From positions 930,001 through 994,000 of the forward strand of contig NZ_CP016780.1 in NCBI RefSeq assembly GCF_002288325.1: a stretch of DNA of 64,000 bases, read 5' to 3'. Position numbers and translations under genes: made by a program. Origin of the DNA: Candidatus Planktophila lacus (lineage in GTDB: Bacteria > Actinomycetota > Actinomycetes > Nanopelagicales > Nanopelagicaceae). Numbering within the stretch: position 1 is the stretch's first letter; each line of letters opens with the position of its first letter. The notes beneath the pieces are model-generated. The model had not been told where the DNA came from, searched no databases, and saw only the letters and a program-made list of their open reading frames with translations. Positions 1-64,000 of this stretch are shown one piece after another.

Positions 1-1809
1 AACTAGGCGGCGAAGAACTGCATCACGGTTTGATTCAAGAACCATATCGATAAAGTCGATAACGATGATTCCACCAAGGTCGCGCAAGCGAAGTTGGCGT
101 GCAATTTCTTCGGCAGCTTCCAAGTTGTTCTTGGTAACTGTCTCTTCGAGGTTTCCACCCTTACCGATGAATTTACCGGTGTTGACGTCGATAACGATCA
201 TCGCTTCAGTGCGATCGATAACTAGCGAACCACCTGAAGGTAGATAAACCTTGCGATCAAATGCCTTAGCGAGTTGTTCTTCAACGCGGAAGTCAGCGAA
301 TAGATCGCCAGTTCCGGTGTACTTCTCAAGCTTGGTCACAAGTTCAGGAGCAATAGATCCCAGGTAAGAACTGATTTCTTCCCATGCTTCATTGCCTTGA
401 ATTGTTAACTTGCGGAAATCTTCGTTAAAGATATCGCGGATAACGCGCACTGCAAGATCTGGCTCTGAGAGTAGAAGTGCTGGTGCGTGGAAGTTTGGAT
501 TTTCAGATTTCTGATAAATATCTTCCCATTGCGCCTTTAGACGTGCGACATCGTTTGTGAGTTCTTCTTCGCTAACGCCTTCTGCAGCGGTGCGAACAAT
601 TACCCCTGCTTCTTCAGGGATTAAGTTCTTTAAGATCGCCTTTAAACGTGTGCGTTCTGATTCAGGAAGGCGCTTTGAAATACCGCTCATTCCGCCGCCA
701 GGAACATAGACAACATAACGGCCAGGAAGTGAGATCTGGCTAGTTAAGCGCGCACCCTTTTGACCGATTGGATCTTTAGTAACTTGTACAAGAACAGGTT
801 GACCTGTCTTCAAAACCATTTCAATTTTACGTGGTTGAGTTTCAGAGATACCTGCAGCATCCCAGTTAACTTCACCTGCATATAGAACAGCGTTGCGACC
901 TTTGCCGATATCAACGAACGCCGCTTCCATAGATGGAAGAACGTTCTGTACGCGACCGAGATAAACGTTTCCGACATAAGAAACGTTGGCGTTACGGTTT
1001 ACGTAGTGCTCAACCATGACTTTATCTTCGATAACTGCGATCTGAATGCGATCACCAATCTGGCGAACTACCATCTCGCGATCAACGTTCTCGCGACGCG
1101 CTAGAAATTCTCCATCGGTAATGATTGTTCCGCGACGGCGATATGGCTCGCGGTAATCTCCACGATTATCGTTACGTCCGCCTCGATCGCGATCGCGATC
1201 GCGACCACGGCTACGTGTTCCACGTTCGTTACGTTCTGCGCGAGCAGGACGTTCGGTGCGTTCACGAACTTCGCGGACCTTAACAACTGTTATTACGCCA
1301 TCTTCATCAACGGTCTCGCCAGGTGTTACACCTTCGCCAGTTGCACGGCGGCGGCGACGACGACGATGAGTTGTACCTTCAGCGGAATCTTCGCTGGAAT
1401 CCTCTGAAGTATCTGTTCCTTCATCTGAAGTATTTGCATCGGCGCCATCTGCACCCGGCTTACGACGACCGCGACCACCACGACGGCGGCGGCGATTGCG
1501 TCCACCACGGCCATCTGAATCTTCTGCATCGGCAGAATCTGGTGCTGCTGCAGAAGTGCTTACCTTCTCGTCAGATCCACTTTCGACTTCAACTTTCTTT
1601 GCGCTCTTCTTTGCAACAGCCTTTGGGGCTTTTTCGACCGGAGCTGCCTGAAAAATTGGGACAGGAATCGAAGGCGCTTTCTTCTTCGACTTACTTTCAA
1701 CCGCCTCCGTTACCGGGGTTGCTTCAACATCTGCGCTTTGTTCAGCAGGTTTCTTCTTACTTGTCTTTTTCACCGCACGTTTGCGCGGTGACTTTGGCTC
1801 AATCGCCAT
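1..1809 (-). CDS. rne: Ribonuclease E/G, partial (3' end outside window)
   Basis: Endoribonuclease of the RNase E/G family, which cuts single-stranded AU-rich RNA in mRNA decay and rRNA/tRNA maturation. The reading frame runs from an ATG at 1809 (AGAGGA upstream) to the window edge without a stop, giving 603 codons. The first 190 or so residues are low complexity: a Lys/Ala-rich stretch, then Arg/Gly/Asp-rich blocks (RNRRRRRGGRGRR, an Arg-Asp run) typical of the N-terminal extension of actinobacterial RNase E. The S1-like part and the catalytic DNase I-like part follow. The metal-binding Asp motifs are visible as VIDVNTG near residue 538 and VIDFIDM near 580. The zinc-link Cys motif would lie beyond the edge. 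The gene follows the mre cluster, as in other Actinobacteria, where rplU-rpmA-obg usually come next. Confidence 0.96.
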   Translation of the reverse strand, partial: MAIEPKSPRKRAVKKTSKKKPAEQSADVEATPVTEAVESKSKKKAPSIPVPIFQAAPVEKAPKAVAKKSAKKVEVESGSDEKVSTSAAAPDSADAEDSDGRGGRNRRRRRGGRGRRKPGADGADANTSDEGTDTSEDSSEDSAEGTTHRRRRRRRATGEGVTPGETVDEDGVITVVKVREVRERTERPARAERNERGTRSRGRDRDRDRGGRNDNRGDYREPYRRRGTIITDGEFLARRENVDREMVVRQIGDRIQIAVIEDKVMVEHYVNRNANVSYVGNVYLGRVQNVLPSMEAAFVDIGKGRNAVLYAGEVNWDAAGISETQPRKIEMVLKTGQPVLVQVTKDPIGQKGARLTSQISLPGRYVVYVPGGGMSGISKRLPESERTRLKAILKNLIPEEAGVIVRTAAEGVSEEELTNDVARLKAQWEDIYQKSENPNFHAPALLLSEPDLAVRVIRDIFNEDFRKLTIQGNEAWEEISSYLGSIAPELVTKLEKYTGTGDLFADFRVEEQLAKAFDRKVYLPSGGSLVIDRTEAMIVIDVNTGKFIGKGGNLEETVTKNNLEAAEEIARQLRLRDLGGIIVIDFIDMVLESNRDAVLRRLV

Positions 1810-1826
1810 GGCACCAAATCCTCTAT

Positions 1827-1842
1827 GCGTTTAATTAAACGC
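1827..1842 (-). promoter_or_regulatory. Perfect palindrome in the rne 5' leader
   Basis: The 16-base sequence GCGTTTAATTAAACGC is a perfect palindrome lying a few bases upstream of the rne ribosome binding site. As RNA it can fold into a 6-bp stem with an AAUU loop. E. coli RNase E is known to autoregulate through hairpins in its own 5' leader. A similar role here is inference. It could also be a protein-binding site. The rest of the 242-base gap (1810-2051) shows no gene. Confidence 0.5.
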
Positions 1843-2051
1843 GCTCTGGCTTGTAGATACTCAACTAGCTAGCGCCCCGAACGGGATGCGCACTTGGGTC
1901 AAATCCTTCAAGCAAATCTCTGTGGGTACTTCTGTGTTAGTCCGCCGCTGGCTGTGTGCCGCGAATTGGTTCGCGAGCCGCGCTGAACTGTTGGGGTAAG
2001 TATGCCAGAAGATGGGGGTAAATCGCGAAATGAGCGGGGTTTGCGCCTGAA

Positions 2052-3212
2052 TTAGCCGCGGTGGCGAGCGTTTACGTTTTGCAATAGACCGAAACCGATC
2101 ATATTGGCGAACATGCTTGAGCCACCATAAGACAGGAATGGCAGCGGAACACCAGTCATAGGCATCATACCTAGAGTCATACCGATGTTTTCAAATGTTT
2201 GAAATGCAAACCAAGCGATAACACCGGTGCAAACTAATTTTCCATAAGGGTCGCTAGATCTTCGGGCGATTCCAAATGCCCGCATCAAAATAATTAGATA
2301 TAAGAGAATGATAAATCCGCAACCAAGAAAACCTAACTGCTCTCCAGCAACTGTGAAGATAAAGTCAGTTTGTTGTTCTGGAACAAAGCGGCCATTTGTT
2401 TGAGGCCCATTAAATAAACCAGTACCAAGTAAACCGCCTGAGCCCACGGTAATTCGAGCTTGGCGAAGTTGATAACCACTCCCCTGCGAATCCGCATTTG
2501 GATCAACAAAAGCCTGCAAGCGTTTAACTTGGTAATCATTTATAACGCCGACTTGCACAGCTGCAAAACTTCCTACAACGGCAACAATTATTAAACCTGC
2601 AACCCAACGCAGTGGCGCACCAGATACGGCGATGATGGTCACGACCGCGATGCTAATAATAAAAACAGTACCCATATCTGGTTGTGCCAAAATTAAGAGA
2701 ACGGGGACTGCGGCGATAACTAAGGCCTGCATCACATCTCGGTGAGATGGCGAATCTGAATCGTGGTTTCGTTCAGATAAAATCATTGACATACCTACGA
2801 TGATTGAAATCTTTGCGAGTTCTGCCGGCTGAACTTGGAATCCACCAGGTAGACCGATCCACGCGTTTGCACCATTTACTTCTTCGCCAATGCCTGGAAT
2901 CAAAACCAGGGTAAGCCCAACAACGCCGCCGATCCATAAGAACGGCGTGTACGCGCGAATCAATCGGTAATCAATGATCGTGGTTCCCCAGGCAAGTAGC
3001 GAACCAATCAAAATATTTACAACATGGCGCTTTAAGTAGTACTCGGGATCTAAACCATTTGCCGCATACCAATTTCGCGTTGCGGCATAAACCAAAAGAG
3101 TTCCGATCACCAACAACGCAGCAACGGCAATTGTGAGGATTGGATCAAAACCGGCAAAAGCAGAGGGGCGCTGAGCTTTTCGGTAGTTAATGCGCTGGGA
3201 CATCAAGCTCAT
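2052..3212 (-). CDS. rodA: RodA, SEDS peptidoglycan glycosyltransferase
   Basis: Polytopic membrane glycosyltransferase that polymerises lipid II during cell elongation, paired with the transpeptidase PBP2. The 386 residues hold about ten hydrophobic segments. They carry the SEDS signature region GSGGLLGTGLFNGPQT followed by FVPEQQTDFIF, whose Asp is essential in characterised RodA proteins. The C-terminal PLPFLSYGGSS motif is also present. The start ATG overlaps the end of mrdA as ATGA, so the two are probably translationally coupled. A second in-frame ATG lies three codons in. It is the last gene of the mreB-mreC-mreD-mrdA-rodA run, 242 bases before rne. Confidence 0.96.
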   Translation of the reverse strand: MSLMSQRINYRKAQRPSAFAGFDPILTIAVAALLVIGTLLVYAATRNWYAANGLDPEYYLKRHVVNILIGSLLAWGTTIIDYRLIRAYTPFLWIGGVVGLTLVLIPGIGEEVNGANAWIGLPGGFQVQPAELAKISIIVGMSMILSERNHDSDSPSHRDVMQALVIAAVPVLLILAQPDMGTVFIISIAVVTIIAVSGAPLRWVAGLIIVAVVGSFAAVQVGVINDYQVKRLQAFVDPNADSQGSGYQLRQARITVGSGGLLGTGLFNGPQTNGRFVPEQQTDFIFTVAGEQLGFLGCGFIILLYLIILMRAFGIARRSSDPYGKLVCTGVIAWFAFQTFENIGMTLGMMPMTGVPLPFLSYGGSSMFANMIGFGLLQNVNARHRG

Positions 3213-5299
3213 TTGGCACCCTTAACTTTTGTTGCTGGAGAAATCTTCGGCAATCCTACGGGCGGAATTCCACTTGGGAACAAAATCTTCGCTGAACTTA
3301 CCTTCGATCCCTCAACGCCAAATAAAGTCTCGTAAATCTTGCGCGTTCCTACACCTGATACTGATGCACCAAAACCACCCTGGCTCACCATCATGACGAC
3401 GGCAAATCTAGGTTTATTGGTTGGACCGTAGGATGCAAACCAAGATGTATCTGCCTTCGCGCTGCCATTTGGATTGCGACCAAAAACTTGCGCTGTTCCG
3501 GTTTTTCCACTGATAGGAATCGGAAATGAGTTAAATGCTCCAGCACCAGTTCCACTGATTACAACTTCGCGAAGTGAACCATGAAGGAATTTAATCGTCT
3601 CCTTAGTTGCAGGAATTACTCCTAATTTCTCTGGCTTAAACTCCTTGATTACGGTGCCATCAGTTTTCACAATTGCTTTGGCAATAGTTGGCTTCAAAAT
3701 AGTTCCGCCATTGGCAATCGCGGCGTACATCTGCGCCAGCTTTAGTGGAGATATAACTGTGTCACCCTGGCCAATTGAGAAGTTAACTGCATCTCCTGCG
3801 CGAATCTTGTCACCATCTAAACAGTTTTCATATGCGAGTTGTACCAAGAACGCGGTTTGCTGACTCTTTGAGGCGCGCTCTTTGTAATTGCAATAGAAAT
3901 CTTTATTCTGTTCATACCAAGATTTACGCCATTCGCGATCTGCTAATCGTCCAGATGATTCAGATGGCAGGTCAATTCCCGTCTTTACGCCAACCTGAAA
4001 TCCTTTTGCCGCGCTAAAGAAGTGGTCCTTTGCATTTGATTTAGGTTTTAGGCCACCATCGCGAAGCCATTCATCAAAGGCGATGCGATACCAAATAGTG
4101 TCACAGGAAACCGCAATCGCCTTTTTCATTGAAATTCGCCCCTGCGCTTTGCTTTCGAAGTTTTGAAAGGCGCGCGTACCTACTTCAACTTGTGAAGGAC
4201 AATCGTAAGAAGCGTTTAAGTCATAACCTGCATTGGCTGCAGCAACTGCCGAAACTGCTTTAAATGTTGAAGCAGGAGCAAAGAGTCCTTGCAGTGCACG
4301 CGAAAGCGCTGGCACACCAGCCTTTTCGCTATAGAGATTCTTGGCTTCAGCAACAGTTAGTCCGCGCTCGTATGAATTTGGATCGTAAGTTGGATATGAA
4401 GCCAATGCAATTATCTGTCCATTACGTACATCCATAACGACTGCGGCTGCGCCATCTGATGGATATCCCATTGATCGCGCACGTCGCACTGCATCAGCTA
4501 GCGCCGATTCGGCAGCGGCTTGAACGCGAACATCAATACTTGTTACTAAGTGATTTCCACCAACTGGCTTTGAATTTTGAGTGGTACTTGTTACCGCCTC
4601 TTTGCGGTCAACAATCACCGTTTTTATTCCTGGTGATCCACGTAAATACTCATCGTATTGAATCTCAAGTCCTGCTTTACCAATTGACTCAGATCTGAAA
4701 TAACTTCTGCCGTTAGCGCCCGATAAATCTTCTTCTGTTAGCGGTCCTATGTAACCAAGTAAATGCGCAGCATTAGCGCCAGCGTTTGCCGGATAGTTTC
4801 TGATCGAAACTGGCGTTGCCGAGACTCCGGGATATTGATCTGGGCGTTCAACTATACGTAGGGCAAGTTCAGGGTCTGCTTCTTTAGTTAACGGAATAGG
4901 TTGAAAGCGAGATCCGGTCCAGCATCCCGCACGTTCTCCCTTGGCAAGTTCTCCGCAAAGTCTGGTTCTTTGATAGATATCTCTATATTCAATCTTTAGC
5001 AAAGTTGAAAGACTTCGCAGAACTGCAACACCTTTATCTGACTGGCGATCCAATTTTGTGCGATCTACGGTGATAGCGACACCGACTCTGTTAAGTGCCA
5101 GTGGCACCCCAGATGAATCAACTATTAACCCACGTGTTGCAGGCGTGACAACATCGCGACTTTGAATAGATAGTGCGGCTTCACGGTATTTCGGACCTGC
5201 AGCAACCTGAAGATAGAACAAGCGGCCCATTAATCCAAAGAGCAGAGAGAAAATAAAGATTTGTACTACTAAAAGGCTAAGTCTTGCGCGCTGATTCAT
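3209..5299 (-). CDS. mrdA: Penicillin-binding protein 2 (elongation transpeptidase)
   Basis: Class B penicillin-binding protein that cross-links peptidoglycan in the elongasome. The 696 residues comprise an N-terminal membrane anchor (LLVVQIFIFSLLFGLMGRLF), a PBP dimerisation domain (about 60-260) and a transpeptidase domain. The catalytic SxxK is STFK near residue 345, the second motif is SCD (AVSCDTIWY), and the third is KTG in SGKTGTAQVFG. The catalytic domain has a long insert containing NKDFYCNYKERASKSQQ. The start overlaps the end of mreD by four bases and its stop overlaps rodA. A frame start upstream of 5299 is not needed. Confidence 0.96.
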   Translation of the reverse strand: MNQRARLSLLVVQIFIFSLLFGLMGRLFYLQVAAGPKYREAALSIQSRDVVTPATRGLIVDSSGVPLALNRVGVAITVDRTKLDRQSDKGVAVLRSLSTLLKIEYRDIYQRTRLCGELAKGERAGCWTGSRFQPIPLTKEADPELALRIVERPDQYPGVSATPVSIRNYPANAGANAAHLLGYIGPLTEEDLSGANGRSYFRSESIGKAGLEIQYDEYLRGSPGIKTVIVDRKEAVTSTTQNSKPVGGNHLVTSIDVRVQAAAESALADAVRRARSMGYPSDGAAAVVMDVRNGQIIALASYPTYDPNSYERGLTVAEAKNLYSEKAGVPALSRALQGLFAPASTFKAVSAVAAANAGYDLNASYDCPSQVEVGTRAFQNFESKAQGRISMKKAIAVSCDTIWYRIAFDEWLRDGGLKPKSNAKDHFFSAAKGFQVGVKTGIDLPSESSGRLADREWRKSWYEQNKDFYCNYKERASKSQQTAFLVQLAYENCLDGDKIRAGDAVNFSIGQGDTVISPLKLAQMYAAIANGGTILKPTIAKAIVKTDGTVIKEFKPEKLGVIPATKETIKFLHGSLREVVISGTGAGAFNSFPIPISGKTGTAQVFGRNPNGSAKADTSWFASYGPTNKPRFAVVMMVSQGGFGASVSGVGTRKIYETLFGVEGSKVSSAKILFPSGIPPVGLPKISPATKVKGAK

Positions 5300-5817
5300 A
5301 TCCGACTCTTAACATCAAAGAGCGCTTCATGAATTCTGGTAACAACAGGTAGTAGTAGCGGAGCAAGTGCTGCTGACCAGAAAGCAGAAGAGAACAGTGA
5401 GACAAAAATTGACCAAGTGCTGCCAATATCACTGCCAAGGAAGAGTCCAAGAATTAAGTAGATCAAGCGGATTACTACGACTGCTGCCGCGACTGTGAAG
5501 ACCAATGAAATTGGATTACCTCGGAAGTTATCGTCACCGTAACCAAGATAAGAGACTGCAAAGCCCGCCAGGATCATTATCAAAGTCCACTGCCCCATAG
5601 GTCCTGAAGTGGTTTGAGAAAGATCCATTAAGAGACCAGCGCCAAAACCAGTTAGCGCTCCCATTTCTGGAGTGCCGAGCGCAGACCAGAGAAGCGCGAA
5701 TATTAAAAATAGTGAGAATCCCCCACCGAATAATTTAAATTGGCTAACCACACTCTCTTGCAGAATATAGATAAGTGTAAATATTGGAAGTGAGATAAAG
5801 AATCTGCGGGCAAACAT
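5296..5817 (-). CDS. mreD: Rod shape-determining protein MreD
   Basis: Small integral membrane subunit of the elongasome that interacts with MreC. The 173 residues form about five transmembrane helices. The conserved segment FALLWSALGTPEMGALTGFGAGLLMDL includes the G-x-GLLxDL feature usual in MreD, here split by only a few residues. Sequence identity in this family is low, so the call rests on hydropathy, the short motif and its position between mreC and mrdA. It begins directly after the mreC stop and ends in a four-base overlap with mrdA. Confidence 0.9.
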   Translation of the reverse strand: MFARRFFISLPIFTLIYILQESVVSQFKLFGGGFSLFLIFALLWSALGTPEMGALTGFGAGLLMDLSQTTSGPMGQWTLIMILAGFAVSYLGYGDDNFRGNPISLVFTVAAAVVVIRLIYLILGLFLGSDIGSTWSIFVSLFSSAFWSAALAPLLLPVVTRIHEALFDVKSRI

Positions 5818-6741
5818 TTATGGGGCTGGCGATTCTGATGGTTGAGCGTAGATAGTCACAGTTGGAACTGGCGTTGGAACCGGCGCTCTTGGAACTAGCG
5901 CATCGCGTGGATCCTCTTTTGGCGCTGATACAACAACTGCCACAGTGCTAAGTGAAGAGAAATTAACGTAGAGCTTGATGTCAGCAGTTTGGGTTACCGC
6001 ACCTGCTGCATTATCTACCGCGGTTACTTGGCCGATAGGAACGCCGGGAACAAATGGTCGATTGTTGACGCTGCCGCGAGCCAGAATTACATCGCCGACC
6101 TTAAGAGTGGTTTGGTTATCTAAAAGTTGAAGTACCGCTTTGGAGGTTCCTTGACCGCTTAATATTCCAATTTGTTGGCCGCCCGCGACTCTTGCTCCGA
6201 CTTTAAATGCCGGATCGGTTGCCAGCTGCACCAGCGCGCTATTTGGATAAGAAATTTTCACAACGCCAACTAAACCTAGCCCAGTAATAACCGTCATATT
6301 CTGCCGAATACCGTTATTAGTTCCGGCATCAATAGTGATTGTTTGGGTGAATGAAGAAGTAGATCCGAGTGAAATTACTTTGGCATTAACAACTTTATAT
6401 TTTGCGGTTCCGGCTAGATCAAGCACTGACTTTAATTTTTCAAGCTCGGCATCTGCGTTCTTGCGATCAATTAGCTCTTTGCGCAATTTTTCATTGGCCG
6501 CCTTCAAGCGCTCAATTTCTCCACGAGTGCGACCCAGTTGGGTTACGTCAGAGAAGAAATTTCCAACCGGGCGAAAGATTGTGGCGGCAACAGATTGAAC
6601 TGGCGAAAGCGCAGATTGCGAACCATTACGTAGCCCAGTGATCACTTGTACGCCACGTAGATCTAAGGTAATTAGAAATAGCGCAGTAACAATCAGTGAA
6701 ATGAGAAGGAGACGACCGCGGTTGTCGCCGCCGCTACGCAT
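5818..6741 (-). CDS. mreC: Rod shape-determining protein MreC
   Basis: Bitopic membrane protein that links cytoplasmic MreB to periplasmic cell-wall synthases. It has an N-terminal transmembrane helix (LLLISLIVTALFLITLDL, about residues 11-28) and a coiled coil (about 70-105, EIERLKAANEKLRKEL). The extracellular beta-barrel domain carries the family pattern NNGIRQNMTVITGLGLVGVV. The C-terminus ends in a Pro-rich tail (PRAPVPTPVPTVTI). It lies nine bases after mreB and abuts mreD, all on the minus strand. Confidence 0.95.
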   Translation of the reverse strand: MRSGGDNRGRLLLISLIVTALFLITLDLRGVQVITGLRNGSQSALSPVQSVAATIFRPVGNFFSDVTQLGRTRGEIERLKAANEKLRKELIDRKNADAELEKLKSVLDLAGTAKYKVVNAKVISLGSTSSFTQTITIDAGTNNGIRQNMTVITGLGLVGVVKISYPNSALVQLATDPAFKVGARVAGGQQIGILSGQGTSKAVLQLLDNQTTLKVGDVILARGSVNNRPFVPGVPIGQVTAVDNAAGAVTQTADIKLYVNFSSLSTVAVVVSAPKEDPRDALVPRAPVPTPVPTVTIYAQPSESPAP

Positions 6742-6750
6742 CTATAAAAC

Positions 6751-7782
6751 CTATCGACGAGGCTCGGAGATCAAAACCTTTTCAAGGGCTTCGAACTCTT
6801 CAATGCACTTTCCGGAACCTTCAACAACTGCATCCAATGGACGGTCAGCGATATGAATTGGCATTCCGGTCTCTTTGCGAAGACGCTCATCTAGACCCTT
6901 AAGAAGCGCTCCTCCACCAGTAAGAACAATTCCGCGATCCATAAGATCTGAAGAAAGTTCTGGTGGACATTTATCGAGCGTGCTCTTTACTGCGTTGATG
7001 ATCGCATTTACTGGCTCTTCGAGCGCTTTGCGAATTTCTGCAGCGGAAACAACGATTGTCTTTGGAAGTCCGGTTGCAAGATCGCGACCACGGATTTCTG
7101 CATCGTTTTCACCTTGTAGTGGATATGCAGAACCAATCGCCATCTTGATTTCTTCTGCTGTGCGCTCACCGAGAAGAAGTGAGAATTCGCGCTTAACCCA
7201 GTTAATAATTGATTGATCGAGCTCATCTCCACCAACGCGAATTGAAAGGGATGTAACGATTCCGCCGAGTGAGATAACGGCAACTTCAGTTGTTCCGCCA
7301 CCTATATCTACAACCATATTTCCTGTCGGTTCGTGGATTGGAAGACCGGCACCGATTGCTGCAGCCATTGGTTCTTCGATGATGTAAACCTTGCGAGCAC
7401 CTGCTGCATAACCAGCATCTTTAACTGCGCGCTGTTCTACACCTGTGATACCTGAAGGAACGCAAACGACGATGCGTGGCTTTGCCAAGTAACGACGGCG
7501 GTGAACTTTCTGAATGAAGTACCGGAGCATGCGCTCGGTTGTATCGAAGTCTGCGATAACGCCATCTTTAAGTGGACGGATCGCAACGATATTTCCAGGT
7601 GTGCGACCGATCATCTTCTTAGCTTCAAGACCAACAGCAAGGATTCCGCCGGTGTCTTGGTTTACAGCAACTACTGAAGGCTCGTTTAGAACAATGCCAC
7701 GACCACGTACGTAGACCAGGGTGTTTGCAGTTCCCAAGTCAACGGCCATATCTCGGCCGATAAATGACATTTTATTACTCAT
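6751..7782 (-). CDS. mreB: Actin-like cell shape protein MreB
   Basis: Actin-fold ATPase that organises lateral wall synthesis. The 343 residues match the usual family length. The nucleotide-binding motifs are visible: phosphate 1 ([20 protein letters not shown]), phosphate 2 ([20 protein letters not shown]) and the adenosine motif ([15 protein letters not shown]). A second in-frame Met four codons in ([10 protein letters not shown]) could be the true start. It begins a tight run of five shape genes. The presence of the full set predicts a rod or curved cell with lateral growth. Confidence 0.97.
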
Positions 7783-7825
7783 GTTTAACCCTTCAGTTAA
7801 TCGCTTTGCTTTGAATTAATTGGAA

Positions 7826-8245
7826 TTACTTGCCGAAGAAAATTTCGATTTCGCGTGCTGCAGATTCTGGTGAATCAGAACCATGCACGATGTTCTGAAC
7901 AACTTTTGTGCCTTGATCGCGAGCTAGATCGCCGCGAATTGTTCCGGGCGCTGCAACCGTTGGATCAGTTACTCCAGCAAGGGAACGGAAACCTTCGATT
8001 ACGCGATTTCCTTCGGCAACTATTGCAACGATCGGACCTGACATCATGAACTCAACTAGTGGTTCGAAAAATGGTTTGCCTTGATGTTCTGCGTAATGAC
8101 GTTCGAGAAGTGCACGATCTGCCTGCATCATCTTGAGCGCGGTTACAACATAACCTTTCTTCTCTATACGCGAAATAACTTCGCCTACCAATTGGCGGCG
8201 TACGCCATCTGGCTTTACGAGGATCAAGGTCTTTTCTGTGCTCAC
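7826..8245 (-). CDS. ndk: Nucleoside diphosphate kinase
   Basis: Transfers the gamma phosphate of ATP to nucleoside diphosphates through a phosphohistidine. The 139 residues are full length for the family. The active-site histidine is in [12 protein letters not shown] (His121), and the N-terminal [14 protein letters not shown] motif is intact. The start codon is GTG (8245), with AGGCAG just upstream. It lies between DUF4233/folC and mreB, the usual actinobacterial arrangement. Confidence 0.97.
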
Positions 8246-8296
8246 CTGCCTAGTCTATTAGGCATCTGGGTGTGTCCGCTCCATGGCTATTTCGCC

Positions 8297-8650
8297 CTAC
8301 TTTTCATCGCCTTTGCGGTCGGCGGGGTTACCTTGCGCCAAAAGGGCGGCGCGGGCGGCCTCACCCTTACGGCCAACAATTATCGCCGCAATCCATAACC
8401 CCACGAACATGACATTAACAATCGCCATGGATGGAACAACAAAGCTATATGCAGCCATTGCGATCTGAAGAATTGAACCAAAGATCCAACCTGAGCGCTT
8501 CTTGAGAAGTCGAATTGCATAGATCATTAAAAACATAACTACTGCGCCATAAATTAAAGTCAGCGGCTCGCCGCTATCTTTCGCAAGCAACATTGCAAAA
8601 CCCATAATCAAAAATTCCATGGAAAGCACAGCAGAACCAAGTATGCGCAT
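8297..8650 (-). CDS. DUF4233-type small membrane protein
   Basis: A 117-residue protein with about four hydrophobic segments (for example VLSMEFLIMGFAMLLA and LTLIYGAVVMFLMIYAIRLL). It fits the DUF4233 family, which in Actinobacteria is regularly found between folC and ndk. Its function is unknown. The start ATG shares its A with the folC stop (TAATG), so translation is probably coupled. The C-terminus is charged and cytoplasmic in appearance. Confidence 0.85.
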   Translation of the reverse strand: MRILGSAVLSMEFLIMGFAMLLAKDSGEPLTLIYGAVVMFLMIYAIRLLKKRSGWIFGSILQIAMAAYSFVVPSMAIVNVMFVGLWIAAIIVGRKGEAARAALLAQGNPADRKGDEK

Positions 8651-10020
8651 TATTTGCCTTCCTCAATCGATGACTTCGCATATTTCTTTCGCACCGCAGT
8701 GCGAGCTTCGCCAACCGTGACTACTGATCCGGTTATCAAGATAGCTAACGATTCTTCACTAAGTGGACGAACTGAATCCTTAATGGCTTTATCAATTGCA
8801 TCGGTAAGCGTTGGCTGAGCAAAGACTCGGTCAGCGCCAAATATTTGGGTTGCTAAAGCCTCTAAATCGCCAACTGCCATTGATCGTGCAGCCGAGTTAG
8901 TTGTAACAATTATTTGGTTCATTATCGGCTCCAGCGCCTGCAAAATTCCTAGAGCATCCTTATCTGCCATAAGGGCAACAATTCCTGTGACATCATCAAA
9001 GGTGAATTCACTCTGAATGGTTTCTGCAATCGCCTTAGCTCCATGCGGGTTATGTGCGGCATCCAAGATAATTGTTGGATCGCGATGAATAATCTCGCAA
9101 CGCCCTGGTGAGGTCACATTGGCAAACCCGGCGCGCACCGCATCTATATCCAAATCTTGTTCTCCGAAAAATGCTTCAACAGCGATCAAGGCAGCCGCCG
9201 CATTTGATGCTTGGTGCTTGCCGTGTAGCGGCAAGAAAATATCGTCGTAATGTCCACGCAAACCTGTAATTGAGATCAACTGACCGCCTACTGCAATCGC
9301 GCGAGAATCAATTGAGTATTCAAGGCCTTCACGTGCTACATCAGCACCGACTTCAGCGGCTCTGCGTAGTAGTTCTACCGCTGCTTCGGGCTCTTGTTGT
9401 GCCAAGACTACAAAGCCTTGTTCCTTGATAATTCCCGCTTTAGTAGTCGCAATTTCTGCAATTGTGTTTCCGAGGTACTCCATGTGATCTAAGCCGATCG
9501 GCATAATCACCGATACATCGGCATCGACAACATTTGTTGCATCCCACTGTCCACCCATGCCGACTTCAATTACTCCGACATCAATCGGATGTTCTGCGAA
9601 AGCGGCAAAGGCCAGCGCGGTAATGGCTTCAAAGAATGAGATTGGGTTATCAAACTTGGTATCCATTAAATCTAGGTAAGGGCTGATGTCGTTAAAGGAG
9701 AAGATCATCTCTTTAGCATCGATCGGTTGGCCGTTGATACAGATACGTTCTAGATAACTTTCTAGGTGCGGGCTGGTGAAGCGACCCGTGCGTAGACCCA
9801 TCTCAAATAGAAGTGAATCGACCATACGTGATGTTGTGGTCTTGCCGTTGGTGCCACCGATATGAATCGTTGGATAAGTAAGTTGTGGCGAGCCAAGCAT
9901 GTCAACGAGTGCTGAGATTCTTTCAAGAGTTGGTGCGATGCGATTTTCTGGCCAGCGCGCGAGCAAAGCTTTTTCGATTGCGTCTATGCGCGCCTGATCA
10001 TCTGGATTGATGTTATTCAT
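8650..10020 (-). CDS. folC: Folylpolyglutamate synthase / dihydrofolate synthase
   Basis: Adds glutamate to dihydropteroate and to folates in an ATP-dependent ligase reaction (Mur ligase fold). The 456 residues contain the P-loop HIGGTNGKTTTSRMVDSLL near residue 53, the folate ligase segment GVIEVGMGGQWDATNVVDAD, and ILDAAHNPHGA in the C-terminal half. It follows valS after 14 bases and runs into the DUF4233 gene in a TAATG junction. Confidence 0.96.
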   Translation of the reverse strand: MNNINPDDQARIDAIEKALLARWPENRIAPTLERISALVDMLGSPQLTYPTIHIGGTNGKTTTSRMVDSLLFEMGLRTGRFTSPHLESYLERICINGQPIDAKEMIFSFNDISPYLDLMDTKFDNPISFFEAITALAFAAFAEHPIDVGVIEVGMGGQWDATNVVDADVSVIMPIGLDHMEYLGNTIAEIATTKAGIIKEQGFVVLAQQEPEAAVELLRRAAEVGADVAREGLEYSIDSRAIAVGGQLISITGLRGHYDDIFLPLHGKHQASNAAAALIAVEAFFGEQDLDIDAVRAGFANVTSPGRCEIIHRDPTIILDAAHNPHGAKAIAETIQSEFTFDDVTGIVALMADKDALGILQALEPIMNQIIVTTNSAARSMAVGDLEALATQIFGADRVFAQPTLTDAIDKAIKDSVRPLSEESLAILITGSVVTVGEARTAVRKKYAKSSIEEGK

Positions 10021-10034
10021 AATTTATATGCGAT

Positions 10035-12623
10035 TTACTTTAGCGCAGCAAGAGCGGCAGTAATGCGTTCGATATCTGAAGTTGTCTTGCCTAACCGCTC
10101 TTTGATCTCGACAACGACATCAGCCGGTGCCTTGGCCATAAAGCCAGCGTTGCCTAATTTAACTTCAGCGGTCTGAAGATCTTTCTTGGCGGCGGCTAAA
10201 TCTTTCTCTAAACGTGCGCGCTCTGCGACTACATCGATTGAACCAGTTAAATCGAGTTCGATCTTGATGCCGCCAATTTCAAGAGATGCAGATGGTGTGA
10301 AATCTTTGTCTTCGAGTTTCAATAAGAAGCGAAGAGCGCTGGAGTATTCGAGCACATCGGCAGAGCCAGAGAAACGGCCCGGCACTTTCTGAGAAGGCTT
10401 AAGCCCTTGATCATTGCGGAAGCGACGAACTTCAGTAACGACTTCTTGCAGAGTTGAAATCAGTTTCTCTGACTTTTTATCAACGTGTGAACTATCTGCC
10501 TTCGGCCATTGAGCGACAACAAGGGACTCTCCCCCGGTGAGCGTGCACCAGAGTTCTTCAGTAATAAATGGCATTACTGGGTGCAGAGTGCGCAGCAGTT
10601 GATCAAGAACATGGCCAAGCACGCGTTGTGAATTTGCCTTGTTATCTGAGGCGAAAGTTTCTTTAGAAAGTTCTAAGTACCAGTCGCAGAGGTCATCCCA
10701 AGCAAAGTGGTAGAGAGTTTCGCAGGCGCGAGCGAATTCGTAACCTTCGAGAAGTGAATCAACATCGCGCAGAGTTTCGCTAAGGCGAGACAAGATCCAG
10801 CGATCAATTGCATTTAGCTCAGAATTTGCTGGCAGAGCGCCGTTTACATTGGCGCCGTTCATCATCGCAAAGCGAGTTGCATTCCAGAGTTTGGTCGCAA
10901 AGTTACGAGAACCGCCGATCCAATCTTCAGCCAAAGCTTGATCTGTGCCGGGGTTGGCACCGCGCGCTAAGGTAAAGCGCAGTGCATCGGCGCCGTACTT
11001 ATCCATAAACTCAATTGGATCAATTACATTTCCGCGACTCTTCGACATCTTCTTGCCGAATTGATCGCGCACTAGACCGTGCAACATGATCGTTTTAAAT
11101 GGAGCAACGCCATCCATTGCAAAGGTGGACATCATCATCATGCGAACTACCCAGAAGAAGAGAATGTCATAACCAGTTACAAGAACGCTTGTTGGATAGA
11201 ACTTAGCAAGATCGGCTGATTTCTCTGGCCAGCCAAAGGTAGAAAATGCCCACTGTCCTGATGAGAACCAGGTATCTAAAACATCTGGATCTTGCGTCCA
11301 ACCTGCGGGTGCAGTTTGGTCAGGTCCAACAACTTCAACTTCACCATTTGGTCCATACCAAACTGGAATGCGATGGCCCCACCAAAGTTGGCGAGAGATA
11401 CACCAGTCGTGCATGTTATCTACCCACTCAAAATATCTAGGCGCAAGTGCTTCTGGTTCGATCTTTACTTCACCGCTGCGCACAGCATCAGCGGATGCTT
11501 TTGCAAGAGGCGCAACCTTTACAAACCACTGCTTTGAAAGTCTTGGTTCAACTGTTGTATCGCAACGTGAGCAATGCCCAACTGCGTGAATGTATGGACG
11601 CTTTTCAGCAACAACGCGCCCCATCTCTTTAAGCTTTGCAACTACGGCCACGCGGGCATCGAAGCGATCCATGCCATCGAATTCGGTTCCGGTGCCGGCC
11701 ATTACGCCGTGCTCGTTCATGATCACAACGAATGGGACGTTGTGACGTACCGCCATTTCGAAGTCATTTGGATCGTGGGCTGCAGTTACCTTTACTGCGC
11801 CAGTTCCGAAATCCATCTCCACGAGTTCGTCAGCAATGATCGGAATCATGCGATCTACCAGAGGCAAGAGAACTTCAGTACCAATCATGTGCTTATAACG
11901 TGGATCATCTGGGTGAACTGCTACAGCGCCATCGCCCAACATTGTTTCGGCACGTGTTGTTGCAACAACGATTGATTGCTCGCCTTCGCCATAGCGGATC
12001 TGCACAAACTCTCCGGCATCATCTTGGTGATCAACTTCAATATCTGAAAGCGCCGTTAAACAACGTGGGCACCAGTTGATAATTCTTTCTGCGCGATAGA
12101 TAAGCCCAGCATCATGCATCTTCTTAAAGATCGATACAACGGCCTTGGACATTCCTTCATCCATTGTGAAACGCTCGCGCGACCAGTCGACGCTAACGCC
12201 CAGGCGCTTCATCTGATCAAGGATTGCTCCGCCAGATTCAGCTTTCCATTCCCAAACTTTCTTAACAAATGCTTCACGTCCTAAGTCATGGCGAGAAAGC
12301 CCTTGTGCGCCTAATTGTTTTTCAACAACGTTCTGCGTTGCGATACCGGCGTGATCCATTCCGGGAAGCCAGAGAACTTCGTAACCCTTCATACGTTTCA
12401 TGCGAGATAAACAATCTTGCAGAGTCTGATCTAACGCGTGACCAATATGTAGAACTCCTGTCACATTTGGTGGAGGAAGAACAATTGTGAACGCTTCTTT
12501 TGAAGATGAAGCATCTGCGGTGAAGTAATCAGCTTTCAGCCATTTTGAATAAAGGCTTGACTCAATATCGGCCGGATTAAAGGTCGATGCGAGTTCTTTG
12601 CCAGATGGCGAGCTTGAAGACAT
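10035..12623 (-). CDS. valS: Valyl-tRNA synthetase
   Basis: Class I aminoacyl-tRNA synthetase charging tRNA-Val. The 862 residues include the HIGH motif ([16 protein letters not shown]), the editing (CP1) domain, the KMSKS motif ([13 protein letters not shown], near residue 525), the anticodon-binding domain and the C-terminal coiled coil characteristic of ValS (about 795-862, with [16 protein letters not shown]). The start ATG at 12623 lies 15 bases after the clpX stop. The order clpX-valS-folC-ndk is normal for the group. Confidence 0.98.
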
Positions 12624-12638
12624 AGAGCGCAGTCTAGA

Positions 12639-13934
12639 TTATGCGCTCTTCTCCTCTGTACCTTTTTCGCGGCGTGAAGCGCGCTTTGGAATATCGCCAG
12701 TGCGTGCAACCAGGGTAGGAGCCACATTTTCATCGATACATTCCTTATTAATGATCACTTTTGCGATATCGCTGCGACTTGGTACGTCGTACATTACAGA
12801 TAACAGAACAGATTCCATGATCGCACGAAGTCCGCGAGCACCTGTGCCACGCTTTAGCGCAAGCTCTGCAATAGCATCGAGTGACTCGGAAGTGAATTCG
12901 AGTTCCACATCGTCCAAGTTAAAGAGGCGCTGATACTGCTTAACGAGCGCATTCTTTGGCTCCGTCAAAATCTGCATTAGCGCCGACTTATCTAGATTCT
13001 CGACGCTAGTAAGAACTGGCAGGCGGCCGATGAATTCAGGGATCATTCCAAACTTCAAAAGATCTTCTGGCATTACATCGGAGAAGATATCTTTGCGGTT
13101 CTTATCTGTAGCCTCTTGCAGAGTTGCATTAAATCCAACTCCAGCTTTTCCGCTACGCGCTTCAATGATTTTATCTAGACCAGCGAATGCTCCACCGACG
13201 ATAAAGAGAACATTTGTTGTATCGAGTTGAATAAATTCTTGGTGTGGGTGCTTGCGTCCACCTTGAGGTGGAACTGATGCGACCGTGCCTTCAAGAATTT
13301 TAAGGAGCGCCTGCTGAACGCCTTCACCTGATACGTCGCGAGTAATTGATGGGTTCTCTGATTTACGTGCGACCTTATCGATTTCATCGATATAGATGAT
13401 TCCAGTTTCGGCTTTCTTTACATCGTAATCTGCAGCCTGTAAAAGTTTGAGCAAAATGTTTTCTACATCTTCACCAACGTAACCGGCTTCAGTTAGAGCA
13501 GTTGCATCTGCAATTGCAAATGGCACATTGAGCATGCGCGCCAAAGTTTGCGCCATTAGAGTCTTGCCACAACCAGTTGGGCCAAGTAACAAAATATTTG
13601 ACTTGGCTAGTTCTACGCCGTCTTCGCCTTTACCTTCACCTGATTGCACGCGCTTGTAGTGGTTATAAACGGCAACTGCTAAAGATTTCTTGGCACGGTC
13701 TTGACCGATTACATATTGATCAAGGAATTCAAAGATTGCCTGTGGCTTAGGAAGTTCGGTTAAGCCAAGGGTGCTCGCCTCGGCGAGTTCTTCAACGATG
13801 ATCTCGTTACAGAGTTCGATACATTCGTCGCAGATATAAACGCCAGGACCGGCGATGAGCTTCTTGACCTGCTTCTGTGTCTTGCCACAGAAGGAACATT
13901 TGAGCAGGTCGCTAGTTTCACCGATACGAGTCAT
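12639..13934 (-). CDS. clpX: ATP-dependent Clp protease ATPase subunit ClpX
   Basis: AAA+ unfoldase that feeds substrates to ClpP. The 431 residues have an N-terminal C4 zinc-binding domain (Cys13, Cys16, Cys35, Cys38), Walker [15 protein letters not shown], Walker [12 protein letters not shown], sensor and arginine-finger regions ([18 protein letters not shown]), and the ClpP-docking loop in the IGF position (FIGRLP is the nearby conserved element). It sits downstream of clpP1-clpP2 but is separated from them by an MFS transporter gene. Confidence 0.98.
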
Positions 13935-13975
13935 GGGATAAGAATAGTTTTTTGCCCGAAATTTTGTGGGTTAAA

Positions 13976-15247
13976 TCAGGCTCGAGGTTGTTCGCCCATA
14001 GATGAATTACCTGAAGAGTAAGGCGGCTTGGTGGATTTCATCTCCTTAACTCCAGGTACAAATAAGACGATGCCGCAGATGAGTAAGTGAAATACCGCTA
14101 CGCCGATCAAGAGTTCTTTCTCGCCAAAAACGCTAACCATTGGCCCCGCAAGTGCCATACCTAATGGCATTAAGCCAAGTGATCCCATGTAATCAATGCT
14201 AAAGACGCGCCCTTGATATTCGGCAGGAACTTCGCGTTGAACTTGAGTTGCCCAAAAAGCTTCCCAAGGTCCAACTGAAAATCCTGCTGCAAAATATGCC
14301 AGGAAGATTAATTCTTTCGAAGAAGGAAAAGCTAAGACTAGAGGTGCAAAGATAAACAATCCCCAGACGACTACTGAAACTAACCCTGGATTTTTAACTT
14401 TTGCTTTGATGCAAATAACGGCTGAAATTGCCCCACCCAAACTAAAGAGCGCAGCAGATGTTGCAAAAACTGAGGCTGTTCCAAAATCTCGTTTTGTAAT
14501 CACTGGCAATAGTACGTTTTCAACTCCGATAACCATCATTAGTTGAACTGATGCCATGAGGATCATCGCTGCGATCCACTTGTAATACCAAACAACCTTT
14601 AAGCCTTCACGAATCTCAAGAAAAAATTGGTTCTCTTTCCCAGTTGGTGCAATTGCAGGACCTTCATCTATACGGAGTAGCAAGACCGCGCCGAGAAGAA
14701 AGAAAATAGAGGTTGCTATATAGGTTGCGTGCGTTCCCAATGAAACGACAATTACTCCAGCAACTCCTGGTCCAGCAATATGACTACCTTTTAACAAGAT
14801 TCCGCGGATTACATTTCCAGAGGGAAGCAAGTGATCCGGAATCAGACTTGGAATAATTGCACCAGCAGCGGGACCACCAAATGCGTCGCTAACTCCCATC
14901 AGCACAACTATTCCGCCAAGAATCCACATGGAGATACTTTCCGGTCTGATGAAGATGACGATGCTTCCGATAACAGCTCTGAATCCATCAGAAAAAATCA
15001 GAATCATTTTTCTTGGCAAACGATCGACCCAGACACCGCCAACGGGAGCAAGTAACACTCCAGATAGAACTCGCGCCGCCAGGATTAATCCGAGTGTTGA
15101 AGCAGACCCGCCGGCATCGAGAACGGTTACTGCTAGTGCGATCGGAAAAGCAGACATTGCAATGACAGTGAGAACGTTTGAGATTAGAAGATTTCTATAG
15201 GCCTTATATGAAAAAAGAGCGCCGGGTTCGAAATATTTTTTCAACAT
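13976..15247 (-). CDS. Major facilitator superfamily transporter
   Basis: A 423-residue integral membrane protein with about twelve hydrophobic segments and the MFS loop motif (GGVWVDRLPRKMILI) after the second helix. The layout resembles the enterobactin exporter-like/MFS_3 drug efflux group, for which GGAISAVICIKAKV and ILGGIVVLMGVSDAFGGPA are characteristic in style. The substrate is unknown. The gene interrupts the usual clpP2-clpX adjacency, lying 41 bases from each neighbour on the same strand. It could be a later insertion in an otherwise conserved cluster. Confidence 0.85.
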   Translation of the reverse strand: MLKKYFEPGALFSYKAYRNLLISNVLTVIAMSAFPIALAVTVLDAGGSASTLGLILAARVLSGVLLAPVGGVWVDRLPRKMILIFSDGFRAVIGSIVIFIRPESISMWILGGIVVLMGVSDAFGGPAAGAIIPSLIPDHLLPSGNVIRGILLKGSHIAGPGVAGVIVVSLGTHATYIATSIFFLLGAVLLLRIDEGPAIAPTGKENQFFLEIREGLKVVWYYKWIAAMILMASVQLMMVIGVENVLLPVITKRDFGTASVFATSAALFSLGGAISAVICIKAKVKNPGLVSVVVWGLFIFAPLVLAFPSSKELIFLAYFAAGFSVGPWEAFWATQVQREVPAEYQGRVFSIDYMGSLGLMPLGMALAGPMVSVFGEKELLIGVAVFHLLICGIVLFVPGVKEMKSTKPPYSSGNSSMGEQPRA

Positions 15248-15288
15248 TTCTAGACCGACGCCCCTTTATTGAGAGAATTAATTAAGAA

Positions 15289-15915
15289 TTAAGCGGAAGG
15301 CTTCGCCTTGCGTGAAGACATAACCCTATCGATAATTCCGTATTCAACTGCTTCTGCTGCAGTAAGAATCTTGTCGCGCTCGATATCTTTCTCGATTTCT
15401 TCAATGCTCTTGTTTGAATGCTTTGCGAGCATTGTTTCGAGAAGGCCACGCATACGCATGATCTCGCGTGCTTGGATTTCGATATCTGAAGCCTGTCCCC
15501 CACCCTCAGATGAAGGTTGGTGGATAAGGATTCGAGAATGTTCTAGACCATAGCGCTTTCCTTTAGTACCACCAGCAAGGATGATCGCCGCAGCTGATGC
15601 TGCTTGTCCGAGACAAATTGTTGTGATGTCTGGGCGAACAAATTGCATAGTGTCATAAATAGCGGTGAGAGCTGTAAATGATCCACCAGGTGAGTTGATA
15701 TAGATCGAGATATCGCGATCTGGATCCATTGATTCAAGAGTTAGCAACTGAGCCATGACATCGTTTGCAACGGTGTCATCAATTGGTTGACCCAAGAAGA
15801 TGATGCGCTCTTCGAATAGCTTTGTATAAGGATCAAGGCGCTTGTAACCGTAAGCGGTCTTTTCTTCAATTGTTGGAAGAACGTAGCGGTTGGTAATTTC
15901 TTGGATATGTTTCAT
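15289..15915 (-). CDS. clpP2: ATP-dependent Clp protease proteolytic subunit (second copy)
   Basis: Serine peptidase that forms the Clp degradation chamber. The 208 residues contain the full catalytic triad: Ser107 ([14 protein letters not shown]), His132 ([11 protein letters not shown]) and Asp181 ([11 protein letters not shown]). Its start overlaps the stop of the upstream clpP as TAATG. In Actinobacteria two ClpP paralogues form one mixed complex and are co-transcribed, and this arrangement fits that pattern. The numbering as clpP2 is by gene order only. Confidence 0.96.
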
Positions 15916-16535
15916 TACTTCTTGCCTCCCGCAACTTGTCCATCATTTGTAGCGATGTGATCGATAAAGCCGTATGCGAGCGCATCCTTGGCGTTGAACC
16001 AGTTATCGCGATCGGAATCAGCGATGATCTTTTCTAGAGGCTGACCAGTGTGCTTGGCATTTAGCTCAGACATTGTCTGCTTGGTAATTGCCATTTGTTC
16101 TGCCTGAATACGAATATCTGTTGCAGTACCGCCGATGCCGCCCAGTGGCTGGTGCATCAAGATGCGTGCATTTGGGGTTGCAAAGCGTTTTCCAGGAGCA
16201 CCTGCTGTAAGAATGAATTGACCCATTGATGCAGCCATTCCCATCGCAACTGTTGCTACATCGTTCTTGATGTAATGCATGGTGTCGTAGATCGCCATAC
16301 CTGCTGTTACAGAACCACCAGGTGAGTTGATGTAAAGGTAGATATCTTTCTCGGAATCTTCAGCGGCTAGCAAAAGCATCTGTGCGCAAATTGCATTAGC
16401 CATCTCGTCGCGGAATTCACCGGCAAGGAAGATGATGCGCTCACGGAGCAAGCGGTTGTAGATGTTTTCATCTAGCGCATTGCCGGTTGCTGCCCGAGAC
16501 ATTGATCCGGTCAATTGTGGGTCTTGATAATCCAC
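15915..16535 (-). CDS. clpP1: ATP-dependent Clp protease proteolytic subunit (first copy)
   Basis: Partner ClpP subunit. I choose the GTG at 16535 as start because AGGAGG sits five bases upstream of it. An ATG at 16616 extends the frame but has no such site and adds residues not typical of the family. From the GTG the protein has 206 residues with catalytic Ser103 ([10 protein letters not shown]), His128 (ILMHQPLGG) and Asp177 (DSDRDNWF), spaced as in the second copy. The downstream clpP overlaps its stop (TAATG). Confidence 0.95.
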
Positions 16536-16560
16536 GTAATCCTCCTGATTGATAACAACT

Positions 16561-16594
16561 TTTATATGTAGAGACCTTAACAATGCCTGAGGCG
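16561..16594 (-). promoter_or_regulatory. Putative clpP1 promoter with a ClgR-like box
   Basis: On the minus strand TATAAA (16561-16566) is a good -10 element about 25 bases before the clpP1 start. About 17 bases further upstream lies CGCCTCAGGCA (16584-16594), an imperfect palindrome close to the ClgR half-sites CGC...GCG that control clp genes in Corynebacterium and relatives. There is no clear TTGACA-like -35, as expected for an activated promoter. The ClgR assignment is inference. Confidence 0.4.
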
Positions 16595-16612
16595 AAATGC
16601 TTCCCAAATATC

Positions 16613-16638
16613 GCAAAAAGGGTGCAAATCTACCCTTG
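16613..16638 (-). terminator. Weak intrinsic terminator after the secreted-protein gene
   Basis: Read on the minus strand, AAGGGT, an 8-base loop and ACCCTT form a 6-bp stem followed by a short T run (TTTTT overlapping the stem end). It lies between the stop of the secreted protein gene (16663) and the clpP1 promoter, where a terminator would separate two transcription units. Confidence 0.4.
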
Positions 16639-16662
16639 TTCGCTCAGGGCAGAGGAGATTGG

Positions 16663-17049
16663 TTACGAAACGGTCAGCTTGAGCAGGTAGGTCTTCTTGC
16701 CATCGGTCAGCGATACCGAAGTTTTACCTTTTTTCAGAATGGTAAGCGATGGATTGGTTTCATAGGTTGATTGCGGGCCGCCTGGAACAAATTTGGCAAT
16801 TGATGAGTTAATGACTTTGCCTCGCCAGATCTCTGGATTTTCAACTCTAAATACAACTACTCGCCCATTTTTTACTTTGATTGTCTTCGCCTTAAGCGGG
16901 TTGACCATGACCGGAGGTATGACTCTTGCCTGTGGTGCAATCTCGTCGACAGTAGCTGTCTCTGACTCATCCGCTGATGAAATCGCAGCTGGGTAGAGAG
17001 ATGAGAAAAGTAGAACAAATAGCGTTACAAAGAATTTAAGTTGACGCAT
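16663..17049 (-). CDS. Small secreted protein of unknown function
   Basis: A 128-residue protein with a clear Sec signal peptide (KFFVTLFVLLFSSLYPAAIS then SADE, cleavage near residue 26). The mature part is about 100 residues, basic and predicted beta-rich (KAKTIKVKNGRVVVFRV, LTILKKGKTSVSLTDGKKTYLLKLTV), and lacks cysteines. The style suggests a small extracytoplasmic beta-sandwich domain. I do not recognise the family. It lies between tig and clpP1 on the same strand. Confidence 0.75.
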   Translation of the reverse strand: MRQLKFFVTLFVLLFSSLYPAAISSADESETATVDEIAPQARVIPPVMVNPLKAKTIKVKNGRVVVFRVENPEIWRGKVINSSIAKFVPGGPQSTYETNPSLTILKKGKTSVSLTDGKKTYLLKLTVS

Positions 17050-17072
17050 AAGACCGTCGACTTTAGTGGTGA

Positions 17073-18371
17073 TTATTCCTCTGAATCAATAGGTGCAGCG
17101 GGTGGTGTCTGTGGGCGAAGCGCTTCTAGATCAACCTTGTTACCTGATTTGTCGACAACGTTTACGCGGCCAAGAACTCCAGCCAACGCCTTCGTGCGAG
17201 AAACCTCAGCGACCAATTGTGAAATCTGACCCGCATCCTGAAGTTGCTTTGCGAATTGCTCAGGCGGCATTCCGTAGCGCTGTGATGTACGGATTAGATA
17301 TTCAGTTAACTCAATCTCGTTAACTTGAACTTCCTCTGCCTTAACAATTGCATCGAGCAAGAAATCCGATTTGATTGATGTGCGAACTTGGCCATCTACT
17401 TCAGCGCGGTGTTCTGCATCTTCAAGTCGGCCTTCGCCTTCTAGGTGTTCATTTACTTCGTCAGTTACCAACTTATCTGGAACTGGAATATCAAGATCAT
17501 CGATCATCTTCTTAAGTAGCAAGTCGCGTGCTTGTGCGCCTTGTTCCATCGCCTTAACGCGCTTCAAGCGCTCAGCAAAATCAGCCTTCAATTCTGCAAT
17601 TGTGTCGAACTCTGACGCCAACTTTGCAAAGGCATCATCAACTGGTGGGAGTTCGCGCTCTTTAACTGCCTTTAACTTAATTTCAACATCGCCCTTTTCG
17701 TCATCTTTCTGACCTACGAGCTGAGTTTCAAAGTTCTTAACGTCTCCGGCCTTCATGCCAAGAAGTGCAGCATCTAAACCATCGATCATGCGGTTTGAAC
17801 CGACTTCGTATGAAATGTCATTTGCCTTGCCGCCATCAACTTCTGCGCCATCTATCTTGGCAGTTAAATCAACAGTTACGAAGTCGCCATCTTTTGTTTC
17901 GCGTTCAACAGTCATGAGAGTTCCAAAGCGAGCGCGGAGCTCATCTACTTGCTCATCGATATCTGAATCTGTGACAGCGAGATCATCAACTTCGATTGTG
18001 ATCTTTGAAAAGTCAGGAAGCGTTACTTCTGGACGGACATCAACCTCAACTGAGAAGACCAACTTCTCATTATCGACGTATTCCTTGATATCCACTTCTG
18101 GGCGGCCAACGACTAGAACTTCATGTTCACGAGCTGCCATTCCGTAAAACTGTGGGAGTGCGTTGTTGATCGCTTCATCGATTACTGATCCGCGACCTAC
18201 GCGTTGATCGATCATTGCTGCTGGAACTTTGCCTTTACGGAAACCTGGGATGTTTACCTTTGATGCGACAGCTTTGTAAGCATCAGCTACGTACTCGGTG
18301 AGATCTGCGTAAGGAACTTCGATATCGAGACGGACGCGAGTTGAGGAAAGTGTTTCGACCGTGCTCTTCAC
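17073..18371 (-). CDS. tig: Trigger factor
   Basis: Ribosome-bound chaperone and peptidyl-prolyl isomerase. The 432 residues contain the N-terminal ribosome-binding domain with the GFRKGKVP signature (residues 43-50), a central FKBP-like PPIase domain (DFVTVDLTAKIDGAEVDG onwards), and a C-terminal helical chaperone domain. The start is GTG at 18371 with GGAG upstream. Its position ahead of clpP1-clpP2 and clpX is the common bacterial order. Confidence 0.97.
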   Translation of the reverse strand: MKSTVETLSSTRVRLDIEVPYADLTEYVADAYKAVASKVNIPGFRKGKVPAAMIDQRVGRGSVIDEAINNALPQFYGMAAREHEVLVVGRPEVDIKEYVDNEKLVFSVEVDVRPEVTLPDFSKITIEVDDLAVTDSDIDEQVDELRARFGTLMTVERETKDGDFVTVDLTAKIDGAEVDGGKANDISYEVGSNRMIDGLDAALLGMKAGDVKNFETQLVGQKDDEKGDVEIKLKAVKERELPPVDDAFAKLASEFDTIAELKADFAERLKRVKAMEQGAQARDLLLKKMIDDLDIPVPDKLVTDEVNEHLEGEGRLEDAEHRAEVDGQVRTSIKSDFLLDAIVKAEEVQVNEIELTEYLIRTSQRYGMPPEQFAKQLQDAGQISQLVAEVSRTKALAGVLGRVNVVDKSGNKVDLEALRPQTPPAAPIDSEE

Positions 18372-18416
18372 AAAGTGCTCCTTGAATTAGAGATACAAAG
18401 AAAAACCAAAAAATTC

Positions 18417-18492
18417 TGGTCGGGGCGGGGAGATTCGAACTCCCGATCTCCTGCTCCCAAAGCAGGCGCGCTAGCCACTACGCTACGCCCCG
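18417..18492 (-). tRNA. tRNA-Pro (anticodon UGG)
   Basis: A complete cloverleaf on the minus strand: acceptor CGGGGCG pairs with CGCCCCG, the anticodon stem-loop CTGCTTTGGGAGCAG carries TGG, and the T-arm is GGGAGTTCGAATCTCCC. The discriminator A (18420) is followed by an encoded CCA (18417-18419). Confidence 0.97.
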
Positions 18493-18590
18493 AGGCGCAA
18501 GAGGGGAGTCTAGAGTAATTTTTTACTCTCGGTTACCGAGGCAGTAGGCTTAGCCCTCACACGAAACCTTTACAGGTTTTAGCACCTTCC
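18493..18590. other. Divergent tRNA intergenic region with three hairpins
   Basis: The 98 bases between the divergent tRNA-Pro and tRNA-Gly genes hold three perfect inverted repeats. The first is AGAGTAA/TTACTCT around TTTT (18512-18529). The second is the 13-base palindrome CTCGGTTACCGAG (18528-18540). The third is AAACCT/AGGTTT around TTAC (18564-18579), the last lying 11 bases before tRNA-Gly. They may be pre-tRNA leader hairpins or a shared control region. None has a terminator-like T tail. Confidence 0.5.
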
Positions 18591-18664
18591 GCGGGTGTAG
18601 CTCAATGGTAGAGCCCCAGCCTTCCAAGCTGGCCATGCCGGTTCGATCCCGGTCACCCGCTCCA
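18591..18664 (+). tRNA. tRNA-Gly (anticodon UCC)
   Basis: The acceptor GCGGGTG pairs with CACCCGC. The anticodon loop CTTCCAA between CCAGC and GCTGG carries TCC. The T-arm is GCCGGTTCGATCCCGGT. The discriminator T is followed by an encoded CCA (18662-18664). It ends six bases from the stop of the convergent collagen-like gene. Confidence 0.97.
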
Positions 18665-18670
18665 TAGTTT

Positions 18671-19729
18671 TTATAAGGCCCCGATAGAGCCAACCAAGGT
18701 TGAATACATATACCCACTAAGACTAAGCGCATTAGAACCTGTTGATCCTTTGTCATCCGTGACCTTTATAGAAATCCCCACATCTGCAGAAGTCGTAGTG
18801 ATCACACCAGTTATTACGAAGCTATATCTGTAATAAATCGGTTCAAGCTGAAAATTATCCTGCTTAGTGGGTGTGTAATTAAATCTTGAAGCAGAACTAT
18901 CTTCATGGATGATATCTATTTCAAAAAGACCGGTTGAGGAGTTACTTAACCCAGTTAAATGAATCGTATAAACATACGACTTTCCCGCTTTAAACTTTGG
19001 CAAAATAGATGATGTTGATGAGGTGCGAGCAGATCCAGTGCTGAGCGTCCAATTAGGCAACGCATTTACGTAAACATTTGATGGACCAGTTGCACCAACG
19101 GTTCCGGTTTCACCCTTCAAACCCACTGCGCCATCTGCGCCCGCTGTTCCTGTCTCTCCTTTCGCACCTGTAAGACCTGTTGCACCTGCCGAACCGGTTG
19201 CACCGGTTGCACCGGTTGGTCCGGGTGATCCTCCACCTCCACCACCAGATGGACCTTGCGGTCCTGTTGCTCCTGTTGCACCAGCTGGTCCTGCAGAACC
19301 ACTTGAACCTGGTGAGCCTGCTTCACCCTTCTCTCCCTTTTCACCCTTCTCTCCTTGTAAACCTTGCGCACCTATCGGGCCTGCAACGTTTGATGCGGTT
19401 GCAATTGTCTTTCCTTCACTTCCATTTTTTCCATCAACACCATTTGCGCCAACTGGGCCTTGTAAATTCTGAGGTAGCGGCCACTTTCCACTTTTCTTTG
19501 GACCATAAATCAAAAGGCTTCGTGTGTCTATATAGAAATCACCATCAATACCGATCTTTGATAGTGGCGCACCTTTGCCATTTAATATCGTATTTGGAAT
19601 CGTTGTTGAAGTTCTGCCGGCGGCTTTTGGCTTATTTGCCGCACTTGTTAACGGCGCAGAAACTATTGAGAGCGTTGTAGCAAGAGCAATTGAAAGTGTG
19701 AAAACTACAGACATCCGTTTGCGATTCAT
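18671..19729 (-). CDS. Secreted collagen-like protein
   Basis: A 352-residue protein with a signal peptide (VVFTLSIALATTLSIVSAPLTSA). An N-terminal globular segment (about 35-88, with GDFYIDTRSLLIYGPKKSGKW) is followed by Gly-X-Y repeats. After a short first block (GPVGANGVDGKNGSEG) and a break come about 15 triplets including three GEK units, a six-glycine hinge, and about 16 further triplets. The C-terminal 130 residues look beta-rich (LPNWTLSTGSARTSS, KSYVYTIHLTGL) and may be a trimerising head of the C1q/TNF type, which is inference. Such proteins form trimeric surface stalks. It is divergent from the glycine-rich secreted protein at 19985. Confidence 0.88.
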   Translation of the reverse strand: MNRKRMSVVFTLSIALATTLSIVSAPLTSAANKPKAAGRTSTTIPNTILNGKGAPLSKIGIDGDFYIDTRSLLIYGPKKSGKWPLPQNLQGPVGANGVDGKNGSEGKTIATASNVAGPIGAQGLQGEKGEKGEKGEAGSPGSSGSAGPAGATGATGPQGPSGGGGGGSPGPTGATGATGSAGATGLTGAKGETGTAGADGAVGLKGETGTVGATGPSNVYVNALPNWTLSTGSARTSSTSSILPKFKAGKSYVYTIHLTGLSNSSTGLFEIDIIHEDSSASRFNYTPTKQDNFQLEPIYYRYSFVITGVITTTSADVGISIKVTDDKGSTGSNALSLSGYMYSTLVGSIGAL

Positions 19730-19984
19730 GGAACCTCCGGGCCCACTTCGACGAATTGATTATTGAAAAGTGTGAATGCGGTTCCAAGGGGCGCGAAGAG
19801 GGCTTTCCCTGAGTTTTTCCTTAGAGCCAATAGGTGAAACCCCGTTTGTGAGCGTGGGCAGATGGCCAAATATTCGCACGGGTCTCACAGGATCTAGGGG
19901 TACTTTTCTGAGCATCAGGTAGTTATCTACGGGTAGTCGACAACGAGGGTTTCGACACAATGCTCAACGGGATGAAAGGAAGAC
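19730..19984. other. Divergent intergenic region between two secreted-protein genes
   Basis: These 255 bases separate the start codons of the collagen-like and glycine-rich protein genes and must contain both promoters. I see a GTCGA/TCGAC inverted pair near 19936-19957 and a repeated ACGGGT element (19877 and 19929 areas), but no long hairpin, terminator or recognisable riboswitch. No open frame here looks coding. Confidence 0.35.
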
Positions 19985-20737
19985 ATGCAAATGTCGTCAA
20001 AGAAAAACGTAATCGCAATCGCGATAACAACGGTTGCACTTACAGTAGCTAGCGTTGGAGTCGGTCAAGCGTCATCAAAAGTTAAATCAGTTTCAACAAA
20101 GGTAACTCGTACTTCTTCAACAGGAGTTGCTAATCCGATGTCAGTAAACGGATTAACTCGTGGCGGTGGACATGCTGCAGATCTAGCAGCAACACTTTCT
20201 GCTCTTGTTGCAAAGGGAACAATTACCCAGGCTCAAGCAGATGCAATTACTGCAGCTGCAACAGCTGCGCAAGCGGCAAAGGCTGCATCACGCGTTGCCG
20301 ACCATGCAGCAATGGATGCAGAGCGCGCAGCAACTGAAGCGTTGATTTCAAAGACAATTGGCGTTGACTCAGCAACTATTCGTACTCGTTTAGCAGCAGG
20401 TGAATCTCTTGGCGCTATCGCTGGTGCAAAGAAGGCCGAATTAATTTCAGTTTTAGTTGCTGATCACACTAAGCGCATTGATGCCGCTGTAACTGCTGGA
20501 AAGTTGACTGCTGCACAAGCAACAACTCTCAAGGCTGACCTAACTACTCACGTGACTGCAGAAGTTGATCGCGTTGGTGGCAAAGGTGCATTTGGCGGTA
20601 AAGGTGGCAAGGGTGCAAAGGGTGAAAAGGGCGGACGCGGACACGGTGGTCGCGGACACGGTGGACCAGGAAAGGGCGGCATGGGGGCCGCTCCGACTAT
20701 TCCAACACCAACTGCTTCACCAGCAGCTACTGCTTAA
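19985..20737 (+). CDS. Secreted glycine-rich protein with helical repeat
   Basis: About 250 residues. A signal peptide (VIAIAITTVALTVASVGVGQASS) is followed by an alanine-rich helical region containing two related hairpin units (LVAKGTITQAQADAI and AVTAGKLTAAQATTL). This G-x-I/L-T-x-x-Q-A pattern is also seen in DUF2680/YckD-like secreted proteins. The C-terminus has a Gly/Lys/His-rich tail (GGKGGKGAKGEKGGRGHGG) and a Thr/Pro/Ala end. With AAAGGAAG upstream, the second ATG at 19991 has better spacing than the first at 19985. It shares its promoter region with the collagen-like gene and ends before a strong terminator. Function unknown; a surface or matrix role is a guess. Confidence 0.82.
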   Translation: MQMSSKKNVIAIAITTVALTVASVGVGQASSKVKSVSTKVTRTSSTGVANPMSVNGLTRGGGHAADLAATLSALVAKGTITQAQADAITAAATAAQAAKAASRVADHAAMDAERAATEALISKTIGVDSATIRTRLAAGESLGAIAGAKKAELISVLVADHTKRIDAAVTAGKLTAAQATTLKADLTTHVTAEVDRVGGKGAFGGKGGKGAKGEKGGRGHGGRGHGGPGKGGMGAAPTIPTPTASPAATA

Positions 20738-20787
20738 CAAGTAAAAAGGCTTTGGAGTAACAACTTCATAACTCCTCCTAGGGTAAG

Positions 20788-20826
20788 AAAAACCCGTCGC
20801 GAATTCTCCTTCGCGGCGGGTTTTTT
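20788..20826 (+). terminator. Strong rho-independent terminator
   Basis: The stem CCCGTCGCGAA pairs with TTCGCGGCGGG (one mismatch) around a short TCTCC loop and is followed by TTTTTT. It is 50 bases after the stop of the glycine-rich protein gene and is the clearest intrinsic terminator in the window. Confidence 0.92.
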
Positions 20827-20882
20827 GATGCCCTAAAGAGTTGGTTATCCCTAATTAATTGGCTGCGTGAGAGACTTCGCAT

Positions 20883-21335
20883 ATGCGTTTACATATCGGT
20901 AGTGATCATGCAGGTCTTGAGTTAAAGAATGAACTCCTTGCCCACTTAGTAAATAACGGGCACGACGTTACCGACCACGGGCCTTACGAATATGACGCTT
21001 TAGATGACTATCCAGATTTCTGCATCCCGGCTGCTCAAGCAGTTGCGAAAGATGCAACATCTCTTGGCATTGTCATAGGCGGATCTGGCAATGGAGAACA
21101 AATCTCGGCAAATAAAGTTAAAGGCGTCCGTGCGGTGCTGGCATGGAATATTGAAACTGCGAAATTAGGGAAAGAACATAACAACGCCAATGTTGTTTCT
21201 GTCGGTGGCCGCATGCATTCAATTGAAGAGTGCAAAGTGATAATCGATGCCTTTATCGCCACACCATTTAGCAACGACGAACGCCATATCCGCCGGATAG
21301 ATAAGATCTCTAAGTTCGAAAGAGAAAATCAGTAA
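20883..21335 (+). CDS. rpiB: Ribose-5-phosphate isomerase B
   Basis: Interconverts ribose 5-phosphate and ribulose 5-phosphate in the pentose phosphate pathway. The 150 residues start MRLHIGSDHAG, and the active-site loop is GGSGNGEQISANK. That loop has no catalytic Cys but has Glu72, as in the mycobacterial type, where this Glu acts as the base. The substrate-binding HNNANVVSVGGR segment is conserved. The 3' end overlaps the convergent trmB by 26 bases. Confidence 0.96.
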   Translation: MRLHIGSDHAGLELKNELLAHLVNNGHDVTDHGPYEYDALDDYPDFCIPAAQAVAKDATSLGIVIGGSGNGEQISANKVKGVRAVLAWNIETAKLGKEHNNANVVSVGGRMHSIEECKVIIDAFIATPFSNDERHIRRIDKISKFERENQ

Positions 21336-21966
21336 CTCTGTGATCTTTCGTTAAACCTTGTCCTTCAAAGCGCGTTAGGGGACGAGACTCTGGTCGATCA
21401 ATGACTCCCCCAGTAAATAGCTCTGTCTCATTGAATTGCTCAGTAATCCATTCAGCATATGGAACCCAGTCAGTTGCAATATGTAGATACCCACCTGGCT
21501 TTAACTTCTTAGCAACTTCACTGATAAATCGTTGATTTACGATGCGGCGTTTATTGTGGCGCTTCTTTGGCCAAGGATCTGGGAAGTAGAGATGAACTCC
21601 ATCTAGTGCGCCATCAGAGATCATGAAGTGAAAAACCTCAAAGACATCGCGTTCGATTAACTTCACATTTGTTAATTCATATTCATTTAACTTCGCCATT
21701 AGCTTTCCAACACCTGGCATATGCACTTCAACGCCCAAGTAATTAACATCTGGATTTGCTTTGGCTATCTGCCATGTGGCCTCCCCCATGCCGTAACCAA
21801 TTTCCATTACTACGGGTTGAGCTTTTGCGAAAGAGGTAGATAGATCCAATAAAGACTCTTGGAATTCGATACCAAATTTGGCCCACAAAGTATCGCGCGC
21901 TATTTGCTGGGCAGGGGTGATCCTCACGCCGCGTAAGCGATAACTTCTATTGGTAACTGGTTCCAC
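21310..21966 (-). CDS. trmB: tRNA (guanine-N7-)-methyltransferase
   Basis: SAM-dependent enzyme that makes m7G46 in tRNA. The 218 residues include the SAM motif MEIGYGMGEATWQIAK, the family signature YFPDPWPKKRHNKRRIV, and the substrate motif SRPLTRFEGQGL near the C-terminus. It is divergent from pepN (68 bases to the chosen pepN start) and convergent with rpiB, with overlapping ends. Confidence 0.96.
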   Translation of the reverse strand: MEPVTNRSYRLRGVRITPAQQIARDTLWAKFGIEFQESLLDLSTSFAKAQPVVMEIGYGMGEATWQIAKANPDVNYLGVEVHMPGVGKLMAKLNEYELTNVKLIERDVFEVFHFMISDGALDGVHLYFPDPWPKKRHNKRRIVNQRFISEVAKKLKPGGYLHIATDWVPYAEWITEQFNETELFTGGVIDRPESRPLTRFEGQGLTKDHRVTDFLFRT

Positions 21967-22034
21967 AGCACAACTCTTTCATGATTAGACTTACGAGAGC
22001 AAAACGGTCCGTTAAGCATCTAAAGGAGTTTTAC

Positions 22035-24578
22035 GTGTCAGGCACAAATATCACGCAGATTGAAGCAGCCCAACGTTCTGAAGTTATCAAGGTTTCGAGT
22101 TACAAAATCGATCTTGATCTAACAACTGGTGCAGAGACTTTCTTGGTCAAGACAACAGTTAACTTCGCTGGGCTAAAACCTGGTGCAACTACCTTTATCG
22201 ACTGTGTTGGTAAGCGCGTAATCAGCGCGAAGTTAAATGGCGCCGACTTCGATCCAAAGTTCGACGGCGAAACCGTCTTCTTGCCTGCGCTAGCTGCAGA
22301 TAACGTCCTCGAGATTGAACATGAAGGTATCTACTCAAACTCCGGCGAAGGCTTACACCGTTTCGTAGATCCTGCCGATAACGAGGTCTACCTCTACACC
22401 CAGTTCGAAACTGGCGATGCCCGTCGTATGTACGCGTGCTTTGATCAACCAGATCAGAAAGCAACATTTACTATCAGCACGATTACTCCAAAGCATTGGG
22501 AGGTAATCTCGAACTACGGCATCGAGTCAACCAAAGATGTCGATGGTGATCGTAAGCACATTCAATTTGCTACTTCTCAGGTTATTTCAACATACGTCAC
22601 AGCAATTGTTGCTGGTGCCTATAAATCTGTTTATGACGAATACAAGGGCGAGAAGACAATTCCGCTGGGAATTTATGCCCGCAAATCTTTCTTCCAGCAC
22701 GTTGATGCTGAAAATATCTTCGAAGTTACCAAACAAGGCTTTGCCTACTTTGAGAAGACTTTTGGTCTGGCTTACCCATTCGGTAAGTACGACCAGATCG
22801 CCGTTGCCGAATACAACTGGGGCGCGATGGAGAACGTCGGCTGCGTAACTTTCCACGAAGATGTTTTGATCTTCCGCAGCAAGGTAACAGAGCGCAACTA
22901 CATCAGCCGCGCCACAACTATCCATCATGAGATGGCGCATATGTGGTTCGGCGACTTGGTCACCATGAAGTGGTGGCAAGACTTGTGGCTAAATGAATCT
23001 TTTGCTGAGTGGGCTTCTTACATGTCCGTTAGCGAATCAACTCAGTACAAGCACGCTTGGACAGAATTTAACTCAGTGCGCAAGAACTGGGCATACCGCG
23101 TGGATCAGATGACATCTACCCACCCAATCGCAGTTGAGATGGAAGATCTCGATGCAGTTCGCACCAACTTTGACGGTATTTCATACGCCAAGGGCGCATC
23201 AGTGTTGCAGCAACTTGTGGCACACGTAGGTCGCGATAACTTCATCGCTGGCTTGCGTAAGTACTTTGCCAAGCATGCTTACAAGAACACAGAATTAAGT
23301 GATCTAATCACTGAACTTGAAGCAGCATGCGGAAAAGATTTAACTGCTTGGGTTAACACCTGGCTACGCACCGCTGGCGTTAATACCCTTCGCCCAGTAA
23401 TCAAACTAGATGGCGATAAGTACGCATCAGTTTCTGTAAAGCAAGAAGTACCGCCACTGCCACTTGGCTCAAAGGAACTTCGCCCTCACCGTTTATATGT
23501 TGGTCTTTTTGATGTAAAGGGCGATGCACTTGTGCGCCGCGAAAGCATTGAGGTAGATATCGCAGGCGAGCTAACTGAGATCAAAGAACTAGCCGGCAAG
23601 AGCGCTGCAGATCTTTTGCTCATAAACGATCACGATCAGACCTACGCCAAGCTTCGTTTCGACGATCGCTCAGTTGAGACAATGAAGAAGTACCTTGGCC
23701 AGCTAGATGACTCACTAGCCCGCGGACTTATATGGGCATCGCTTTGGGATTCAACTCGCGATGGCGAACTTCCTGCAAGTGATTACATCACCATCGCACT
23801 TAACGCGCTAAAGGGTGAATCTGATATCTCGATGATCACTGCAACATTCATGCAGATTGATACCGCTATCTGGGCATATGTTGCACCCAAGAACCGCGAA
23901 GCAATTCGCCTTGCTGTTGCAAATGCAGCTGAGGCTTTACTTGATGGTGCAAAGCCAGGTAGCGATCACCAACTTCAATATGCACGCGCATTCGCAAACA
24001 ACGCCGTTACACCTGCCCAGCTAGATCGCTTAAAGGCGATGCTCGATGGTTCGGTAAACGGCTTGACTGTTGACGCAGAACTTCGCTGGTACATCTTTAT
24101 CTGCGGAGTAAAGCGTGGAGTATTTGGTCCAGCCGAAATCGCAGCAGAAGGTGATCGCGATAAGACTGCACATGGCAAGCAATATGTTGCATATGCCCAT
24201 GCTGCGATTCCAACTCATGAGGCAAAGGTTGCGGCATTTAAATCAATCACAACTGATGATTTGAGCAACACGATCCACTCTTATAAGTGCCGTGGCTTTA
24301 ACGAGAATATCCATTGTGATCTTCTTGAAGCATTTGTTGATGATTACTTTGATGCCATCTTGAAAGTCTGGGAGACCAAGGGCTTTGAGATCGCAGAGAC
24401 AACGGCAACGCTGACTTTCCCAACTTGGTCAATTAGCGAAGCAACTGTCACGAAGGCGCAGCACTGGCTAGATGTCACAGGCAAAGATTCATCTCATGCT
24501 CTGCGTCGTTCAGTTACTGAAGGTCGCGATGCGATGACACGTGCGCTTAAGGCGCGCGCTGTAGACGCTACTCGATAG
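22035..24578 (+). CDS. pepN: Aminopeptidase N (M1 family)
   Basis: Zinc aminopeptidase removing N-terminal residues from peptides. I start it at the GTG at 22035 because AAAGGAG lies just upstream. The ATG at 21981 adds 18 atypical residues without such a site. The protein then has 847 residues, normal for actinobacterial PepN. It shows the exopeptidase motif GAMEN (near 262), the zinc site HEMAH (near 298) with the distal Glu in NESFAEW, and a C-terminal ERAP1-like helical domain. Its last bases overlap the convergent small membrane protein gene. Confidence 0.96.
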   Translation: MSGTNITQIEAAQRSEVIKVSSYKIDLDLTTGAETFLVKTTVNFAGLKPGATTFIDCVGKRVISAKLNGADFDPKFDGETVFLPALAADNVLEIEHEGIYSNSGEGLHRFVDPADNEVYLYTQFETGDARRMYACFDQPDQKATFTISTITPKHWEVISNYGIESTKDVDGDRKHIQFATSQVISTYVTAIVAGAYKSVYDEYKGEKTIPLGIYARKSFFQHVDAENIFEVTKQGFAYFEKTFGLAYPFGKYDQIAVAEYNWGAMENVGCVTFHEDVLIFRSKVTERNYISRATTIHHEMAHMWFGDLVTMKWWQDLWLNESFAEWASYMSVSESTQYKHAWTEFNSVRKNWAYRVDQMTSTHPIAVEMEDLDAVRTNFDGISYAKGASVLQQLVAHVGRDNFIAGLRKYFAKHAYKNTELSDLITELEAACGKDLTAWVNTWLRTAGVNTLRPVIKLDGDKYASVSVKQEVPPLPLGSKELRPHRLYVGLFDVKGDALVRRESIEVDIAGELTEIKELAGKSAADLLLINDHDQTYAKLRFDDRSVETMKKYLGQLDDSLARGLIWASLWDSTRDGELPASDYITIALNALKGESDISMITATFMQIDTAIWAYVAPKNREAIRLAVANAAEALLDGAKPGSDHQLQYARAFANNAVTPAQLDRLKAMLDGSVNGLTVDAELRWYIFICGVKRGVFGPAEIAAEGDRDKTAHGKQYVAYAHAAIPTHEAKVAAFKSITTDDLSNTIHSYKCRGFNENIHCDLLEAFVDDYFDAILKVWETKGFEIAETTATLTFPTWSISEATVTKAQHWLDVTGKDSSHALRRSVTEGRDAMTRALKARAVDATR

Positions 24579-24786
24579 AGGTTATTGCTGAATCTGTACT
24601 TTTTGGCTTCTTGCGATCGCCAGTCATTGCGTAAGTGATTACTGAGATCAAAATGAAGAGCACCGTTGGTGCAGCGAAAAAGTAGGTAAAGGTTTCGACT
24701 GCGCTTAAGCCTTCGCCAGCGACTGTGCCATCTTCTTGGTTATCTAACTTCAAGAAGTTAATTGCGGATGCAAGACGAATCATCAT
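24568..24786 (-). CDS. Small single-span membrane protein
   Basis: About 72 residues from the ATG at 24786 (a second ATG follows directly at 24783). Longer upstream extensions run into the HNH gene and are not needed. It has one hydrophobic helix (FFAAPTVLFILISVITYAM) and a basic cytoplasmic tail (GDRKKPKS). Similar small proteins with an EGLS...TF stretch before one helix occur widely in Actinobacteria without known function. It lies 19 bases after the HNH gene and overlaps the pepN 3' end by 11 bases. Confidence 0.7.
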   Translation of the reverse strand: MMIRLASAINFLKLDNQEDGTVAGEGLSAVETFTYFFAAPTVLFILISVITYAMTGDRKKPKSTDSAITSIE

Positions 24787-24805
24787 GGGCGTAAGTCTAA
24801 GCGAA

Positions 24806-25321
24806 TTAAGCGGTGGCTGCTGCCACGCCAAATGGCGCAAGGTATGGAAGCCAACGCGTATCTGTGCGACCTGTGCCAAGAATTCTCCAGGCAGCGCCAA
24901 CTGGTTCGCGTGGAAGTGAGCGAAGTCTCCAACCTAATTCTTTCAGCGGTTTATCGGCCTTTAAGTGGTTGCACTTATGGCAAGCAGAGACAACATTTTC
25001 CCAGTTATGGCCGCCACCACGAGAGCGCGGGATCACGTGATCAATCGAAGTTGCAGGTGCGCTGCAGTAAACGCAGCGTCCGCCATCGCGTGCAAATATT
25101 GCGCGGCGTGAAAGTGGGACAGCATGGCGATATGGAATCTTTACAAATTTGTTTAAGCGAATCACAGATGGGAGTTCGATCTGACCTTGCGCGAAGTGCA
25201 AGATGCTTCCGGATGCTTCAACCATTGTTGCGCGAGAGTTAAGAACTAAGAGCAGCGCACGGCGTTCTGTAACAACACCTAGTGGTTCATAGGTGGCGTT
25301 TAGAACTAGTGAACGAGACAT
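24806..25321 (-). CDS. HNH endonuclease family protein
   Basis: A 171-residue protein. I choose the ATG at 25321 (MSRSLVLNATYEPLGVV), which matches the usual N-terminus of this family, over the ATG at 25375. The HNH fold is clear: CVYC, then SIDHVIPRSRGGGHNWENVVSACHKC, giving a CxxC...CxxC zinc knuckle and the His-Asn-His catalytic set. Proteins of this form are single-copy housekeeping-like genes in Actinobacteria. The biological substrate is not known to me. It is not next to a recognisable restriction system. Confidence 0.88.
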   Translation of the reverse strand: MSRSLVLNATYEPLGVVTERRALLLVLNSRATMVEASGSILHFAQGQIELPSVIRLNKFVKIPYRHAVPLSRRAIFARDGGRCVYCSAPATSIDHVIPRSRGGGHNWENVVSACHKCNHLKADKPLKELGWRLRSLPREPVGAAWRILGTGRTDTRWLPYLAPFGVAAATA

Positions 25322-25340
25322 AGCTACCCCAGTTAATTCA

Positions 25341-25357
25341 GGCGCGTGGCTCGCGCC
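25341..25357. repeat. GC-rich hairpin upstream of the HNH gene
   Basis: GGCGCG and CGCGCC flank a five-base loop, forming a 6-bp perfect stem about 20 bases before the HNH start in the 120-base divergent gap with mscS. It could lie in the HNH mRNA leader. No T tract follows, so it is not a terminator. Confidence 0.45.
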
Positions 25358-25441
25358 GATTGGTTTATCTTGCACTAATTTCGCGCGGATCGGGGTATTT
25401 GTAGGTCAATTTTAGGTAAAGAATTAGTTAGAGTTTGCGTT

Positions 25442-25987
25442 ATGAGCGAGCAGACCCGCAATATCTTGGAATGGCTAAGCGGGGCCCCGCTTCGCGTCTT
25501 TAGCGTCTTGGTAGCCGCCTGGATTGCCCAGAGCATCGGTCACCGCGCAATCGTCAGAGCCGTCAACAAACTTGCGACCGCTGATTTAAAGCCAGGCCCA
25601 GGTTTTGCAAAGCGCCAATCTGAGCGCGCCCGAACAACTGGGTCGGTACTCACTTCGATATTGAAGGCGGCGGTTTGGATTATTGCGATCGCAATGATCC
25701 TGGGCGAATTCGGATTTAACTTAGGTCCGGTAATTGCATCAGCAGGCGTGATCGGCGTTGCTATTGGTCTTGGTGCGCAAACTTTGGTGCGCGATATCTT
25801 GTCAGGAATCTTTATGTTGATCGAAGATCAATATGGTGTTGGAGATCAGATCACAACTTTGGAGATTGAAGGTGTTGTTGAAAAAGTTGGTCTGCGCATA
25901 ACAACGATTCGCGATAAAAAAGGCGTGCTTTGGTATGTACGAAATGGCGAAATATTAGTTATTGGGAATGCGTCTCAGAAGCATTAA
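25442..25987 (+). CDS. Small-conductance mechanosensitive channel, MscS family
   Basis: A 181-residue membrane protein with three hydrophobic segments and an MscS core: the pore-lining helix region VIASAGVIGVAIGLGAQTLVRD, then the beta domain GIFMLIEDQYGVGDQITTLEIEGVVEKVGLRITTIRDKKG. It is shorter than E. coli MscS because the C-terminal alpha/beta domain is largely absent, as in other short actinobacterial homologues. A role in releasing solutes on hypo-osmotic shock is expected. It overlaps the convergent glbO by 29 bases. Confidence 0.9.
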   Translation: MSEQTRNILEWLSGAPLRVFSVLVAAWIAQSIGHRAIVRAVNKLATADLKPGPGFAKRQSERARTTGSVLTSILKAAVWIIAIAMILGEFGFNLGPVIASAGVIGVAIGLGAQTLVRDILSGIFMLIEDQYGVGDQITTLEIEGVVEKVGLRITTIRDKKGVLWYVRNGEILVIGNASQKH

Positions 25988-26345
25988 CCATTCCGTGCGC
26001 GGCCATCTCTAAATATTCGCGCAGCTGCACACGATGAATATCTGACATCTCCATACCTTCGAGTGCGCCCATAGCACAGTTAAGCCAAGCATTGCGCGCC
26101 GCTAAATCAATATGAAATCCGGCATGGCGCATACGAAGCCTTGGGTGGCCACGTTCTTCTGAGTAAGTAGTTGGTCCGCCCCAATATTGTTCAAGGAACA
26201 TCTTTAGGCGAAGTGCTGCACCATGCATATCTTTCTCGGGATACATGGGGCGCAAAATTGGATCTGTTGCGACTCGGGCGTAAAACTGCGAAACGAAGTC
26301 GTTGAAGAAAGGCTCTCCCCCAACTTCTTCGTAAAACGTTGTCAT
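25959..26345 (-). CDS. glbO: Group II truncated haemoglobin
   Basis: Small haem protein of the trHbO type, thought to handle O2, NO or peroxide near the respiratory membrane. The 128 residues show the B-helix FYARV with Tyr B10, the segment MFLEQYWGGPTTYSEERGHPRL typical of group II, the proximal His in RMRHAGFHI, and a Trp (AWLNCAM) in the G-helix position. The start overlaps the stop of the upstream MFS gene as ATGA. It overlaps mscS at the 3' end. Confidence 0.95.
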   Translation of the reverse strand: MTTFYEEVGGEPFFNDFVSQFYARVATDPILRPMYPEKDMHGAALRLKMFLEQYWGGPTTYSEERGHPRLRMRHAGFHIDLAARNAWLNCAMGALEGMEMSDIHRVQLREYLEMAAHGMVNASETHSQ

Positions 26346-27610
26346 GTTCGCAAGACCTTTTCGTCAACATTGCGCGCGATCTGTAATACAAAGTAAGCGG
26401 TAATGATGCACATTGCACCGCTTATGTAGAAGGCGACTGCATAATCGCCAAGTTGAACGCGCAAGATGGCGGCCCCGAAGGCAGCGATTGCTCCGCCAAT
26501 TTGATGGCCTGTGAAAACCCAACCGTAAACGATGCTGGCTCTCTCCGGTCCAAGAATTGCGCGGCAGAGCATGATTGTTGGTGGAACAGTCGCAACCCAA
26601 TCAAGTCCGTAGAAGATAACAAAGACCAAGGTGGATGCATGAATGTCGGAGAATAAAATTGAAGGCAATAGGAATAGAGAAAGCCCTCTTGTTCCGAAAT
26701 AGAAAAAGAGCAGCTTTCTCGGGTCATAACGATCAGTTAGCCAGCCGCTAAAAACAGTTCCAATAACATCAAAGATTCCAACCATTGCAAGCAGCGAAGC
26801 AGCAAGCGTTGTTGGCATGCCGTGATCGTGCGCCGCAGGAATAAAGTGCGTACCAATCAGACCGCTAGTTGAAAGTCCACAGACAAAGAATGACCCATAC
26901 AAATACCAGAAATCTTTCTTCTTTGCGCTCTGCTTCAAAGTATCGATTGCTAGCGCGCCGGCACTTAACTCGCTCTTTGCTGGTGGCTGCCAATCCGAAT
27001 TGGCCCCGTATGGAAGGAGACCAACTTCAGCGGGGCTTTCGCGCAAGAAGAAAAATATAAAAGGGACAACTAAGATTGCAAATGACGAGACAGTTATTGA
27101 GACGCTCTTCCAGCCATAAGTATTGGCCAGGTGTGAAAGTCCAGGTAAGAAAATTAACTGGCCGGTTGCAGATGCAGCGGTAAGGACTCCGGTTACTAAT
27201 CCACGTTTAGCAACGAACCAGCGGTTTGCAACCGTTGCGGCAAATACCAACGCCATTGAACCAGTGCCGATACCGACAATGACTCCCCAGGTAGCAATTA
27301 GTTGCCATGGCGCTTGAATAAAAATAGTGAGAAAGGCGCCAATTGAAATAGTTGTTAGCGCCGACATTACGACTCGTCGTATTCCAAACTTCTCCATAAG
27401 CGCTGCTGCAAAAGGTGACATCAGCCCAAAGAGAAGAACGTTTATCGCAACCGCTAAGGAAATATCTGAACGAGACCAGCCAAAGGCATCCTCAAGTGGA
27501 ACGATTAGGACGGATGGCGCCGATCTAAACCCGGCCGTTGCCATAAGCGTTGCGAAGGTAACTGCAACGGCGATCCAGCCTGGGTGAATGCGGCGCGAAA
27601 CTGGAGCCAC
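26342..27610 (-). CDS. MFS transporter, monocarboxylate/oxalate-formate-like
   Basis: A 422-residue protein with about twelve transmembrane helices. The N-terminal WIAVAVTFATLMATAGFRSAPSV, GWSRSDISLAVAI and LMEKFGIRRVVMSA pattern (motif A variant) resembles the MCT/OFA-type MFS carriers. The substrate is not evident. The start is GTG at 27610, sharing its G with the stop codon of the thioesterase gene. It ends in an ATGA overlap with glbO, so thioesterase, MFS and globin are probably co-translated. Confidence 0.85.
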   Translation of the reverse strand: MAPVSRRIHPGWIAVAVTFATLMATAGFRSAPSVLIVPLEDAFGWSRSDISLAVAINVLLFGLMSPFAAALMEKFGIRRVVMSALTTISIGAFLTIFIQAPWQLIATWGVIVGIGTGSMALVFAATVANRWFVAKRGLVTGVLTAASATGQLIFLPGLSHLANTYGWKSVSITVSSFAILVVPFIFFFLRESPAEVGLLPYGANSDWQPPAKSELSAGALAIDTLKQSAKKKDFWYLYGSFFVCGLSTSGLIGTHFIPAAHDHGMPTTLAASLLAMVGIFDVIGTVFSGWLTDRYDPRKLLFFYFGTRGLSLFLLPSILFSDIHASTLVFVIFYGLDWVATVPPTIMLCRAILGPERASIVYGWVFTGHQIGGAIAAFGAAILRVQLGDYAVAFYISGAMCIITAYFVLQIARNVDEKVLRT

Positions 27611-28017
27611 TAATTACTCTCTTGGTAGCGCGAGAGGAATTCTCGCTCCGCATCGGTTAGCGGGCGTGACTTCTTGGTCTCCATAGATACAGCAACTTGC
27701 ACAGTTTTGATCTTTGCAAAGATTTTGCCGCCGTCAGAGATTGTGTAGAAAAGAACAAATGAAGTGTTTCCGATTTTCTCAACAGTTATCTCTACATCAA
27801 CAAAGCGACCGCCTTCGTATATCGGTTCAACGAAATCAACTTCAGCGCGGGCTACCACCATCTCGATTAGTGATGATTCGCGCATGGCTGCTGAGAATTC
27901 CTCAGTGGACCATAAGAACCGCGCCTCTTGAGCAAAGGTTAGGTAATTTGCATTGTTGACATGCCCGAAGGCATCAAGGTCATCCCAACGAACAAATTGC
28001 TTGTTGATGTACTTCAT
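27610..28017 (-). CDS. Acyl-CoA thioesterase (4HBT hotdog fold)
   Basis: A 135-residue hotdog-fold protein. The family motif RWDDLDAFGHVNNANYLTFAQEARF contains the catalytic Asp/His region of 4-hydroxybenzoyl-CoA thioesterase-like enzymes. The central beta strands RFVDVEITVEKIGNTSFVLFYTI are typical. The acyl substrate is unknown. It follows ettA, whose stop overlaps its start codon (TAATG), and leads into the MFS gene. Confidence 0.88.
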   Translation of the reverse strand: MKYINKQFVRWDDLDAFGHVNNANYLTFAQEARFLWSTEEFSAAMRESSLIEMVVARAEVDFVEPIYEGGRFVDVEITVEKIGNTSFVLFYTISDGGKIFAKIKTVQVAVSMETKKSRPLTDAEREFLSRYQESN

Positions 28018-29684
28018 TAACGGGTTAGCTTTCGGTAGGTCGCACGATGCGGACGCGCGGCATCTGCACCAAGGCGAGAGATCTTGTTCTCTTCATAAGA
28101 TTCGAAGTTTCCTTCGAACCAGAACCAACTGGAATCGCCTTCGTAGGCCAAGATGTGTGTTGCTACACGGTCAAGGAACCAACGATCGTGAGAGATCACA
28201 ACTGCACAACCCGGAAATTCCAGGAGCGCATTTTCAAGTGATCCCAGAGTTTCTACATCGAGATCGTTCGTTGGCTCATCGAGAAGTAATAGGTTTCCAC
28301 CGAGCTTTAAAGTCAACGCCAAGTTCAAGCGGTTGCGTTCTCCACCTGAGAGCACGCCGGCCTTCTTCTGCTGATCAGGGCCCTTAAATCCAAATGCAGA
28401 TACATATGCACGAGAAGGCATTTCAACTTGGCCGACCTTTATAAAGTCCAAACCATCTGAGACAACTTCCCAAAGTGATTTAGAACCATCGATACCACCG
28501 CGTGACTGATCGACATAGGCGATCTTTACCGTTTCACCAATTTTTACAGTTCCAGAATCTGCTTTTTCGAGACCGAGAATAGTTTTAAAGAGCGTTGTCT
28601 TTCCGGCACCGTTAGGCCCGATGACTCCAACGATTCCGTTGCGCGGCAAGGTAAATGAAAGGTTATCGATCAAGATGCGATCGCCAAAACCTTTAACTAA
28701 GTTTTCTACCTCAACAACAACATTTCCAAGACGTGGTCCAGGTGGAATCTGAATTTCATCAAAGTCCAGCTTACGCATCTTGTCGGCTTCTGCCGCCATT
28801 TCTTCGTAACGAGCAAGACGCGCCTTTGATTTAACTTGGCGCCCCTTTGCGTTCTGGCGAACCCATTCAAGTTCTTCAGTTAAACGCTTAGCGCGCTTGG
28901 CATCTTTCTGTCCTTCGATTTTCAGACGCGTTGCCTTGGTCTCTAGATAAGTTGAGTAGTTACCTTCATATGGATAAGCGCGACCACGATCGAGTTCGAG
29001 GATCCATTGTGCAACGTTGTCGAGGAAGTAACGATCGTGCGTAATCGCAACGACTGCGCCAGGATATTTATTTAAATGTTGTTCGAGCCACAGAACAGAT
29101 TCGGCATCAAGATGGTTTGTCGGTTCATCGAGAAGTAAAAGATCTGGTGCTTCCAGGAGCAACTTACAAAGTGCAACGCGGCGCTTTTCTCCACCAGATA
29201 GAACCTTCACATCAGCATCAGGTGGTGGACAGCGCAGGGCATCCATCGCCTGCTCAAGTTGTGAATCTAGCTCCCAAGCATTTCGGTGATCTAGCTTTTC
29301 TTGAAGGTCACCCATTTCGGCAAGTAACTTGTCGTAATCGGCATCAGGCTGTGACATCTCATCACTAATCGCATTAAAGCGATCGAGCATTGCAACGGTT
29401 TCAGCAACACCCTCTTTAACGTTATCAATTACATTTTTCTCTTCATTTAAAATTGGTTCCTGCATCAAGATGCCGACGGTGTAACCAGGAGTTAGGTATG
29501 CCTCACCATTTGATGGTTGCTGCAAGCCAGCCATGATCTGCAAGACCGTTGACTTACCAGCGCCGTTAGGACCGACCACGCCAATCTTTGCTCCGGGATA
29601 GAACATCAAGGTGACGTCGTCGAGAATTACCTTTTCACCATGCGCTTTGCGCGCCTTTTTCATCGTGTAAATGAACTCAGCCAT
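28017..29684 (-). CDS. ettA: Energy-dependent translational throttle protein EttA
   Basis: ABC-F ATPase that binds the ribosomal E site and gates elongation according to the ATP/ADP ratio. The 555 residues hold two ABC cassettes with Walker A GPNGAGKSTVLQ and GPNGAGKTTLFK and signature LSGGEKRRVAL and LSGGERNRLNL. Between the cassettes is the EttA-type arm/linker with YPYEGNYSTYLETKATRL. There are no transmembrane segments. It is the most upstream gene of a minus-strand run and is divergent from tRNA-Arg. Confidence 0.96.
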   Translation of the reverse strand: MAEFIYTMKKARKAHGEKVILDDVTLMFYPGAKIGVVGPNGAGKSTVLQIMAGLQQPSNGEAYLTPGYTVGILMQEPILNEEKNVIDNVKEGVAETVAMLDRFNAISDEMSQPDADYDKLLAEMGDLQEKLDHRNAWELDSQLEQAMDALRCPPPDADVKVLSGGEKRRVALCKLLLEAPDLLLLDEPTNHLDAESVLWLEQHLNKYPGAVVAITHDRYFLDNVAQWILELDRGRAYPYEGNYSTYLETKATRLKIEGQKDAKRAKRLTEELEWVRQNAKGRQVKSKARLARYEEMAAEADKMRKLDFDEIQIPPGPRLGNVVVEVENLVKGFGDRILIDNLSFTLPRNGIVGVIGPNGAGKTTLFKTILGLEKADSGTVKIGETVKIAYVDQSRGGIDGSKSLWEVVSDGLDFIKVGQVEMPSRAYVSAFGFKGPDQQKKAGVLSGGERNRLNLALTLKLGGNLLLLDEPTNDLDVETLGSLENALLEFPGCAVVISHDRWFLDRVATHILAYEGDSSWFWFEGNFESYEENKISRLGADAARPHRATYRKLTR

Positions 29685-29711
29685 AGAGAAAACCTTAGTG
29701 GTTGGTTTCGG

Positions 29712-29717
29712 TACAAT
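29712..29717 (+). promoter_or_regulatory. Putative -10 element for tRNA-Arg and orn
   Basis: TACAAT lies 20 bases before the first base of tRNA-Arg in the 52-base gap after the ettA start. No convincing -35 hexamer is seen at standard spacing. Transcription from here would cover both tRNA-Arg and orn. Confidence 0.45.
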
Positions 29718-29736
29718 TAACTAACGACCTCTGCAG

Positions 29737-29810
29737 GCGCCTGTAGCTCAGTCGGATAGAGCACTCGCCTTCTAAGCGAGTTGTCGCTGGTTCGATTCCA
29801 GCCAGGCGCA
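29737..29810 (+). tRNA. tRNA-Arg (anticodon UCU)
   Basis: The acceptor GCGCCTG pairs with CAGGCGC. The anticodon loop CTTCTAA between CTCGC and GCGAG carries TCT. The T-arm is GCTGGTTCGATTCCAGC. The discriminator A is at 29810 and no CCA is encoded. The next base is C and then the orn start codon, so the tRNA abuts a coding sequence. Confidence 0.97.
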
Positions 29811-29811
29811 C

Positions 29812-30384
29812 ATGACTACACCTCTGCCCCACCTGATCTGGATCGATTGCGAAATGACCGGACTCGACTTGGCATCTGATGCCTTGGTTGAGATTGCGGT
29901 CTTAGTGACCGATTCTGACCTCAATGTAATTGGTGAAGGTGTAGATCTCGTTATCGCAACGACCCCTGAAAAATTGGCGGGCATGAACGAGTACGTAACC
30001 CAAATGCACACAACCTCAGGTTTGATCACTGAAATTCCAAATGGAGTAACTGCAAGTCAAGCCGAAGATGCGATTATTAAATATCTCGAATCCACCGAAA
30101 CTGTTGCAGGTAAATCACCACTTGCGGGAAATTCCGTTAGCGTCGATCGCAATTTCATCGCCCGCGATATGCCCCGCCTTAATGAATACCTGCACTACCG
30201 AACTGTCGATGTTTCATCGATTAAAGAGTTGGCACGACGCTGGTATCCCAAGACCTATTTCGCAGCCCCCGCCAAGACCGGCAACCATCGCGCGCTGGGT
30301 GATATCCAAGATTCGATCGCTGAACTGGCGTATTACCGCTCAACCTTATTTATCCCGACCGCTACGACAGCCGAGTCAAACTAG
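29812..30384 (+). CDS. orn: Oligoribonuclease, probably leaderless after tRNA processing
   Basis: DEDDh 3'-5' exoribonuclease that degrades 2-5-base RNAs and linear diguanylate. The 190 residues show motif I WIDCEMTGLDLASDALVEIA, motif II region NSVSVDRNFIARDMP and motif III NHRALGDIQDSI. The first catalytic residues lie near residue 12, so no later start is plausible. The ATG at 29812 is separated from the tRNA-Arg discriminator base by a single C. There is no ribosome binding site outside the tRNA itself. Cleavage of the CCA-less pre-tRNA would leave an mRNA beginning C-AUG. The stop is at 30382-30384. Confidence 0.95.
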   Translation: MTTPLPHLIWIDCEMTGLDLASDALVEIAVLVTDSDLNVIGEGVDLVIATTPEKLAGMNEYVTQMHTTSGLITEIPNGVTASQAEDAIIKYLESTETVAGKSPLAGNSVSVDRNFIARDMPRLNEYLHYRTVDVSSIKELARRWYPKTYFAAPAKTGNHRALGDIQDSIAELAYYRSTLFIPTATTAESN

Positions 30385-30412
30385 ATAACAGGTACGACCA
30401 GATAACAGGTAC
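30383..30412 (+). repeat. Tandem 13-base repeat before tRNA-His
   Basis: AGATAACAGGTAC occurs at 30383-30395 and again at 30400-30412, with a 17-base period. The first copy overlaps the orn stop codon. The second runs into TACTAT (30410-30415), a possible -10 element about 20 bases before tRNA-His. Confidence 0.6.
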
Positions 30413-30434
30413 TATTGCCTTTCAATCAGCACAT

Positions 30435-30511
30435 GGTGGACGTAGCTCAGCTGGTAGAGCACCCGGTTGTGGTCCGGGATGTCGCGGGTTCGAGCCCCGT
30501 CGTTCACCCCA
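30435..30511 (+). tRNA. tRNA-His (anticodon GUG)
   Basis: The acceptor GTGGACG pairs with CGTTCAC. The extra G(-1) at 30435 faces discriminator C at 30508, the usual identity pair of tRNA-His. The anticodon loop TTGTGGT between CCCGG and CCGGG carries GTG. The T-arm is GCGGGTTCGAGCCCCGT. CCA is encoded at 30509-30511. Confidence 0.96.
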
Positions 30512-30553
30512 AGTTTTTCTTTCCTACTTAAGCACTAAACGAGAGCGGTAATT

Positions 30554-31039
30554 ATGATCTTCGACGTTGTAGTTGAAATCCCTGCTGGCTCGCGCAATAA
30601 ATACGAAATCAATCACACAACTGGTGAAGTTCGTCTTGATCGCATGCTCTTTACCGCAACGCGCTTTCCGCACGATTATGGATTTGTAAAGAACACTCTC
30701 TCAAACGATGGCGATCCACTCGATGCTTTGATTATGTTGGATGAACCAACATTTCCTGGCTGCGTAGTTTCTTGCCGCGTTATAGGAATGTTCCGCATGA
30801 CCGATGAAAAAGGCGGAGACGACAAGTTGCTCTGCGTTGCCGCTGGAGACATTCGTAAATCAAATCTCAATGATCTAGACGACGTCCCTGTTTACGAACT
30901 CGATGAAATCAAGCACTTCTTTGAGGTTTACAAGACGCTCGAGCCAGGTAAGGAAGTTCACGGCGGAGATTGGGTCGGACACGACGCCGCTGAAGAAGAA
31001 ATCCTCGCGTCATATAAGCGATATAACGAAACCCACTAA
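30554..31039 (+). CDS. ppa: Inorganic pyrophosphatase (family I)
   Basis: Hydrolyses pyrophosphate released by biosynthetic reactions. The 161 residues show the conserved N-terminal FDVVVEIPAGSRNKYEINH, the catalytic region FPHDYGFVKNTLSNDGDPLDALIM (signature DGDPLDALI), and KHFFEVYKTLEPGKEV. A GAGAG sequence lies upstream of the ATG. The gap to the amt gene holds a small CCGCC/GGCGG hairpin (31068-31085) with no T tail, and a doubled ATTGCTCC. Confidence 0.96.
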   Translation: MIFDVVVEIPAGSRNKYEINHTTGEVRLDRMLFTATRFPHDYGFVKNTLSNDGDPLDALIMLDEPTFPGCVVSCRVIGMFRMTDEKGGDDKLLCVAAGDIRKSNLNDLDDVPVYELDEIKHFFEVYKTLEPGKEVHGGDWVGHDAAEEEILASYKRYNETH

Positions 31040-31105
31040 GACTCCCCTTTAGCATTGCTCCATTGCTCCGCCACACATTAGGCGGTACAGATTTCGGAGA
31101 GCGCT

Positions 31106-32374
31106 GTGATTGATGTAAATACTGGTGATACCGCTTGGGTTCTAGCAAGCGCTGCCTTAGTTCTTTTCATGACACCTGGTTTGGCAGTTTTCTATGGTGG
31201 CATGGTTCGCGCCAAGAGCGCGCTAAATATGATGATGATGTCATTTGCCGCAATCGGTGTGTCAACGATTATCTGGGTGCTTTATGGATATTCGCTGGCC
31301 TTCGGTAAATCAAATGGTGGATTAATCGGAAACTTCGATCACATTGGTTTATCAAATACTTTGGATCAAGTAACTGGTGCAGAAGGTCATCAGATTCCAG
31401 TTCTTGCCTTTGCCATGTTCCAATTAACTTTCGCGATCATCACCGTTGCCCTTCTTTCGGGCGCAATCGCAGATCGTGCAAAGTACGGCTCATGGGTTGT
31501 CTTCGTAGCCGTTTGGATAACTCTGGTTTACCTACCTATCGCTCACTGGGCATTTGCCACACAAGGCGGTAACGGTGGATGGATCATCGACAAACTTGGC
31601 GCACTCGATTTCGCTGGCGGAACTGTTGTTGAAATCAACTCAGGCGCAGCAGCGCTAGCTCTTGCACTAGTTCTCGGAAAGCGGGATGGTTTCAAACGCG
31701 ATCCAATGCGTCCACACAATATGCCGTTAGTTCTTCTTGGCGCAGGAATGCTCTGGTTTGGATGGTTTGGATTTAACTCGGGATCCGCACTATCTGCAGG
31801 ATCTCTTGCAGCAACAGCAGTGATTAACACTCAAATTTCTACTGCAGCTGCAGCCATGACCTGGATCGCTTATGAAAAGAAGCGTGATGGCAAAGCAACA
31901 ACCTTGGGCGTTGCATCTGGTGCAATCGCTGGCGCAGTAGCAATCACGCCTGCATGTGGTTTCTTAAACCCAATGGGCGCGCTAGTTCTTGGACTAATCG
32001 CAGGTGTTGCATCTGCTTGGGCGGTAACTCGCAAATACAAGTTCGGATATGACGATTCACTAGATGTTGTCGGCGTTCACGGCATGGGCGGACTTATCGG
32101 AATGCTCTTTATCGGTTTGGCAGCAACAGTTACTGCTAATGCTGCAGGTAAAGATGGCCTCTTCTTCAAGGGTGGCACGGACCTACTGCAATCTCAGGTA
32201 ATCGCGATTGTCGCTGTTGCAACCTTCTCTTTCTGCGCAACATGGTTAATCGCAACCGTGATTTCAAAGACCATCGGCTTCCGAGCATTCCGCGACGACG
32301 AACTAAATGGCCTCGATACGACTTATCACGCCGAATCGGCATACGACATAACCGGAAACTCAAACCGGTACTAG
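31106..32374 (+). CDS. amt: Ammonium transporter with Glu at the first twin-His site
   Basis: Eleven-helix Amt/Mep/Rh channel-type carrier for ammonium uptake, 422 residues from a GTG at 31106 with CGGAG upstream. Family motifs are clear: FMTPGLAVFYGGMVRAK, QLTFAIITVALLSGAIADR and WFGWFGFNSGS. The pore normally has two facing histidines (His168 and His318 in E. coli AmtB). Here the first motif reads DFAGGTVVEINSG with Glu176, while the second is intact (VVGVHGMGG, His325). The same His-to-Glu form is known in some fungal Mep proteins. It is followed 27 bases later by a PII gene, the standard amtB-glnK pairing. Confidence 0.95.
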   Translation: MIDVNTGDTAWVLASAALVLFMTPGLAVFYGGMVRAKSALNMMMMSFAAIGVSTIIWVLYGYSLAFGKSNGGLIGNFDHIGLSNTLDQVTGAEGHQIPVLAFAMFQLTFAIITVALLSGAIADRAKYGSWVVFVAVWITLVYLPIAHWAFATQGGNGGWIIDKLGALDFAGGTVVEINSGAAALALALVLGKRDGFKRDPMRPHNMPLVLLGAGMLWFGWFGFNSGSALSAGSLAATAVINTQISTAAAAMTWIAYEKKRDGKATTLGVASGAIAGAVAITPACGFLNPMGALVLGLIAGVASAWAVTRKYKFGYDDSLDVVGVHGMGGLIGMLFIGLAATVTANAAGKDGLFFKGGTDLLQSQVIAIVAVATFSFCATWLIATVISKTIGFRAFRDDELNGLDTTYHAESAYDITGNSNRY

Positions 32375-33393
<1,019 letters not shown>

Positions 33394-33457
33394 GTCACCA
33401 TCTTCGCGTCAGCCGACGTGTTAGACAAGCCGCGCTGCCCTGATAGGGTCTGCTCTG

Positions 33458-33483
33458 CATTCAAACATTTGACCGTTTGAATG
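33458..33483 (+). repeat. Leader hairpin abutting tRNA-Lys
   Basis: CATTCAAAC (33458-33466) and GTTTGAATG (33475-33483) are perfect 9-base inverted copies around an eight-base loop. The last G is the first base of tRNA-Lys. A CCCTGATAGGG stretch just upstream (33438-33448) could hold the -10 element, so the transcript may begin at the hairpin. Confidence 0.65.
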
Positions 33484-33555
33484 GGTTGTTAGCTCAGTTG
33501 GTAGAGCAGGTGACTCTTAATCACCGGGTCGGGGGTTCGAGTCCCTCACAACCCA
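33483..33555 (+). tRNA. tRNA-Lys (anticodon CUU)
   Basis: The acceptor GGGTTGT pairs with ACAACCC. The anticodon loop CTCTTAA between GGTGA and TCACC carries CTT. The T-arm is GGGGGTTCGAGTCCCTC. The discriminator A is at 33555 and no CCA is encoded. The 147 bases after it contain no gene or mobile-element remnant I can support. Confidence 0.96.
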
Positions 33556-33702
33556 CGTATGTAAGTAAATCCGAGTTCCATTTCCAAACCTTGGATGTGG
33601 TTCAAATCCTTGAATAGTAGATATATCTGCCAAACCTTTATATCCAGTATTTGATCTCTTGACTCCTTTAGTCATAGGGAGAAGATGATTTTGGTTAGCG
33701 AA

Positions 33703-34890
33703 TTAACGCGCTTCTAGGAACTGCTTTGAAACAGTCCGTGCCAGAATTGGCTTAGCGTTCGCCCAAGAAATTCCGTAGACCTTTTCAAAGGCTTGATCAA
33801 AAGTCATTCCTGACGCATATTTATCCAGTACATCAAAGGTAAATGAAATTCCACCAATCGATGTCAGTGCCTCAACAGCTATAAATCCGATGTCATAAAT
33901 ATGTTTACGTGTTGCTGAATCACATGGCTGCTGATGCTGCAGATCAAAGAATTTGTTGATACTTGCTTCTGAAAAATCAGGTAATCCACGCAGTGGCGGA
34001 CGAAGCCAACTGCGACGGTTCTTTACGTATTCACTTAAACTTGCGCTGCTAGAAGTTTGCCCAACAACCTGCGGCTGTCCCTCAGAAAACCAGCAGGGAA
34101 TCGAAAATCTCTTCAAGCCATACTTTTTGTAGATTGATTTCTGGATTGTGTGAGTAGTTTCGTGCGCATAGTGAGATCGTATAATTGCAGTATTTGTGTT
34201 TGAAGAGTTTGGTAATCCAGACACACCCTGAATTATCAACCCTGAATCAAGTGAAATATTTCCAAAAGCATTGTCACACTCTGCTTGCGAACTACAAGCT
34301 ACGCCTACTTGATCTGAAAATGTGTCATTTAATGTGAATGGGGACGCAATCGTGCTGAGTCGAGTTTTTGCCCAATCCCTGTCGGTGAAATTAAACGCAA
34401 CCACTAGGAATTTGGATTGTTTGGGGAAGTTTCCACCGAGTTGTTGAGCTCTAGAAATTCCATACTCAATTTCTGAGTAGGAATAAAGGATTTTTGTAGA
34501 TTCACCTTTTTCAACATCCACCTTAATTGGCGTGCTCAAGGGTTGAGCAAAGAGTCTCTCGGCATCGACCCACACAGAATTAGGAATACCTTTGTAATTC
34601 GCTTCTAAATCTTCGAATGAAGTTGGCATTGCGGGAACGATTTCAATTTTAGGTGTTGGAGTTGGGGTCGGGGTCGGCGTTACGACTGGCATCGGCGTGG
34701 ACAACTTCACGCCTTTGTTCCATATAAGTTTTTTGCCGGACTTGATGCATTTGTATTTGATTCCAGAAACAGTTGTAGCTGCATTAAGTTTGGTACAAGG
34801 CGCTCCCGCCTTAACTGCGCCAGAAGCCGACATCGCAGGAACCAGAACCATGATCAAGGCAAGAACGACTGCGGATATGGATCGCTTCAT
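33703..34890 (-). CDS. Secreted putative gluzincin metallopeptidase
   Basis: A 395-residue protein with a signal peptide (VVLALIMVLVPAMSASGA). It has a short Cys-bearing wall-type motif (PCTKLNAATTVSGIKYKC...GKKLIWNKG, about 31-60), a Pro/Thr linker (about 68-85, TPTPTPTPTP) and a C-terminal domain. That domain contains HETTH near residue 242 followed by PCWFSEGQPQ about 25 residues later. HExxH plus a downstream Glu is the zinc site of gluzincins such as the peptidase MA group. This is a motif-based call; substrate and activity are unknown. It stands alone between tRNA-Lys and a PLP enzyme. Confidence 0.75.
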   Translation of the reverse strand: MKRSISAVVLALIMVLVPAMSASGAVKAGAPCTKLNAATTVSGIKYKCIKSGKKLIWNKGVKLSTPMPVVTPTPTPTPTPKIEIVPAMPTSFEDLEANYKGIPNSVWVDAERLFAQPLSTPIKVDVEKGESTKILYSYSEIEYGISRAQQLGGNFPKQSKFLVVAFNFTDRDWAKTRLSTIASPFTLNDTFSDQVGVACSSQAECDNAFGNISLDSGLIIQGVSGLPNSSNTNTAIIRSHYAHETTHTIQKSIYKKYGLKRFSIPCWFSEGQPQVVGQTSSSASLSEYVKNRRSWLRPPLRGLPDFSEASINKFFDLQHQQPCDSATRKHIYDIGFIAVEALTSIGGISFTFDVLDKYASGMTFDQAFEKVYGISWANAKPILARTVSKQFLEAR

Positions 34891-34960
34891 AGGATGATCT
34901 TAGATTTCCTTCTTAGTCGAGGCTAGTGGTGTTGAGGAGATTTTGAAGTGATTTTGTTAC

Positions 34961-36163
34961 TTACCCAATGATTTCTTTCAATCCACCCACTAAACGATCA
35001 ATATCGTCGCGCGTGGAATAAGGCGCCAATCCGGCACGAAGAGCACCTGCATCACCGAGCCCAAGCTTGCGAGAAGTTTCCAAGGCATAGAAATTAGATG
35101 CCGGAAGTGTCACGGCCTTCTTCGCCATAGCTTTATAGATCTCTGCACTTTCAAAGCCTTTGAATGAGAAGTAAAGCGTAGGCGTGCGTTTCTTAGCATG
35201 GCCGTAGAGAGTTATGCCTGGAAGCTCTTTGAGCGAACTTTCCATGTATTCCAAGAGTTCGTCTTCATAGGCTTCAAGCGCACGCATTGAGTTAACAATC
35301 TTGTCACGACGGCTTGTGGCACCGCCTGGCGCGAGATTTGCAATGTATTCAATTGCTGCAACGCTTCCCGCCATTAATTCATAAGGCAAGGTACCGAATT
35401 CAAATCTTTCCGGAACCATGTTAGTTGCAGGAAGCAACTTATCGTTCTGCAAAGTTTCAAGAAGTGCCGGAGCAGCAGCCAGTGCTGCGCAGTGTGGGCC
35501 GAACATCTTGTAGAAGGAAAACCCTATGAAATCGGCGCCAATCTCTTTTGCACTGATTGGTGCGTGCGGGGTTAGGTGAACTGCATCGACATAGAAGAGT
35601 GCACCAACTTTGTGGACTGCGGCACCAATCGCCTTTAAGTCGGGGCGAGTACCAATAGTGTTTCCAGCCCCGGTTACTGCAACAAGTTTAGTTTTGGCAG
35701 ATAAAACGGATTCGACGGCTTCTACTGACAACTCTGTTGTATTTGGATCTAACTGTGCCCACCGAACGGTTGTGCCTACCGCTTCTGCCGCCTGTACCCA
35801 GGGGCGAACATTGGAATCGTGATCGAGAGTTGTGACTACAACTTCATCTCCTGGCCCCCAATTTTTGGCAAGGGTGCGTGAAAAATCGTACGTCAGCTGA
35901 GTCCAGGATCGGCCATAGACAACGCCACGTGGATCCACATCGATTAAATCTGCAACTGCCGCACGAAAACTTAGAACGATTTCTTCCGCGTTCTTTTCAG
36001 ACTCAGTATTCACATTGCGATTAGAAATCGGCTTAGTGATGGCATCGGAGATCGTTTTGCCAACAACGTCAGGTACTTGGCTTCCGCCTGGTCCACAGAA
36101 AAATGCGAGGCCGGTATTTAACGATGGGAAACTTGCACGGACTTTGTTGACGTCATAGCTCAT
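34961..36163 (-). CDS. Class V aminotransferase, cysteine desulfurase-like
   Basis: PLP-dependent fold-type I enzyme of 400 residues. The expected PLP lysine is in GFSFYKMFGPHCA, with upstream YVDAVHLTPHAP and TTLDHDSNVRPW matching the cysteine desulfurase-like (TIGR01976-type) group. These differ from SufS/IscS because the active-site Cys loop is not clearly present, so sulfur transfer is uncertain. No suf or isc genes are adjacent. It is divergent from the alpha/beta hydrolase at 36261 (97-base gap). Confidence 0.85.
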   Translation of the reverse strand: MSYDVNKVRASFPSLNTGLAFFCGPGGSQVPDVVGKTISDAITKPISNRNVNTESEKNAEEIVLSFRAAVADLIDVDPRGVVYGRSWTQLTYDFSRTLAKNWGPGDEVVVTTLDHDSNVRPWVQAAEAVGTTVRWAQLDPNTTELSVEAVESVLSAKTKLVAVTGAGNTIGTRPDLKAIGAAVHKVGALFYVDAVHLTPHAPISAKEIGADFIGFSFYKMFGPHCAALAAAPALLETLQNDKLLPATNMVPERFEFGTLPYELMAGSVAAIEYIANLAPGGATSRRDKIVNSMRALEAYEDELLEYMESSLKELPGITLYGHAKKRTPTLYFSFKGFESAEIYKAMAKKAVTLPASNFYALETSRKLGLGDAGALRAGLAPYSTRDDIDRLVGGLKEIIG

Positions 36164-36260
36164 GTGGTTGAGGCTAACAGCGGTTGCATGAACTTCTCAA
36201 TAGCAAAAGAGTGTGGTCGTTTACCTGCAAAACTGAGGCTTTCTCCGATACGCTTTTTAA

Positions 36261-37127
36261 ATGACGCAGACTCGCCAGAATTTCACGCTCTCCGTTGGAC
36301 GCAATCTTGAGTATTTAACCAACGGACTCAAATCAGAGGCCGCGATTATTCTGCATGCCGGAACTACACAAGACATAGCTGGTTGGCAGACCTGGCTTGA
36401 TTACTTTGCTTCGAAAGGCATATTCGCGCTCTCATTTGGACGAAGTGGATATGCCGGAAGCACCAACCAGCCAGGGCGTATAACTCTTGATGTAGCCAAA
36501 GACGTTGCCGAACTTTCCCAACATCTCGGGATAACCAAGTTTGTAAACCTAGGACTTTCTGGTGGTGGGCAACATGCGATTGCTACAGGACTTGATCCTC
36601 GTTCAGTTGGCGTTGTAACGGTCGGAAGCTTGGCTCCCTTTGCTGAACTCGGTGAGCGCTTCTATGACGGCATGCAACAAGCTGATCTCGATGAATACGC
36701 AGATGCACTGCGCGATATCAACGACTTAATCAAACGTTTTCAGGGTTGGCAAGATGGAAACGTTGCCGATTCCGTTGCTGGAGCAGAATTGAGCGAACGC
36801 GATCAATTGGCAGCCTCAAAGCCAACTTGGAAGGTGGTGCTCGATTCCTGCGCCTTCACAATGGAAAAAGGCTGGGATTGGGTGGCAGATGATTACAGCT
36901 CATACCTGCAGCCATGGGGTTTTGATCCGCGTGATGTAAAGGTGCCAACAGTTATTTGGCAAGCAGAGTTAGATAAGAACGTGCCAGTTCAACACGGAAA
37001 ATGGCTTGCAGAACACATGCCAAACAACCGTTTTGATCTCCGCGCCGGTGAAAGCCACTTAGGCCTTTACGTAAACTACGAAGAAGAGATCATGCAGAGC
37101 GCAATCGCTCTGCTTACTTCTTCTTAA
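36261..37127 (+). CDS. Alpha/beta hydrolase
   Basis: A 288-residue alpha/beta hydrolase fold protein without a signal peptide. The nucleophile elbow is NLGLSGGGQHAIA (GxSxG form). A candidate acid is in WQAELDKNVPVQHG and the His in GESHLGLYVNY. The substrate is unknown. No ribosome binding site is visible before the ATG, and a TACGCT element lies six bases upstream, so the mRNA may be leaderless (inference). The 3' end overlaps the convergent secreted-protein gene by 14 bases. Confidence 0.88.
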   Translation: MTQTRQNFTLSVGRNLEYLTNGLKSEAAIILHAGTTQDIAGWQTWLDYFASKGIFALSFGRSGYAGSTNQPGRITLDVAKDVAELSQHLGITKFVNLGLSGGGQHAIATGLDPRSVGVVTVGSLAPFAELGERFYDGMQQADLDEYADALRDINDLIKRFQGWQDGNVADSVAGAELSERDQLAASKPTWKVVLDSCAFTMEKGWDWVADDYSSYLQPWGFDPRDVKVPTVIWQAELDKNVPVQHGKWLAEHMPNNRFDLRAGESHLGLYVNYEEEIMQSAIALLTSS

Positions 37128-38832
37128 ATCCTGTTGGGCAGACTGGCTTGACGGCAGTCACCCTCTTGGAAGTTTTCCCCTTTACGCATGTGATGGTGGT
37201 CTTCTTTGCGACCGCAGGCTTTGCAACCGGAGTAGCAACCGGCTTGTCTGCTTCTTGTGTCAACTTAACGCGAACTGTTGGAGCCGAGTAGGTAAATCCA
37301 TTTGCTGATAGGTAGAGCCAGCCATTCTTTTCGTTGACTGTAGTTGTGGCAACCTGAGCAGTTCCATCTGAAGAAACGATGCTAATCGTTGCAGATATCG
37401 GAGCCTTAGAGAATTTATATAGGCAACGCGCTGCTTCGGAGCTCAAAACTAGATTGTAGTTTCCAACATTGTCCTTGCCGTTAGCATCGTAATGTGGAGA
37501 GGAAACCTTGTAATCAAGTGACTGTGTTGCCTCATTGAATGTAGGAGGAGCTGAAACATACATATTGGCATTTGTCGTGACTATGCCCGTCAAATTAGTG
37601 TTGTTTGAAAGGCACGCAGACGTGCCCGAACTAAAAATTTCCTGCTGGCTTAGAGTTCTGGCAATCCAAACGGACTTAGTTCCGATTGCCTTGTCTTTAG
37701 CTACTTCAAGCCACCATAAATACTCTTTGAAGCCGTTTGCATCGTATTGATCGAATGCCTGCAGCAACTGGACGCTATCTCTTCCCTTGCCTAATTTATC
37801 GTCATATACGAAATTTCCGCCCCAATCATTCATGGCGTAGAGGTAGTCGTAAAGACCCTTAGGCATATCTGAATTCTTTACCCAAGCACTTAACACTGGA
37901 ACAGAAACAGGTCCACCTTCAACTGAGAATATCTGTCTTCCCATCGAATCCGTTGAGATTTTAATTGTTGGATCAAGGAGGCGCCCATGCATAAAACTGG
38001 TTAACTGAATACTCGTTCTTATCTCAAGACGATAACGCACATCGTTTGGAAGTGGCCATGCCAGGCCACACTCACCGGTATCGCCAGTATGTGCACCAAT
38101 TACGAAGCAGCCCATAGTTGGTGTATTTGAATACCAAGCTTTTCCAGATGAGTCTGCTTTTCCAGCTCTAACGCGAATATCTGGGTAAGAAGGATTCTTA
38201 TCTGAAGACATCGCAAAAATGCCAGAATTAAATTGATATGGAGAGAGCATTGGCTTGCTTCCACCATAACCACCGGGGTGGAAATAATCTGCAAAGACTA
38301 GGAATTTATCTCCGCCTTGGTGAGTTATTCCATCAAAGGTCCAAATGGAAGGTAATCCTCCGTCGGGAATCTTTAGACTGGCATCACCTTTAAACGTGTA
38401 GTCAGACTTTTCTGGGAAGTTAACGACAAACTTTCCTGGAATTTCTCTGCCGGCTTTAATCGCCGTAACGCCAATAATGCAATTTGTATCGGCATCAGTT
38501 TTGCAAACATCGAGTACTGCGTCATACCAAATGTTATCTGCATTAGTGCAATTTGGATCTGAGTATGAGCGGCAAACAAAAGCCTCCTTCTGAACCCACG
38601 CACCATTTTTCTGCTCGTAATACATTCCAAGCAACTTAGAGTGACTGCCTGTGATGCGTCCTGCATCTTCAACTAAAATACCTGTGTAACCACCAACGTT
38701 CTTAACTGCAGGTCCCTGATCCTGAAACTGTTCAATTGGCTTGGTATCTGCGCTGGCGAGAATCGGAACCGATAGCCCCAAAATCAGAAGTGTTGAAAGT
38801 AGGCTCTTGATCAGCTTCTTGGACTTGCGCAT
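37114..38832 (-). CDS. Large secreted protein of unknown function
   Basis: A 572-residue protein with a signal peptide (LIKSLLSTLLILGLSVPILASA). The mature region has many Cys residues in pairs (VCRSYSDPNCTNAD, VCKTDADTNCIIG), aromatic, extracellular-looking sequence (DYFHPGGYGGSKPMLSPYQF), and a basic C-terminal motif (TITCVKGKTSKRVTAVKPVCPTGFKKK) that begins after a Pro/Ala linker. That short two-Cys tail looks like a repeated wall or surface attachment signal. I do not recognise a catalytic domain. GGGGGAG lies before the ATG. It is convergent with the hydrolase. Confidence 0.75.
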   Translation of the reverse strand: MRKSKKLIKSLLSTLLILGLSVPILASADTKPIEQFQDQGPAVKNVGGYTGILVEDAGRITGSHSKLLGMYYEQKNGAWVQKEAFVCRSYSDPNCTNADNIWYDAVLDVCKTDADTNCIIGVTAIKAGREIPGKFVVNFPEKSDYTFKGDASLKIPDGGLPSIWTFDGITHQGGDKFLVFADYFHPGGYGGSKPMLSPYQFNSGIFAMSSDKNPSYPDIRVRAGKADSSGKAWYSNTPTMGCFVIGAHTGDTGECGLAWPLPNDVRYRLEIRTSIQLTSFMHGRLLDPTIKISTDSMGRQIFSVEGGPVSVPVLSAWVKNSDMPKGLYDYLYAMNDWGGNFVYDDKLGKGRDSVQLLQAFDQYDANGFKEYLWWLEVAKDKAIGTKSVWIARTLSQQEIFSSGTSACLSNNTNLTGIVTTNANMYVSAPPTFNEATQSLDYKVSSPHYDANGKDNVGNYNLVLSSEAARCLYKFSKAPISATISIVSSDGTAQVATTTVNEKNGWLYLSANGFTYSAPTVRVKLTQEADKPVATPVAKPAVAKKTTITCVKGKTSKRVTAVKPVCPTGFKKK

Positions 38833-38948
38833 TACGGCTCCCCCGCAGATTTAGAACATGGAACTATTTGAAACTTCACCGCATTTGGGGGCTCTTTTTA
38901 TGCGCCGAAGTGGAAAAGTCATCAAAATTCTCCGCCCGTCTTGTGGGG

Positions 38949-39887
38949 TTATTGAAAAGCCACGCCTGCTTTTGCGAGTCTGGCGGTCATAGCCGCATAC
39001 CCGGTGCTGAACTCTGGAGAATCAATCTCTGATTTCCAGCGGCCGCTCGTTGCCGCATCTGGAGTCATTGATTGAGTAAAGAAAGCCTGCATCGCGGGTT
39101 CATCCGTCACCTTTAGGAAGCCAAGGAGTTTCTTGTACGTGGCTTCTCGGTTCTTGATTGCGAGATCCTCTAGAGCGATCGTAATTTTCTTTTCTGGCTT
39201 AACTGCGGTCAAGGCTTCGTGGCCTGCCAGCAGTCGAGCTTCAATCCAATCCAAACCTTCTAGCGCAGTTGTTGGACCCCACTTCTTGGTCAGTAGCGAA
39301 GCTATAACATCGCGAGTATCGCGAACCATATTTACAAATAACGCGTTGGGAAAAAGTTCCTGGAGTTTATTAGCCTCTGGAATATTCATGGGAGTTGTCT
39401 CGACCCAATAGATCTCATCTCCGGCACCAAATTGTTTACTAATAAACGTGGCCATGAAGCGACGGGCAGCCCATTTGCGGTTGATCTTTAAATCACCTTC
39501 GAGTCTCTTGAGTAATTTTTCCAGATCTGCCTTTGCAATACCTGAGATTAGCCCGCGGCCATGTGGAGGAGGCGCATCAATATCCCACCACTTCTCCCAG
39601 ATAAATTTATTGAACTCTGCAAGGATCTTAGAAAATCGTTCTTTCTCTTTTCTTTTACGTTTGCGGTAAGTACGAAAGTTAAGAATTGAAACTTTTCCTG
39701 CGCTCTTTTCAATCTCGCTGCTATATCCGAATACCACATCGACTAGTCCCGATTTATTGGTGAGGAACTTTATTTCAATAGGGGTGCTCGTTCTGATCTT
39801 GGAATGATTTCCAAGCAGATCTCCAACGACGGTAGTTCCGCTGCGGCCGGTTCCGCCCACAAAGACTGGGATGACCTTAGAACTCAT
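38949..39887 (-). CDS. Sulfotransferase family protein
   Basis: A 312-residue protein with the PAPS-binding features of sulfotransferases. The 5'-phosphosulfate loop is FVGGTGRSGTTVVGDLLGNH near the N-terminus and the 3'-phosphate motif is VNMVRDTRDVIASLL. The middle part (KKWGPTTALEGLDWIEARLLAG) is usual for bacterial members acting on carbohydrates or lipids. The acceptor is unknown. It closes the cysD-cysNC-TSUP run nine bases after the transporter gene, which supports direct use of PAPS made by that operon. Confidence 0.88.
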   Translation of the reverse strand: MSSKVIPVFVGGTGRSGTTVVGDLLGNHSKIRTSTPIEIKFLTNKSGLVDVVFGYSSEIEKSAGKVSILNFRTYRKRKRKEKERFSKILAEFNKFIWEKWWDIDAPPPHGRGLISGIAKADLEKLLKRLEGDLKINRKWAARRFMATFISKQFGAGDEIYWVETTPMNIPEANKLQELFPNALFVNMVRDTRDVIASLLTKKWGPTTALEGLDWIEARLLAGHEALTAVKPEKKITIALEDLAIKNREATYKKLLGFLKVTDEPAMQAFFTQSMTPDAATSGRWKSEIDSPEFSTGYAAMTARLAKAGVAFQ

Positions 39888-39896
39888 TGGGTAAGA

Positions 39897-40652
39897 CTAA
39901 CTTGCGATGATTCGATAGCCGTTGATTACGATGACAGCTACTCCGACGAGGATCCCGATCTGCTTACGAGGTAACTTCACAACGATGCGAGCAGCGATTG
40001 GCGCCATTATGCAGCCACCGAGTGCAAGCCCGCCAACGGCGGCCCAGTTGATATCTAAGCGGTGCAGGTTCGCTAAGAAGCCAACGCTGGCAGAGACGGC
40101 AACGATAAATTCTGAGGCGCTCACTGTGCCGATAATTTTGCGAGGTTCTATCTGAGTAGTTGTCATAAGGGTTGGCGTGACAATTGGACCCCATCCCCCG
40201 CCGCCAGAAGCATCTACAAAACCACCAGTAAATCCTAGATAAGTTAAAAACCTTGGGTTGGTAACTTCAAGTGAATTCGTATTTACCTGTGGCTGAAAGA
40301 TATTTCGGTATAAAAGTAAGAATCCAAGCAAGAGAAGAAGTGTTGAGATAAAGACTTTGGCGCTAGAAAGATCTATAGAAGATAGAAAGGTTGCACCTAG
40401 CAATGCGCCAATGCCACCTGGGATTGCGAGTTTAAAGAGAATTTTCTTATCTATGTTTTCCGCATGCCAGTGTGATGCGCCAGATACTAAGGTTGTGCCG
40501 ATTTCAGCGGCGTGAACTGCAGCGGATGCAACCGCAGCAGATGCTCCTAAGGTCAACAACAGAGTTGAGCTAGTTAAACCAAAACCCATGCCGAGAGTGC
40601 CATCAATTAACTGTGCGACCGATCCTGCCAAAGCAAAGAAAATCCAGTTCAT
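39897..40652 (-). CDS. TSUP family anion transporter (TauE/SafE type)
   Basis: A 251-residue protein with about eight helices and the two inverted TSUP halves (SVAQLIDGTLGMGFGLTSS at the start, and FTGGFVDASGGGGWGPIVTPTLM in the second half). Members move sulfite, sulfoacetate or sulfate. Beside cysD-cysNC, sulfate uptake or sulfite release are the natural options. The start overlaps the cysNC stop as ATGA. Confidence 0.9.
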   Translation of the reverse strand: MNWIFFALAGSVAQLIDGTLGMGFGLTSSTLLLTLGASAAVASAAVHAAEIGTTLVSGASHWHAENIDKKILFKLAIPGGIGALLGATFLSSIDLSSAKVFISTLLLLLGFLLLYRNIFQPQVNTNSLEVTNPRFLTYLGFTGGFVDASGGGGWGPIVTPTLMTTTQIEPRKIIGTVSASEFIVAVSASVGFLANLHRLDINWAAVGGLALGGCIMAPIAARIVVKLPRKQIGILVGVAVIVINGYRIIAS

Positions 40653-42472
40653 AGAGCCACCTTAAGTATCGCGCTAACACTGGCATCAAGATCTGCAGTG
40701 CCATCGATTGTAATCTCAGGTTTTGTTGGGCGCTCGTAATCTTGACCTACGCCGGTGAAGTTAGGGATCTCTCCCTTGGCTGCTTTCTTATACAGACCCT
40801 TTGGATCGCGAGAGATACATACATCTACTGGTGTATCTACGAATACTTCAATGAAATCACCTTCTGCAAATATCGAACGTGCGCGCTGGCGATCAACTTC
40901 AAATGGGCTAACTAGCGCTGTAATAACAATTAACCCGGCATCGACCATTAGTTTGGCAACTTCAGAGACTCTACGAACATTCTCTGCACGATCTTCGGGG
41001 GTAAAGCCCAAATCAACATTGAGACCCATACGTAGATTGTCACCATCTAATACATAGGCGTGCGCACCTTGAGCATGAAGGCGCTTTTCAAGAAGGTTGG
41101 CGATCGTAGATTTTCCTGAACCCGATAGACCGGTTAACCAGATAACTTTTGCACGCTGATTTTTGGCGACTTCGCGGGCTGTTTTATCGACTTCGTAGGC
41201 CTGTGCGGTGATGTTTTCACCACGGCGCAATGAGTGGCGAATCATGCCAGCGCCAACTGTTTGGAAGTTGGTGCGATCTACCAGAATAAAGTTACCGAAC
41301 TCGCGAGACTGCTTATATGGATCTAGTGCGATTGGTTGATTGGTTGCAATTTCAACTTCGCCAATTTCATTCATGGCCAAGGTATTTACTGAGAGGTGCT
41401 CACCTGTATGAACATCAATCTTGTGACGAATCTTGGTGATGATTACTGGCGTCTCGCTAGGTCCTGATACGAGAAGATATGAACGGCTATGAATCAAGGC
41501 ATCTTCATTTAGCCAGACTAGGTTTGCGTTAAAGCGATCAGATGGAGTTACAGCGCTTTGATTGGCGTAAACCAGATCACCGCGAGTTATATCTACCTCT
41601 GGCTCGAGTACCAGCGTCACCGCATCCGACTGAGCGGCAACTTTTTGGCTCTGCATGTCAGAAATTATCTGCGCAATCGTTGCTACTTGATTGCTAGGAA
41701 AGATCTTTACCTGATCGCCTAATTTGAAGTCACCTAAGTGAACCGTCCCGGTAACACCTCTGAAATCTTCGGCACGAGCGATAGATTGAACGCGCAGGCG
41801 AGCAGTTGCTTCTGCGGATTTGCCTGGTTGCCAACCTTGAATCGCCTCAAGCAAAGTCTCGCCTGAATACCAAGGCGTTGATTTGCTTCGATAAACAACG
41901 TTATCGCCAGCTAGCGCACTAAGCGGAATAAAGTGAACGTCGGCGATATCAAGGCGCTCTAGAGTCTTTTCAATCTCGCCCTTGATCTCGTTATAGATAC
42001 TCTCTTGAAACCCAACGGCATCTAATTTATTGATCGCAACTAATACTCGCTGGACTCCCATTAGAGAACAGATAGTTAGATGGCGCAAAGTTTGGGTACG
42101 CACTCCCTTTGTAGCATCGACTAAAACTATTGAGATCTCAGCGCGTGATGCGGCAACAGCCATATTGCGCGTGTATTGCTCGTGTCCTGGAGCATCAGAG
42201 ATGATTAAACGTCGTCCATCAAGAAGTGACATCGAGCGATATGCCACATCAATTGTGATTCCTTGTTCGCGCTCTGCTTCAAGGCCATCTGTAAGCAAAC
42301 TAAAGTCGATTTCACCCGCTGGAATAATCGAACCCGCGCGACGAACTTTTCGCGTTGAATCGATAGTGTCGTGAGGAACGCTATCGGTCTCAACCAATAG
42401 ACGTCCGATCAAGGTGCTCTTTCCGTCATCAACGCTGCCACAAGTTAAGAGACGAACAATTGGGGTCTGCAT
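40649..42472 (-). CDS. cysNC: Fused sulfate adenylyltransferase subunit 1 / APS kinase
   Basis: A bifunctional 607-residue protein. The N-terminal CysN GTPase shows G1 GSVDDGKSTLIGRLL (residues 12-26), G3 DAPGHEQYTRNMA and G4 NKLD, with the beta-barrel domains after it. The C-terminal APS kinase (about 440-607) has P-loop GLSGSGKSTIANLLEKRL and DGDNLRMGLNVDLGFTPEDR. With CysD it makes APS from sulfate and ATP, then PAPS. The start shares a base with the cysD stop (TAATG). The CysNC fusion is common in Actinobacteria and Proteobacteria. Confidence 0.97.
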   Translation of the reverse strand: MQTPIVRLLTCGSVDDGKSTLIGRLLVETDSVPHDTIDSTRKVRRAGSIIPAGEIDFSLLTDGLEAEREQGITIDVAYRSMSLLDGRRLIISDAPGHEQYTRNMAVAASRAEISIVLVDATKGVRTQTLRHLTICSLMGVQRVLVAINKLDAVGFQESIYNEIKGEIEKTLERLDIADVHFIPLSALAGDNVVYRSKSTPWYSGETLLEAIQGWQPGKSAEATARLRVQSIARAEDFRGVTGTVHLGDFKLGDQVKIFPSNQVATIAQIISDMQSQKVAAQSDAVTLVLEPEVDITRGDLVYANQSAVTPSDRFNANLVWLNEDALIHSRSYLLVSGPSETPVIITKIRHKIDVHTGEHLSVNTLAMNEIGEVEIATNQPIALDPYKQSREFGNFILVDRTNFQTVGAGMIRHSLRRGENITAQAYEVDKTAREVAKNQRAKVIWLTGLSGSGKSTIANLLEKRLHAQGAHAYVLDGDNLRMGLNVDLGFTPEDRAENVRRVSEVAKLMVDAGLIVITALVSPFEVDRQRARSIFAEGDFIEVFVDTPVDVCISRDPKGLYKKAAKGEIPNFTGVGQDYERPTKPEITIDGTADLDASVSAILKVAL

Positions 42473-43377
42473 TAGAAGTACCCCTCTTTCTTCTTCTTCT
42501 CCATCGAATCTTCATTTGCTCCATCGATTAAACGCGTTGCTCGTTCGCTCAGCTTTACCTTCAGTACTTCGTCAACAACTTCAGAGATCGTTGTTGCAGT
42601 TGATTCAACGGCCGCGGTAAGCGGATAGCAACCTAGAGTTCTGAAACGAACCATCTTTGGCTCTGGAACTTCTCCAGGGTTAAGTGGGTAACGATCATCA
42701 TCGACCATTATTAATTGGTCGCCGCGTTTAACCATGGGGCGATCTTTTGCAAAGTAGAGAGGATTTACTTCAATTTTCTCTTGTTGGATATAGCGCCAGA
42801 TATCGCCTTCGGTCCAATCTGAAAGTGGAAAGACGCGCATTGTCTGACCAGACGCTAAACGAGTGTTGTAAGAACGCCAGAGTTCGGGGCGTTGATTACG
42901 TGGGTTCCAGCTATGGCCTTCATCGCGAACGCTAAAGATGCGTTCCTTTGCGCGAGATCTTTCTTCATCACGTCGTGATCCCCCAATAGCGGCATCTACT
43001 TCATAGTGATCGAGTGCCTGCCGTAGTGCAACAGTCTTCATGATGCGCGTGTATTCAGAAATTCCGGTAGTAAATGGATTTGCTCCGGAAGTCGCGCCCT
43101 CTTGATTGGTGTGAACAATCAAATTCAATTTGTGATCGGCGACAATCTTGTCGCGGAAGGAGATCATCTCTTTGAACTTCCACGTTGTATCGATATGCAG
43201 CAATCGAAAGGGAACTGGAGCCGGATAGAAGGCTTTGATCGCTAAGTGGAGGAGAACTGAAGAATCTTTTCCAATGGAATACATCATCACTGGGTTTTTG
43301 AAGGCGGCGGCAGTCTCGCGCAGAATCTCGATCGATTCAGCCTCAAGGGCCTTTAAAATTCCTTCATTCACATGCAC
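42472..43377 (-). CDS. cysD: Sulfate adenylyltransferase subunit 2
   Basis: ATP-pyrophosphatase subunit of ATP sulfurylase, working with CysN. The 301 residues show [19 protein letters not shown] (PP-loop), [19 protein letters not shown] and [16 protein letters not shown]. The start codon is GTG at 43377 (another GTG at 43371); neither has a strong ribosome binding site. It comes 29 bases after mutM in the same direction and continues into cysNC. No cysH (PAPS reductase) or sulfite reductase genes are in the window. Confidence 0.96.
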
Positions 43378-43406
43378 GCGCCTACGCTACTGGTTAATCC
43401 TGCGAT

Positions 43407-44246
43407 CTACCTGTATTTCTTCTGGCAGCGCGGGCAAAAATGCGATGATCTCGCACCAAATGTGATCCGACGAATAGGTGTTCCACAACGCGGGCATGGC
43501 TCATCGGTACACCCATAAGCCGCTAGGGCTTGTTCGAAGAATCCACTTTCGCCATTTACATTTATATAGAGATCATCAAATGATGTGCCACCTTGTTCGA
43601 TCGCTTCACTCATGACCTCTGTTGCATAACTAATTATCAATGCGATCTTCTTCTTGGAAAGATCGGCGGTAGATACTTCTGGATGAACCTTGGCTCGCCA
43701 AAGCGTTTCATCGGCATAGATATTTCCAACACCGCTCATGATTTCTTGGTTTAGTAGCGCGGTTTTAATTCGGATCTTTCGCTTTGCAAACTTCTCAATC
43801 GTCTCTTGTAGATCAAAATGCGAATCAAAGGGATCGCGCGCAATGTGCTGGGCTGAACTTGGCACGCCATCATTTGTTTCCTCAACCGATACCCAACCAA
43901 AGGTTCGCTGATCATTAAAAACTAACTCGCGCTTGCGCATCTGCTTGGTCAGGTCAAACTGTGCGCGTACATGCTTTGCTCTGGGATGGCCTTGCTGATG
44001 AATTAAGAATTGCCCACTCATTCCCAAATGAGCAACTAATACCTGTGGGCGATCCAAAACAAACCAGAGAAACTTGCCACGTCGATTTAAATCGATGATC
44101 TTGGCGCCCTGAATTGATTTTAGCGGTGCGATTGATTCAGGTTTAAGCGCGCGTGGATGTAAATCATGCGCCCCAACAATTTTGTAACCTTTAACCAGGC
44201 TGACTAAACCGCGGCGAACCGTTTCTACTTCTGGGAGTTCAGGCAC
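43407..44246 (-). CDS. mutM: Formamidopyrimidine-DNA glycosylase
   Basis: Removes 8-oxoguanine and formamidopyrimidines from DNA. The 279 residues begin MPELPEVETVRRGL, in which Pro and Glu after the start Met are catalytic. They also contain the RRGKFLWFVL lysine region, the helix-two-turns-helix (GVGNIYADETLWRAKVHP), and the C-terminal zinc finger CPRCGTPIRRITFGARSSHF followed by CPRC. The start is GTG at 44246, three bases after the ribH stop, so it is physically part of the riboflavin run. Confidence 0.97.
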   Translation of the reverse strand: MPELPEVETVRRGLVSLVKGYKIVGAHDLHPRALKPESIAPLKSIQGAKIIDLNRRGKFLWFVLDRPQVLVAHLGMSGQFLIHQQGHPRAKHVRAQFDLTKQMRKRELVFNDQRTFGWVSVEETNDGVPSSAQHIARDPFDSHFDLQETIEKFAKRKIRIKTALLNQEIMSGVGNIYADETLWRAKVHPEVSTADLSKKKIALIISYATEVMSEAIEQGGTSFDDLYINVNGESGFFEQALAAYGCTDEPCPRCGTPIRRITFGARSSHFCPRCQKKYR

Positions 44247-44249
44247 AAC

Positions 44250-44708
44250 TTAACCTTTTTTTATCACGCTAAGTGCGGCAAGTGCGCTGTCATAACCCTT
44301 ATCTTCTTTGCTTCCAGGAAGGCCAGCGCGCGCAGTCGCTTGTTCTAGGTTGTCGCACATAAGTACTCCAAAGCCAATTGGCTTAGATCTGCCTAGCGAA
44401 ACATCCATTACGCCCTGAGTGACGCCCTGACAGACATAATCAAAGTGCGGAGTTTCACCACGAAGAACAAGACCGACAATGACAGCAACATCAAAGCCTT
44501 CATCAAAGGCTAACTGTGCAGCAAGTGGAAGTTCAAAAGAACCAGCAACGGTGCGAACTACAGGATTAGCTATTCCCGACTCTTTAAAACCACGCACCGC
44601 GCCGGCAACTAGCGCATCACATATATCTGGATGCCAGGCGGCAGTGATAACAATTGCCTTGAGATGTGGCATTTGTGGAATCTTTACTTCGGGGGCATGT
44701 CCAGCCAT
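44250..44708 (-). CDS. ribH: 6,7-dimethyl-8-ribityllumazine synthase
   Basis: Condenses 5-amino-6-ribitylaminouracil with dihydroxybutanone phosphate. The 152 residues include VRTVAGSFELPLAAQLAFDEG, VGLVLRGETPHFDYVCQGVTQG and the His-containing substrate loop. It is the penultimate enzyme in riboflavin synthesis. The start shares a base with the ribBA stop (TAATG). Confidence 0.96.
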   Translation of the reverse strand: MAGHAPEVKIPQMPHLKAIVITAAWHPDICDALVAGAVRGFKESGIANPVVRTVAGSFELPLAAQLAFDEGFDVAVIVGLVLRGETPHFDYVCQGVTQGVMDVSLGRSKPIGFGVLMCDNLEQATARAGLPGSKEDKGYDSALAALSVIKKG

Positions 44709-45901
44709 TAGAGCGCTCCTAACGCGTGGTTTAACTTATCTCGCTTGGTTTCTAGATACTTCTGGTTATGTTTGTTAGCAATTACTTCAAGTGGTGCGGT
44801 AGTTAGAGAAATTCCAGTTGCCTTTATCGCGGCAATCTTTTCAGGATTGTTGGTCAATAAAGTTAGTGATTTTACTTTTAAGCGGTTAAGGATCTCTGCA
44901 GCATCTTCATAGGTGCGATCATCTACAGGCTGACCGATTGAAATATTTGCTTCGACCGTATCTTGACCAGAATCCTGTAGCACGTAAGCGCGGATTTTCT
45001 CAGCAAGTCCTATGCCGCGGCCCTCGTGATCGCGAAGATAGATGACATATCCGTGGCCGTTTTCTTCAATCAGGCGAATTGCTTCTTGCAGTTGCGGACC
45101 ACAATCACAGCGCTTGGATCCGAATACATCTCCAGTTAAGCATTCGGAATGAACGCGCACTACCGGCTGACTACTTGGAGTCTGGGCAAATTTAAGAACT
45201 GCGTGTTCTGCTCCAGTTGGTGAAATATATGTGGAGATCTGCCATTGCGCGCTGCCAAGTGGAAGCTCTGCCCATTCAAGGCTTGCTATATCAGTGCTCT
45301 TCTTTTCGGGCAGTACGCGAGATAGTTCATCGATAGAGATCACTTCTAAATCATGCGCTTTGGCAAATTCGGTTATCTGAGAACCGCGCATCATCGATCC
45401 ATCATCATTTACTAATTCAGAGAGAACTGCACAAGGATTAGATCCAGTTAGTTCGCATAGAGCCATACTTGCCTCGGTATGGCCACGACGTTGGTGTAGT
45501 CCACCCGGTACTGATATCAGCGGAAACACATGTCCTGGTCGTGCAAAATCTGTCGGCAGTGAACTGGCATTAGCAAGTGCACGTAGTGTGTTTGCTCGCT
45601 CGGCTGCCGGAATACCTGTCGAGCGGCCAGCGATTGCATCGACCGTAACGGTGAAAGCTGTTGTGTGGTTATCTTCATTTCGCTTAACCATAAGTGGAAG
45701 TTTTAGCTTCTTGGCAGTTTCCTCAGTAATGATTCCGCAGATGACACCAGATGTGTATCGAACCATAAATCCGATATTTTCAGGCGTGGCTTTATCAGCA
45801 AGGAGAATTAAATCTGCTTCGTTCTCGCGATTTTCATCATCGGTTACGACGATGAACTTGCCCGCCTTGAATTCAGACAAGGCTTTTTCTAAATTACTCA
45901 T
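44708..45901 (-). CDS. ribBA: Bifunctional DHBP synthase / GTP cyclohydrolase II
   Basis: A 397-residue fusion. The N-terminal RibB domain (about 1-205) has DDENRENEADLI and RPGHVFPLISVPGGLHQRRGHTEA. The C-terminal RibA domain has the zinc Cys set in SECLTGDVFGSKRCDCGPQL and the YLRDHEGRGIGLAEKIRAY motif. It supplies both precursors for riboflavin. The start overlaps the ribE stop (ATGA). Confidence 0.97.
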   Translation of the reverse strand: MSNLEKALSEFKAGKFIVVTDDENRENEADLILLADKATPENIGFMVRYTSGVICGIITEETAKKLKLPLMVKRNEDNHTTAFTVTVDAIAGRSTGIPAAERANTLRALANASSLPTDFARPGHVFPLISVPGGLHQRRGHTEASMALCELTGSNPCAVLSELVNDDGSMMRGSQITEFAKAHDLEVISIDELSRVLPEKKSTDIASLEWAELPLGSAQWQISTYISPTGAEHAVLKFAQTPSSQPVVRVHSECLTGDVFGSKRCDCGPQLQEAIRLIEENGHGYVIYLRDHEGRGIGLAEKIRAYVLQDSGQDTVEANISIGQPVDDRTYEDAAEILNRLKVKSLTLLTNNPEKIAAIKATGISLTTAPLEVIANKHNQKYLETKRDKLNHALGAL

Positions 45902-46506
45902 TTGTCATCCTGTCCACGTGCAATAAGTCTTTCAACGTACTTTGCTAGAACATCTACCTCGACGTTGAGGGGATCAGAAATCTTTTTGGCAGCAAGATTG
46001 GTCTTAGCTAGAGTTTCTGGAATCAACCAGACAGATACTTGATCAAGCCCATCGTTTAGTTCGCCAACCGTCAGCGATACACCTTCAATACAAATAGAAC
46101 CTTGTGCAACCACGTACTTCATAAGGTGGGCAGGTACTGCAATATCCATGCGCGTCCACTCTTTATCAGCCGAGATTCCAGCAACTTTTGCTACGCCATC
46201 AACATGGCCTTGCACGATATGGCCACCAAGGCGATCTTGTGTGCGGGTAGCAAGTTCCAGGTTTACAGGAGAACCAACAACAAGTGCACCTGTCGAAGTT
46301 AAGTTGAGCGTTTGCACCATTACATCTACTTCAAAACTCTGGCTGTCAAAAGAAGTAACAGTTAAACAGACACCGTTAACGCTAACTGAATCTCCTTGGG
46401 CTATTTGTGCGCAAATTTCGGCGCTCTTGATCTGCAGTCTGGCGCTGCTTTCTTGGCGCGCAATTGCAGAAACTTGACCGACAGCCTGAATTAGCCCTGT
46501 AAACAT
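45898..46506 (-). CDS. ribE: Riboflavin synthase alpha chain
   Basis: Dismutates two lumazine molecules to riboflavin. The 202 residues form the expected two similar barrels, the first beginning MFTGLIQAVGQV and the second GHIVQGHVDGVAKV, each with CLTV or VSLTVGEL motifs. The start and the ribD stop share a base (TAATG). Confidence 0.96.
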   Translation of the reverse strand: MFTGLIQAVGQVSAIARQESSARLQIKSAEICAQIAQGDSVSVNGVCLTVTSFDSQSFEVDVMVQTLNLTSTGALVVGSPVNLELATRTQDRLGGHIVQGHVDGVAKVAGISADKEWTRMDIAVPAHLMKYVVAQGSICIEGVSLTVGELNDGLDQVSVWLIPETLAKTNLAAKKISDPLNVEVDVLAKYVERLIARGQDDK

Positions 46507-47525
46507 TAGCGCCCACCTTCTTCTTGGTTTGCGCTCTTGATAAGCGTGATCTTTAAATCTGCACCGATTACTTCAACATCTGCGATTTCGAAATCTAAGC
46601 GCTCTGAAATAGTTGCAACTCCCAAATCTGAAATAGAGGGAGTGCCTGAGCCAAAGAAAGTTGGCGCCTGATAGAGAATTACTTCATCGATCAAGCCTGC
46701 CTTCAAGAGCGCCGTTCCAAAGGTTGGTCCAGATTCAATTAACAATTGGTTGAAGCCACGTGCCGTAGCCAAGGTGATTAGCTCTTGAAGATCACGAGAT
46801 TTGATGGCAATGGTTTCTGAATCGGCGTTAAGAATCTGCGAGATTGAAGCAATTTCAGAGCTACCCATCACAATACGGACCGGGTTCTTGCCGGCACCTT
46901 TACTGGTGAGCAAAGGATTATCGGCTTTTACTGTTGCAGTGGAAGTAACGATGGCATCGCTTTGTGAGCGAAGCACGGCAACATCTGCTCGCGCTAGTTC
47001 GCTAGTGATCCATTTAGAAGTGCCATCTGCGGTAGCAACTTTGCCATCCATAGTCGATGCGATCTTCCAAGTAATTCGTGGGCGCTCTTTGACAATCTTG
47101 GTTAGCCATGCACGGTTATCGAAGGCTGCTTCACTTTCCAATAACCCATCCTCAACTTCAATTCCCGACGCAAGAAGGTATTCTCCTCCCCCTGCAGCAA
47201 TCAGATTTGGATCACCAACTGCATAAACAACTTTTTTAATTCCGGCGTCAATAATCGCTTGTGTGCAAGGTGGAGTTTTGCCCTGGTGGTTACATGGTTC
47301 AAGAGTTACATAAATGATTGCACCTGCTGGGATACTCTTTGCCGCATTTATCGCAACTACTTCAGCATGATCTGCGCCCTGATGAAAACCTTCGCTGATG
47401 AATTCACCCGTTGCGCTTGTGATGACTGCGCCAACAATTGGATTTGGGAAAGTCTTACCAAGGCCAAGGTGAGCACACTCGATGGCGCGCGCCATCGCAG
47501 CTTCTGCACTTAATACTTGGTTCAT
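46506..47525 (-). CDS. ribD: Bifunctional riboflavin deaminase/reductase
   Basis: Deaminates and then reduces the pyrimidine intermediate. I start it at the ATG at 47525 (MNQVLSAEAAM), because the GTG at 47534 lies inside the AAAGGGTG that acts as its ribosome binding site. The protein then has 339 residues. The zinc deaminase motifs are HAEVVAINAAK and EPCNHQGKTPPCTQAI. The C-terminal reductase domain carries VRIVMGSSE and LLIESGPTFGTALL. It heads the rib operon below an FMN riboswitch. Confidence 0.96.
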   Translation of the reverse strand: MNQVLSAEAAMARAIECAHLGLGKTFPNPIVGAVITSATGEFISEGFHQGADHAEVVAINAAKSIPAGAIIYVTLEPCNHQGKTPPCTQAIIDAGIKKVVYAVGDPNLIAAGGGEYLLASGIEVEDGLLESEAAFDNRAWLTKIVKERPRITWKIASTMDGKVATADGTSKWITSELARADVAVLRSQSDAIVTSTATVKADNPLLTSKGAGKNPVRIVMGSSEIASISQILNADSETIAIKSRDLQELITLATARGFNQLLIESGPTFGTALLKAGLIDEVILYQAPTFFGSGTPSISDLGVATISERLDFEIADVEVIGADLKITLIKSANQEEGGR

Positions 47526-47531
47526 CTTCAA

Positions 47532-47630
47532 CACCCTTTATCGAGATTTGGTGTCGCATCTCGGGGGTGGAAAAAGCGGTGGCAGCCGACGCACTAAACC
47601 CTTGAAGCAAAGTTAATTGCGCAAAGGGTG
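47532..47630 (-). promoter_or_regulatory. FMN riboswitch expression platform (site sequestering)
   Basis: On the minus strand CACCCTTT (47623-47630) is perfectly complementary to AAAGGGTG (47532-47539), which contains the ribD ribosome binding site. A nearby CTTCAA (47602-47607 region) is also complementary to TTGAAG just before the start codon. I see no U-tract terminator between aptamer and gene. Translational control by pairing over the binding site is therefore the likely mechanism. Confidence 0.65.
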
Positions 47631-47646
47631 CGACAGCTACACGTTG

Positions 47647-47767
47647 GTTTTCTCTCATCCGGACTTTAACCGTCGGTTCGGGAATTACACCCAATCCACC
47701 GGTCATTGGCTATGACCGGGTCGCAGACTTTCACTGCCGGTTCGAAATTACATCGACCCCGAAAAAC
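47647..47767 (-). promoter_or_regulatory. FMN riboswitch (RFN element)
   Basis: The conserved RFN elements are read in order on the minus strand: GGGGTCGATGTAATTTC, ACCGGCAGTGAAAGTCTGCG, the variable arm GACCCGGTCA/TGACCGG, GGTGTAATTCCCGAACCGAC, GGTTAAAGTCCGGATGAGAG. The outer P1 stem is A/U-rich. It lies 120 bases upstream of ribD and binds FMN to shut down riboflavin synthesis. Confidence 0.97.
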
Positions 47768-47776
47768 AACACGCTG

Positions 47777-47782
47777 ATCATA
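47777..47782 (-). promoter_or_regulatory. Putative -10 element of the rib operon
   Basis: TATGAT on the minus strand is placed so that transcription would begin near 47770, just before the FMN aptamer. There is no consensus -35 element at 17 bases. Confidence 0.5.
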
Positions 47783-47784
47783 CA

Positions 47785-47829
47785 CCGCAAGGTGGAAGTT
47801 AAAAACAAGCCATTTCTCGAACCTTGCGG
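47785..47829. repeat. Inverted repeat at the rib promoter
   Basis: CCGCAAGGT (47785-47793) and ACCTTGCGG (47821-47829) are perfect 9-base inverted copies with a 27-base spacer. They overlap the -35 region of the rib promoter and the space after the FKBP gene. It may be an operator, or a poor terminator for the FKBP gene. Confidence 0.5.
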
Positions 47830-47868
47830 TTATGGCGGATTAACGCCTTGGGTTTATATGCAAGAAAA

Positions 47869-48338
47869 TTAAGCAACGCCTATCGCATCGACTACGAAGA
47901 TTAGAGTTTCATTTGGTCCAATTGGTCCGCCGCCTTGTGCGCCATAACCTAGATCAGGTGGAATAACTAGCAAACGTCGTCCACCAACTTTCATTCCCGG
48001 AATACCTTGCTGCCAACCAACGATCACATTTGCCAATGGGAAGGTTGCAGGAGAACCGCCGTTCCATGAAGATTCGATTAACTGACCATTTGACCAAGTC
48101 ATAAGTGTGTAATGCACGGTCATGGTTGAAGTTGGAAGCGCTTCTGCGCCAGTGCCGACGATTATGTCTTTTGTTACCAAGGTTGTTGGTGGGTTACCGG
48201 CAGGAGCCCCAATTGTTGGCGCCTCTCCTTGATTAGTTGTGACTGTTGGCAAGTTATCTGATGAAGCGCTCACTTCTTTTTCTCCACATCCGGTTAGTAA
48301 AAGGGTACAAATAGCAAATAGTGCTAATACTTTCTTCA

Positions 48339-48339
<1 letters not shown>
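47869..48339 (-). CDS. FKBP-type peptidyl-prolyl isomerase, lipoprotein
   Basis: A 156-residue protein with a lipoprotein signal (KKVLALFAICTLLLTGC, lipobox Cys18) and an FKBP domain (MTVHYTLMTWSNGQLIESSW, GWQQGIPGMKVGGRRLLVIP, LGYGAQGGGPIGPNETLIF). It should act as a folding catalyst at the outer face of the membrane. A short linker rich in Thr/Pro/Gly separates anchor and domain. The start shares a base with the argG stop (TAATG). Confidence 0.94.
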
Positions 48340-50871
<2,532 letters not shown>

Positions 50872-50911
50872 GTAATTAAAGTACCGTAATTCTGGAAGTT
50901 ACTTGCTGATG

Positions 50912-52123
50912 CTAATTCGGAATCCTGATTGTTACTGCTAATCCGCCTAATTGGCTCTTACTGAGTTCAAGTTCACCGCTATGTTCTTGAACTATCGCTG
51001 CGATGATGCTCAGACCCAAGCCTGAACCGCCACTTTCGCGTGAGCGCGATGGATCGAATCTATTCATAAATTTGATTTCACTTCCATATGCCGAATCGGG
51101 TAGTCCCGGACCTCCATCTTCGATCCTTAACTCTGCGCGTTTTCCGATATTGCGAAGTGAAACAGAGACGGGAGCATCGCTCGGAGTATGGCGGAGAATA
51201 TTTGAAAGACAATTTTGTATTAAGCGACTTAGATGATCGCGAGAGCCCTGAACCAAGCAATCATCAGGTATTGCAGTAGTAACTGTCCGCGAGGTATTTA
51301 ACACTTGGAAATCATTGAGATGGGCTTTAACTAGCTCGTCGAAATCAACTTCTGCAAAATTTACAGGCTTGCTCTCTCCGAGTTCGGCAAGAAGTAAGAG
51401 ATCATGTATCAAACTCTCCATCCGCTCAATTTCAGAACTAACTCTAGAAAATGCGCGCGCCTGGTCTGAAACTTGCGTGAATTGCCCCTTGCTAAGCATC
51501 TCGTTGTAGCCCTTAATGACGGTAAGCGGAGTTCTTAACTCGTGCGAAGCATCACCTAAAAATCTCTGCATACGTTGCAGCGCCTGGGCATCTAACCCAC
51601 GGTTGTGCCGTCTTAAGAAGTAGATCGAGAAAAATATAGCTAGCGCATCGGCCCCAGCGGTGAATATGCCAAGGTTCTTCAAATTTGATATGAAATTTTC
51701 GTTTAACTTATCAAGTGATGATGCGATTACTAGATAGTCGCCTCCAGCAATTGACGCTGATTGAAAACGAAATTCTGTAGGTTTTGCGGTCGTGAAAGCG
51801 CCAGCCAAACCCTTTCTTACCAAAGCTAAATCGGTAATACCTGGGTAGATTAAATGAGATTCGTTAATGATCGTCTCGTCGCCCTCTTGCGTGACTAGAG
51901 AAAGAGTTAAATCCAAACTTTCATCCTCGATAGTCAAGATCGCAGCGGATATTGCCTCCGATGGAAAGGCGTTAACCCTAGTTACAACTTTTTTAAGTGA
52001 TTGATCGATCTGCGCTAAATCCGCACTCCGGGCAGCAAGGGTTGCATATCCCCCAATAAGTGTTGAAAGAACTGTTGTTACGATTATTGAGATTACTGCG
52101 AACTTGCTACCCGACTTCTTCAT
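50912..52123 (-). CDS. Sensor histidine kinase
   Basis: A 403-residue membrane kinase. TM1 is about residues 8-30, the extracytoplasmic sensor about 31-150, TM2 about 151-171, and no clear HAMP domain follows. The H-box is FLGDASHELRTPLTVIKGYNEML with His194. The N-box (LIQNCLSNILRHTP) and G-boxes (DGGPGLPDSAYG, GGSGLGLSII) are intact. The EnvZ/PhoR-like HisKA type is clear but the stimulus is not. It lies two bases after its response regulator gene. Confidence 0.95.
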   Translation of the reverse strand: MKKSGSKFAVISIIVTTVLSTLIGGYATLAARSADLAQIDQSLKKVVTRVNAFPSEAISAAILTIEDESLDLTLSLVTQEGDETIINESHLIYPGITDLALVRKGLAGAFTTAKPTEFRFQSASIAGGDYLVIASSLDKLNENFISNLKNLGIFTAGADALAIFFSIYFLRRHNRGLDAQALQRMQRFLGDASHELRTPLTVIKGYNEMLSKGQFTQVSDQARAFSRVSSEIERMESLIHDLLLLAELGESKPVNFAEVDFDELVKAHLNDFQVLNTSRTVTTAIPDDCLVQGSRDHLSRLIQNCLSNILRHTPSDAPVSVSLRNIGKRAELRIEDGGPGLPDSAYGSEIKFMNRFDPSRSRESGGSGLGLSIIAAIVQEHSGELELSKSQLGGLAVTIRIPN

Positions 52124-52125
52124 GC

Positions 52126-52833
52126 TTATTTCTGCTCAGATTTTGGCTGCGGTTTGGGTTCCTGTATTACAAAGCCAACGCCTCTCACAGTCTTGATCCC
52201 CTCAAATCCATCGCGATGCAATTTCTTACGAAGGTAAGAGATATATGTATCTGCAACGGTGCTCTCAGATTCAAAGGTAATTCCCCATACTTCATCAAGA
52301 AGCAAACTCTTACTTAAAACTCGATTCTTATTTTCAACCAAAACTTGCAAAAGTCGGAATTCAGTTGGGGAGAGATCGACTAACTCACCAGCAAAGGAGA
52401 CGGTATGGCTTGCTTCATCTACCTTTATCGGACCGCACGTAAGATCTGTGCCGCTTGATGTTGAGATCTGTGAGCGACGCAAAATTGCCTTAACTCGCAA
52501 AAGAAGTTCTTCCAAGCCAAATGGCTTAGTTACATAATCATCTGCGCCAAGAGTTAATCCGCGCGTTACATCTGCACGATCTGCCCGCGCGCTAAGCATC
52601 AGAGCTGGCGTGTTATCTCCGGTAGAGCGAAGCCTTTCAACTAACTCGAAGCCATCCATCAGCGGCATATTGATATCAATTATCAAAAGGTCTGGCTTCT
52701 TATTTCTAATTGCCGTCAGCGCTGACATTCCATCTGAGGCGGTGGCTGTCTCAAAGCCCGCGATACGTAGAGCATCGCCCAATAACTCGCGAACTCCGGC
52801 CTCATCATCTACGATCAAAATCATCTCAGCCAT
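52126..52833 (-). CDS. OmpR/PhoB-family response regulator
   Basis: A 235-residue regulator. The receiver domain has acidic DD near the N-terminus (ILIVDDEAG), phospho-acceptor Asp53 (LLIIDINMPLMDG) and the Lys of YVTKPFGLEELLLR. The winged-helix domain includes SPTEFRLLQVLVENKNRVLSK and STVADTYISYLRKKL. The C-terminus is a Pro/Lys-rich tail. It is divergent from a secreted protein gene, and an 11-base-period direct repeat sits in the gap. Confidence 0.95.
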   Translation of the reverse strand: MAEMILIVDDEAGVRELLGDALRIAGFETATASDGMSALTAIRNKKPDLLIIDINMPLMDGFELVERLRSTGDNTPALMLSARADRADVTRGLTLGADDYVTKPFGLEELLLRVKAILRRSQISTSSGTDLTCGPIKVDEASHTVSFAGELVDLSPTEFRLLQVLVENKNRVLSKSLLLDEVWGITFESESTVADTYISYLRKKLHRDGFEGIKTVRGVGFVIQEPKPQPKSEQK

Positions 52834-52900
52834 GCGCTAAGCCTTTCATGTCGGCGATGAAATAGCCAAGCCTCTCGCAGAAATCTCTTCGATAAAGGTG

Positions 52901-52929
52901 TTTTCACCGAAATTTCACAAACTTAACCT
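52901..52929. promoter_or_regulatory. Direct-repeat site, possible OmpR-family operator
   Basis: TTTCAC occurs at 52902-52907 and 52913-52918, exactly 11 bases apart, followed by a weaker TTAACC at 52923-52928. The 11-base spacing and TTCACC core resemble the PHO boxes of actinobacterial PhoP. The site is about 70 bases from each divergent start codon. Autoregulation is inferred. Confidence 0.4.
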
Positions 52930-52978
52930 TGATACTTAGGGCTAATTAATAAAGTTGTACTCGAGAAAGCGGAGCCAG

Positions 52979-53452
52979 GTGAATAAGACTAGAACAGCGG
53001 CAGTATCTGCTCTTGTTATTGCCTTTTCATTCGTGGCGCTACCGTTAGCAAGCGCTGACAATAAGAATCCAAACTCTCCATCTCAGACCGAAGTAAATAA
53101 AGACTTTAAATCTGCAATCGAGAAATTTAAGCAAGATCAAAAGACATTCTCTGAAGCGGTAAAAGCTTATGAAGCCGCGAGAAGGGCAATCAACAAAGCC
53201 TTTAAAGAGAGCGTTGATAAAGCTTTATCTGATGCAAAATCTTTGAGCGCACCGGGTCAGACTCAACTCCAAAAGCGTCAGAGCGCTGTGGCGAAACAGA
53301 GCGCTGTTATCGCGGCGACTGCAATCAGAGATGCTGCAATTGAAGCGCTCGGACCAGCTCCAGTACCGCCAACTCCACCTGCTAAAGCGCCACGCATGGA
53401 GAAAAGCAAGAAACCACAAACTGGTATTTCACCAAGCCCAGCATCAAATTAA
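52979..53452 (+). CDS. Secreted coiled-coil protein of unknown function
   Basis: About 157 residues from a GTG at 52979 with GGAG upstream. The TTG at 52955 only extends the frame. It has a signal peptide (AAVSALVIAFSFVALPLASA) and a Lys/Ala/Gln-rich helical segment (KSAIEKFKQDQKTFSEAVKA onwards) expected to be a coiled coil. The tail is Pro-rich (PPTPPAKAPR). It is divergent from the response regulator and a plausible target of it. The 3' end overlaps hpf by four bases. Confidence 0.8.
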   Translation: MNKTRTAAVSALVIAFSFVALPLASADNKNPNSPSQTEVNKDFKSAIEKFKQDQKTFSEAVKAYEAARRAINKAFKESVDKALSDAKSLSAPGQTQLQKRQSAVAKQSAVIAATAIRDAAIEALGPAPVPPTPPAKAPRMEKSKKPQTGISPSPASN

Positions 53453-53796
53453 TCTATATCTGCAAGAGGTTTATTTCTTAAAGTTTCGCGATCGTGGCTC
53501 TTTGATTTCTCGTGATGCTTGCGAATTTGTAGTTCAAAGCTTTTAATCGCTTCATCAAATGCAGCAAGGTCATTAAACTCTGCGGCTTCTGCTCGCATCA
53601 GCGGTCCCGCACCATGGGAAGTTAAAATCACTCGATGTGCGTGTTTTCCTTGACGTGGATTTTGTTCATGCAAGATCTCTACTTCAACACGGTCAATGGT
53701 GACGTTAAATCTCTCCATGCTCATTAGCTTTTCATGGGCAATCTCGCGAAAATCTTCAGCGAGTTCTGCGTGACGGGCATGAATAACAATCTTCAT
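53449..53796 (-). CDS. hpf: Ribosome hibernation promoting factor, short form
   Basis: A 115-residue HPF/RaiA domain protein (MKIVIHARHAELAEDFREIA, RVEVEILHEQNPRQGKHAHR, AAFDEAIKSFELQIRKHHEK). It lacks the C-terminal dimerisation domain of the long HPF usual in Actinobacteria, so it resembles the short gammaproteobacterial form. A palindrome TGGTTATAACCA (53822-53833) lies in its upstream region. Confidence 0.9.
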   Translation of the reverse strand: MKIVIHARHAELAEDFREIAHEKLMSMERFNVTIDRVEVEILHEQNPRQGKHAHRVILTSHGAGPLMRAEAAEFNDLAAFDEAIKSFELQIRKHHEKSKSHDRETLRNKPLADID

Positions 53797-53883
53797 ATTC
53801 TCTCCCTATGTAACGACTTAGTGGTTATAACCATTCCACTTATTAGCTGCTTTGGGTAGAGTTAGATCAGAAAATAAAGCCCT

Positions 53884-54267
53884 TTAAAGAGGTAGCGCTA
53901 CTACGGCAGCAGTGACCAACGCCGCATAAAGTGCGCTCTGGGCAAAGATCTTAATCGCAGTTTTTCGGTCTGCTGCACGATCTGCCTGATCTGAAACTTT
54001 TGAAAGTTTACCGAGAGTTCCAAAATTGAATGTACCTGCAAATCCATAAGCAAGGCAGAAACGTTTACGAGATTGCACCCAGCCAACTGACATGACTAGC
54101 GCGGGCAAGAAAATTCCCAAGCGAGATTGCCGGCTTGCCTCGGTAGAGATGAGAGTCGCCGCTGAAGATAAGGTAAGAATCAAACCTAGAACCGCGACCA
54201 TTCGACGCCGAGTGAGCTCTCCCCCACCGATATTGCAAGTACCGGGTATGTATTCCGTTTGGCTCAC
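53884..54267 (-). CDS. Conserved membrane protein with TCNIG motif
   Basis: A 127-residue protein starting at a GTG (54267). The N-terminus has the conserved motif GTCNIGGGELTRRR, then about four hydrophobic segments (MVAVLGLILTLSSAATLIS, LGIFLPALVMSVGWVQS, LYAALVTAAVVALPL). The middle has a conserved FCLAYGFAGTFNFG. I have seen the TCNIG(x)xE pattern in conserved uncharacterised bacterial membrane proteins; function unknown. It abuts the small acidic-tailed protein gene without a gap. Confidence 0.8.
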   Translation of the reverse strand: MSQTEYIPGTCNIGGGELTRRRMVAVLGLILTLSSAATLISTEASRQSRLGIFLPALVMSVGWVQSRKRFCLAYGFAGTFNFGTLGKLSKVSDQADRAADRKTAIKIFAQSALYAALVTAAVVALPL

Positions 54268-54420
54268 TTATGCATCCTCAAATTCATCTTCATCTTCATC
54301 AATCCAAGCATCAGCTGGCGCATCTTCTTGGCGCTGTGCCCATGAGAGAAAACTTCCTACCGCCTGAAAGGCGACAGCCAGCACGGCGAAGAACGCCAAC
54401 GCTCTGCGGAAGAATTTCAT
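54268..54420 (-). CDS. Small membrane protein with acidic tail
   Basis: A 50-residue open frame directly upstream of the TCNIG protein gene, its stop codon adjoining the GTG of that gene. It is too short for a standard length cutoff. It has one hydrophobic helix (LAFFAVLAVAFQAVGSFLSW) and a very acidic end (WIDEDEDEFEDA). The tight spacing to both neighbours supports translation. The function is unknown; partnering the membrane protein is a guess. Confidence 0.65.
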   Translation of the reverse strand: MKFFRRALAFFAVLAVAFQAVGSFLSWAQRQEDAPADAWIDEDEDEFEDA

Positions 54421-54454
54421 AACCTAAAAATACTACCTATCGCGGAGAATTTCC

Positions 54455-55573
54455 TTATTTAGCAGCGTGCAACGCGGAGTCGATATCAGCCCAAAGGTCT
54501 TCAACGTTTTCGCAGCCGACAGAGAGACGGATCAAGGTTTCTGGGACGCTAGAACTTTCGATGGGCCAGCGACGACGTCGCTCCCAAAGTGATTCAACTC
54601 CACCAAGGCTGGTTGCATAAGTAACTATCTTGGAAGAGGCGCAGACTTTGTCTGTACTTTCAGCGCTACCGACATATTCGAAGGAGACAATTGCTCCAAA
54701 ACTCTTCATAAAAGCTTTCGCTTTTTCATGTTGCGAATCAGTAGGCAGACCTGGATATCTAACGTTTCTCACCAATGGGTGCGCGCTCAGGCGCTTGGCA
54801 AGTTCAAGAGCGTTCTCGCAGGACTTCTGAAAGCGCAGCGGGAAGGTGCGAATACCGCGCAGCGCCAGCCAAGCTTCAAAGGGACCAGGAATAGATCCAT
54901 TAAATTTACGCGCATCTTCTAACGTCTTAAATTGCACAGCATCTTCAGTGCTTAGTGAGCCAAGTACAACATCGCTATGTCCGGCTAAATACTTTGTCAC
55001 AGAATTCATGACGATATCTGCACCTAGGCCTAGTGGCTTCTGACTTAGAGCAGTGGCAAAAGTGTTATCTACCGCAACCGTTACGCCCTTTTCTTTTGCC
55101 GCCTTTATGAGTGCGGGAAGATCGGCAACTTCTAAACCTGGATTAGTTGGAGATTCGATCCAGAGCAGCGTTGCACCGGATAACTCATTGATAACTGCTG
55201 ATGTATCAGCAACAGATACAAAAGAAACCTTTAAGCGATTTGCTGTGGCATAGTTGTTGAGCAGAGTCATTGTTCCTGAGTAACCTTGATTAGATGCGAT
55301 TACCTTTGCACCAACAGGAAGAGTTGAAAATACTGCAGTGACAGCAGCCATTCCAGATGAGTAAGCCAGAGTGCGTCCGCCTTCTAGCGCGCTGATCGCT
55401 TCTTCAAGCGCAAGCCACGTCTCATTTCCGTAGCGACCATAACCAACTGCTCCACCTGCAACAAAAGTTGAGTTAAGTGAGATTGGATGATTCAAAGAAC
55501 TATCTGGACCTACTGTTGGACGGCCCGCGGTAATTGCGATCGTCTCGGGGCTGAGCCCTTCATCTAAATTCAT
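54455..55573 (-). CDS. metB: Trans-sulfuration PLP enzyme (cystathionine gamma-synthase-like)
   Basis: A 372-residue Cys/Met metabolism PLP enzyme. The PLP lysine is in NSVTKYLAGHSDVV. Other motifs are YSSGMAAVTAVFSTL, ESPTNPGLEVADL and VAVDNTFATAL. The enzyme could be cystathionine gamma-synthase, gamma-lyase or an O-acyl-homoserine sulfhydrylase, because motifs alone cannot decide. The final stretch contains an unusual RRRRWP segment. It ends the lacI-patB-oxidoreductase run, nine bases after the oxidoreductase gene. Confidence 0.85.
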   Translation of the reverse strand: MNLDEGLSPETIAITAGRPTVGPDSSLNHPISLNSTFVAGGAVGYGRYGNETWLALEEAISALEGGRTLAYSSGMAAVTAVFSTLPVGAKVIASNQGYSGTMTLLNNYATANRLKVSFVSVADTSAVINELSGATLLWIESPTNPGLEVADLPALIKAAKEKGVTVAVDNTFATALSQKPLGLGADIVMNSVTKYLAGHSDVVLGSLSTEDAVQFKTLEDARKFNGSIPGPFEAWLALRGIRTFPLRFQKSCENALELAKRLSAHPLVRNVRYPGLPTDSQHEKAKAFMKSFGAIVSFEYVGSAESTDKVCASSKIVTYATSLGGVESLWERRRRWPIESSSVPETLIRLSVGCENVEDLWADIDSALHAAK

Positions 55574-55582
55574 GACCTAAGC

Positions 55583-57130
55583 CTAATCCTTTGCCAGCAC
55601 TGCCATCGCTGCATTATGGCCAGCGATACCGCTTACTCCGCCTCCACGTCGCGCACCAGCGCCTGCCAGAAAAATGTGGGAATCATCTGTTTCAGATCCC
55701 CATTTGATTGGGGCGCTCTCGGTTCCATCAATAAATGGAAAATCTAAATCGCGGTGGAAGATATTTCCGCGCGGCAGGCCAAGATCGTTATCCAAATCGA
55801 TTGGAGATTTTGCTTCAATTGCGAGAGAGCCATCTCTGCAGACAGCTAGTACAGATTCGATTGGATCTTCTAAATATTGATTAAGGCTAGAAATTGCCGC
55901 AGCTTTAGCCGCCTCTTTTGCACCACTTGGATCTGCATCAAAGAGCGCAGCCGGAGTATGTAAACCAAAGAGGGTCAAGGTATGGAATCCGCGCTGGCTT
56001 AACTCTGGCGAAAGAATTGTTGGATCGGTCAAGGTATGGCAATACATTTCAAGTGGCAGGTCACTCGGGATATCACCAAGCTTTGAAACTTGGTAAGCCT
56101 TTTCTAACTGTGAATATGTTTCGTTAACATGGAAGGTACCTGCAAAGGCTAACTTTGGATCTACTCCAGATTTTAGTCGCGGAAGTTTAGATAGCAGCAT
56201 ATTGATTTTCATCTGCGAGCCATCAAGAGATGCGGGAGCCCTCTTGCCACGCAATTTCGCCAGGGTCTGTGGCGCTCCAGCAAACAAGAGATCAGAGGCC
56301 ACATATTTATTTCCGGATGCTGTACTGACTGCAACTCCGTTAGAACTTGAGTCAATATCGGTTACGTGTGAATTCAAATTAATTTCCACTCCGTTTAATA
56401 CCGCCACGCGATTTAACTCGGTGACAAATGCGCCCATGCCGCCTTGTGGGACTCGCCATTGCCCGGTGCCATTTCCGATCAAGTGATACAAGAAGCAGCG
56501 ATTTGCCTGCAAATCTTGGGCAGAAGTAAAGGTTCCAATTAGCGCATCTGTTAACACGACGCCGCGAACAACATCATCCTGGAAGCGATCCTGAATTACC
56601 TCACCGATTGGTCGCTCCATCATGAACTTCCAAACTTCCGGAAGACCGATTTCAGATTTCAAATCAGCAGCAGATTTAAGGGGTTGCAACATATATGGAG
56701 CAATTCGCTCAGCAAGTACAGCTATTTCGTTATAGAACTCTTGCCACTTCTTGCCTTCTTCATCCCCACCAGTTAGCTCACGAAAACTTTCCGCAGTTCG
56801 AGCATCCCAGTTTTGAGAAATCAATAGCCCGCCATCTTTACCGCCCTTTCCATAGGGCGTATATGAAGCGATGGATCGCTCTAAAGTCTTAAAATTAATT
56901 CCTAAATCCGAAACTATCTGGTCAGGCAGTAGTGAAACTAGATACGAGTACCGAGAAAGACGGGCGTCGTATTCAGGGAACGGGCGCACGCTAGTGGTGG
57001 CCCCACCTAGTTCGGAGGCGCTTTCCAATAGAACCACGCTCTTACCCGCTTTCGCGAGATAAGTAGCGGCTACAAGTCCGTTGTGGCCACCGCCAACAAC
57101 AATGGCGTCGTATTTCTTATCGGTAGTCAT
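55583..57130 (-). CDS. FAD-dependent NAD(P)/oxidoreductase, PYROXD2/CrtI-like
   Basis: A 515-residue protein with an N-terminal dinucleotide fold (VVGGGHNGLVAATYLAKAGKS and ELGGATTSV) and the C-terminal phytoene desaturase-type FAD motif (HIFLAGAGARRGGGVSGIAGHNA). The overall pattern fits the PYROXD2 group rather than true carotenoid desaturases. Nearby genes are for sulfur amino acids, not carotenoids. The substrate is unknown. It lies 24 bases after the C-S lyase gene. Confidence 0.88.
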   Translation of the reverse strand: MTTDKKYDAIVVGGGHNGLVAATYLAKAGKSVVLLESASELGGATTSVRPFPEYDARLSRYSYLVSLLPDQIVSDLGINFKTLERSIASYTPYGKGGKDGGLLISQNWDARTAESFRELTGGDEEGKKWQEFYNEIAVLAERIAPYMLQPLKSAADLKSEIGLPEVWKFMMERPIGEVIQDRFQDDVVRGVVLTDALIGTFTSAQDLQANRCFLYHLIGNGTGQWRVPQGGMGAFVTELNRVAVLNGVEINLNSHVTDIDSSSNGVAVSTASGNKYVASDLLFAGAPQTLAKLRGKRAPASLDGSQMKINMLLSKLPRLKSGVDPKLAFAGTFHVNETYSQLEKAYQVSKLGDIPSDLPLEMYCHTLTDPTILSPELSQRGFHTLTLFGLHTPAALFDADPSGAKEAAKAAAISSLNQYLEDPIESVLAVCRDGSLAIEAKSPIDLDNDLGLPRGNIFHRDLDFPFIDGTESAPIKWGSETDDSHIFLAGAGARRGGGVSGIAGHNAAMAVLAKD

Positions 57131-57154
57131 CTGTATTTAATTTATCCCGTGTAT

Positions 57155-58321
57155 TTAAAGCGCACGAGCCATGCGATTGAAAGCTTCAGTAATTATCTCA
57201 GGACTGGTTGCAAAGTTAAGGCGAACATAATCTTTTCCGGAGGCGCCATAGATATGGCCCGGATTAAATGCCACTTTCGCACGCTCCACGATTGCAGCAC
57301 CTGGATCTTCGCCAAGATTTAACTTACTTACATCAAGCCAAGCCAGATATGAACAATGTGGAATCGTGTAGCCAATAGTTGGAATCTTTTCTTTGATAAG
57401 TTCGGCGATGAGCTTTCTATTGTGATCTAGTTGTTCAATCACTGTATTTAGCCAAAGCTCGCCTTTTTCAAAAGCAGCCACCGTTGCAAAGGCTCCAAGC
57501 AAGGAAGCGCGATAGTGCAAGGCAGGTGGAAGTTCATTTAACTTCTCATGCATCTTCGCACTCTGCGAAATTATAATTGCGCATTTGAGCCCTGCGATAT
57601 TCCATCCTTTACTAGCCGCGTTCACAGCCACGCCTACTTCAGCGGCATCTTCACCCAGTGCTAACAATGGGGTAAACGGTTGCTCTTTAAAGGTTAGCGG
57701 CGCATGAATTTCATCTGAGATAACTATGACGCCGTGCTTCTTGGATAGCGCAACTATGCGAAGTAAATCTTCGCGGCTGTAGACCTTGCCCATTGGGTTA
57801 TGAGGGCTACAGAGTAAATGAACCTTTAACCCGCTTTGATAAGCCTTTTCAATGCCGGCCCAATCGTGGCTCCAACCTGTTCCATCGGCTTCTTCTGCGT
57901 TCTTTATAAATGGAACATCTACCATTGCAATCTTGGTCTCATTAATCCAGGTGTAGAAGTTTTGATAGACAGGTGAGCTGATTAAAACTTTATCTCCCGG
58001 CTTGGCGAATACACGCAATAGCTCGACAACGGCAACTCCGACATCAGTTGCGATGCGCACAAAAGTTGGCTCCACATCCCAGTTCCAACGGCGCTTTGCG
58101 AAACCAGAAAATGAAGTACCCATCTCGGGGATTGAGCCGAGATATCCCAAATCTGATTTCGAAATCATTTCAGATAAAACTTCGCGAATTCCGTCGGCTA
58201 CTGGAAAATCCATCTCAGCGACAGGCAGCGGAAGGATGTCATGGGTAAAGCCTCGCCATTTCTCGCTGCGATGTGTCTGTAACTCAGCAAGAGAAGGTGC
58301 AGAAATTAGGCGATCGCTCAT
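57155..58321 (-). CDS. patB: MalY/PatB-type C-S lyase (class I/II aminotransferase fold)
   Basis: A 388-residue PLP enzyme that probably cleaves cystathionine or related C-S substrates. Features are SEKWRGFTHDILPLPVAEMDFPV, SSPVYQNFYTWI, LLCSPHNPMGKVY and the PLP lysine in AVNAASKGWNIAGLKCA. PatB-type beta-lyases release homocysteine or thiols. It lies 17 bases after the LacI-family regulator. Confidence 0.9.
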   Translation of the reverse strand: MSDRLISAPSLAELQTHRSEKWRGFTHDILPLPVAEMDFPVADGIREVLSEMISKSDLGYLGSIPEMGTSFSGFAKRRWNWDVEPTFVRIATDVGVAVVELLRVFAKPGDKVLISSPVYQNFYTWINETKIAMVDVPFIKNAEEADGTGWSHDWAGIEKAYQSGLKVHLLCSPHNPMGKVYSREDLLRIVALSKKHGVIVISDEIHAPLTFKEQPFTPLLALGEDAAEVGVAVNAASKGWNIAGLKCAIIISQSAKMHEKLNELPPALHYRASLLGAFATVAAFEKGELWLNTVIEQLDHNRKLIAELIKEKIPTIGYTIPHCSYLAWLDVSKLNLGEDPGAAIVERAKVAFNPGHIYGASGKDYVRLNFATSPEIITEAFNRMARAL

Positions 58322-58338
58322 GTGCGTGAGTATGCCAG

Positions 58339-59352
58339 TTAAGCCTCGTTTGGTGAAAGGCGGCGCGTTGAATTTCGTACTACAAGCGTTGTTGGAAGAA
58401 CTAGTGAATGCGGTTCAGCGCTTGGTTTTCTTAACCGTTCCATAATTGACCACGCTGCCATCTCACCCATTAACTGCACTGGTTGTTCGATAGTTGTTAA
58501 ATCGGTGTATTCAGACATTTCATGGCCATCAAAACCCACAATAGAGAGATCCTCTGGCACTTTTAAGCCGTGGCGGCGAGCAGCTTGCATTGCACCAAAT
58601 GCCATCTCATCTGATTCGCAGAAGATTGCAGTTGGGCGATTTGGGCGAGCCAATAGATCATCCATCGCTCTTGCTGCCGTGTGCATGGTGAAATCTCCGT
58701 GGACCTCAAGTGATGGAACCCATTCAATCTTGTTTTCTTGCAGCGCTTGAATAAATCCTTTACGGCGATCTTGTGGCACACTGAAATTAAAGGGATCATC
58801 CGGATGGCCCGACATCAAGCCGATTCTCTTGTGGCCCTGATTTACTAAATGTTGCGTAGCTGTTCTTGCTGCAGCAACATCATCGATTGCAACGCTAGAA
58901 CATTTGTTATGGTGCATACCAACTAAAGAAACCGGTATTCCTAGATTCAAAATCGAGTCGAACTCTTCTTCAGTTGGCGGCAAACTAATTACGATCAACG
59001 CATCTACTCGACCCTTTAGAAGCTGATGTTGAAAGAGTCGTTCGCGGCCTTTCATCTGGCTGAAGTTGTAGAGAAGCAGATCAAAGCCCGCTTCGCGGAG
59101 CGCTTGTTCGGCACCACTGATTACTTGCGCGAAGTACCAACGCGAAATGAAGGGCGCAACTACTCCGATGCTGTTAGTTCTGCCGAGTGGGGTTTTATTA
59201 GTTGCTGGAGTAATCGGATAATTAAGTTTCTCCGCTGCAGCCATGATCTTTGCGCGAGTTGCATCGTTAACGTGGTGAAAGCCGCGCAGAGCGCGAGAGA
59301 CCGTGGCAGTTGAAACGCCTGCCTCTTCGGCGATCTCTTTAATGCCCGCCAT
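58339..59352 (-). CDS. LacI-family transcriptional regulator
   Basis: A 337-residue regulator from the ATG at 59352, which has a perfect GGAGGA just upstream. A longer frame to 59418 is not needed. The N-terminal HTH is GIKEIAEEAGVSTATVSRALRGFHHVNDATRAKI, and the periplasmic-binding-like ligand domain includes NSIGVVAPFISRWYFAQVISG and SIVGFDGHEMSEYTDLTTIEQP. The ligand is unknown (sugar, nucleoside or amino-acid derived). It heads the minus-strand run patB-oxidoreductase-metB. Five TGCAA boxes lie directly upstream. Confidence 0.93.
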   Translation of the reverse strand: MAGIKEIAEEAGVSTATVSRALRGFHHVNDATRAKIMAAAEKLNYPITPATNKTPLGRTNSIGVVAPFISRWYFAQVISGAEQALREAGFDLLLYNFSQMKGRERLFQHQLLKGRVDALIVISLPPTEEEFDSILNLGIPVSLVGMHHNKCSSVAIDDVAAARTATQHLVNQGHKRIGLMSGHPDDPFNFSVPQDRRKGFIQALQENKIEWVPSLEVHGDFTMHTAARAMDDLLARPNRPTAIFCESDEMAFGAMQAARRHGLKVPEDLSIVGFDGHEMSEYTDLTTIEQPVQLMGEMAAWSIMERLRKPSAEPHSLVLPTTLVVRNSTRRLSPNEA

Positions 59353-59373
59353 GGCTCCTCCTTTTATCGCTCC

Positions 59374-59447
59374 TGCAACCTCTGAAAATTTCTGCAACAG
59401 ACTATGCAAGAACTGCAAAAGTACGGCAAGAGAGACGTTGGTTGCAA
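59374..59447. promoter_or_regulatory. Cluster of five TGCAA boxes upstream of the LacI-type gene
   Basis: TGCAA occurs in the same orientation at 59374, 59393, 59405, 59414 and 59443, within 74 bases before the regulator start. Two copies are CTGCAAC with similar flanks, and two form TGCAAGAACTGCA. They probably mark operators or an autoregulatory promoter, although LacI operators are usually palindromes with central CG. Confidence 0.45.
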
Positions 59448-59475
59448 GGGGTGGAGTTTAGTTACTTGTTTTGGC

Positions 59476-59880
59476 TTATTTGGCTTCCAGGATCATTGAG
59501 ACAGAGTTGATGCACCAGCGCTGATCAGTTGGAACCTCATAACCTTCGCCCTCAAAGACATGTCCTAGATGTGAGTCACACGATGCGCAACGAACTTCAG
59601 TGCGAATTCGTGGCGCAAGCGAGCGGTCTTCGATCAAGGTGACGGCATCATCGGCGGTAGGTGCGTAGAAAGAAGGCCAGCCGCAGCCGGAATGAAACTT
59701 GGTTTCCGAACGAAAGAGTTCTGCATTGCAAGCTTTGCAGCGATAAATACCCACAGTTTCGCTATCGGTGTATTCGCCAGTAAATGGACGTTCGGTGGCG
59801 CCATTACGTAGTACCTCATATGAAAGTGGGTCGAGTTTTGCCTTTAACTCTTCTTCATTGAGCTCAATTTTTTTCGCCAT
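59476..59880 (-). CDS. msrB: Peptide-methionine (R)-S-oxide reductase MsrB
   Basis: Repairs the R form of methionine sulfoxide. The 134 residues hold the zinc Cys pairs YRCKAC and VRCASC, HSGCGWPSFY, and the catalytic Cys in QRWCINSVSM. The start shares a base with the msrA stop (TAATG). Confidence 0.96.
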   Translation of the reverse strand: MAKKIELNEEELKAKLDPLSYEVLRNGATERPFTGEYTDSETVGIYRCKACNAELFRSETKFHSGCGWPSFYAPTADDAVTLIEDRSLAPRIRTEVRCASCDSHLGHVFEGEGYEVPTDQRWCINSVSMILEAK

Positions 59881-60410
59881 TAGATGCTCGCTCCTTGGGG
59901 AAATGCCGTGCCGGTACTTGAATGGCAGTCATATCCGTTGGGATTCTTCGCTAGATATTTCTGGTGATACTCCTCGGCTAAGTAGTACTCAACGCCAGCG
60001 GCGCTAAGAATTTCAGTAACAATCGCACCGATTCCATCTGCTGTGAGCGCGTTTTGGTAGAGATCTCTAGTTGCGAGCGCTTCGGTCATTTGTTCAGGCG
60101 TTGTCGTATAGATCGCGCTGCGATATTGGGTTCCGATATCTCCACCTTGCGCATTTAGCGAAGTTGGATCATGCATTGTCCAAAATTCTTCAAGCAGTCT
60201 GCGATAAGTAACAATTGCTGGATCAAATTCAACGCAGACCATTTCGGCGTGGCCTGTTGCTCCTGTGCATACAGCTTCATAGCTCGGATTGGCGATTGTG
60301 CCGCCCATGTAACCAACGCTGGTATTTGTTACTCCATCAATCTTCCAATAACGCCTTTCAGCGCCCCAGAAGCAGCCAGTTGCGAAATATGCGATCTCCA
60401 TAGCGCGCAT
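59880..60410 (-). CDS. msrA: Peptide-methionine (S)-S-oxide reductase MsrA
   Basis: Repairs the S form of methionine sulfoxide. The 176 residues show the catalytic FATGCFWGAERRYWKIDGV motif near residue 10, VGYMGGTIANPSYEAVCTGATGHAE and FWTMHDPTSLNAQGGDIGTQY. A second in-frame ATG (60401) is also possible. It pairs with msrB, giving both stereoisomer repair activities in one unit. Confidence 0.96.
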   Translation of the reverse strand: MRAMEIAYFATGCFWGAERRYWKIDGVTNTSVGYMGGTIANPSYEAVCTGATGHAEMVCVEFDPAIVTYRRLLEEFWTMHDPTSLNAQGGDIGTQYRSAIYTTTPEQMTEALATRDLYQNALTADGIGAIVTEILSAAGVEYYLAEEYHQKYLAKNPNGYDCHSSTGTAFPQGASI

Positions 60411-60462
60411 TCTTTCAGGTGATAGCGATTCCTGCTCAGTTAGGTAACCTAGGTCTACCTGC

Positions 60463-60534
60463 GCCCCCGTAGCTCAGGGGATAGAGCACCGCCCTCCGGA
60501 GGCGGGTGCACAGGTTCGAATCCTGTCGGGGGCA
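60463..60534 (+). tRNA. tRNA-Arg (anticodon CCG)
   Basis: The acceptor GCCCCCG pairs with CGGGGGC. The anticodon loop CTCCGGA between CCGCC and GGCGG carries CCG. The T-arm is ACAGGTTCGAATCCTGT. The discriminator A is at 60534 and no CCA is encoded. A TAGGTAACCTA palindrome (60441-60451) lies just upstream. Confidence 0.96.
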
Positions 60535-60696
60535 CGCGACCTAAATCACCTCTCATTTACCAAATCTCTTTCCATTCATCCTTGTTTATCAACCTAGTAA
60601 CAGGGAGAATTGGTCACTTACGCGAGAAGATTTTGAGCTTTGTCTTGATTTCATCGCGTCTTGGATTTCACTGCATTTACCAGAAGGAGATAACTC

Positions 60697-60966
60697 ATGG
60701 ATTGGCGACATCAATCAGCATGCCGCGACGAAGATCCAGAGCTCTTCTTTCCCGTAGGCAATACAGGCCCCGCCCTAACTCAAATTGAAGAGGCGAAAAA
60801 AGTCTGCAATCGCTGCATCGTTAAAGATGCTTGTTTAGCTTGGGCGTTAGAGAGTGGACAAGATGCTGGCGTTTGGGGCGGCCTCTCTGAAGATGAGCGC
60901 CGTGCGCTTAAGCGCCGTGCAGCACGTAATCGAGCGCGCATGATGGAGCAGAACAACTCCATTTAG
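60697..60966 (+). CDS. whiB1: WhiB-family transcriptional regulator (WhiB1-like)
   Basis: An 89-residue iron-sulfur transcription factor found only in Actinobacteria. It has four Cys ligands (Cys9, Cys37, Cys40, Cys46), the VWGGLSEDERRALKRR element with GVWGG, and a basic tail. A strong GAAGGAG precedes the ATG. As in Mycobacterium, it is convergent with the pdtaS kinase gene (Rv3219/Rv3220c order). Confidence 0.96.
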   Translation: MDWRHQSACRDEDPELFFPVGNTGPALTQIEEAKKVCNRCIVKDACLAWALESGQDAGVWGGLSEDERRALKRRAARNRARMMEQNNSI

Positions 60967-60974
60967 TTTTAAAT

Positions 60975-60996
60975 CAATTTAAATCGATTTAAATTG
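60975..60996. repeat. 22-base perfect palindrome between whiB1 and pdtaS
   Basis: Two 11-base arms, CAATTTAAATC and GATTTAAATTG, meet without a spacer at a central TCGA. The site is A/T-rich and overlaps the pdtaS stop codon (60989-60991). It sits between convergent gene ends. It has little stem G/C and no T tail, so a terminator is doubtful. Confidence 0.6.
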
Positions 60997-62458
60997 GAAA
61001 AGTTAAACGCGCTTCGGTTCCTGCAGTTGTACGAACCAGATCAATATTTCCGCGTAACTCATTTTCAGTCAGCGTGCGTACTATCTGCAAACCTAGGTTT
61101 GAAGATTCCGCCATTGAAAATCCTTTTGGTAGGCCGACTCCATCATCAAAGATAGTTATCTCGGCGCCACTTTGGCTGCGGGCAACCGTTATCGTTAAAT
61201 GGTTTCCTGATTCGGCTAGGCCATGTTCTAGCGCGTTATGAATTAGCTCGGTCACAACTAGAGAAAGTGGCGTTGCGATGCGCGGATCAAGAGCGCCAAG
61301 TTCTCCCGTACGCGCGATCTGTAACTGACCCATTCGCGGACTCAGGTCTAATGCATGGGCGACTAGTCGATCTAAAACATCATCAAAGGCAACAGATGCT
61401 TCGGCGCTACTGGAAAGCGTTTCGTGAACGAGAGCGATAGATGCGATACGGCGGACTGCTTCATTTAACGCAGCACTTGCGGCAGGATCTTCAATGCGCC
61501 GTGATTGCAATCTAAGTAAAGCCGAAACGGTCTGCAAATTATTTTTAACGCGATGATGGATCTCGCGAATAGTTGCATCTTTTGTTACTAGTTCGCGCTC
61601 ACGACGACGAAGTTCTGTAACGTTCTGCAAAAGTACAATTGCACCGATTCGATCGCCACCTGCAAGCAATGGAAGCGCTAACAGATCAACAGTTCCGCCA
61701 GCATTTTCAATTTCAACTCTTCGTAGCGCCTTGCCGCTCAAACCTACTTCGATCGCTTCTTCGTGCGCTTCAAGTTTTACGACCGAGACTTTACGTGCGG
61801 CTTGTCCGAGATTATTTCCTTCGAGTTCGCCGGCCCAGCCCATTCGGCTAAAGGCCGATTTTGCATTCGGGCTGGCGTAGATAATTGCACCGTTGATATC
61901 CAGCCTTATTAGTCCATCTCCAACACGAACTGCCGGATCAAAGAGTTCGCTATGTTCGGTATAAGGAAAAGTTCCTTCTGCCACCATGCGATAAACGTTA
62001 TGGGCGACTTCTCGATAATTTAACTCAAGGCGACTTGGTTGGCGCATGAGTTCGGCGTTGCGATGTCGCGAAATTACTGCGATTACCTGATCACCGAGAA
62101 TTACCGGAATTGTCTCTTCCTTAATGAAAATCTCTCCGAACTTTTCTGGTTGTGCATCGCGAATGATTTCGGCTTCCGATAGCGCCTGATCAATTCTGGG
62201 ACGGGCACCCCATTCGATTTCATCGCCGATTACATCCTGGTTAAAAACGGTGGCAGCCGTTGTTGGGCGAATATGCGCAACCGCAACATATCCAGATGGC
62301 CAAGTCTTAAAATCTTTGCGAAGGGGAACCCATAGAATCAAATCAGCAAATGAAAGGTCGGCTAGGAGTTGCCAGTCAGAGGTTAACTCGCGAATGCGCC
62401 TAATCTGTTTAGCATCTAACGGGCTTCGATCCCGCAAAAACTCTTCTAATTTAGGCAT
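60989..62458 (-). CDS. pdtaS: PdtaS-like sensor histidine kinase
   Basis: A 489-residue soluble kinase with an N-terminal GAF-like domain (about 1-155), a PAS-like domain (about 175-285) and a HisKA_2 core. The phospho-acceptor is in EIHHRVKNNLQTVSALLRLQ (near residue 300), and the HATPase motifs are ELIHNALEHGLAE, FDDGVGLPKGF and SNLGLQIVRTL. In Mycobacterium PdtaS acts with the ANTAR regulator PdtaR; no pdtaR is in the window. There are no transmembrane segments. Confidence 0.94.
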   Translation of the reverse strand: MPKLEEFLRDRSPLDAKQIRRIRELTSDWQLLADLSFADLILWVPLRKDFKTWPSGYVAVAHIRPTTAATVFNQDVIGDEIEWGARPRIDQALSEAEIIRDAQPEKFGEIFIKEETIPVILGDQVIAVISRHRNAELMRQPSRLELNYREVAHNVYRMVAEGTFPYTEHSELFDPAVRVGDGLIRLDINGAIIYASPNAKSAFSRMGWAGELEGNNLGQAARKVSVVKLEAHEEAIEVGLSGKALRRVEIENAGGTVDLLALPLLAGGDRIGAIVLLQNVTELRRRERELVTKDATIREIHHRVKNNLQTVSALLRLQSRRIEDPAASAALNEAVRRIASIALVHETLSSSAEASVAFDDVLDRLVAHALDLSPRMGQLQIARTGELGALDPRIATPLSLVVTELIHNALEHGLAESGNHLTITVARSQSGAEITIFDDGVGLPKGFSMAESSNLGLQIVRTLTENELRGNIDLVRTTAGTEARLTFPI

Positions 62459-62464
62459 CGCAAA

Positions 62465-62857
62465 CTACCCTTGTAACCATTCATGGAGCGCTGGTTTTAT
62501 CTCCTGAGTTGCAAACCAAGTTAGCTCTTCACCATCTGGTGAAACCAAGAAAGCGCATTGCACGTTCTCCCACTTGGCGAGATCCTTTAAAATCACAAAA
62601 TTTTCACCGTGCTCGGCAATTTCGGGATCGCTAACTTCCAACGCCAAGATAAAGCCAGCACTTGTTGGATTTGCGCGCATCTCTAGCGCTTCATCGGCTG
62701 CGAGCATTGAAAGCAGGAATTCGCCTTCTTCTTCATCCATCTCGCTATTTGCTGTTAGAAACTTAATTGTTGGGGCATATAAAGGTCCGCACTCCATAGA
62801 ATGTGATTCTAGGAATGCGGCGATTTCTTCAACCGTTACTGGAAGATACCCACGCAT
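62465..62857 (-). CDS. DUF6912-like hypothetical protein
   Basis: A 130-residue acidic soluble protein beginning MRGYLPVTVEEIAAFLES, then EEEGEFLLSMLAADEAL and FILALEVSDPEIAEHGENF. This matches the layout of the DUF6912 family found near this locus in other Actinobacteria. The function is unknown. It precedes pdtaS by six bases in the same direction. Confidence 0.65.
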   Translation of the reverse strand: MRGYLPVTVEEIAAFLESHSMECGPLYAPTIKFLTANSEMDEEEGEFLLSMLAADEALEMRANPTSAGFILALEVSDPEIAEHGENFVILKDLAKWENVQCAFLVSPDGEELTWFATQEIKPALHEWLQG

Positions 62858-62890
62858 GGCGCTAAGGGTATAAGAGATTTAAGGCTGGCT

Positions 62891-63985
62891 TTACTTCCGA
62901 GAAATTGCGCTTATCGCCTGCGCGATCTTGCCGATCTCTTTGCGCAGCGCTCCCCTTTCAGAAGCTTGCACCAGAGTTGTGCGTTCATCGATTGCTAACT
63001 GGCAAGATCGCGGGTCCCAAGGAAGATTCCACTGAACCGAAGATCTGAGCGGCGCCCGCTTTGAAGCGTTTATCTCTTGATCGCGCTTATTCGAAGAATT
63101 TGTCTTCACAAGATGAATCTCGGCAGATATGGAGATATTTGTAAGACTTTGAACAAATTCATCGCATCGTTTCTGCGCCAGAAAAGTTGAGTTGGTTGTA
63201 AAGAAAAGTTGATTTGCATTGCGAGCTGCCCAAATCTTTACCGCTGAACTCCAACGTCTATCGGATAGTTCTCGAGCGAGGAATGCCACTGAGCCAAGAT
63301 CAATAACTATCAGTTCGAACTTTTCTCCTGCAGCCATAACTTTTTCTTCAAAATCTGCGGTTGTCTCTTGGGTTAACTCCATTATTGATAAGTTCTCAGA
63401 AAAATCACGCCATCTTGCTTCGCTAGATAACTTACGTTGATCCAAGAGCGATGAGATAGCCGGTGCTTGAAAGCTGGCTTCAATCAGTAGAGTTTTAACG
63501 CCTAATAGAGCGCTTTCTTGCGCCAGATTTATAGCGATCGTTGTATTTGCAGTTCCATGCCCAATACCTCCAACAGCAACTACCTTGGCTCCGCACTTTG
63601 TATTTGCATGGATCATTGGCGCTCGAAAGCTAGAGGATCTGACATTTTCCAAGATGGCTAAGGTTAAGTTTTCCGGAGAAGTTGGCCTTGCAAAAACGTT
63701 GGAAAATCCTCGATCGTTTCCAGAATGATCGGCAAATCCAAAGAGTGAAGTACTAGGTGATTCCAACTTTTCTATCTCAGCTGAGCTAGCTCCGGGTAGG
63801 TCTGTTGAGAATAAAAGCAGAAGTTTTTTTCCTGAGTTAACAGATAACGCCCTTTGCAGTTCTGAAAAATCCATTACTCTGGCAACGACGTTCCATCCTT
63901 GGCTAAATAGCGCGCGTGAAACCTGTCCCTCAAATTCAGGATCTGCGATTGCAGTTATTACCGTTGGTACTTCTAAGAGATCCAT
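62891..63985 (-). CDS. ssd: Septum site-determining protein Ssd/CpaE-like ATPase
   Basis: A 364-residue protein with an N-terminal receiver-like segment (VPTVITAIADPEFEGQVSRALFSQGW) and a MinD/ParA-like domain. The Walker A region reads VVAVGGIGHGTANTTIAINL, without the usual KGGxGKT lysines. A Walker B-like FELIVIDLGSVAF is present. Ssd proteins (Rv3660c type) usually start a tad pilus cluster, and the neighbours upstream lie outside this window. GGAG precedes the ATG at 63985. Its frame closes in the window. Confidence 0.85.
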   Translation of the reverse strand: MDLLEVPTVITAIADPEFEGQVSRALFSQGWNVVARVMDFSELQRALSVNSGKKLLLLFSTDLPGASSAEIEKLESPSTSLFGFADHSGNDRGFSNVFARPTSPENLTLAILENVRSSSFRAPMIHANTKCGAKVVAVGGIGHGTANTTIAINLAQESALLGVKTLLIEASFQAPAISSLLDQRKLSSEARWRDFSENLSIMELTQETTADFEEKVMAAGEKFELIVIDLGSVAFLARELSDRRWSSAVKIWAARNANQLFFTTNSTFLAQKRCDEFVQSLTNISISAEIHLVKTNSSNKRDQEINASKRAPLRSSVQWNLPWDPRSCQLAIDERTTLVQASERGALRKEIGKIAQAISAISRK

Positions 63986-64000
63986 GGGCTACTCCAAGGC

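Follow-up and report, generated by a model that had tools for sequence, protein, structure and literature searches.

Repeated His/Glu changes at the first pore site of prokaryotic ammonium transporters, traced from a Glu-type Amt of a freshwater actinobacterium

An ammonium transporter (Amt) of an acI-type freshwater actinobacterium carries glutamate in place of the first pore histidine, and comparison across prokaryotes revealed that this swap arose many times in bacteria and archaea, usually beside a His-type copy, so that it looks like a recurrent functional split rather than a freshwater oddity. The gene lies in a window of 64,000 nucleotides (the whole stretch of DNA analysed) within the complete 1.385 Mb genome of this organism. 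The protein probably works as an ammonium transporter under GlnK control, with Glu at the first site, and is an accessory paralogue that would provide a higher-flux mode beside the His/His AmtB of the same genome.

A Glu-type Amt with an otherwise intact pore

The amt gene (31106..32374, + strand) has a GTG start preceded by a likely ribosome-binding site, GGAG (31096..31099, +; read from the sequence), and encodes 422 amino acids. The Pfam profile PF00909 covered the whole protein (402 bits, E = 2e-120), and NCBIfam TIGR00836 scored 443 bits against a cut-off of 343. The structural model, built from 40 relatives with a pLDDT of 94.7, displayed the Amt fold with about 11 membrane helices, and its best PDB match by Foldseek was Archaeoglobus fulgidus (Af) Amt-1 (TM 0.89/0.96), with E. 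coli AmtB, including its H168E variant 2now, matched as well.

HMMER alignment placed residue 176 of the window Amt, Glu (codon GAA, 31631..31633, +), in the column of E. coli AmtB His168, where Af Amt-1 also has His, and aligned His325 (codon CAC, 32078..32080, +) to AmtB His318; the Glu at the first site and the His at the second had both been noted in the initial annotation and are thereby confirmed. The protein thus departs from the twin-His AmtB type at the first site (Glu176) and agrees with it at the second (His325). The motif DFAGGTVVEIN is letter-identical in the window Amt and in the AmtB entry 2now, which has Glu at the same column. Also, the Phe gate is present (F109 and F223; F107 and F215 in AmtB), D168 and W220 correspond to AmtB D160 and W212, and S227 is likewise kept. 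Residue 150 (codon 31553..31555) is Phe instead of Trp148 of AmtB, at the ammonium entry site (S1), but a link of this Trp-to-Phe replacement with Glu was dismissed, as the share of Phe in this column was alike in Glu forms (112/182) and His forms (56/91) of an actinobacteria-dominated Amt set.

Both Glu176 and His325 were found in all 65 distinct orthologues (at least 68% identity), and the second pore His was invariant in 307/307 Amt relatives. Retention of Glu in every orthologue down to 68% identity indicates that the residue is under constraint and rules out a sequencing accident. A pseudogene was also ruled out, given the open frame, the conservation of the gene and its own adjoining glnK, and chance or misalignment behind the motif was excluded by the alignment together with a reversed-motif control, which gave no match in the class sample.

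The ppa-amt-glnK locus and the second Amt of the genome

In the window, ppa, encoding inorganic pyrophosphatase (30554..31039, +; PF00719), amt, and glnK, encoding a PII signal protein (32402..32740, +; PF00543, 107.6 bits; T-loop RGAEYTVDF, read from the sequence), are consecutive on one strand. Among relatives with the Glu copy, ppa was a conserved 5' neighbour: of the 65 loci whose upstream sequence was long enough, 57 had it upstream in the same orientation, and the complete ppa-amt-glnK arrangement was seen in 53 of the 67 that were read. L343 and L344, two relatives that lack the Glu copy, have ppa directly before the GmrSD_C-type gene that adjoins glnK downstream in the window, indicating that amt-glnK behaves as a two-gene cassette, present or absent at a fixed place. 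The corresponding interval spans 30554..33393 in the window; in L341 (G014), a tyrosine-integrase gene follows ppa instead. A promoter and terminator scan gave matches no more numerous than in shuffles. Further downstream, two long ORFs of 395 and 572 aa on the - strand (33706..34890 and 37117..38832) have signal-peptide-like starts and are without a Pfam family.

The dedicated glnK adjoining the gene could be taken to mean that the Glu copy is sensor-like, mainly reporting ammonium to its own GlnK and transporting little. This reading is highly improbable, considering that the His copy of the genome also has its own glnK, that the pore of the window Amt is intact and an extra sensor domain is absent (Pfam and model), and that in fungi it is the His form, Mep2, that signals, with Glu abolishing signalling (PMC7048316, PMC9040831).

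The other Amt of the genome (L001, G000:C1:840109-841341) is a His/His form, preceded by an ORF read as ftsY and followed by glnK and glnD; the amtB-glnK-glnD operon is a known arrangement in Streptomyces and Mycobacterium (PMC4222082). This His copy occurs in almost all of the 201 genomes of the order and the Glu copy in only 58, which makes the Glu copy the accessory one. Whether Glu is simply the norm of the clade, which had been named as grounds for discarding the initial annotation, is therefore answered in part: Glu is invariant within its orthologue group (65/65), but that group is confined to 58/201 genomes of the order. The orthologue of the acI-A1 strain IMCC25003 (L137; PMC5301498) is 87% identical to the window Amt, so that the organism very probably belongs to the genus named Ca. 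Planktophila. Amts 78-85% identical to the window Amt were also found in MAGs titled 'Bifidobacterium breve' (L106 and L112) and in a MAG titled 'Streptomycetaceae bacterium' (L142, read in part), and these titles look wrong. In addition, genome search uncovered three relatives of the Glu-type Amt (L277, L292, and L293) with one in-frame stop, TGA or TAG, inside the match, where the remaining open frames still cover 411-464 residues.

Distribution of the Glu form

The Glu form was searched for in 297 Actinomycetes genomes with a DNA pattern for D[FY]AGGxxVE[IV] and with the reversed motif as the control. The Glu pattern was detected in 63/297 genomes and in 27 of 114 genera, with no match to the control pattern; at least one match (G396) lies outside the Amt family. 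The His counterpart of the pattern was present in 226 of the 297 genomes, and 52 of the 63 Glu-pattern genomes had both, compared with 174 of the other 234, indicating no enrichment of co-occurrence within the class beyond the general presence of His copies (Fisher's test, p = 0.24). Among 15 sampled Glu genomes from several phyla, 14 also hold a His copy. Outside this class, no confirmed Glu Amt was found in the evenly drawn sample (about 450 genomes) of 248 Pseudomonadota and 198 Bacillota, besides the focal genomes, which had been chosen for carrying one; four other Glu-motif matches in these two phyla proved not to be Amts. The motif matches shown not to be Amt genes include L317-L321 and L336.

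Scanning about 85,000 genomes of named species yielded at least 116 loci, and Amt was recognized in 103 of the loci listed, all with Glu. Among the matches listed, actinobacterial carriers comprised Streptomyces, Mycolicibacterium, Nocardia, Rhodococcus, Gordonia, Arthrobacter, Nocardioides, Pseudonocardia, Acidimicrobiaceae, and freshwater actinobacteria, and carriers elsewhere comprised Planctomycetota, Acetobacteraceae and other Alphaproteobacteria, Clostridium magnum, Methanobrevibacter cuticularis, and Methanoregula. As the pattern is strict, all counts of the Glu form are lower bounds. Accordingly, the earlier statement that this form is much less common in bacteria stands outside Actinomycetes, where it is rare, and does not stand within the class, where it is a common minority.

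This distribution also bears on the suggestion of the initial annotation that Glu reflects an adaptation to low ammonium in fresh water, through better capture of scarce ammonium. The order does occur in lakes, acI bacteria are oligotrophs (PMC5301498), and it is common for a prokaryote to have several Amts that differ in affinity (PMC9277239). However, soil-dwelling, host-associated, and anaerobic organisms widely carry Glu forms, and the occurrence of these forms in Streptomyces, Mycolicibacterium, Nocardia, Arthrobacter, Planctomycetota, Clostridium magnum, and methanogens rules out a freshwater-specific trait. The limited share of genomes with the Glu copy in the freshwater order itself, beside the nearly universal His copy, also speaks against it. 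Moreover, the engineered AmtB H168E has a Km of 12.9 mM compared with 0.8 mM (about 16-fold higher; PMC9040831), which argues against it as well. The suggestion is thus unsupported, and we regard such an adaptation as improbable.

Repeated origin and tandem pairs

Quick trees with SH-aLRT support, from which the columns around site 176 had been excluded, placed 15-17 Glu/His changes, of which at least 13 were forced by well-supported branches; since part of the sequences in the trees had been selected with the Glu and His patterns, this count is a minimum for the sample and not a rate. A single Glu clade was rejected, as forcing the Glu rows together cost 1505 log-likelihood units (AU test, p about 1e-242). 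The tree count alone gives no direction, but as both the outgroup and the sister copies have His, a change from His to Glu is the more probable one. Many Glu forms had as their sister the His form of their own genome or of a close relative, as in Methanoregula, Methanobrevibacter, C. magnum, an uncultured Clostridia member, Acetobacteraceae, Arthrobacter, and Micrococcales including Aurantimicrobium. The Glu clade of the window is older, grouping with Glu forms of other actinobacterial families and not with the His copy of its own genome.

Tandem Glu and His copies were found in at least eight family-level groups, sometimes in the order amtH-glnK-amtE-glnK. Operons of this kind, with His and Glu Amts and one or two glnK genes, were seen at L194, L158, L198, L262, L325, and L328-L331, in archaea, Clostridia, and several actinobacterial families.

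The tandem arrangement of many pairs raises the alternative that one ancient Glu lineage persisted while its flanks were repeatedly overwritten by the His copy of each genome through gene conversion, instead of repeated His-to-Glu change. In line with this, the Glu copies of f5, f13, and Pseudonocardia shared more identity with the own His copy close to the site than over the rest of the gene. However, in Methanobrevibacter, C. magnum, the uncultured Clostridia member, Rhodopila, Aurantimicrobium, and Arthrobacter, the two similarities were about even, several of these pairs lie on different contigs, and the alternative would need nearly the whole gene to be replaced each time with one codon region spared. 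Most Glu copies resemble their own His copy near the site as they do elsewhere, with no travelling Glu tract seen. Gene conversion as the sole explanation is unsupported in most pairs and the ancient-lineage alternative is unlikely, although local gene conversion in some tandem pairs is possible.

Function at the first pore site

Published mutants give an indication of what Glu may do at this site. In addition to its raised Km, AmtB H168E is active with much larger currents and without a K+ current (PMC9040831), and it was the sole methylamine transporter among 14 pore-His variants, with a structure unchanged apart from the residue (PMC3647058). In yeast, Mep2 H194E showed a higher Vmax and a shifted pH optimum, and Mep1 with His restored was inactive (PMC7048316); in oocytes, Mep1 was electrogenic and Mep2 electroneutral (PMC7048316). 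Variants of Dictyostelium AmtA demonstrated, on the other hand, that Glu alone does not fix behaviour (PMC10100761).

By analogy with AmtB H168E, Mep1, and Mep2 H194E, the most likely reading of the window Amt is a faster, less tight uptake mode next to the His copy. The Glu side chain would serve as an acid/base group at the first pore site, as in these three proteins, and would make the pore more hydrated with ammonium transport retained, which may raise the flux, along with a reduced apparent affinity or a shift in the pH response. On this view, the His form would take up ammonium when it is scarce, and under other conditions the Glu form would provide a second, faster or more voltage-driven mode of uptake, presumably shut by its own GlnK. 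The role of a higher-flux partner is inferred from the published mutants; the fixation of Glu, the intact second His, Phe gate and fold, the ppa-amt-glnK locus, the separate His copy, and the at least 13 changes all count in favour of this explanation, and what counts against it is that the mutants are not native proteins, as the Dictyostelium AmtA case illustrates, and that co-occurrence of Glu and His forms was not above expectation. In lake water, a transporter with a Km in the millimolar range would achieve little, suggesting that the native protein differs from AmtB H168E or that its use is restricted to ammonium-rich moments.

Neutral variation, with either residue serving equally well and the paralogue retained solely for its gene dosage or its own regulation, is compatible with the growth still supported by AmtB H168E and Mep2 H194E (PMC3647058, PMC7048316) and with the weakness of covariation at other positions. 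Position 179, three residues past Glu176 (Ser179 codon 31640..31642, +; Ala171 in AmtB), was Ser in 168/182 Glu forms and Ala in 80/91 His forms, and in independent Glu/His pairs, positions 246, 293, 249, and 179 nearly always shifted the same way (p = 0.016-0.03), but no position passed correction for the 852 tests, so that the covariation is suggestive only. It is possible, judging from the alignment, that Ser179 accommodates Glu176. Neutrality predicts reversals within orthologue groups and the appearance of other residues, whereas Glu was retained throughout the orthologues and the column of residue 176 held only His or Glu among sequences taken by similarity rather than by motif; the inactivity of Mep1 with His restored also argues against it. 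Neutral variation is thus rather unlikely, and a distinct, higher-flux mode of the Glu copy is preferred.

The role of the first pore histidine in proton relay, selectivity, and flux is still debated. The repeated Glu/His changes, many of them beside a His partner, amount to replicated natural experiments in which native pairs from one genome are directly comparable. As a tentative generalization, which we hold to be somewhat less than even in likelihood, prokaryotic Amts may have repeatedly split into two functional classes by duplication and His-to-Glu replacement, with the two forms, often encoded in tandem together with one or two glnK genes, acting as a matched pair (e.g., selective versus high-flux uptake, or mixed trimers). 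The swap itself is already known from fungi and from mutagenesis, and the natural Glu variant has been named for fungi (PMC3647058, PMC9040831). No prokaryotic Glu form was found described in the openly readable literature, and the passages searched of a 2023 review of prokaryotic Amts carry no mention of a Glu variant (PMC10433425); to that extent, the recurrent prokaryotic split is new.

Comparison with known systems

The window Amt shares with E. coli AmtB and Af Amt-1 the PF00909 family, the fold, the Phe gate, and the second His, as well as a PII partner gene in the case of AmtB, and differs from both by the lack of His at site 1 and from AmtB by Phe150 in place of Trp148. The engineered AmtB H168E (PDB 2now) is closer at the site itself, with the same residue, column, fold, and surrounding motif, but it was made by mutating a His/His protein that shares about 40% identity with the window Amt, and it retains Ala171 where native Glu forms have Ser three residues on. 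The genome's own His/His copy is likewise an Amt with its own glnK, and is distinguished by its sequence (57% identity), its site-1 His, its ftsY-amt-glnK-glnD locus, and its near universality in the order.

The parallel drawn in the initial annotation with fungal Mep1/Mep3 is correct: in these proteins (e.g., Glu181 of Saccharomyces cerevisiae Mep1), Glu also replaces the first pore His with the second His kept (PMC7048316, PMC9040831), and a His-type paralogue is present in the same genome, a part played by L001 in the window genome. The fungal proteins differ in being without a PII partner, whereas the window Amt has glnK, and in trees of prokaryotic Amts, Glu forms probably emerged on many separate occasions from His forms. 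The His/Glu recurrence in prokaryotes thus parallels the fungal split of Mep1/3 and Mep2, and if the proposed division into two functional classes is true, the fungal division into Mep1 and Mep2 would represent a single case of a wider rule.
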